This document shows, one piece after another, positions 1-37,121 of a stretch of DNA of 37,121 nt. How positions within the stretch are numbered: position 1 is the first letter of the stretch; the number at the start of each line of letters is the position of its first letter. The notes below the pieces were generated by a model. The model searched no databases, was not told the DNA's origin, and was given only the letters and a program-made list of their open reading frames with translations. The position numbers and the translations under genes were made by a program. The stretch is from Acytostelium subglobosum LB1 (taxonomy: Eukaryota; Evosea; Eumycetozoa; Acytosteliales; Acytosteliaceae), in contig NW_012236490.1 of NCBI RefSeq assembly GCF_000787575.1, forward strand, positions 50,891 to 88,011, written 5' to 3'.

Positions 1-500
1 CTGTCGACTCCACATTCTGCGACCTGGAGACTAAAGACAATGGATTCTACAACGGTGAGAAGAAGAGGTTTGGTGTGAAGTATGAAGTTGCATGTGTAGT
101 TAGAACTGGAGAAATTGTGTGGGTGTCCGGACCGCATGGGGCATCCGAGGCTGACGTTGACATTTACAGACAAGGGCTTAAGCAAGAATTGATGGCAATT
201 GACAAGGTCAGGGCAGTCGCTGACAAAGGATACCAAGGCGAACCTGACACACTAATCACGCCCTTCAAAAAGAAGCAAGGAGCCATTCACCTCCCCCCAA
301 TGGAAAAGATCTACAATGACTGGGTTCAGTCTATTCGATTCATCATCGAGAATATATTCAGTAGCTACAAACTATTCAATGCATTGAATAGACAATTCCG
401 AGGAACAGTGGACCAGCACCGAGATATCTTTGATGTAATCACATATATCATCAACCTTGACACAAAATTCAAAATTAATCAAATTATAAATAAATCCTAA
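1..500 (+). mobile_element. DDE transposase C-terminal remnant (IS5/Harbinger-like)
   Basis: An open frame enters from the left edge (first full codon at position 3) and ends at the TAA at 498-500. All three expected acidic residues of a DDE transposase are visible in order. An Asp lies in VDSTF at the very start, a second in VADKGYQG, and a Glu in FIIENIF. The ADKGYQG and IIENIF signatures are typical of the DDE_Tnp_4 group, which includes IS5-type and PIF/Harbinger-type transposases. The N-terminal DNA-binding part lies outside the window. The reading frame is unbroken, so the element may have been recently active or is only cut by the window edge. I saw no terminal inverted repeat just after the stop. 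Family assignment is from motifs; the exact superfamily is inference. Confidence 0.7.
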
Positions 501-1030
501 AAATATGACATCTACCTGGGGTCCAGTTGTTTAATGATGATGATCTATTATCTGAATATATAGTTATCTCTAAAAATAATAATAATACTTCCTTCACTTC
601 ACTGCTTCCCTCACAAAACACAACATACTTTGCGCCTCTTGTGCACAAGGTTCACAACACCAAGAGAATCGAAAATGTTGACGACTTTTATTTAATTGAG
701 ATTTGCATTATTCACTGAAAACAGCACATTTCTGTCGAACATAATCAAACCGAAACAAGTGATAAGATTGTAACCCTAACTTTGGGGCTTTAGATCATGC
801 TTTAAACAGATATATCTTATTATTATTTTTGGGAAATATAAGTATACTTTTTGTTTATGAATACATACCAATTGATCAATCATGGACATCTGGCTGGACA
901 AGATCGGGACCAAAAATGGTTCCAAATCGAGGACCCACTCGTTTCCAACTCATCTTGGCAACAACATTACTCAACCATTCATTTATTCATTCATTCATTT
1001 CACAAACAGATAGAGACATATATATAGAAG
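501..1030. other. Gene-free AT-rich spacer
   Basis: About 530 bases between the transposase remnant and the GNAT fragment. Only short non-conserved frames are present. It holds short TTCA repeats near 981-1000 and a TATATATA stretch just before the ATG at 1031, consistent with a promoter for the fragment that follows. Nothing else is recognised. Confidence 0.5.
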
Positions 1031-1291
1031 ATGGAAAAGATTGAGCTATTAGTAAGACCAATGTGTTTGGATGATATACAAACTATTTATGAGATACAGA
1101 CAGAGGTGTTCCCAGGTGAACTATACTTTGAAGAGTATGCAGTGTTCAAAAGCAAGTATGAGTTGAATCCAAATGGTTGCTGGGTCGTCGATATGTTGGA
1201 ACATCACAATGGTGGTACCACTGGACAGCCGTCGTCATCATCATCAACGTCACCAGATGAAGCAAATAACAAGAAGAAAACTTCACATTGA
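1031..1291 (+). pseudogene. GNAT N-acetyltransferase, 5' fragment
   Basis: The frame opens with ATG at 1031 after an A/T-rich leader. It encodes the start of a GCN5-related acetyltransferase fold: a beta strand (ELLVRPM), the LDDIQTIYEIQTEVFPGEL helix region, and NPNGCWVVDM, which resembles the strand before the acetyl-CoA-binding motif. A low-complexity Ser/Thr insert follows. The frame then ends at 1291 without the acetyl-CoA pyrophosphate loop (Q/RxxGxG/A) that any active GNAT needs. Around 1266-1285 the sequence passes directly into the 3' part of a minus-strand dehydrogenase gene. The gene therefore lacks its catalytic half, either through a rearrangement or an assembly join. Substrate unknown. 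Confidence 0.55.
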
Positions 1292-2188
1292 AGTACTTGG
1301 CCTTGACGCCCTGCAGGTGTAGCGCAGTGCCCAGGGCTAGAGCCTCGGAAGCCTCTCCACTCTCGGTCACCTTGGTCAACAGGAATGAGACCAATGGGAA
1401 GACTAACTTGTTGAGGACGGTCATGCCCTGGAACAGGTTGGTGTGGACCACACCAGGGTGCAGTGCGTTGACGACGATCTTGGATCCGCGCTCGTCCAGA
1501 CGTCGCTGCAGCTCATATGTAAAGAGCAGATTGCACAGCTTGGATTGGGCGTAGACAGAGTTGGCCCAGTAGTTCTTTGGATCGACCGACAGATTGTCAA
1601 AGTCGAGTTTGGCGCGGAAGTGTGCGCGAGATGATAAGACGACGATTCTTGGGTTCTCGCTTGCCTCCAACTTGCTCAGCAACAAGTTGGTCAACATGAA
1701 TGGTCCAAAGTGATTGACTCCAACCTGTGATTCAAAGCCATCCTCAGTGAGTGCATGTGGTCCACCATACTTTCCAGCATTATTGATCAAGTAGTTCAAT
1801 GGCAAGTTCATATCCTTGAAGTTCTGTACGAATTGTCTGATTGACTATACGTGTGTATGTGTGTCAGATCATCACATTCAATCACATAACAACATTACAT
1901 ACAGTGAATGAGTTGAGATCAAGTTGCATGCATTGTATCTTGTCATTCTTTGTCTCTGCTCTTAGCTCTTTTGCAGCGGCTTCACACTTCTCCATGTTTC
2001 TACATGCCATAATAACACGCATCATGTGACTGGCCATGCGCTTGGCAGTCTCCTTTCCAATGCCCTCATTAGATCCTGTGCATAAATGTATCATATGTGT
2101 GTTCAGTCAGTCAGTCAGTCAGTCAGTTGGTCACTGAACTCATTCACATTATTCACGTACCAGTAATAATGCAAACCTTATCCTCCAT
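1146..2188 (-). CDS. Short-chain dehydrogenase/reductase, 3' end truncated
   Basis: Three exons: 2188-2161, 2075-1903 and 1844 down to about 1280. Introns are GTACGT...AG and GTATGT...AG. Joined, they give a classical NAD(P)-dependent Rossmann oxidoreductase resembling the retinol dehydrogenase/WWOX-like SDR branch. Visible motifs are TGSNEGIG (cofactor glycine motif), NNAG, the catalytic Ser in VVLSSRAH and the active-site pair in YAQSK, followed by HPGVVHTNLF. Homology runs to KYFNVK, near the expected C-terminus of such enzymes. The frame then continues through antisense GNAT sequence to a stop at 1146, so the last residues are foreign. The catalytic core is complete and some activity is possible. 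Substrate cannot be told. Confidence 0.75.
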
Positions 2189-2262
2189 GTTATGTATATA
2201 TTTGTTATGCTTGTAATATATGTTCGTTTGAATGATAGGTAACCTCTTCTCATTTAAAATGA

Positions 2263-2454
2263 CTATCGTGCATCCCAATCTCCATCCCCATCCCCCCACA
2301 AGTCGGAGAGATATTTTCGTTTCAATGATAGAGTAGTTGACATCACCTCATTCTTTTTTGACGTCAAAGAAGTAGTCGCCCTCTTCCTTGGACCCCCAAT
2401 ATGAAAGGTCAAACGATCGTTTGAACCATCACCCACTCCGATTCGATTGGTCAT
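2263..2454 (-). CDS. Possible small basic/acidic protein (63 aa), unrecognised
   Basis: A short frame upstream of the dehydrogenase gene on the same strand, starting at the ATG at 2454, which follows an A/T-rich leader (TTATTATTATTATCAAT). The product is not low complexity: a Gly/Asp-rich start, a basic middle (GGPRKRATTS, LKRKYLSDLW) and an acidic Trp-containing end (GDGDGDWDAR). I recognise no family. Evidence is limited to composition and the good start context; it could be a chance frame. Confidence 0.25.
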   Translation of the reverse strand: MTNRIGVGDGSNDRLTFHIGGPRKRATTSLTSKKNEVMSTTLSLKRKYLSDLWGDGDGDWDAR

Positions 2455-2746
2455 ATTGATAATAATAATAAGTACGTGTAGGGGAAACATCAAAATGGAA
2501 TGTATTGATGGCATCCATATACTCGAGTAATCGAAATTAGAAATGGAATCTAATTATGATGTTGTTATTTGATTATTAATAACTGACTAACTATCTAACT
2601 AACATAAAGATACTTTTGTTTAAGTTTGGAAGGTGATGAGATAATTATTTACAAGCTTATATTTACAAGGTTATGTGTTGTTTGGCTAGGGTAGGGTGTT
2701 GGAGGTATTTTGAATTGAATTGATCAATTAATTCTTACGTGGATCA

Positions 2747-2972
2747 TTCTATCAAACGATCACTTTACCAATCTTATGAACATTTGTAAATTATAATGTT
2801 AATAAATTATTATTAATTATTCGTTTGAGTATCCATATCCATTCTTCCAATCAATCAATCGAAAGACCAATCAAAACTATCACTTTACCAATCTTCTAAA
2901 CAACTATGTTGTAAATTGATGTTAATTAATTAATTAGTTTGAGTATCCATATCAATCCAATCAATCAATGAA
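2747..2972. repeat. Imperfect tandem duplication, about 115-120 bp period
   Basis: The string CACTTTACCAATCTT occurs at 2761 and again at 2881. GTTTGAGTATCCATATC occurs at 2823 and 2937. The sequence between is similar but carries small indels (TTAATTAATT-type runs). The two copies flank and slightly enter the 3' end of the FNIP gene that ends at 2965. Confidence 0.65.
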
Positions 2973-4299
2973 TACCTACTCTAATAATTAATAAAGGTTT
3001 CTTCAACTTTTGTCCAGTATTGGTCGTCTTCTTCTTCTTCTTTTTGATGGATAATGTGATGAGTGGACCTCGTCTTTGATTTTTGTTGATTGTTGAAGTG
3101 GCACATGCTGCAGCCAGTGTATTGTTGTTGAGATGTTTGTTCAAAGGCAACATGTCCTTCCTGTGAAATCCTCCTTCAAAGTTCTGATCCACAACTAGAC
3201 AGTAGTCACTGGACACCATCCTAACATTGATATGCCCACCAGCACGATGTACAAGTCGATATGCAGGTATTAATGGGTGATATGGCATATTGTAATGTTT
3301 GATGAAAGACGCGTAACAATGTTCTATCGTGATGTTGAGGCAGGTGAGCTTGGCCGGAACATCATATATACGCTGTGAATAGAGATAGTCCAATGTGAGC
3401 TGGGAGAGAGCAGAGGGAAGAGTGCCAGGCGTGATCGTCTGTTGGAACAATCTTCCGAAAGATAAATGAGTGATAGCGGGAGGTAAAGACATGGGCGTGA
3501 TCTGGAAGTTGAAGGAGTATCCAAACGTGAGTTTGGTAAGTGATGATGGGAACACCAGTGGCACTATTGGCTGATTGAAGTTCTTGCCAAAGGTCACCAC
3601 TCTGAGTCTAGCAGGTAGCACGCCCATCTCCAACTGTTGATTGAAGTACCATCCAAAGGTAAGCTTGTTGAGCGAGAGGGGCAATGATCCGATTAGCAAT
3701 TGTTTGTTAAAGTGTCGTCCAAAGCTCAGCTTGGTGAGGGCTGGTGGTAGGACCCCAGGGTGCAAGACTTGATTGAAGTTGTTGCCCATGTCAATCTTCT
3801 GAAGTCCCCTCGGTAGGTGACTCGCTACCAACTCCTTGTTGAATGTCTCTCCAAACGTCAGTTTGATCAGACCAGCGGGAAGCAGTCCATCAATGAGAGG
3901 GCGATTGAATCCATATCCAAATACCACTTCTTTATAGTGATCTGGGATCAATCCAGGTCGCAGCAAACCAGTGCCTTGCGGGAAGTACGCACGATCAATG
4001 AATAAGAAGCGTGCCACTGATGCCTGGCGCTTCTTGGCGACGTTGACAAACAATGTCTTGGCGACAGATCGTTGATTGTCTGTTATTGGTGGCAAGTAAT
4101 TAAATGCTGGTATGGTGATTGATCTGTTTGGACGTGGCAGCGCCATCCTTGTGCTATGTGTTGGATTCTTGATCGATCTTATATAATGTTGTTTGATGGA
4201 AAACAATTGACGACATGTCAATGATAGACATACTTTATCAATATTATCATCAACATATTCTACAATCCTTTGTAATACAAGGAATGGAAATTTCTCCAT
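2965..4299 (-). CDS. F-box-like/FNIP-repeat protein
   Basis: A single-exon gene of 444 aa. The first 45 residues (FPFLVLQRIVEYVDDNIDKVCLSL) resemble the degenerate F-box that opens many dictyostelid FNIP proteins. From about residue 125 to 305 come eight or nine repeats of roughly 21-23 residues with the pattern FNxxLxxGxLPxxLxxLxFG. This is the FNIP repeat, a leucine-rich-repeat-like unit, although here the usual IP is mostly LP. A non-repeat C-terminal domain follows, ending in a Lys-rich segment. F-box proteins of this type may act as substrate receptors of SCF ubiquitin ligases; that role is inferred from domain layout only. The family is large and fast-evolving in these amoebae, and two further members or remnants lie in this window. 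Confidence 0.85.
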   Translation of the reverse strand: MEKFPFLVLQRIVEYVDDNIDKVCLSLTCRQLFSIKQHYIRSIKNPTHSTRMALPRPNRSITIPAFNYLPPITDNQRSVAKTLFVNVAKKRQASVARFLFIDRAYFPQGTGLLRPGLIPDHYKEVVFGYGFNRPLIDGLLPAGLIKLTFGETFNKELVASHLPRGLQKIDMGNNFNQVLHPGVLPPALTKLSFGRHFNKQLLIGSLPLSLNKLTFGWYFNQQLEMGVLPARLRVVTFGKNFNQPIVPLVFPSSLTKLTFGYSFNFQITPMSLPPAITHLSFGRLFQQTITPGTLPSALSQLTLDYLYSQRIYDVPAKLTCLNITIEHCYASFIKHYNMPYHPLIPAYRLVHRAGGHINVRMVSSDYCLVVDQNFEGGFHRKDMLPLNKHLNNNTLAAACATSTINKNQRRGPLITLSIKKKKKKTTNTGQKLKKPLLIIRVGIH

Positions 4300-4752
4300 C
4301 TTTTAAGTTATCTATTTGTGATTGATTGTTTGATTGAGTTAGGAATTGATTGATTGATTGAATGATTGGTTGATGGAGTTGATTTGGATTGGGATGAAGA
4401 GGATGTGGAGATGTGGAAACACATTGATCACGTCGAGGTCACCCGTAAACACACACGAGGCCCTGGGGCCAATCTTAGTATTCACCCACTTTTGTTCATT
4501 GAACTGATTCAATCTCAACTTCTCTCCCTCCTACTGATGCGCACCCACACTCGCACACACACGCATTGGAACGCATTGGACTTGTAGGTGTATGAATCAT
4601 CAAGATGGATTGATCAGGCGTAAGATCAACCTGCTTTCTTGCCCAAAACGGTTCGCGAAACGTCACTAAGCAGATTATTTAAGATCTTTGAATGTTCACA
4701 GTTTAAACGATTGTCGGGTCGAGGAAGAAGAACTGATTTACTTTACTCCTGT
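4300..4752. other. Intergenic spacer
   Basis: About 450 bases between the FNIP gene start and the phosphatase stop. It holds short TGAT-type repeats at 4320-4375 and a C/A-rich CACACTCGCACACAC stretch near 4550. A 73-codon plus-strand frame at 4366 has no conserved features. No RNA gene recognised. Confidence 0.4.
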
Positions 4753-5421
4753 CTAGGAGGAGGAGGAGGATTGGACCTCGTCCAGGAATCTGGTACATGA
4801 AATGAGTAGTTGCTGGTAGTTGACCTTGAATCCAGACATGTCGCCATAGTAAGGGTCTTCAACGTTGAGGTATCGTTCCTCCGGATGGTATTCTCCAATG
4901 CGCTTTATGACGGATTTGCTGGGAAAGCCATGCTTCTGATGGTGGGACCTCTCATTGAGACGCTTGATGTTGGTCAGGTTATTGCCGTCCATCGCAAAGA
5001 TATAGTCGAATGTGCTAAAGTCCTCGGTCACCAACTGTCTGGCACGATGCAGTTTCAACGACTTGAAATGATCGTGTGCCTTCTTTGACACTGTAGACGA
5101 CATCAATGTACTACAAGTCTCCACACTCCTCTCATCAGGTGCTTCACCAATGTGATAAGCTGATGTTCCAGCCGAATCAATATGCCAATGATCCAACAAG
5201 TCGCGTTCTGCGACCAATGCTCTGAATACAATCTCTTTTATGTATTACATTCATACATTCATTCATTCATTCTCTCATTCATTAGTACTTAAGGTAGGAC
5301 TAAGGGGACTCGCTTGCGAGTAAGGTGGAGTGAGTGTATACAAACCTGCCATTGGAGACCTACAAATATTTCCTAAGCATACAAAGAGTACACTCTTCTT
5401 GACTGGTACAGTAGTGGACAT
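4753..5421 (-). CDS. Low-molecular-weight protein tyrosine phosphatase
   Basis: Two exons, 5421-5346 and 5234-4753, split by a 111-nt GTTTGT...AG intron in codon 26, giving 185 aa. Exon 1 carries the active-site loop VCLGNICRSPM (CX5R) just after the first strand. Exon 2 continues in frame with EIVFRALVAERD, HIDSAGTS and the general-acid loop DPYYGD near the end. These are the hallmarks of the LMW-PTP/ACP1 family, cytosolic enzymes that hydrolyse phosphotyrosine through a Cys-phosphate intermediate. The acceptor at 5235 was chosen because it restores the conserved PMAE-IVFRALV join; another AG at 5226 would shorten it. The product is longer than the usual ~157 aa and ends in a run of serines. 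The gene starts 180 bases from the divergent gene at 5601. Confidence 0.92.
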
Positions 5422-5600
5422 TATAATGAGTGAATGATAGAAGATTGAATGAATAACAAGTAGTCGTTGTTGTAGATGTGTGTGTGTTCGTGTATGTGGT
5501 GAGGGAACAAACAAATGAAGTGAAGTTGAGACAAATGTGTCATTTGTCAATTCCTTTCATTCATACATACATATAATATATATACTTACATACATATACA
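5422..5600. promoter_or_regulatory. Shared divergent promoter region
   Basis: A 179-base spacer separates the start codons of the phosphatase (-) and the acidic protein (+). It contains a C/A-rich block (CACACGAACACACACACATC on the minus sense) and an AT-rich stretch with TATAATATATATAC just before 5601. A two-way promoter is the simplest reading, but no specific factor site is recognised. Confidence 0.45.
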
Positions 5601-6453
5601 ATGGGTATAATATTCAGTAGTTGTGCTCCTGATCGTCCAGACGATGAGATACAAACAGATAATCCAGTATCAACTTATAAACCAGCACCAATAGAACATA
5701 GTGTAGATAGACCAAAGGTTGATATTGGTGCTGTATTAAACAAGCCCTTAGCTACAGCCACATCTACAACAAAGGTTCAAATAGAGAGAAAGGTTATAAA
5801 GATAGATGATGAGGATATAGATGATATTGATGAGGATGAGGACGAGGAGGAATCAAACACCAACAACAAGAATAAAAGGAATGTTAATGTCAACAACAAC
5901 AGTAACAATAAGAAGGGAACTGGAAATAGTGGCATACCAAAGGATAGTCAGACAACAGAGCAACAACATACCCCAAGTGTCGATCTGACAAATGTACCAT
6001 TAAGCAAACCGGCAAAGGAACCAATGAAGTTGGGAGGTATGTGATACATCAGTTGTCGACATTGGATGCGCATCCCAAATGGTTTCTAACTTACAATCTA
6101 CAGACAAGAAGCCACCACCTGTATTTAAAGCATCGGCAACTGCTATACCAAAGACAACGCCTACCACTACAACAACGACAACGACGACAACAGAATCAAA
6201 CAAGATAAAGCCAGCCGAGCCAGCTTTGAACACAAGGTTCACAATCGAGCAGTCAACAGCAACAAGTGGAATGGACATGCCTGCAGGTGACTGGGGCGAC
6301 GATGACATTGTGATTGAAGGTGGCGATGATGAAGAAGACAATAACGAGCAACAGGAAGAGGAGGATGAACAACCAGCAGCGCCAGCAATGAAGTTAGTAT
6401 CGCCAGCCAAGTCATCCATTGTTTGGAATGATAATGACGATGGTTGGGAATAA
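5601..6453 (+). CDS. Acidic low-complexity protein with probable N-terminal acylation
   Basis: Two exons, 5601-6036 and 6104-6453, joined across a 67-nt GTATGT...CAG intron with a split Asp codon, giving 261 aa. The N-terminus MGIIFSSCAPD fits an N-myristoylation site (Gly2, small residues at 5-6), and Cys8 could be palmitoylated, so membrane attachment is likely. The middle is low complexity: an Asp/Glu block, an Asn/Lys block and a run of threonines. Two acidic Trp motifs stand out, AGDWGDDDI and the C-terminal VWNDNDDGWE. Trp flanked by acidic residues is a known form of short linear peptide for adaptor and kinesin light-chain binding; that link is only speculation here. I do not recognise a family. 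Confidence 0.75.
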
Positions 6454-6586
6454 ACATCCAAGACATCAGTATCAATCAATCAATTAGTATTGGTCAATCA
6501 ATTTATCAATGAACGAATAAGAAGACAACAACGATATGGATATTTAAAGGGGGATGATGGATAGTGAGCCGTTAGGGCACATGTGT

Positions 6587-7698
6587 TTACTTGGCCTTTG
6601 GTCCGTATCTTCTCTTCTTCTCCTCAAGGTCACGGTTCAACCACCAGAGGGCACCCTCGGAAGAGTGACCACCAGCCTGACCTGGGACGAAGGACTGACC
6701 TCCGTACTTCTTGCAAGCAATACGGACGGCAGCCTCGGCGGTGATGAGAGCCTTGTTGAGCTCCTCCTTGAGGGGACCGGCGTCGATCTGGGCCAACATG
6801 TTCTTGGCACCGAGGGCCTTGACACCCTGGCCTCCGTTGAGCTGGGACTCAGCGGTCAAACGGGCTTTCTCCTCCTCGTAGGCACGGATACGCTTGTTGA
6901 CCTCCTCGAGGGCAAGACGGGCCTTCTTGATCTCTGGATGCTCGTCGTGACCCATCGAACGGGTGCAGAAGTCGGCTGGGTTAGCCTTGTCCTGGTATTG
7001 GTAGAGCAAGTACTCCAAGAAGGAGACACGACCGTCAAAGTTGACGTCGACCTTCTCTCTCAACTCCTGCTTTCTCTTGAGGGCAGTCATCATCACTGGG
7101 AGTGACTGCTTGTACTGCTGGTATTGGGAGTTCTTTGGGTCCTCACAGAACTTGCACAACTGCTCATAGAAGTAGAGAGCAATGTCAAAGTCGAGGTCGT
7201 TACCCTCATCGTACTTGTAGACCAACTGGACACCCTTGCAGTGCATGTCAGCGTATTTGATGATGTCCCAAGCGACACTATAATATTACAATTATAAAGA
7301 GTTAGAATATTACTTCCTTCCATCAATTCGAACATCCATTCATTCATTCATTCCAATTGATACTTACGCGTAGATGAACTCAGCCTCGGTGCTGAGCTCA
7401 ACCCAGTAGGCGTTCAAGAAAGCAACAGCCTGTTGGGAGAATGATTGGGCAGCAACCTCATTGAAGAACTTCAATGCGTCTGGGGCGAGCTTCTCAGTGA
7501 AGGAAGCGCCTCCCTTCTTGCCGACGGCTATAATTTATGAAACAAACAAGATATAATGTTAGTCCAATCATTCATTCATTCATTCATTTAGTCTATATTC
7601 CTATCAACAATCAATCAATCAATCAACTGCGGATATTCTAAAGTCTACGTACTGATTCCCTCGAGAACCTTTGGGGAAGTTGGTGTTTGTTGAGACAT
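6587..7698 (-). CDS. abpB: 34 kDa calcium-regulated actin-bundling protein
   Basis: Three exons, 7698-7653, 7527-7368 and 7277-6587, with GTACGT and GTAAGT donors, encode 298 aa. The family is about 295 aa in Dictyostelium. The product begins with a short Thr/Pro-rich tail and an alpha-helical region (KLAPDALKFFNEVAAQSF). It contains a canonical EF-hand loop, DVNFDGRVSFLE, with acidic or oxygen ligands at positions 1, 3, 5 and 12. A long charged helix follows (HPEIKKARLALEEVNKRI) and a basic C-terminus (NRDLEEKKRRYGPKAK). Proteins of this type cross-link F-actin in filopodia and phagocytic cups and are inhibited by Ca2+. Codons are strongly GC-ending, fitting high expression. Identification rests on recalled family features, so the symbol is tentative. 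Confidence 0.85.
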
Positions 7699-8890
7699 TG
7701 TTTTTAAATGTTAAAGTTATTTATATATATATAAGTGTACAAATACAATTACAAGGGATAGTTTAGATAATGAATGGAATGAATGAGATGATAGATTAAT
7801 GCTGAGGTTGGTTAGGACTGACAGCCAGCCATTCAGCCAAGACTTGAAGGCAAGAATGAAGGTGCACCTTTCATTCATTTCACCATCTCTCCACCCCACA
7901 CCACTAACACCATCACCAAAAATGCCTTGCATTTCAAACATTTATTAAAGATCTTTGCACCCCGTCAGACCTATCAAACCCACCCATCACAACAAATATT
8001 AATAATTATTTTTAATGGGTGAATGGGTTTCCAAAAGAAGCCACCAGTTTCTCTCTCTTTCTCTCCCTTGGGTTGGGTTGTTGGTCCATTGTCATTCATT
8101 CATTCACTCTATAATAAATTAATTTTGTACATTGATTGTTGTCAACAACATCATCATCATAAACGACATTGGCTGGCTAGGGCAAGGGTCTATCGTGCTC
8201 TCTACCAATGGTATTCGATCATCAAAGATACGAAGAAGATAAATAACATTGTTGAGTTGATCTCTCGCAAGGAGCAGAGATGTTGGACGACTTGTCCTGG
8301 TCGACACTGTTTGAGAGACCTTTGGCCCATTTGGAAAATGGTAACATCCATCTATCCATCCTCATCCGTTCTGTGTATTCATCTCCACAAGACACATATA
8401 AACACATACATCGTCGTCATGACCACGAGGAAGAGATAGAGAATCAACAAACTCGATACTTTCACACCTTCATAAATATATATATATTTCATGTTTGAAT
8501 TGTGTGTGATGAGTGAGTAAACATGGTCACAACACACATATAAACACCCACCACAGACCAACCAATTTGATTGATTGATTGATTGACTGTGGGTGGTATG
8601 ACTCGAAAGTTCCAACGACAGTTCATTATGTATATATTAGGTTGTCAGCACACATATACACACTAACACCATGACTATTAAATAAATATTATATTAATGT
8701 CAACATGTATGATTGATGATGTTATTATTACCTTGGATGTTTGAACATTGCAATTAATTCATTCATTAATTCAACTTCAAATACTTTGTTATATATTTTT
8801 AATATCAATCACAATATTATCTGTATAAATCACATATTATTATTATTATTATTTATCTCTTTCTCAATTATTATTACTAAATTATATAAT
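7699..8890. promoter_or_regulatory. Divergent intergenic region between actin bundler and protease
   Basis: Nearly 1.2 kb lies between two start codons. Most is AT-rich, with CATT and GATT tetranucleotide runs (8094-8105, 8567-8586) and AT-rich leaders at both ends. A block at about 8165-8340 is clearly GC-richer and has short open frames on both strands, none recognisable. It may be a decayed exon or an unrecognised RNA. No tRNA structure was found by eye. Confidence 0.4.
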
Positions 8891-10178
8891 ATGAACCGCT
8901 CAATTATATTATTATTATTATTTATGTTGTTGGCGATGGCCATGATGACGGCCGCCAAGAAACCAAATACCAAAGTCAATACCAACAATGCCAACAACAA
9001 CTTCGTTCGTATGTTATTCAATGAGAAGGAGTACCAAGAGGAGTTCTCCAAATGGCTCGAGAGATTCGAGAAGAAGTACGACTCGTTTGAGTTTGTCCAA
9101 AGATTCGCCATATTCAAGACCAACATGGACTACGTTACCAATTGGAACAAGAAGAACTCTGACACAGTCCTTGAGCTCAACCATCTTGCCGATCTCACCA
9201 ACAGCGAGTACCGCAGACTCTACCTCGGCACTCATGTCAACGGTGTCCTCGGCGTCCCCGGCACCCACATCATGTCTGGCGCACCACAAGTTGACTCGAT
9301 CGACTGGAGAGCCAAGGGAGCTGTATCCCACATCAAGGACCAAGGCCAGGTATGTATCTCGTCCTCACTCACTCATTCAATTTAACTATGCCACTAACTA
9401 AACATGTATTGCCAATATAGTGTGGATCGTGTTGGTCCTTTAGCTCAACTGGATCCGTGGAGGGAGCTCACCAGATCAAGACCGGAAACATGGTAACCTT
9501 GTCTGAGCAAAACTTGATTGATTGCTCTACCAAACAGGGTAATATGGGCTGCAATGGAGGTCTGATGGACTTTGCCTTTGAGTACATCATTGAGAATGTA
9601 GGCATAGATACCGAGACATCCTATCCATACAAGGGTGAGAATGGAAAGACATGCCTGTTCAAGAGTTCCGACATCGGTGCCACTATCTCATCATACAAGA
9701 ACATCACCTCTGGTTCAGAGTCTGAGCTTGAGGATGCTGCACTCATCGGACCAGTCTCTGTTGCCATTGATGCCGGTCACAACTCATTCCAACTGTACTC
9801 CAGTGGTATCTATTATGAACCAAAATGCTCATCGACCAACTTGGACCATGGAGTATTGGTAGTTGGTTTTGGATCTGGAACGCCTCCCTCTAGCAAGGTC
9901 TCCTCATCCAACAAGAAGTCCCAAATCAAGGTTCACTCAACTCCACAAGCAAACACCAATTATTGGATTGTAAAGAACTCGTATGTATCCATTATCCATT
10001 ATCCATTATCCGATTAATTAACCGACAACATTAATGTTCAATCTATAATAGTTGGGGCGAGTCCTGGGGAGACAAAGGATTCATTTACATGAGCAGGATC
10101 GCGACAACAACTGTGGAATTGCCACCAGTTCAAGTTATCCAGTCGTTTGATCAATGCTATGTTTACATTCTCTCATGA
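8891..10178 (+). CDS. Papain-family cysteine protease (cathepsin L-like), frameshifted near the 3' end
   Basis: Exons 8891-9349, 9421-9980 and 10052-10178. An N-terminal hydrophobic signal peptide is followed by an Asn-rich stretch and an I29-type propeptide with an ERFNIN-like pattern (residues ~45-105). The mature enzyme starts near SIDWRAKGAV. Visible active-site residues are the oxyanion Gln (KDQGQ), the nucleophile in CGSCWSFS, the His in LDHGVLVVGFG and the Asn in YWIVKNSWG. A Ser/Lys-rich insert (GTPPSSKVSSSNKK) precedes the Asn motif, as in several Dictyostelium lysosomal proteases. After FIYMSR the frame is lost: one base is missing near 10095-10097. The conserved last ~17 residues (with NNCGIA) lie in the next frame, ending at a TGA at 10148-10150. 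As written, the frame reads foreign residues to 10178. Expected location is the lysosome. Confidence 0.88.
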
Positions 10179-10441
10179 TACCATCATCAACCTGTATTCA
10201 TTCAATCAAACAACCAATCAAACAATCAAACTATCAAGCACACACAAACAATGAAAGAATCATTCGTTCGTTTTTTCAATTCTTTTGATTTTCTTTAATT
10301 AATTTGACAATTTTGTTCACAACAACACGAAGCGAAAGGTCTTTGAATTAACTTATTCGTCTTGATACAAGTAATACATATACATATACATATATATATA
10401 TACATAATATAATATAATATAATATTAAAGAGGGAGAAGAA

Positions 10442-12476
10442 ATGACAAGTGAGAAACCAGATCAAAGCATACTCGCACTTGGCGAGGAATATGAGGAGGA
10501 GTTTGAGGACGATGATGAGGATGAGGAACATGACGATGATGACTTTGAGGACGAAGACGAGGATGAGCAGGACGACGAGGACGATGAAGACGACGAAAAC
10601 TATGAAGAGATGACCGAGGAGCAATTAGACGAACTAAATAGATTGTCATCACAGATTGATGATCCATTCAAGAGTGGTCCATCACTCGGCGGTAGCAAGG
10701 CTCCTCCAGCCATCAACACTCCAGCTCAGCCCACCGGAGTGTGGGGCAACCTCTCGTCATTCCTTCAGCAGACTACTTCCAGTGAGTCGTCGTCGTCATC
10801 GAGTCAGACCACTGCACCAGTGATCGCCTCATCTACAACATCAGCCAACAACAACACTGATTCAAAGAAGGACAAGACTACAACGACTGGAATTGAGGAC
10901 CAAATGGCAGGACTGGGATTGTCACACGCCAAGATGACAGCCAATCACTTAATCATTGATACCAACGCACTTATTCGCTCAGAGGCGCGATTCGATACTT
11001 TGGCCAAGGAGCTGTGGACCGTGCCCGAGGTCTTGGACGAGGTGACCGACAAGAAGACAAAGGCCTTTATCGAGTCGTTCCCATTCGAGATCAAGACACG
11101 CGAGCCTTCACCCGAGTCTATGAAGGCCGTCGTCGCCTTTGCTCAAAAGACAGGTGACCTTGCATCCCTTTCATTGGTCGATCTCAAGGTGTTGGCGCTC
11201 ACTCATATGATCCATGCTGAGTGCGAGGGTCTCGAGAGCATCAAGACTGAGCTTCAGCCAACCAAGCCAAAGTTTATTCCAAGGCCCAAGAAGCAACAGC
11301 CACAACAACAGCAACAGCAACAGCCAAAGCAGCCACAACAGCCAAAGCAGAAGCAACAGCCACAACAAAAGAAGGACGACAAGAGTACTAAAGTGAATGG
11401 AGGTCATGCAGCTTGCACACACGATCATCCACATCCCATCCCAGCCACCACATCAACCCCAACACAGACACAGACACATACACCAACAGAGACAACAACA
11501 GAGTCCACACCAACCCAAACACAGACTACAGAGACCCCCACCACCGCTACTGCCGACGCAGCCACGACGACAACAACATCAAAGAAGAAAGGAAAGAAGA
11601 ATAGCCATCTGATAGTCAACATGGATAATATAAAGGAGGATGCGTCGAAAATAGTAGATCCAAGGGAGGTGTTGGAGAAGATGAAGAAGCAGAAGGAGTT
11701 GGAGGCTGCCGAGCGTCAGAGACTGAGGGAGGCCAACGCACCCAAGGACGAGGGCGAGTGGATCACCCCAGAGAACATACACACCCTGGCGCCAACATAC
11801 CAGAACATCGACGAGTCCAAACAAAGGAAGCACGTCAAGGTGGCCTGTATCACAATGGATTTCCCCATGCAGGTAAGTCAATCCAGTACCATGTCCATCA
11901 CTCGCTCAATCACTCAATCACTCACACAATCAATCAATCAATCAAACACATACTTTTTAGAACGTAATGTTGCAAATGGGACTTAACTTGATTGGAGTCA
12001 ATGGAGTGATCGTTGAGCAGGTTATGCAGTTCGTGCTCAAGTGTCACGCCTGTCATACTACAACGCTGGACATGTCGAAAATATGGTGCGATTCATGTGG
12101 CAACAAGACAATGGTCAAGGCCGTTACCTGGGTCGATCGCTATGGTAATGTGCGCGTGGGCAAGGGCTCGGGCAAGCAGTTCAAGAACCGTGGCAAGATA
12201 TACTCTATCCCCAAGACCAGGGGTGGCAAGCATCACAATGACCTGATTCTCACCGAGGAGCAGTACATCCATCGTCTAAAGGTCACCGGACGCTACTTCA
12301 AGAAGAGAGGACCAGCAGCTGCTGGCGAGAGCACTGGCAACGATCTGGATTCGTACGAGGCATCGTTCAGCTATGCCAACAAGCCAGCCGATGTCGTAAT
12401 TGGCTATGGCAACAGGAATCCAAATGTAGCACGTCACAGGATTGGAAAGAAGAATAAGTCTATTCTCAATAATTAA
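10442..12476 (+). CDS. nob1: NOB1, pre-rRNA endonuclease for 18S 3'-end maturation
   Basis: Two exons, 10442-11872 and 11961-12476, joined by an 88-nt GTAAGT...TTTTTAG intron, give 648 aa. A PIN nuclease domain begins near residue 168 (HLIIDTNALI), with later acidic positions in PEVLDEVTDKKT and SLVDLKVLALTH. A Gln/Pro/Thr-rich linker (about residues 280-390) separates it from WITPENIH and the C-terminal zinc ribbon, KCHAC...WCDSCGN, four cysteines in two CxxC pairs. The tail YSIPKTRGGKHHNDLILTED-like segment is also typical of NOB1. The enzyme cuts 20S pre-rRNA at site D in cytoplasmic pre-40S particles. The protein is longer than human NOB1 (412 aa) because of an unusual acidic N-terminal extension (residues 1-65, almost all Asp/Glu) and the linker. 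The real start could be later, but no better ATG is evident. Confidence 0.93.
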
Positions 12477-12501
12477 TTAATTAATTAATTAATAAACTGC
12501 G
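12477..12501. repeat. TTAA tandem run and polyadenylation signal after NOB1
   Basis: Directly after the stop of NOB1 the tetramer TTAA is repeated about four times, running into AATAAA near 12490. This is consistent with the 3' end of the NOB1 transcript. The run is perfectly self-complementary. Confidence 0.5.
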
Positions 12502-12723
12502 GTCCAGTCAATATTATAATCAGTCTAAACATGAAATGTCACTTTAATTGGAATTTCTCTAATCCAACTTCATGGACGGAATAATCCCATTCAGAGATAT
12601 AAAAGGTCATAAGCATGAACTACGGATTGAAACAAAAAAAAACAATCTTGTTTTCTTTGACAAGAGGCAGATGATCATGATCAACTAACTTATTAATAAG
12701 TAAGAAACATATATATATATAGT

Positions 12724-14470
12724 ATGCTGCCAATATCAATATATCTCTTAAAGAAAGTGATAAAACACTTATCAGACTTTGACACAATATGCTTTATCAC
12801 TAGCTTTCTTAGTCACATATTGGCAGCATTTTTGTGTTGCGAAAGAGCATCGCACCATCACTGCTCTATCAATTTAGCAAGGTCCTTGTCACCTTGTCAA
12901 ATCAACTGGGTCTTTGTTCAGGCATACACCTCACAATCAGATATAGAAGTGATGATCATCAACTTCAAAATCATGGTCCAATTCCAGATTCAACCATGAG
13001 TTTGGATCTCCAAGGTGGACGCAGCAAAGACATTTATCATTTAGGATCCATTCCTTCAAGTGTTAAAGTGCTAAATATTCAAGGTCTGATGGTCCAAACC
13101 TTCGAGTTAAGGAAATACCGCAGTCAGTGACAGATCTTTCATTGGTTGATTTCAACCAACCACTCCAAGTTGGGGATTTACCTCAATCACTGACATATTT
13201 ATCAATGCAATCATACAACAAACAACTTCAAACTGGACATATTCCACAATCAGTTGTAAAACTATTCCTCGTTAGTTATAACCACCCTCTTCAATCTGGA
13301 CACATTCCACAATCAGTAACTGATCTGGAAATGCAAGTTTTTGACAAACCACTTCAAATCGGTGATATCCCATCATCAGTAACTCAGTTGTCAATGGGTT
13401 TCTTTAATCATCCACTTCAAGTTGGTCACCTTCCGCCATTAGTAACACAGCTTCGTTTGGGCACTTTTAATCAACCACTTCAAGTTGGACACATTCCCAA
13501 TTCAGGACGCAACCACTTCAAGTTGGACATATCACCAATTCGGTTACAGATCTCGAATTGTCTGCTTATAATTTACCTCTTCATTTTGGGGACATTCCAC
13601 GATCGGTGACACAATTATCATTACATTCTTACGAACAGCAGCTTCAAATTCCACAATCTGTGAAACACCTGACCATGGATAGTCTCGATCATCCTCTCCA
13701 TAGGGGAGATATCCCACAATCTATAACACATCTATCTTTGATGTTATTTTGCCAACCTCTTGAAATAGGAAACATTCCACCCTCGGTGACATACATGGAT
13801 ATGTATATTTTCAATCATCCCATCCAAATTGGAATCATTCCACAATCAGTGACATATCTGGCCATGGATTCATTTAACCAACCACTAGATTCTGGACTTC
13901 TTCCTCAAGGTGTGGTATTCTTGTCAATGGAGCGTTTTAATCAATCACTCAAAGTTGGTCACATTCCAAACTCTGTTACTCAATTGGCGCTACATTCAAT
14001 AATTTGCTCACGCCCGAATACATTCCCTCAGTTACTTCACTCTTTATTCCACACCATGGATTCTCTGGCAATAATTTCAGTTTGCAACGACACAGGTCGC
14101 TCACAAATCTTACCTTTAGCCATTACGTCTTCAATGGATTAGGATCTGGATCTGAACTCCTGGACCAAAATGCAGCACTCCTTTCACCAATCAAGACAAT
14201 TACTCATTTGGTGATCCTAATCACAACAAAGGATAAGATCAAAGATATTAGTGAGGGCATTTCACTTGACTTTTACATCATTTGCTCAAATCGACACCAA
14301 CCCTAACTCTTAAATTTTTCTACCTTAAATCAAATAAGGACTACAGTGTTTTTATGAGGCAGGTCGACAATGAAACAGTGCTCCTGGTGAAGGAGAACAT
14401 ACCAGGATCACTGAAAACTTATCGAGACATCTCATATATGTCTTTTCCCAAGGTAATAAAGGTTTATTAA
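12724..14470 (+). pseudogene. FNIP-repeat protein pseudogene with multiple frameshifts
   Basis: The sequence reads as one FNIP protein only if the frame is changed about five times (near 12830, 13095, 13500, 13990 and 14280). The start MLPISIYLLKKVIKHL and FDTICFI resemble the F-box-like N-terminus of the family. Then come about 16 recognisable repeats of the form FNQPLQVGHIPQSVTxLxM between 13000 and 14050, and a family-type tail (TLTLKFF, MRQVDNETVLLV). At about 13500 part of a repeat unit is lost: HIPNS jumps straight into the middle of the next unit, as expected from slippage or unequal pairing between repeats. No set of introns explains the shifts, because the joins lie inside conserved repeats. 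Read as a decayed gene. Compared with the intact gene at 2965-4299, the repeats are more canonical (IPQSV). Confidence 0.8.
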
Positions 14471-14865
14471 CTGGATCTGTTGACTATAAATATTAATAAT
14501 AAGAATTAGGTTTGTTTGGACTGGAATCCATTATTGTTGAATTTAGAAAACTAGATGATTCCATGGTTTGAATTCATTTGTTGTCGTTCACACATCAATC
14601 AATCAATCAATCAAATAGTCGATAGATTGAAATCATTCTAATCTAATCACTCACTATCTCGAGCATTCTCCAAAGTCCGTAATTTCCTTTGGGAATTGGA
14701 ATCTTTCGCCCAAAAAAGGGTCTTTTGCATCTCCCAATAAAAAAAAATCAAAAAGGTTCGTGTTTTGCAATGTCTAGCGAACTGATCACTCAACTAACAT
14801 TGTCATTCTTCAACTTGTCACTTGATTACACATTTATAAACAACTGTACTACAACAACAACAACA
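14471..14865. other. Intergenic spacer upstream of isovaleryl-CoA dehydrogenase
   Basis: About 395 bases. AT-rich, with an ATCA tetranucleotide run near 14593-14614 and a CAACAACAACAACA leader immediately before the dehydrogenase ATG. The dehydrogenase frame is open further upstream (to 14689), but that extension is not conserved and would bury the mitochondrial presequence. Confidence 0.45.
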
Positions 14866-16287
14866 ATGTTCAGATCAATCATTATCAAGTCAATCAACCC
14901 ATTGACCGCCATCAGCGGATCCACTGGCGGACGCGTTACCGCCATCAGAACCATCTTCAACAACCCAGAGATCATGGGCTTTGATGAATCCCAGATGCAG
15001 CTCCAGGAGACCGTGCGCCAATTCGCCCAAAACGAGCTGGCCCCAATCGCCGCCGATGTCGACAGGAACAACGCCTTCCCAATGCACATGTGGAAGAAGA
15101 TGGGCGACCTCGGTCTGCTTGGCATCACTGCGCCCGCCGAGTACGGTGGTCTGGACATGGGCTACACAGCACACTGCATTGCCATGGAGGAGCTGAGCAG
15201 AGCGTCTGCCTCTGTTGCCTTGAGCTACGGAGCCCACAGCAACCTGTGCGTCAACCAGATCACCAGAAACGGAAACGAGCAACAGAAGCAGAAGTATCTG
15301 CCCAAGCTCATCTCTGGTGACTTTGTCGGTGCCCTTGCAATGTCTGAGCCAAATGCAGGTTCCGATGTTGTCTCCATGAAGACCAACGCCAAGAGAACAG
15401 GTGAGTGAGTGAACTGGCATGCATCATCAATTATCAAACATCATGGCTCGTGCGACTAACTGCTAGCCTCATCATCACTCACTATCAATCAAACAATCTA
15501 GACGGCGGATGGGTTTTGAATGGCACCAAGATGTGGATCACCAATGGCCCAGACGCTGATGTTTTGGTTGTCTACGCCAAGACAGACGTCAACGCAGGAT
15601 CCAAGGGTATCACCGCCTTCTTGATCGAGAAGGGCATGAAGGGATTCACCACTGGACAGAAGCTTGACAAGCTTGGAATGAGAGGCTCCAACACATGTGA
15701 GCTCATCTTTGAGGATTGCTTCGTCCCAGATGCCAATGTTCTCAACCAAGTCGGCAAGGGTGTCAAGGTCCTCATGAGTGGCCTCGACTACGAGCGTCTG
15801 GTCCTCTCTGCTGGTCCATTGGGGTAAGTTGTTAGTTAGTGGCGTGATCATGGCGATCCAGGACAAGTACCTAACCCCAATCAATCTATCAAGTATCATG
15901 CAATCATGCATGGATCAGGTCATTCCATACATTCACCAGCGTGAGCAGTTTGGAAAGAAGATTGGAGAGTTCCAGCTGATGCAAGGAAAGGTCGCAGATA
16001 TGTACACATTGATGAATGCCAGTCGTTCTTACGTGTACAGTGTGGCCAAGTCAGCAGACAAGGGCCTCACCTCGCGTAAGGACTGCGCCGCCGTCATCTT
16101 GTACACCGCCGAGAATGCAACTCAATGCGCTCTGCAGGCCATCCAGACTCTGGGAGGCAATGGCTACATCAACGAGTTCCCAACCGGTCGTCTGTTGCGT
16201 GACGCCAAGTTGTACGAGATTGGCGCCGGCACCAGCGAGATCAGAAGAATGCTCATCGGACGTGAGCTCTTCAGCGAGACAGACTAA
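14866..16287 (+). CDS. ivd: Isovaleryl-CoA dehydrogenase, mitochondrial
   Basis: Three exons, 14866-15400, 15502-15823 and 15894-16287, give 416 aa. The first ~30 residues ([22 protein letters not shown]) form a basic, Ser/Thr-rich amphipathic presequence. The rest is a full acyl-CoA dehydrogenase: N-terminal helical domain, signature 1 in [13 protein letters not shown], the beta domain ([10 protein letters not shown]), and signature 2 in [20 protein letters not shown]. The Glu in [14 protein letters not shown] occupies the unusual helix-G position of the catalytic base that marks isovaleryl-CoA dehydrogenases, rather than the C-terminal position used by medium-chain enzymes. It oxidises isovaleryl-CoA to 3-methylcrotonyl-CoA in leucine breakdown, passing electrons to ETF through FAD. 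Its stop lies only 30 bases from the stop of the convergent gene at 16318. Confidence 0.93.
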
Positions 16288-16317
16288 AAGTATGTGTATT
16301 ACCTTTCATTCAATCAT

Positions 16318-19300
16318 TTATTCATTCTTCTTCTTATTCTTTTGTGTCTGTGTTTGTGTCGGTCGCTGTCGCTGTGGCTGTGTCTGTTGCGACTGTGGCT
16401 GAGGAGTCGGCTCCTGTGCTGTTGTGATGATGTTGGTTCGACCAAGGACGACAACACTGAAGACAACGAATAGATTGATGAGGAAGTAGATGTAGGTGCC
16501 GTACATCTCTGTGGCAAGGTCCTTGAAGAAGCGGAACAGTACCTCATGGGCGATCCAGAACAGGATGATATGGACATAGGGATAGTTGGCCAGGTATAGG
16601 ACGATCGGGAATGTGTAGAAGTACCAGCATAGGAATGGAGTATACAATCCACGTGCAAATGTTATGGCCAGGAAGTTAACAAACAGGAACACAAACACTA
16701 TGGCTCGATCACGTGATTGTTGTTGATGTGTTGTTGATATCCTTCGCCACATCCTAAACAAGAATATGATGATCGTTCCGACGAGGAGACTGATTAGGAT
16801 CATATTGAATGGCGCAGAGTCATACATTATCCTGCCAACAAACTTGTAGTTCCTGGTCTTCTCCCACAACAGTGTTCGGCTAAAGTCATAGGCGATCGAT
16901 ATATATGCCACAGGGTTGGCCATGAGGAATGGCAGTCCGAGTATTATCTATGTTTGATTGATTGTGTGATTGGGTAAGTGAGTCAGTGATCGAGTGATTG
17001 AGTGAGTGGGGAATACATACCTGGACCAAGGCCATAAGAGAGAGGTTGATTATAACACTGTTCAGTGGCATGGTGCGTAAGAATATGAGGAGGATGGCAG
17101 GTGCATAGAAGATATAGTTGAGTTTGAGTGATACAACGAATGAGTAGAGGATGGAGAATGATATGTAGCGTCGATCAATGATGAGAAGTAGTGCAACATG
17201 TAGTAGCAGTGTGGATGGGAAGTCATTGATGACAACGCGAACATTATATAGATGTAGTCTGTTTGATGCTATTGGTAATATGGCCAAGATGGTTGGGAGG
17301 TTGAGTCGATCGCACAGCTTCTTGATCACAACAAAGTTGACAGACTCCATCACTGCCCAGACGAGCTGGAACACTTGGAGCGAGCCATGTCCAGTGATGT
17401 AGTAGAGCAGCGTGTATAGGTACATGAATCCGGCGGGGTAGGTACATGGGCCGTGGTAGTGCATGAAGTGGGAGTAGTCAAAGTCCAAGGATTTCTGGGC
17501 AGAGGGGGCATTGAGCCATTGCTCCACGTGATGGATGTGCGCAGGCCAGTCATTGGTGAATGCCGATTGATAGACTATTTCAAACAGTGATAGGCCAAAG
17601 ATGGCCACGACGCCAATGTAAAAGGCGGGCGTCATCAGCCACTGGAGACGCGACAAGGCCTTGCTGATGAGCCATGACTCTGCACTGTGTGTCAGGCGGA
17701 TGACCACGCCAATGTTGACAAGTATCGCCCCAATGAGCAACATAATGGTGAGGGACAGTCCACTCGGATTGAGAGTGAAGGGTAGTCCTTTAAATTCGAG
17801 CAGAATGGCCGGGTCGGTAGGGTCGGCAGGGTCGGCGTGTAGGGGTGTCAGGGGTGGTGGGAGGTAGAAGCTGTTCTGGCGCGCGGCGTCCTCCATCTTG
17901 GGCACAGTGGGCGCGATCTCTTGATAGAAGTTCAAGTGACCACCTGTGCTCAACAGGATGTAGAAGTGCCTGAAATTGAATATGTCGACGGCGTGAGCGC
18001 GCTCACCTGGCGCCAGGTCAATTGCGCTGTGGAATGAAAATTCGTAGCCCTTCCTGCGGTACACGATCAACTCATTTCTACTTGGGTATTGGACGACAAA
18101 GAGAAGTCCGCTGGAGGAGAAATGCATGAGTGGTGTGTTATCGGCATCGCCCGCATCGATCTTGGGGAATGACTGACGGACTTGCAGTCGTGCACCCATG
18201 GTTGGACTTGTCACAACTATCTTGCAGATGTGCGCCGTATTCTTATCATCCATAACAGAGATGATTATTGGCACGTTGCCAGAGCCTCCTCTTCCAACAT
18301 ATGCAGACACCAACATTGGTTGTTGTAGCATGTGTATGACCTGTGACTGCCACTGACCCTCGCCAACGTGCGAGTAAAGCATGAGCTTGGACGATGTATC
18401 GTTGGCAGAGACGATAATGAATCGATCACTTGACGATGTAAATGTGATATCCTTGATCAAACTTGATGTTGGTTCATGGACAATGTGTGCCCACTCATGG
18501 CCAATGCGTTGTATATACATTGAGTGAGTTGTGGCGTACACAAGAGTCTTTCCATCTGGTGAGACGACCATCTTGCTCAGCAGACCTCCATCCGTCATTT
18601 GAGTGTTTGTGTGATCGATCACCTTTGAGGTGAAGTGCACGCTCTGGTTTAGTGTTCCGGCATGCCACCATATCTCATTGTAGTCGTCCTGGGGGTAGAC
18701 CATCTTGAATGCAGTCCTGTCCATGAGGTTATTGATTGAACTACCTCGGATGGTAGACAGCAGGGGACGTCGATTATCAATGCCATAGACAGACTTGGAC
18801 ATCTCCTCAAACTGATACGTATCGATATATGTTCTTCTAACTTGTTCGCCATCCAATGCAACTGACAAGACTACCAGTTGACCATGACCATTACTACCTG
18901 GTGCCAATATACATTGAGTGGTGTATACATCACCGCTGGCATCATCACCATTATTGAGTGAAGACAATGGATGACCACGCAAGTATAGTTCTCCATAATA
19001 TAGATGAGTCCAATCAGGATACAGATTAGGGTACATCAACACACGATAGAACTTTGCAGTATTATCCATAGAGCAAGACACAATATACTCTGTTGTATTT
19101 GATGTTGAGATTGAGTTGATATCACTACACCATTCATAATGATATTATGTTAGTAATGTAACATTATGATTTGATTGAGTAAGTATAAATAATATATACA
19201 TACTATGAATGATCTTGTGATTGCCATGATAGATTGATTGGTCTGTTGGTTCTCAAACGCCAACTACTAGAGGTACTATAATCAGTGTATTGTTCACGTA

Positions 19301-19445
19301 GAAGTAATCGATCAAGTAATGATCTATCATTTGTATTGTGTTGTTGTTGTTGTTGTTGTTGTTCATTACAACATATATCTGTCACTAGTATAACTATTAA
19401 TAATAACAACAATAGTTGATGTTTATTACTACTATACATAGTCAT
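16318..19445 (-). CDS. ALG3-like (GT58) mannosyltransferase fused to a secreted beta-propeller-like ectodomain
   Basis: Three exons, 19445-19204, 19124-17021 and 16947-16318, encode 991 aa with clean GTATGT...AG introns. Residues 1-26 form a signal peptide, followed by a Gln run. Residues ~75-530 are a beta-rich region with WD-like strands (VSCSMDNTAKFYRV, VVSPDGKTLVYAT, ITFTSSSDRFIIVS) and several N-glycosylation sequons, consistent with a luminal position. A transmembrane helix follows (~536-556). From about residue 575 the protein matches ALG3, the Dol-P-Man alpha-1,3-mannosyltransferase of the N-glycan precursor: NDWPAHIHHVEQWL, YPAGFMYLYTLLYY, VSLKLNYIFYAP, ILGLPFLMANP. It differs at usually fixed sites, with HGPCTYPAG where TGPLVYPAG is common. 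The tail is Gln/Thr/Pro-rich and ends KNKKKNE. ALG3 alone is about 400-450 aa. The join lies inside one 2.1-kb exon with no stop. Confidence 0.82.
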
Positions 19446-20415
19446 TTTTCTTCAATTTAAGAATGAAAGAATGAATGATGTTGAACACACATTCAATCAG
19501 TGATCAGACTTGTCGTGCAAAAACAACATTAATATCCAAGTTTGGAAGCTCGACCAATCATTCAATCCTACATGTTGGTTACACTCCACAATCAGTATCT
19601 TGACAACACCAGGTCTAGAAGGTGACAACAACTACCACAACAACTAAAACTATGACCATGTCAATGACACGATGATGCACTTCTCATCGTCGACCTGAAT
19701 ATGGTGCAGGCCATTATTCACCAACATGTAAGAATGAATTCCAATCATTGAAGTTCATGTTGCCGGCAATGTGGAGAGATAGTTTATTGTTTACCGAGTC
19801 CCATGACATCCCATCCAACAATGGTGTGAATGAATCAGTGAATGAAGATTGACTACGTAGTCAAGTCTCTCGGAGATCGATATTTAATGCTATCTAATCT
19901 AGACGACTGACTGGAGAAACCAAGTACTAATCGAAAGTGTAATGCCGAGAAAGTCCATCCACTCCTCGTCGATCGACGACCGCCCGATCTTTATGAAACC
20001 AATGTGAGCATTTAGGGTGCACTCCATTATTATGAAACATTGAAGCAAGGGTGTACTTTCGGGTCTTTTGATCATGAAGTTAAGGGGCAAAAAGTAATCA
20101 GAGACCAGCATCAGTGTGTGGATATTTATTGGATTGGGATTGGTGAAATTTAACAGGTACTGTACAACCTTGGAAGAGATGGACGGAGAGAGAGAGAGAG
20201 GTAAGTTAGACTGAGTTACCCCATCATCCCATCTGCCTCCTTGCATTCATCATACGTTGTAGACATGATGCCAACTCTGATTGACTGACTTACATCCTGC
20301 CTGGTACTTCTTCATCTTCAACTTAACATTATATTATCCATCAATCAGTCATTCATTCATATTCTTTATTATTAGTTTGTTTTGTGAGTGAGAGAGAGAT
20401 AAATAAAGATATAAA
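19446..20415. other. Intergenic region with FNIP relic and one unexplained open frame
   Basis: Nearly 1 kb separating two divergent genes. At 19530-19603 a plus-strand segment reads ISKFGSS, NHSILHVGYTPQSV then stops, which matches one FNIP repeat and looks like a relic. A minus-strand frame at 20246-19899 encodes about 115 residues of non-repetitive sequence (NFTNPNPINIHTLMLVSDYF) that I do not recognise; it may be chance or decayed. A GA dinucleotide run lies at about 20186-20200, and an ATTC run precedes the reductase gene. Confidence 0.4.
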
Positions 20416-22269
20416 ATGGCAGTGGATAGAAGACCCACCAAGTCAATGGCACCTGATCAGGCAGCCTCAAGTATGACTAGCAGCAGTAGTAATCAGACCA
20501 CACCAAAGCAACAGTTCCAAAGTGGACCAAAGGTCTGGGGAAGGAACAAAGGTATGTCACTCTCGATCAATCACTCACTCATCACTTCCATTCATTCATT
20601 CAATCAATCACTGATATCATCTTAGAAAGATACCATCAATCAATCACACTCACTCAAACTTGGAACTATTCCACTGATCCAATCACTTCACTCGCTTCAC
20701 TCACTCAATCAATCATACGGTCATACTTGGAATCATTCCAAACCTATCAATCAATCAATCAATCATACTGACACACATACTTCCACCCATTAGATGTTGG
20801 AACTGGAACAGTGATTGGATCATTTCTGATGATGCTGTGCACTCCTTTGCTTGTGATATACTTTTATATTGCATGTAACTCTTACCAATGTTCATTGTCT
20901 GCACCATTGTTTGAATGGTTCAACAACGATCTGTCCTTGACACATCTGATTGATTGGACAATTCGCGAGTTGCCAGTGTTCTCTATGCACGCCGCCAAGA
21001 TCTATATCATCTGGCTGCTGTTCCAAGCCGTGCTCTACACATTCTTGCCAGCCACCATTGGTTATGGCCAGCAGACACCAGCCGGCTACACTCTACCCTA
21101 CAAAGTCAACGGATTGTTGGCATGGGTTGTCAGCCATGTACTGTACTTTGTCGGTGGATACCTTGGCCTGTGGAGTCTGGCGATCGCCCACGACAACTGG
21201 GGTGGTCTGCTGGTGATTGCCAACCTCTATGGCTACTTCCTGACTTTCTTCAGCTACTTCAAGGCGCTGGTGTTCCCATCGCATCCTGAGGACCGCAAGT
21301 TCTCCGGCTCGATCATCTACGACATTGTGTTGGGTGTTGAGTTCAACCCACGCTTTGGCAAGTACTTTGACTTCAAGTTGTTCCACAATGGTCGTCCAGG
21401 AATCGTTGCTTGGACCCTCATCGACATGTCCTTTGCCGCAGCACAATACCAACAAGTTGGCTACATCACCAACTCCATGATCCTGTTGAACATCCTCCAT
21501 GCCACCTACGTTCTAGACTTCTTCTACAATGAGGATTGGTACTTGCGCACCATTGGTATGTTTGATCAATGATTAAGGACCACTGGAATCATTCAATCAC
21601 TCACTCACTAACTAAATCAATCAATCAATCCAGACATTGCCCACGATCACTTTGGATTCATGCTAGCATGGGGAGACTCTGTTTGGTTGCCCTTCATGGT
21701 AAGTACCTCATCACCCTACACTCTGGAATGATTCTAGCCCCTTCGGCCTCAGCCCCACCTAACCCTCTCCTCCCCCAACACCCCTATATTAGTACACTCT
21801 CCAATCACATTACTTGGTGCGTAACCCTATCGACCTGTCCATGCCATACTTCTTGGCAGTGTTGGTGATTGGCCTGTCAGGCTACGTCATCTTCCGCTCG
21901 GTAAACCATCAGAAGGACATTGTCAGAAGGACGAATGGAAAGTGCCAGATCTGGGGCAAGCCAGCCAAAGTCATCAGAACAGAGTTCCTGTGCTCCGATG
22001 GCAAGACCCACCATTCACTGCTGCTCTGCTCCGGCTTCTGGGGCCTCTCTCGCCACTTTAACTACGTTGGTGACTTGTTGATCAGCTCGGCCATGTGTCT
22101 GACCTGTGGCTTTGGCCATCTCCTGCCATACTTCTACATCATCTTCATGACCATCCTATTGCTGCATCGTATCGAGCGTGACCATTCCAGATGCCGTGGC
22201 AAGTACGGCAAGTACTGGGAGATGTACGAGAAGGAGGTACCATGGAAGTTGTGTCCCTACATCTATTAA
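20416..22269 (+). CDS. dhcr7: 7-dehydrocholesterol (sterol delta-7) reductase
   Basis: Four exons, 20416-20551, 20794-21555, 21634-21698 and 21793-22269, give 479 aa. All introns are GTATGT or GTAAGT to AG. The first 45 residues are a soluble Ser/Gln-rich tail. Many transmembrane segments follow (IGSFLMMLCTPLLVIYFY, IIWLLFQAVLYTFL and others). Family motifs are DIAHDHFGFMLAWGDSVWLPF, NHQKDIVRRT and the sterol-reductase signature CSGFWGLSRHFNYVGDLL near the C-terminus, then HLLPYFYIIFMTILLLHR. The FFYNEDWYLRT and HDHFG motifs favour delta-7 over delta-14 reductase. The enzyme is an ER membrane protein that reduces the 7,8 double bond of sterols with NADPH. The exon 3 boundary splits a highly conserved motif, which supports the splice model. 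A polyadenylation signal AATAAA lies at 22320. Confidence 0.93.
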
Positions 22270-22476
22270 GGACCCATGGGCCTTGGGACCTTCTTAGGTC
22301 CACCATTATCTTAAGCGAGAATAAATACTTAATGCTGTTTATTAAGTTGAACCTTGTAGGATTGATCTGCCGTCGAAATGTTCTGGGTAGAGTTGAGTGA
22401 TTGATTGATTGATCGATGAGTGTGGGTGAGTGTGCGCGATAGTGGAAGGTAAAGGGAGGACTTGATGTTAGTGGGA

Positions 22477-24150
22477 TCAGTGTGGCGGGAGACATACTAT
22501 TTCCACTCGCGACGATAATGAACATACCATAACTCCTGCGTTGTCCACCTCGATCTTGATCTGTAGCTTGCTGGTTCCACGTGGTGCTGGTACGATGTCA
22601 AAGATGAATCTGGCGAGTGGCGTGCAATCGGTAACTGGGATGGATGCACCAGTGGTGGCGTCTTGGGTCTGCAGATGGAGACTCAAGTGGATGTGTTTCT
22701 GGTTGTCCTGCTCATTGGTCAGGGAGAGTGTGCGCACGGCGGGCAGACGTGTGCGGGCGGGCAGCACGGGCACGAAGCGACCGAGCGCGTCCTCCACGCC
22801 GATGCTCGAGGGCAGCGCCTCCATGGAGAATGGAGCGCCGTTGGCTACCTTCTTCTCGTTGACGGAGGAGCCGTGCAGACTCATCAGGTGGGCCTGCAAC
22901 GTGGCGCCGTAGCAGACGACCTCCTCTGGTGAGATGTTCTTGAGCACCTCAACCTTGGCGCCAAAGAAGTCGGTGATAACCGACTGAACGATGGGCATAC
23001 GCGAGCCGCCGCCCACCATGATGATGCGTTCGATCTGATCGCGTGATGTCTTGGCGGCGGAGAGGGCCGACTCGATTGTGCGACGGCAGCCGCGCACCAG
23101 GTCGCCGACCAGGTCCTCGAACCTGGCACGAGAGATGGATGTGAAGAAGTCGCGGCCGTCGTACAGACTGTCCAGCTCGAGCGATGCCTGTGGCATGTTG
23201 GACAGGTTGCGCTTGGCTTTCTCACTGGCGCTCTTTAGCTTGGACATTGAGCGCGCGCTCTCTGTGATGTCGCAGCCGCGGTACTTCTTGGAGAACTCGG
23301 CCACAAAGTGCTTGGTTAGCGCGGCGTCGAACGCCTCACCGCTCAGTGTATGATCGTCCACGTTGGACAGCGTCTCAATGGTGGCGTCGACCACGCCCAG
23401 CACAGACACCTGCAAGCCACTGCCTCCCAAGTCAAAGACCAGCACGCGCTGGTTACCAGATGACACGTTGTTGTTTGGGGGGGTGCTGCTGCCATTTGTG
23501 TTGTTGTTGTCGCTAGAGACTGTTTGATCGAGACCGTAGGCGAGTGCGACTGCCGAGTGCTCGTTGATGAATCTGATGACGGTGAGACCGGCAGCGGTGG
23601 CGGCGTCTCTGAGACTCTTGCGCTGGTCCTCATTGAACTCTGAGGGCACGGTCATGACGGCGCGCTTGACGGGCACGCCTACAAAGTTCTCTGCGGTCGT
23701 CTTGATCTGTTGGAGGATGAGCGTGGCGATCTCGACGGGCGAGACCTGCACCTGCTTGCCCTTGAAGGCGACCTCGATGGCCACCTTGTCCGTCTCGCCC
23801 ACCACCTTGAATGGCAACTTCTTGGCGTCGGCCTGCAGAGCGGCGTCGTCGGCGCGACGGCCCAGCAGCTTCTTGATGTCGTAGACGGTGTTCTGGGGGT
23901 TCCTGTCAATCTGTCCCTTGGCTTCGTCGCCGACCAGTTTGTCATCGTTGACAAAGGCCACCACGGCCGGAGTCGTCCTATTACCCTGTTGATTGGGACA
24001 TATCTCCACACGATCATTCTTCATCACACCAACACAAGCATAATGTGTACCAAAGTCTATAGCAATAATAGGTGAATGATGATGTTGATGCTCTTTCTGT
24101 TGTTGTTCCTTTTGTTGTTGTTCCTTTTGTTGATCCTTCTTTGGTGGCAT
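22477..24150 (-). CDS. Hsp70-family protein, HSPA14/Ssz1-like
   Basis: A single exon of 557 aa. After a Lys/Gln/Glu-repeat tail (PPKKDQQKEQQQKE) the nucleotide-binding domain begins with IAIDFGTHYACVGVMK. Further Hsp70 motifs are INEHSAVALAYGLD, FDLGGSGLQVSVLG and IIMVGGGSRMPIVQ. The second phosphate loop reads DLGGSG, not the usual DLGGGTFD, and INEPTAAA has become INEHSAVA, so ATP hydrolysis is probably weak or absent. The substrate-binding part is short (about 130 residues) and lacks the helical lid. This layout matches HSPA14/Ssz1, the ribosome-associated complex partner of a J-protein at the nascent-chain exit. An Asn/Ser insert splits the domain. The gene is convergent with the sterol reductase. 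Confidence 0.85.
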   Translation of the reverse strand: MPPKKDQQKEQQQKEQQQKEHQHHHSPIIAIDFGTHYACVGVMKNDRVEICPNQQGNRTTPAVVAFVNDDKLVGDEAKGQIDRNPQNTVYDIKKLLGRRADDAALQADAKKLPFKVVGETDKVAIEVAFKGKQVQVSPVEIATLILQQIKTTAENFVGVPVKRAVMTVPSEFNEDQRKSLRDAATAAGLTVIRFINEHSAVALAYGLDQTVSSDNNNTNGSSTPPNNNVSSGNQRVLVFDLGGSGLQVSVLGVVDATIETLSNVDDHTLSGEAFDAALTKHFVAEFSKKYRGCDITESARSMSKLKSASEKAKRNLSNMPQASLELDSLYDGRDFFTSISRARFEDLVGDLVRGCRRTIESALSAAKTSRDQIERIIMVGGGSRMPIVQSVITDFFGAKVEVLKNISPEEVVCYGATLQAHLMSLHGSSVNEKKVANGAPFSMEALPSSIGVEDALGRFVPVLPARTRLPAVRTLSLTNEQDNQKHIHLSLHLQTQDATTGASIPVTDCTPLARFIFDIVPAPRGTSKLQIKIEVDNAGVMVCSLSSRVEIVCLPPH

Positions 24151-24497
24151 CTTGAAAATGTATTTATTTATGTGTATATATAATTATAATATATATATGT
24201 GTAAGGTTGTATATGTATGTATATGTATATATGTGTAAGAGGTGAGTGATGAGTTGTTAATAACAAATAAAAATATTATTGTGTGTTGTTGATGCAAAGT
24301 CAGAGAGAATGATCTGAGCTCGGGCGAGTCGTGAAAACGAGACCCAGAAGTCGCACGCTCAAAGGTTTGGTAACCCACTCAACTGAAAATCGGATGAAAT
24401 TTCATTGTCACCCACTCAACCTTGTTCACAAGCCTCATTCATCCAATCATTCAATCAATCACTATCTCTATCTCTATCTCTACATATATACATATAC
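24151..24497. promoter_or_regulatory. Divergent intergenic region, Hsp70-like / pseudophosphatase
   Basis: Some 350 bases between two start codons. Both ends are strongly AT-rich (TATATATATGTGTAAG near 24190, and a CTATCT run then TACATATATACATATACATG before 24498). A short GC-richer block lies at 24310-24370. No RNA gene or defined site recognised. Confidence 0.4.
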
Positions 24498-25947
24498 ATG
24501 AACAACAGTAACAATCAGTTGATACCACCATTCAGGTTCTCAATAGCAGAGGAGAGCCTTTATAGAGGTTCATATCCAACAGAGAAGAACTTAAGGTTCT
24601 TGAAGAGGTACGAGCCATCATTCATCCAATCAATCAATCAACTTTGATCACTAATGTATCGCTCAATCAGACTGAAACTCAAGACTATAGTATCATTAAC
24701 ACCAAAGCCTCCCTTGAAACCATTTGTTAACTTCTGTGAGAGATATAACATCAACAGTCGTCACTTTGCCGTGTCAAAGTTCAAGGATGATGTTACAATA
24801 TCAGCAGCACAAGTAGTACAGTTGTTAGAGGTATGTTAGTTAGTGTACACTACAAAGACACAGATACACAAGCACACATGTATTCTGACTCCTAGCAACA
24901 ACAAACAAACAAACAAAACAGATGATGATAGATCCTGCAAACTTGCCATTATACTGTCATTGTTTGGATGGTGCCAATGTTACTGGCGTTATATTTATGT
25001 GTCTGAGGAAGTTGCAGAATTGGAACTTATCGGGTATTATATCAGAGTTTACGAGATTCACTAGAGGAAGCTGTATAGCTTCGTCCGAGTCGGAGTTTGT
25101 CGAGACCTTCAAGGCCGAGATCGACGTGCCATTGATCATCCCCACCTGGCTGTGGCAAGGCGTGCGCATGGTCAAGCATCCAACGCTCAAGCTGCGTCTG
25201 GTCTCGCCAAACACACAGTCGCATCAGCAACAACTACAGCAGCAGCAGCAGCATCATCATCAGCAGCAGACGCCCGCCTCGTTGAGTGGGCAGGCTGCGC
25301 CACTGCACCACCAACATCACACACAGCTTGGCCAGGCCGCCGGCCACATTGGCGCCGCAGGCAACAACACTGTACCAATAGCCTCATCAAGCATCCCAAC
25401 AACAACATTGAATTCACAGCTAATCAATGCTGTGGCGCCGATACAGCCCCACGCCGGAGCACCCGGCCTGGTGGCCACAGGCGCATCGCTGTCACAACTT
25501 CACGCACCCAAGACTCCCTCACTGGCGCCCTCGGCGATGCCCGCGACACCGGGTTCGATCACACCGGCGGCGGGCCAGTTCCCAATCGCACTGTCCAGCA
25601 TCCTCACCAGCGGCTCGCAATCGAGTGGCACTGGCAAGGAGAAGGAGAAGGACAAGAAGAAGAAGATCGAGGAGATCAAGCTGCAGTTTGACGCGGGCAA
25701 GTTCAATCAGCCAGTGCAATCGCGAGCCTTGGAGGCGCTGTCATTGGAGCGCTCGCCAATCATCATCAGCATCAATCCATCCAATGCAAACATACCGTCG
25801 GGATCAAACACCAGCACGACCAGCACCAACTGGAGCAGTGCGGCTGGCAGCGCCACACCGACCATCAACCGAACACTCCTGCAGACCTCGTCCGAGTATG
25901 CATTCACCAACATCAACCTCATGCAGAACCTAAACGCCAACAAATAA
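24498..25947 (+). CDS. Oca/Siw14-type phosphatase-like protein lacking the catalytic arginine
   Basis: Three exons, 24498-24607, 24671-24830 and 24922-25947, give 431 aa. Residues ~10-185 match the plant-and-fungi atypical dual-specificity phosphatase fold (Siw14/Oca family): FRFSIAEESLYRGSYPTEKN, TIVSLTP, then the P-loop region LPLYCHCLDGANVTG and LRKLQNWNLSGIISEFTRF. In active members the loop reads HCxxGxxRTG. Here the Arg is Val (CLDGANVTG), so phosphate binding and catalysis should be lost although the Cys is kept. The C-terminal ~245 residues are low complexity: Gln/His runs, Ala/Pro/Ser-rich, one basic patch (KEKEKDKKKKIEEIKLQ). In yeast, related Oca proteins work as a complex in inositol-pyrophosphate-linked signalling. 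A scaffold role here is inference. Convergent with the RhoGEF, about 100 bases apart. Confidence 0.85.
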
Positions 25948-26044
25948 CAATGTATTGCATTATACTTCGTGTCTAATGTGTATTGATCCATTCCAAAGAA
26001 ACTAATCTGGGATGGAATAGTCCCATCGTCAATCATTCAATCAA

Positions 26045-28464
26045 TCATTGTGATGTGATGGTACCAACAGTGTCGGCATCGTCCATGAGCGAGTTGAGCA
26101 CAAACGATGAACTCCTCTTGATGTTGCTGGACTTGCTAGGTGTGAGCAGTGATCTTGTCCTCTCCCTCATCTTGCCCAAGACACTCTTTCTCTTCTTGGG
26201 CGTGAAGATCTGCGTCTGTATCTGATTGAGCTCCTCCGTGGCTCTTTGGGCTAGGTTGAACTTGTTTGGTAACTCGTCCGGATCGAAGACGGTCCAACCC
26301 GCCTCGTCGTTGCCCTCGAAGCGAATCCTCTTCCTTCTCTCCAGCTGCTCGGCATCCTCCTTGATCAGTGTGTCAGTCGCCGTGTGGCACTCGCGTACAA
26401 ACTGCTCCTTTGCCTCCTTGGAAGGCGCGTTGAAAAAGTATGTCCCTGATGAGTGATGGACAGAGAACTTGAGCGGCACTGTTTGATTGATTGATTGATT
26501 GAGTTGAGTTAGACCCGATAGTCTGTCCCGCGGCACAGAGTGGTGTTGTGTACTTACATGTTGGATAATCTCGGAACACGGTGGTGGCCAGCGAAGACTT
26601 GAGCACGGCAGAGTACTTGTTGGAGGCAGAGGCCAGGCTGTTGGAGCTGGAGACGTTGCGAACTCCAATGACAAAGAGGTCATTGAATAGATAGAGGTGG
26701 CAGGCAGTTGGTATGAGCTTTACTCTCTTCTTCTTGGGTGTGGTCGAGGCGCTCGTCGAATAGTCCTCCTCATCAGTGTCGTCGTCATCACCATTGCCAC
26801 TGCCGCCAACATAATGATCATTGATCTGAGATATATTCTTACATGGCAAGAGTTGGAACTCTGGCGACTCTTTGATCAACCGTCTATGCATTTCATCCAA
26901 GAACTAAAGGCATCAGGTTAGGGCAAGGGTTAGGGCGAGGGCGAGGGTAAGGGTAAGTGATGGATGATGGATACTTACGCCAATGGACTCATCGAATCGC
27001 ATGCGGATGTTGGTGACTAGTTGAGTCTTTTCAGAGTCACGAACACGTTCGTTGATTGATTCGGTCATCTTCTTCATTTGTGCAAGGGCATTCTGGAGAT
27101 TGAGGAAGTCGGTATGCAGGGGATTGGTATAGCGTAGCACGGCATCAATGAGGAGTGTGTAGCGTGGTATGCGCTGGCAGGGCATGATCATCAGGGATTT
27201 GAGGTCCAGTGTGGTCATGGATCGGTCGTCGATGAACTTCTTGAGCTTCTTGCACTTGCCCAACCACTGATCCAGGTTGTGAAGCGAGCGGTACCAGTTC
27301 ACATAGTACTCCTTGTATATGTTTAGTGATGGCAGCTGATTGGTTGGAGTGGGTCAGTGATTGAGTGATTGGAATGATTCAATGTTGTTGGCTACTACTT
27401 ACAATCTGAAGGAAGAGGTCGGATACGATTGTGTCGTTGGTTATGTTGTTGTTGAGTCGACTTTGGAAGAGACAGAGGATACTCTTGCTCACCTCTCTGA
27501 TCTGCTCAATGTTGGAGAAGATGGACACGATGAACTTGACCTCCTCGGGCGATGTATAGTCCTTGCGCAGCGGCACCAAGTACACATCGACAATCGTGTT
27601 CAAGTAATTGTTATAAGTGGTCTCTGATGTCATCACCTCCTTAATGGCCTCCAATCGCTTCTTGTTGTTCTCGTCCAGACTCTTCTTGAGATCGCCCTCA
27701 TTGATCGTGTTGTACTCTACTCGGTCCGACTTTCGCCTGGCTTCAAAGATGGCCATGTCACGCTTGCTGGCCTGTCTGGACAGCGTGGCGGACTTGCGCT
27801 CGTCGCGACACTTCTGGCTGACGGTCAGTCCATCCGACTCTTCCAGGCGCACCGAGCGACGCACGACCTGTCTACTATGTCTTTGTTGTTGTTGATATTG
27901 TAGTTGTTGTTGCTGTGATGAGCTTAGCGATGATGCTATTGATGGTGGGGCCATCTGTGATGTACGAGAGCCCTTTGCATTGCAGCCAGACATTGGTGGA
28001 CCCATAAATGCACCGCCTCCCATCATAGGTGGAGGCATCAAAAGACTAGTCTGTTGTTGTGGTTGCTGCTGCTGTGGCATTATAAAGATTGATTGATGAT
28101 GATGTTGGTTGTCTGTGTGTTGATGGCCAAAGGATACGGGAGTGGTCATTGGCGTGCTCATTAGCATTGAGCCCAAGGCTATACTGATTGGTAGACTGGA
28201 TGACATTTGAATGTTGTTGTTGCGAGGTGGCGACATGGCCATTGGCGACAGGGGTCGTGATGGCGAAGGCGATGTGTTTTGGCTGGAACAAGGTGATCCA
28301 ACACCATTGGAATGATTCCTTATCAAAGGTGGAGAGATGGAGTTGGACGATGCCATACTGCTATTGCTGAACATGTTGGCATTATAGTTGTTGTTGTTGT
28401 TGAGTTGTGCATGAGAGTAAAAGGGAGGCGACGATCCAACTGATGCTGCACCATGGAAGTCCAT
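26045..28464 (-). CDS. Rho guanine nucleotide exchange factor (DH-PH)
   Basis: Four exons, 28464-27403, 27335-26979, 26903-26558 and 26478-26045, give 732 aa. The first ~265 residues are low complexity (Asn, Gln, Ser, Pro, Met). The DH domain runs from about residue 272: AIKEVMTSETTYNNYLNTIV is conserved region 1, and LKSLMIMPCQRIPRYTLLIDAVLRYT is the diagnostic region 3. A PH domain follows (residues ~485-640), broken by an Asp/Glu/Ser insert, with strands CHLYLFNDLFVIG and LKFSVHHSSGTYFFNAPS. The tail is basic and Ser-rich (KKRKSVLGKMRERTRS, IKRSSSFVLN). The protein should load GTP on Rac/Rho GTPases at membranes; the target is unknown. The third intron (26978-26904) is half filled by a G-triplet array. 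Confidence 0.92.
26916..26956. repeat. Six-unit GGG array, telomere-like, inside a RhoGEF intron
   Basis: The plus strand has GGG triplets at 26921, 26927, 26933, 26939, 26945 and 26951, each separated by three bases (CAA, TTA, CGA, CGA, TAA). It is preceded by GGTTA. The hexamer pattern GGGNNA includes true GGGTTA units. The transcript reads the C-rich strand. Confidence 0.75.
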
Positions 28465-28827
28465 TGTGTTGTTGTTGGTGTTATTGTGTGTATATGAAGT
28501 GGAGTGACAAAGTGATGTTGATTTGATCGACCATCAAATCATTCTCTTGATCCTTTGCTCCTCACTCATATCACATCAAATCAACTCACACTGATTTTCA
28601 AACGGTCACAAAACAGTTGATAATTTCAAATTCGAATTCAAATAAATGGAGGGAACAAAGCGCTGATTGATCATGATGATGGGTGATACTTTATTTACAA
28701 CAATAATAATGGGATGGGACACTAGTCTTTCGATCGATCGCTCGCTCACACACACTCGATCAATCAATCAATCGATCAATCACTGGAACTATTCCATCAA
28801 TCAATCAATCACTTTGGATGTGCCAAC
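28465..28827. other. Spacer between cortexillin 3' end and RhoGEF start
   Basis: About 360 bases, both genes on the minus strand. It serves as the RhoGEF upstream region and the cortexillin 3' flank. It contains CAAT tetranucleotide runs (28760-28810) and the palindrome TGGAACTATTCCA at 28784-28796. Confidence 0.45.
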
Positions 28828-30273
28828 TCACTTGACACGCTTCTTTGGAGCATTGGCATTCTTGAGATCATCCTCCTTCTTCTTGAGATATTGCTCGAGA
28901 CCTTTGTTCTCAGAGTCCACACGCGATCCAAGTCGCTTGGCCTGCTCCACGTAGGATAGGGACTGCAGCTCAGGATTGAGGTTGACAGCCGCCTTGGTGT
29001 AGGGCACGACATCGGGCTCGTCCATGAACGATTGCCACTTGGCAATATCTGTGATCTCGAATCCAATGTGTGAGCGCAGCAGTGCCAGACCCGCCTGCTC
29101 GGCCTCGGCACGCTTCTTGTCCTCGGCCAACTTGTTGCGCAGATGCTCGTTCTCGTCCAGCGTCTCGGCCAGCTTGAGCTCAAGGATGGCCTTCTCCTTC
29201 TCCGTGCGACTGATGCGCGCCTCCAGGTCGATCTTGGCCATGCGCTCATCGTCGATGCAGCGCAGTGTGTCGTCGATCTTGGACTGCACGTCGGCGATGC
29301 GTTGGTTGCGCTCATCATTCTTCCTGCGGATCTGATTGAGCGCGTCCTCAAGCTCCTTCTTCTGTCGCATGAGCTCCTCGTGGGACATCTTCTCGCCAGC
29401 CAGTGACTTCTCGAGTGCGGCGAGCTTGTTGGCGAGGGCGTTCTGGTTGGCGGCGGCGGCGTCGCGCTCCTCCTTGGCGCGGAACGCGTGGAAGAAGAGC
29501 GAGGTGTACAGGACGATGGAGCGCTCGTCACACTGGCCCTTGGACAGGGCTTCGGCTTCGAGAAGACGGGGGATGCCCAAGTGTTTCTCGGCAAAGTCAA
29601 AGGCGGCGTTCAAACGCTCGATCTGGTCCTTGCCCTGGTAGTCCTGGTATTGGAACAGCGATGGATCGTACTTGTGCGTGAGGGCAAGGTATGCGCAACC
29701 ATCTTTGAAGCTTGCTTTGAAGTTTGTGATGTTGACACCGGCGTATCCATCCGTTGTCTTCTTCACCCAAGCCAACAAACCTTCCTCGGAACTCTTGTCA
29801 CCCTCACTAATCACCTGGATACGGTACTTCCTGTACAATGTCCAGAGGAATCCAAGAATCATCTTCTTGTTATTGTCAACAAACTCTGATCATTTTTGAT
29901 TGATTGATTGAGTGATTGAGTTTGGGTTAGTTTTTGATCAGTGATTGGAATCATTCCAAGAGTGATCATGATGAGTGATTGACATACCCTCGGCAGCGAC
30001 ACCATGTATCTTGACACCAAGGTCATGATCGACAAAGAGCATGGCAAGATGGAGGTTTTGGACACAGAGGATTCTAGTCTTGGGGTCGAGGTCAAACTTC
30101 TTTGGGAATCTCTTTCCAGAGACACTCTCAAGGAAATAGATTAACCTCACTCCATTACTCAGGTCAACTGATACATCCTTAATCTTTTGAACATTTCCAC
30201 GTTTATCCAATACTGAATTGACCCATGATGTGAAGGCCATCTCCTGTACTCTTTCCCATTCTCTATCAGACAT
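28828..30273 (-). CDS. Cortexillin (actin-bundling, cytokinesis)
   Basis: Two exons, 30273-29988 and 29885-28828, join across a 102-nt intron to give 447 aa, close to the known 441-444 aa. Two calponin-homology domains fill residues ~10-230: [14 protein letters not shown] and [14 protein letters not shown] in the first, [13 protein letters not shown] and [16 protein letters not shown] in the second. A long heptad coiled coil follows (~235-365: [33 protein letters not shown]), which forms a parallel dimer in the family. The C-terminus ends in a basic cluster (ANAPKKRVK) at the position of the phosphoinositide- and actin-binding tail. Cortexillins bundle antiparallel actin filaments at the cell cortex and cleavage furrow. 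Whether this is the I or II type cannot be decided from memory. Confidence 0.93.
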
Positions 30274-30666
30274 GTCTCTCTCTTAATAATTATTATTATA
30301 TGTATACAATTTAGTTGATTGGTTAATTGATTGAATGATTGATTGTGTCAACTGATTGATAATTTAATAATAATTATTGAATATTTATTTATTTATTTGA
30401 TCGAATGATTGGATTTCAAGATTGTTTGAATGAAGTTGTTATTGTTGTTTGACGTTTGTTATTATTATTATTGATTGTTATTACTTATATTATTATAACA
30501 CCATTGGGGTAATAATACTATCTATCAATTCAATCTATTAATCACTTGGTAGGGTCTTAGTTCTATCTCTATCATACTATCACACTTGTTGTTGTTATCT
30601 CCTAAACACACACCCCCATCTATCAACCCTAACTCCTTCAAGGACCCTTTGTTACCAATGAAAAGG

Positions 30667-30706
<40 letters not shown>

Positions 30707-31676
30707 CTTATTCAATTAATTGAAGAGTCCAATCAACTAATTAGTTGAAACTACCAAGGTTAACAAACTAGCACACAGTGGAGACCCAGCCATATCACAA
30801 CACACACTAACCAAACATCACACATTTTCATTCATTTGGGAACAAGACAACCAACAAATACACCAAGCAATGAAGATGTGGTGTTGAATAAACAATGATG
30901 GCTGTTCGAATCGCATAATATCGTGCCATGCACTAAACGACGAGTAACTCTTTACTTTCTCGTTTTCCGTAGTAAATCAAATACCAGCAATCATTACCTC
31001 TCGACAACAACATCAAATTTGCATGTCTCCTGACAACCAACCTTCCATTCATTCATTCATTCCCATTCATTCATTCATTCATTCATATGTAATCTATCTA
31101 TCTTGTTATCTGTACAACAACGACGAACACGAACACGACCACGAGTATTAATCTGCCCATCCCCAGGCTACATTGAACGAATTTTCTTGATAAGATTTGA
31201 TCAACACCTCACTCACATGTGACCAAAACTAAGAGATCGACCAGCGCGACAATGTGAGCGTTGATGGTCGAAAAAAAGAGATAGGGAGTGATGAATGAAT
31301 GATTGAATGTGAAAGTGAAAAGTCGATGTAATGAGTAGATTGGGGAGCATTCACAATTGGTGGGCGGAAGGTATCCTGTGCCCATAACAAGGATATTGTT
31401 GAACTTTTAAAAATATCTCATTGATTAGTGTGAGAGTTTGGATCACTAATTAGATTTATTTATTTTATATTATTTTTTTATTTTTTTGTGTGGAAGGGTG
31501 GTGTTTGCGATGACACACTGATTCACTCAAATGCCGAAGGTGCTTTGCGCCTCGCAGGTGGACCTCACCCACATGCACTCTACATTAGATCAAAGCATTT
31601 TGGGTGACTCAATTCCAATTCAATCAATTATCTACTCATACATAAACAGATAATTATAATATATAATATATACACA
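30274..31676. other. Gene-free 1.4-kb region upstream of the saposin gene
   Basis: No frame of note. It carries the divergent upstream regions of cortexillin and the saposin protein. Visible structure: AT-rich runs at 30360-30490, a TG dinucleotide tract at 30668-30704, ATTC tetramers at 31048-31084, T-rich and AT-rich sequence at 31440-31490, and TATAATATATAATATATACACA immediately before the start at 31677. A GC-richer segment at 31500-31580 has short self-complementary pieces but no recognised RNA fold. Confidence 0.45.
30668..30704. repeat. TG dinucleotide microsatellite
   Basis: A pure alternating TG tract of 37 bases in the gene-free region, the longest dinucleotide run in the window. 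Such tracts can adopt Z-DNA and vary in length between strains. Confidence 0.9.
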
Positions 31677-33272
31677 ATGAGAACCATTCAAATAGTGTTG
31701 ATCGTTGCCATGTTGGCCTTTATGGCCACCGCTGCCAACAGCTCAAAGAATGTTGTTGAGGACATTCCAATTCAAGGCGCTGACTGTGCCATCTGCTCAT
31801 ACTTGGTTGGAAAGGTCGAGCACTACGTTGCCGGCAATTTGACTGAGAAGGAGATTATCAAGAACCTCGTCCACGACTGCTCTCTGTTGGGCCACGCTGC
31901 CCTCGAGTGCAAGCTGGCCGTCGAGGCTGAGGGACCCTCCATCATCAACAAGGTCATCCAGAAGGAGAGCCCAACAGCTATCTGCATCGACCTCGGAAAG
32001 TGCAACGCTACCATGACCGCCAACATCGCTGCCGCCGCCTCTGCCAAGCTCTCCAAGGAGGCTCGCAAGCTCAAGGGTGAGATCAAGTGCACCCTCTGCA
32101 ACCACATGGTCGGCATTGTTGAGGCTGGCGTCGAGGGCAACCTCACCCAGGCCACCATCGAGAGCGACCTCTACAGCTACTGCGCTGCCCTCGGTGACAT
32201 CAAGATCATCTGTGACGATCTGGTCAACATCTACGCCCCACGCATCATCGCCTCGGTCGAGAACAAGACCAACCCACTTGCCATCTGCATCGACATTGGT
32301 CTGTGCACTGCCACTGACGCCGCCACCGTCGTCAAGAAGGAGTCCAAGAAGCCAGCCGCCGTCGTCGTCGCCAAGAAGGTCGGCGGAGACACTGAGTGCT
32401 CCCTCTGCTCATACCTCGTCAGCCGCGTCGAGGTCCACATCGCCGAGAACATGACCGCCCACGAGATCCTCGACAAGTTGAAGGCCGACTGCAAGGAGTA
32501 CGCCGGAAAGGAGTCTGAGGAGTGCAAGATCATGGTCACCCTCTACGGACCAAAGATCATCGCCAAGATCGAGGCCGACGGCAACCCAATCGACGTCTGC
32601 ACCGACATCCACATGTGCCGCAACTCCACCGCTTCCATCATGAAGCAGCTCGCTGCTGCCAAGAAGGTCGGAGGTGAGATCGAGTGCACCGTGTGCAGCC
32701 TCATCGTCAACCGCGCCGAGAGCTACTTCCACCTGAAGCTCAACGAGACTGAGATCATCAGCCGTCTTGAGAAGGACTGCGCCTCCATCTTTGGCAGCCC
32801 AACCGACAAGCTCTGCGACTACATCGTTGCCTCATACGGCGAGAAGATCATCCAGAAGCTCCAGCGCGACGAGGACCCCCTCGTTGTCTGCCACGAGGCC
32901 GGTATGTGCAGCGCCAACATGACCGCCACCGCCACCAAGTGCACCAAGTCTGCCAAGTCTGCCTCCAAGAAGGTCGGCAAGATCACCCCAGACTGCATGC
33001 TCTGTGAGGTCATGGTCGGCAAGATCGACGCCTCCATCAAGCACAAGGTCAACGAGACCCAGATCCTCGACGACTTGTTGGCCGACTGTGCCACCCAGGG
33101 CTTCTTCAAGGGCGAGTGCGAGCACATCGTCAACCTCTACGGACCAGCCATCTTTGACCGTCTCAACTCTGGCATGAGCCCACTCGTTGTCTGCAAGGAT
33201 GTTGGTCTGTGCACCGACTCCAAGAACACCAAGAAGGCCAACAAGAGATTCTCTGCCACCCTTGCCCACTAA
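31677..33272 (+). CDS. Secreted/lysosomal protein with five saposin B domains
   Basis: A single exon of 531 aa. Residues 1-20 form a signal peptide (TIQIVLIVAMLAFMATAA). Five saposin B-type domains follow at about 37-109, 138-210, 241-314, 337-411 and 440-512. Each has six cysteines in the order CxxC, C, C, C, C, and most have an N-glycosylation sequon (such as GNLT or LNET). Linkers are short, Lys/Ala-rich and similar to each other (KKVGG), which suggests proteolytic release of each unit, as for prosaposin and amoebapore-type precursors. Saposin domains bind or perturb lipids in the lysosome. Whether these units help lipid degradation or attack bacterial membranes cannot be told. Codons are strongly GC-ending, implying high expression. 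AATAAA lies at about 33317. Confidence 0.9.
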   Translation: MRTIQIVLIVAMLAFMATAANSSKNVVEDIPIQGADCAICSYLVGKVEHYVAGNLTEKEIIKNLVHDCSLLGHAALECKLAVEAEGPSIINKVIQKESPTAICIDLGKCNATMTANIAAAASAKLSKEARKLKGEIKCTLCNHMVGIVEAGVEGNLTQATIESDLYSYCAALGDIKIICDDLVNIYAPRIIASVENKTNPLAICIDIGLCTATDAATVVKKESKKPAAVVVAKKVGGDTECSLCSYLVSRVEVHIAENMTAHEILDKLKADCKEYAGKESEECKIMVTLYGPKIIAKIEADGNPIDVCTDIHMCRNSTASIMKQLAAAKKVGGEIECTVCSLIVNRAESYFHLKLNETEIISRLEKDCASIFGSPTDKLCDYIVASYGEKIIQKLQRDEDPLVVCHEAGMCSANMTATATKCTKSAKSASKKVGKITPDCMLCEVMVGKIDASIKHKVNETQILDDLLADCATQGFFKGECEHIVNLYGPAIFDRLNSGMSPLVVCKDVGLCTDSKNTKKANKRFSATLAH

Positions 33273-33891
33273 ACAGGTTAGTCAGTTAGTTAGTTTAGTT
33301 GTAAACAACAAGTGTGTAATAAACCCTTCTTTGTCAGGGATTGATCGATCGAGATAACATTTAAATCATACGTACTTCTTAATTTTCTTTTAATTAATTT
33401 TGAATTTCATACATCCAATAATGTATGGATGTCCATTTTACAATAATGCTCAATCATGTATGATTGATTTGCCTCATTAAGATGTCGTCACCTGAACGCC
33501 ATGTCCACCAAACTTTTTCAATACCAACCCAACTTTAAAAAGTGATTCTTTTTTGCAAACTCAGTTTGTTATTTATTCAGACAAAATATATTTCATATTT
33601 AAATAAATAAATTAATAATATTTTATTTTGTGCCTAATAAAAATAAATAAATAAAATTATTTCCATTCTATCCTTCCAAAAGTGAACTTTCAAACTTCAT
33701 AATTCAAAATTCAAAACTTTGTCACGAACTTGAATCAGGAGGACAATACCTGTCGCTTTGATTTGAAGCTTATCTTTCGTATAATCTATAATCCATGACG
33801 TTGTCAAACTTGCCACCCGTTTGTTGGAAACGTAGTTTGACGGCTCCGAAAGAGCTTGCACATCCCGCCAACTACCAGTATTTATTATTGG
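33273..33891. other. AT-rich intergenic region
   Basis: About 620 bases between convergent genes. Very AT-rich with AATAAATAAATA-type repeats (33600-33660). It holds the 3' flank of the saposin gene. No gene or RNA recognised. It marks the switch to the AT-rich accessory segment to the right. Confidence 0.45.
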
Positions 33892-34446
33892 TCATGGATT
33901 TGTTGTTTGTTGATTTTTATGATCACTTAATGCCTTGGATAGTACTTTTGCCAACTTTAGATTAGTCAATCGTGTGTCTGAGGTTGTTGGTATACCAAAT
34001 ATTGATAGATATTGGCTTAGCTTGTCCTTTGTAAGCCTGGACATCTGCATTATCGTTTTCCCCTTCAGGAACTCTCTGAGTTGAGCCACATCATCGTTCG
34101 GAGGAGTAAGAATACGCAAGGGGTTGCGCTCGGCTTGTGGCGCAGTTGAAGTCTTAAATGTGGCTACCTGAGACTTGTGTATTGGTTTTGTTGCAAACTT
34201 CCAAAATAGTACAATTCCATTATCATCTGCATCCGATATAGGGACTAGTAGTGCTGTTTTGTCGTCGACCAGTCTCCAAATGATTTCAAAGTCAAGGCCA
34301 TCACTATACTCAAAGCAGAATTGTAGAGTGATTGTTGGAATAAACTTGAGCAATGAATACAAAATAGAGAATGGCATCCCACCATCTATTCCTTTGAGAC
34401 ACTTTCTCGGCTTAATCTTGATGATTAAGTGCAAAAGAGTATTCAT
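33892..34446 (-). pseudogene. FNIP-family C-terminal domain, 5'-truncated, with SAP-like end
   Basis: The first part (TLLHLIIKIK, then FIPTITLQFCFEYSDGLDF and WRLVDDKTALLV) matches the tail of the FNIP pseudogene at 14200-14420, which reads ITHLVILITTKDKI, PTLTLKFFYL and MRQVDNETVLLV. No FNIP repeats precede it: the frame is open only to about 34515, where a GIY-YIG fragment on the other strand begins. The C-terminus (LTKDKLSQYLSIFGIPT, LTNLKLAKVLSKAL) has the helix-loop-helix look of a SAP-type motif, which is inference. The ATG at 34446 is internal to the homology, so this is best read as a gene that lost its 5' end. Confidence 0.5.
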
Positions 34447-34487
34447 CTTTGAAAGATGAGAAATAGTCTCCTGGTGTAAAAGTGAGG

Positions 34488-35177
34488 ATGGCCCAACAGA
34501 TTTACAATTGTTTTTTCCCTCTCAAACCAAAGGTGGGAGATCATAGGTACGATGTAGTGGATATGGAGAGCAAGCTACTCTCAATATGTATGACCATTAT
34601 CAACAGTCCTCTACATGGTGGAGTCGATGTCTTTGAATTCGATACGAACCCCGTCAGCCTCCTCGACGCATTTGAAAAATGGTTTATACAGTATGACGAA
34701 TCTCCTCAAACTACGGATGCGACACCAATTACTTTTACAGCGGCTCCCAGATTTAAGCCTGTAGCCGACCACACTACTCCGGTTGGCATTGATTCCATCG
34801 CGCAACTTAAGAAATCTCTGGGACACCGGTCACATGAAGACATAGAGATGAAGGAGACTAAAGAGTTAGATGAATATGACGATGCCGATGACGAGAATGA
34901 TGATGACGATGATGACGATGATGACGATGATAACAATAACAATAATAATAATGGCAACAAGGAGAACCCACCAGGATGTGCGGGCACGAAAGTAACCGCT
35001 GCATGCGCCAGATGCAAGGAGATGATCAAATGCAGTTGTCTGGAAAATATGAGCGAACTACTGTACGACCGTTCCACACAAAGGTTTTTTGGAAACAGTT
35101 TCACAAATAGACTGAAGGCAGCAAGAGCGAGGATTGTACCCAAGAAGCCGAATAAATTTAAAAGTAGGCGCGGATAA
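34488..35177 (+). pseudogene. GIY-YIG C-terminal half fused to acidic/Cys-rich sequence
   Basis: From the first ATG (34488) the frame encodes 229 aa. Residues ~10-42 (CFFPLKPKVGDHRYDVVDME, SKLLSICMTIINSPL) are almost identical to the second half of the GIY-YIG domain at 35974-36567 and include its catalytic Glu. The first half with the GVY, YIG and Arg motifs is absent. Then come a Trp/Phe-containing segment (LLDAFEKWFIQYDES), an Asp run followed by an Asn run, a compact Cys cluster (CARCKEMIKCSC) that may bind zinc, and a basic tail (KPNKFKSRRG) that could be a nuclear signal. Without the Tyr and Arg residues nuclease activity is not expected. The frame is otherwise intact, so expression is possible. 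Confidence 0.5.
34515..34613 (+). repeat. 99-bp inverted duplication, arm 1
   Basis: This segment matches the reverse complement of 36127-36225 with four mismatches by eye. It encodes the Glu-containing half of the GIY-YIG domain. Three of the four differences are synonymous (GAT/GAC, CTA/TTA, ATT/ATA); one changes Met to Ile. Confidence 0.85.
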
Positions 35178-35524
35178 TTGCACAGTGTGCATCAATCATT
35201 GACAAATCTGCCAAACAGTATCCTCTTGATTGAACCGATTCGGAACAATTAACCTTTAGTCCTTACGTTCAGGCAGACGGGCGCTGATTAATAAACCTCT
35301 TATATATAAGAGCAACTTAAAAGGGAACAAAAGAGCCAGCTTGTACAGCAATCACAAACATTGTCATACCACCATAAAGACAGGTGGGTTACCACTATCA
35401 GGCCTGAGACAATAATGTGGACGGACCACCTAGATAAAAAGGACAGGTTTGTTGTGTATATAGGACAACTATTCCATCGTTGATTAAGAGGGCTACGTTG
35501 TATACGTTATACGAATGAGTCTAT
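35178..35524. other. Spacer with two short palindromes
   Basis: About 350 bases between the GIY-YIG fragment and the nuclease fragment. It contains TGCACAGTGTGCA at 35179-35191 directly overlapping the upstream gene's stop region, and CTCTTATATATAAGAG, a perfect 16-base palindrome, at 35297-35312. No gene is recognised. Confidence 0.45.
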
Positions 35525-35947
35525 TTATTGTGTTGATTGGTTGGTTGTTGTCGTGGGCTTCACGATGATGTCCTTCTCGATCATGTCCAACAGGGCACAC
35601 ACTCTGGCAATGGTATCTTTGATCATGTCACTGGTCCACCTAAACTGAACCTTGACGGGGTGCACAAGCGTCGTGACATTGACAACACCGTCCGGGAGTA
35701 CTTGTTGGAATTGCCACGTGATGCCATCGGTCAAGATACCATAGACAGCCTTGATGTCTCGACCACGAGACAAAAAGATGTGATGTGCGCTTCCAATGAC
35801 CTGTCGAGATCCTTTGTCGAACTGCTGATGCTTGACCTCTATCACACAGAGAGGTATGTCTCTGATAAAGATGATGTAATCCGCAACGCCTTGGTGGAAT
35901 GGAATGAATTGATAATAAATTAATAAATAATATTTGAATAAATTCAT
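35525..35947 (-). pseudogene. PD-(D/E)XK nuclease-like fragment
   Basis: From GVADYIIFIRDIPLCVIEVK the sequence shows the Asp...Glu-X-Lys pattern of the restriction-endonuclease-like fold: Asp in ADY, then Glu and Lys in IEVK. HQQFDKGSRQVIGSAHHIF and VYGILTDGITWQF follow, a layout seen in nuclease domains of Crinkler-type and other uncharacterised eukaryotic proteins. The part upstream of GVADY (translated MNLFKYYLLIYYQF) is very AT-rich and looks like an intron ending in CCACCAAG near 35890, so the real exon probably starts there and an upstream exon is missing or unrecognised. The expected N-terminal helix with its conserved Glu is not seen. Could be a broken gene or the last exon of a longer one. 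Confidence 0.5.
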
Positions 35948-35973
35948 ATTGCCATGAATCCACAATTAACTAT

Positions 35974-36567
35974 TTATTTATCATTTTTCTTTTTATCGCC
36001 AGGGTGGAGACAGTGCCGGTAAATATTCCTGGTGTACTCCAATGTTATTTGCTGGAACGCTTCAATGGCCAAATGGAAGTTGTCAATTTGCCGATGTCGT
36101 AGATTGTTCTTGACAAAGGCAAACACTAGAGGACTGTTGATTATGGTCATACATATTGAGAGTAACTTGCTCTCTATATCCACTACGTCGTACCTATGAT
36201 CTCCCACCTTTGGTTTGAGAGGGAAGAGGCACCATCCTATAGTATTATCTATAAAAATCTTTTTTCTCTGATGTGTCGTTATCCTATCGTATATGCTATA
36301 AGTTGAGCTCCCAATATATGCTGGAACAAGATGTGTATTTCCCTTTTGTTGGAAGGATTGGAAGAAAATATAAACTCCTGGTATTGATGTGTCCATTTTT
36401 GATGGTGATTTGGCAAATGGTGCACAAATCCACTGATGTGTGTCCACCGCTACATGTCCCGGAAGGATAATATTGAGAGCAGCACTGATTTTCTTACTGC
36501 TGATAGCTTGAGGGGCAATGAGCATTATGAGAAGTATTATTATAGTATACAGAGATAGAGATGTCAT
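35974..36567 (-). CDS. GIY-YIG nuclease-like protein with N-terminal signal peptide
   Basis: The first ATG of the frame, at 36567 (AAAA before it), gives 197 aa. Residues 1-24 are a hydrophobic signal sequence or anchor (LYTIIILLIMLIAPQAISS). The GIY-YIG core follows: GVY at 64-66, AYIGSS with YIG at 84-86, Arg95 in IYDRITTHQRKK, and the catalytic Glu132 in DIESKLLSI. All key residues of the family are present. The C-terminus (HRQIDNFHLAIEAFQQITLEY, then a basic Lys-rich end) is unrecognised. GIY-YIG nucleases normally act on DNA in nucleus, mitochondria or phage. A signal peptide here suggests secretion or an endomembrane location, unless the hydrophobic stretch is a membrane anchor. Substrate unknown. 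A frame 28 codons upstream begins with GTG and is not favoured. Confidence 0.7.
   Translation of the reverse strand: MTSLSLYTIIILLIMLIAPQAISSKKISAALNIILPGHVAVDTHQWICAPFAKSPSKMDTSIPGVYIFFQSFQQKGNTHLVPAYIGSSTYSIYDRITTHQRKKIFIDNTIGWCLFPLKPKVGDHRYDVVDIESKLLSICMTIINSPLVFAFVKNNLRHRQIDNFHLAIEAFQQITLEYTRNIYRHCLHPGDKKKNDK
36127..36225 (-). repeat. 99-bp inverted duplication, arm 2
   Basis: The partner of 34515-34613 in opposite orientation, about 1.5 kb apart. It lies inside the intact GIY-YIG coding sequence. Similarity stops abruptly at both ends. Confidence 0.85.
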
Positions 36568-36805
36568 TTTTGTTGTGCGTCTGTGTGTGTTGTGTTGGAT
36601 GACAAATGGAAGTGATTGCTTTGCCTTTGTGCTTTCATGCCTCAAAAACACAAAACGCGCTTAAAACTTAAAAAATAAAAATACAACTAATCAATGAAAA
36701 AAAGAAAAGAAATTGGCAACAAAACAGCAGCAACGCCCTCGAGAGAGCGCACTACGAATTTGATTGTATTTTGTATTGTCAGAGCCTAACTAATCCAACT
36801 ACACA
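36568..36805. promoter_or_regulatory. Divergent promoter region, GIY-YIG / FNIP genes
   Basis: A 238-base spacer between two divergent ATG codons. It has A-rich blocks (36660-36710) and a T-rich leader for each gene, with the short palindrome CTCGAGAG near 36738. No defined factor site recognised. Confidence 0.4.
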
Positions 36806-37121
36806 ATGTTAATATTACTACCAACTTACGTTCTAAGAATAATTTTGCTACATCTTGACATTATTGATGTATTATGTTTTCTCTTAGTAAGCAGAAGCAT
36901 CTTCTCACTTCATAAACTCATCACACCGTCACTGAAGCACCACTTTGGAGCTATACCATCATCACCATCACAACAACCGACACCGAAGAAAGAAAGCCTA
37001 TACACATACCTGTCGACGTATTGGAAAGATCTCTCAAAACCAAACCCTTGGAGTTTGCACGAGCTTCCTCAAGCCGGAGAAGATTTACCACAATTATCAC
37101 TGCCCCATTCAACAAACCTCT
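36806..37121 (+). CDS. F-box-like/FNIP-type protein, 5' end only
   Basis: The frame opens at the ATG at 36806 and runs without a stop to the window edge (105 codons). The first 45 residues (LLPTYVLRIILLHLDIIDVL, then VSRSIFSLHKLI) are the F-box-like start shared by FNIP proteins; compare FPFLVLQRIVEYVDDNIDKV in the gene at 4299. A Pro/Gln/Lys-rich linker follows, then WKDLSKPNPWSLHELP. FNIP repeats would be expected beyond the window, so the family call rests on the N-terminus only. Confidence 0.55.
   Translation, partial: MLILLPTYVLRIILLHLDIIDVLCFLLVSRSIFSLHKLITPSLKHHFGAIPSSPSQQPTPKKESLYTYLSTYWKDLSKPNPWSLHELPQAGEDLPQLSLPHSTNL

Follow-up and report, generated by a model that had tools for sequence, protein, structure and literature searches.

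A strongly diverged ALG3 paralogue of Acytostelium subglobosum that most likely forms a single gene with a predicted luminal domain

ALG3 (GT58) is the Dol-P-Man:Man5GlcNAc2-PP-Dol alpha-1,3-mannosyltransferase. It is described as having 12 helices, with a dilysine motif at its cytosolic end, and as clearly homologous to PIGM (PMC6801728). Gpi14, the fungal PIG-M, works together with a second protein, Pbn1, an ER glycoprotein of type I whose luminal part is a beta domain and whose single helix anchors it on Gpi14; the two together form the luminal-side catalytic channel of GPI mannosyltransferase I (PMC12653191). The complex of PIGU and PIGT resembles that of Gpi14 and Pbn1, and in PIGU the DxD motif is replaced by SSW (PMC12653191). 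PIGU and the luminal beta protein PIGT form a platform in the GPI transamidase, and the fold of PIGT is described as a half-rib cage plus a beta sandwich (PMC9098846).

The window (the whole stretch of DNA that was analysed, 37,121 nucleotides of A. subglobosum LB1) contains a gene on its minus strand in which parts comparable to these lie in one chain. The gene has three exons (19445–19204, 19124–17021 and 16947–16318; 242, 2104 and 630 nt), and its CDS of 2976 nt, stop included, encodes a protein of 991 residues. Exon 1 (19204–19445) carries residues 1–80 and two bases of codon 81; it opens with GAAAA-ATG and contains a signal-peptide-like hydrophobic stretch (residues 9–27), a Q-rich stretch and the onset of the predicted luminal domain. 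Intron 1 (19125–19203; 79 nt, 78% AT) runs from GTATGT to GTGTAG. Exon 2 (17021–19124) is free of stops over its entire 2104 nt and encodes the remainder of the predicted luminal domain, a helix and the first ALG3-like half up to residue 782. Within it, residues 82–535 (17762–19123), which comprise the domain and a Pro/Asp-rich linker, are predicted to be luminal, and the extra transmembrane helix (17702–17758) corresponds to about residues 537–555. Intron 2 (16948–17020; 73 nt, GTATGT...ACATAG) interrupts the ALG3-like part, the second half of which is encoded by exon 3 (16318–16947; residues 783–991), ending with KKNE and the stop codon. An acyl-CoA dehydrogenase gene on the plus strand, with a stop that ends at 16287, converges on the fusion gene, and 30 bp separate the two stop codons.

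The coding state of the join was analysed over the part of exon 2 that precedes it. Residues 82–530 contained no stop in 449 codons, whereas 2000 Markov simulations at matched composition gave 19.2 on average and never fewer than 5; their codon score, based on a table built from four neighbouring open frames, was the highest among the six frames. The linker and helix (residues 486–582) were likewise free of stops and scored highest of the six frames. No GTAAG or GTATG donor (GTA[AT]G) was identified on the minus strand in the scanned region 17600–18000. The first ATG is preceded by an A-rich leader that is missing from M542 and M578 near the join. Because the frame is stop-free and scores best, strict donors are absent nearby and only the first ATG has the A-rich leader, the ALG3-like part and the N-terminal domain most likely constitute a real, intact-looking single gene. 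An earlier note on this DNA had placed a one-gene fusion at these coordinates and on this strand, with an uninterrupted 2.1-kb exon across the join, and our analysis agrees with it. Exon 1, with its 81 residues including the signal-like start, is less firm, as its basis is splice sites, frame and start context and the gene's first 180 codons are low in GC3; the signal peptide named in the earlier note was thus recovered as a hydrophobic start and shares the lesser firmness of its exon.

The C-terminal half belongs to the ALG3 family, as had been proposed. It matched Pfam PF05208 (ALG3) with 180 bits against a cut-off of 23.6 (E 1.2e-52) over profile positions 14–351 of 358, and the solved Alg3 chain 9s6r, which we take to be S. 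cerevisiae Alg3, matched the window protein at 3e-22. A search of the genome for ALG3 led to three places: two are stretches of the window gene itself (93.3 and 76.7 bits), and the third is an uninterrupted frame elsewhere (C50:1188791-1189855) that scored 475 bits, so the best ALG3 match of this genome is not the window gene. A three-way alignment gave 96/316 identities between the window protein and this ALG3 of its own genome, 84/328 between the window protein and 9s6r, and 114/330 between own ALG3 and 9s6r. Since the separate ALG3 scores better and the window copy is only 29–30% identical to it, the window gene is, judged by its sequence, a strongly diverged paralogue beside an ordinary ALG3; the earlier note had raised this status and named a search for a separate canonical ALG3 as the check. 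Own ALG3 and 9s6r are closer to each other than to the window copy, which is therefore the diverged one. Viral contigs searched with a two-sequence ALG3 alignment gave no matches.

A second Alg3 in dictyostelids is already on record, as Table 1 of PMC4973528 lists two Alg3 homologues each in Dictyostelium discoideum, Polysphondylium pallidum and Emiliania huxleyi, whereas Acanthamoeba is given one and Entamoeba lacks any; the available part of that paper makes no comment on the domains of the second dictyostelid copy. The paralogue as such is consequently probably not new, and, given that its genome is that of a dictyostelid, the window gene probably belongs to this second group. The combination of an ALG3 relative with a predicted ER-luminal domain does look unusual. 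A literature search, in which subscription journals were mostly missing, returned no paper on an ALG3 fused to a luminal domain. Among the matches listed, no title named an ALG3 structure.

Comparison of the active-site positions showed a mixture of retention and change. Own ALG3 and 9s6r are identical at 114 columns, among them an artificial one in which M1 is paired with the initial residue of the 9s6r fragment. The window protein keeps 52 of these columns; at 205 other columns it agrees with own ALG3 in 44 and with 9s6r in 28. When only polar columns (D, E, K, R, H, N, Q, S, T) common to own ALG3 and 9s6r were considered, 20/35 were kept and 15/35 changed. The retained features are D606, D630, GP, YPAG, R703, H705, N714, D715, K748 and N750, and also R806, N815, R881, W890, Y891 and E917. 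Changed positions are T89 (H638 in the window protein), V93 (T642), R164 (V711), W265 (K812), W269 (Y816) and H349-Y350-Q351 (Y-T-P). The altered signature HGPCTYPAG, to which the earlier note had drawn attention, is present at residues 638–646, and the segment FSRSLHYQF of own ALG3 and 9s6r reads FARGLYTPF at residues 879–887, with R881 retained and H-Y-Q altered. In the ExD motif, which was compared with own ALG3 only, the second acidic residue is retained (D606) and the first is N605 or a gap, leaving ND; the 9s6r fragment used begins after this motif.

The equivalent residues of Gpi14 and PIG-M give these changes some meaning. The proposed catalytic base of Gpi14 is D39, which matches human D51, and in human PIG-M both Asp residues of the motif are reported to be indispensable (PMC12653191). 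In our own reading of that paper D39 would be the second Asp of the DxD motif, and D606 aligns to this second-Asp place. A luminal Rx4-14P motif has been linked to donor binding (PMC6801728, section 2.4), and R881 and P896 fit it, as Rx14P, in the same way as in 9s6r. Of the two required acidic residues the window protein thus retains one and has lost the other. On balance we lean, modestly, towards an active enzyme whose site has changed rather than an inactive scaffold of the PIGU kind.

The fusion protein begins with the signal-peptide-like start, continues with about 508 hydrophilic residues and a single helix (537–555), and proceeds to the divergent multipass part of the ALG3 family and the C-terminal KKNE, a dilysine motif (KKxx). 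It thus shares with ALG3 the PF05208 match, YPAG, some of the conserved polar positions, KKxx and Rx14P, and differs from it in the signal-like start, the domain of about 500 residues and the helix placed in front, as well as in its low identity to own ALG3, the reduced ExD motif and the altered HYQ and other signature positions. The single helix ahead of the ALG3 part had been noted earlier and was recovered by hydropathy. Simple hydropathy found eight segments after the extra helix compared with 10 in own ALG3, where 12 are expected for ALG3; either the method undercounts helices or the true numbers differ between the two proteins, and with eight segments against 10 the topology is left unproven by hydropathy. 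If the first domain is luminal, one helix returns the chain and the number of ALG3 helices is even, the catalytic loops and the KKxx end would lie on their proper sides. The topology put forward in the earlier note, in which the first domain would reside in the ER lumen, the helix would lead back to the cytosol and the ALG3 part would begin there, is consistent by inference, and the KKxx end agrees with it. The N-glycan sequons pointed out in the earlier note are at chance level, as residues 28–530 contain four compared with 4.0 expected from shuffles; they were dropped as support for glycosylation or a luminal location.

The fold of the first domain was approached through its resemblance to propeller families. 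Pfam reported a WD40-like repeat at residues 78–107 with 25.4 bits (2e-5) when residues 70–486 were the query and with 23.8 bits (6.1e-5) when residues 1–565 were used, both below the 27-bit cut-off. Its coordinates, derived from the exon lengths, are 19046–19124 on the minus strand for the exon 2 part, with the first residues at 19204–19214 in exon 1. A WD profile made from the seven repeats of G-beta-1 gave its best stretch at residues 78–110 (9.4 bits, a score that none of 300 shuffles attained); the runner-up stretch of the domain scored -2.9 bits and was reached by 6 of 300. Further along, at about residues 255–322, weak matches to PD40 and to the methylamine dehydrogenase heavy chain were obtained (Pfam, NCBIfam), the NCBIfam match to the latter having an E of 0.003 and 16.4 bits, below its cut-off of 454. 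When five sub-stretches of the domain were scanned singly, two gave weak propeller matches among others, two matched no family and one gave a weak tubulin match only. Solved structures searched by sequence with residues 1–565 yielded two weak matches to U5-40K, a WD protein (E 0.26 and 0.42). Relatives of the domain in its own genome amounted, besides itself, to one match at E 0.054, and none were found in viral contigs.

The domain is thus like WD40 propeller proteins in its one WD-like repeat and the weak propeller-family matches further on, and differs from them in scoring below the Pfam cut-off, in having further repeats that are unrecognisable by sequence and in its predicted luminal location. 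For a WD40 propeller, a Pfam score above the cut-off and several repeats would be expected; we found one stretch below the cut-off and a second-best stretch below zero bits. The beta-rich, propeller-like fold of the earlier note was therefore not recovered. With one WD-like repeat recognisable, and this below the cut-off, a propeller fold is a plausible candidate. PIGT, given the fold described for it (PMC9098846), was dropped as a precedent for a propeller.

None of the four GPI-pathway families considered was listed for the window protein by Pfam at E <= 10. This applies to PIG-M/Gpi14 (PF05007), for which the genome has matches on C30; to PIG-X/Pbn1 (PF08320), considered for the first domain, with a match on C43; and to PIG-T (PF04113) and PIG-U (PF06728), with matches on C37 and C45, respectively. 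Since the genome has separate genes for PIG-T and PIG-U, the window protein is not either of these subunits. In architecture it is comparable to Pbn1/PIG-X with Gpi14/PIG-M, where a 12-helix GT-C mannosyltransferase of a family homologous to ALG3 is accompanied by a luminal domain of type I and its single helix, whereas those are two proteins and the window has one chain. PIGT and PIGU also combine a luminal protein with a GT-C-like membrane protein that has an altered DxD site; in contrast to PIGU, the window protein keeps half of the acidic motif. The PIG-X match (C43:78062-78454) lies within an open frame of 582 residues, possibly another extended subunit. This length is large for PIG-X.

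Based on these comparisons, we propose that the gene encodes an ER mannosyltransferase to which a luminal auxiliary subunit is covalently joined, in an architecture similar to that of Pbn1-Gpi14, and which would use dolichol-phosphate-mannose (Dol-P-Man) as donor and an acceptor different from that of ALG3; we consider the chances of this explanation to be about even. One gene would give rise to a type-I-like piece (signal, luminal domain of about 500 residues with at least one WD-like repeat, helix) followed by a diverged GT-C piece of the ALG3 family. The luminal domain would serve as a built-in auxiliary subunit that packs over the luminal face and active site of the GT-C part. There it may assist in the binding or placement of the acceptor or of a partner protein, the role that Pbn1 plays for Gpi14 as a subunit of its own. 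For the earlier note's idea of a glycan-quality sensor coupled to a mannosyltransferase, the analysis turned up nothing that speaks for or against it. The built-in subunit is proposed because parts comparable to Pbn1 and Gpi14 sit in one chain; it is a likeness of architecture, and PIG-X/Pbn1 is absent from the Pfam matches. The continuous frame, the strong PF05208 match, the kept D606, R881 and polar positions and the KKNE end count in favour of this explanation. The lost first acidic residue of ExD, the changes of HYQ to Y-T-P, T89 to H638 and R164 to V711, the 15 altered polar columns, the lack of relatives of the luminal domain in its own genome, beyond the match at E 0.054, and in the viral contigs, and the missing PIG-X match count against it.

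Much of the same evidence bears on a reading that we regard as possible but doubtful, namely that the ALG3-like half has lost catalysis and acts as a scaffold, like PIGU in the GPI transamidase, and that the luminal domain does the work by binding a partner or a glycolipid. The loss of the first ExD residue and the changes at HYQ, R164 and the 15 polar columns would be expected of such a scaffold, and PIGU provides the precedent, both in its SSW (PMC12653191) and in its platform with PIGT (PMC9098846). However, a dead scaffold fits less well with the retention of D606, R881 and 20 of the 35 polar columns, with the 52 of 114 common columns that are kept compared with agreement with own ALG3 in 44 of 205 others, or with the presence of separate PIG-T and PIG-U genes in the genome. 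Alternatively, the protein could form the same bond as ALG3, the first luminal alpha-1,3-mannose on dolichol-linked Man5GlcNAc2, but at a different stage of life or with truncated precursors as its substrate. It is of the same family, has a like C-terminal ER signal and keeps part of the active-site positions; yet a well-conserved ALG3 is present, and positions common to own ALG3 and 9s6r are altered in the window copy, which makes this improbable.

That two adjacent genes have been read as one, through the gene model or the assembly, is in our estimation very improbable. Such an artefact could be suspected from GC3, which is 0.49 in residues 28–530 and 0.61 in residues 583–955, and which in the first 180 codons is 0.13–0.35 compared with 0.47–0.73 further on and 0.65–0.66 in neighbouring frames. 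This shift, however, occurs near residue 180, inside the first domain and away from the join, which is spanned by one stop-free exon whose linker and helix score best in the same frame, with no A-rich leader at M542 or M578 and no strict donor nearby.

Returning to the enzyme with a built-in subunit, Gpi14 depends on Pbn1 as a separate partner on the luminal side, and PIGU, itself GT-C-like, is paired with a luminal protein as well. If nature has made a one-chain version within the ALG3 family, it would offer a simple way to learn the role of luminal partners. The fusion protein may also point to a mannose modification specific to social amoebae. We can further speculate, while judging it unlikely, that dictyostelids share a second, so far unrecognised class of Dol-P-Man mannosyltransferase in which the luminal subunit that selects the substrate forms one chain with the GT-C enzyme and the acceptor is a protein, a GPI-like or another glycolipid rather than the N-glycan precursor. 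The laboratory model D. discoideum, listed with two Alg3 homologues (PMC4973528), would allow these ideas to be tested.

The window contains several other features. At 31677–33272 the plus strand encodes a protein of 531 residues in which five SapB_2 (saposin B type) stretches occur, and a FNIP-repeat protein (2965–4299) and a cortexillin (28828–29859) are encoded on the minus strand; FNIP-repeat proteins and cortexillin are typical of dictyostelids. A TCAA unit is repeated across the window, with 33 matches to TCAATCAATCA, overlaps counted, compared with 0.13 expected; examples are found at 20600–20765, 14595–14613, 8568–8586 and 22398–22412. By eye these repeats lie largely between coding stretches and are often in sense orientation to the gene close by; TCAA/TCAC units are also abundant in intron 2 of the fusion gene.
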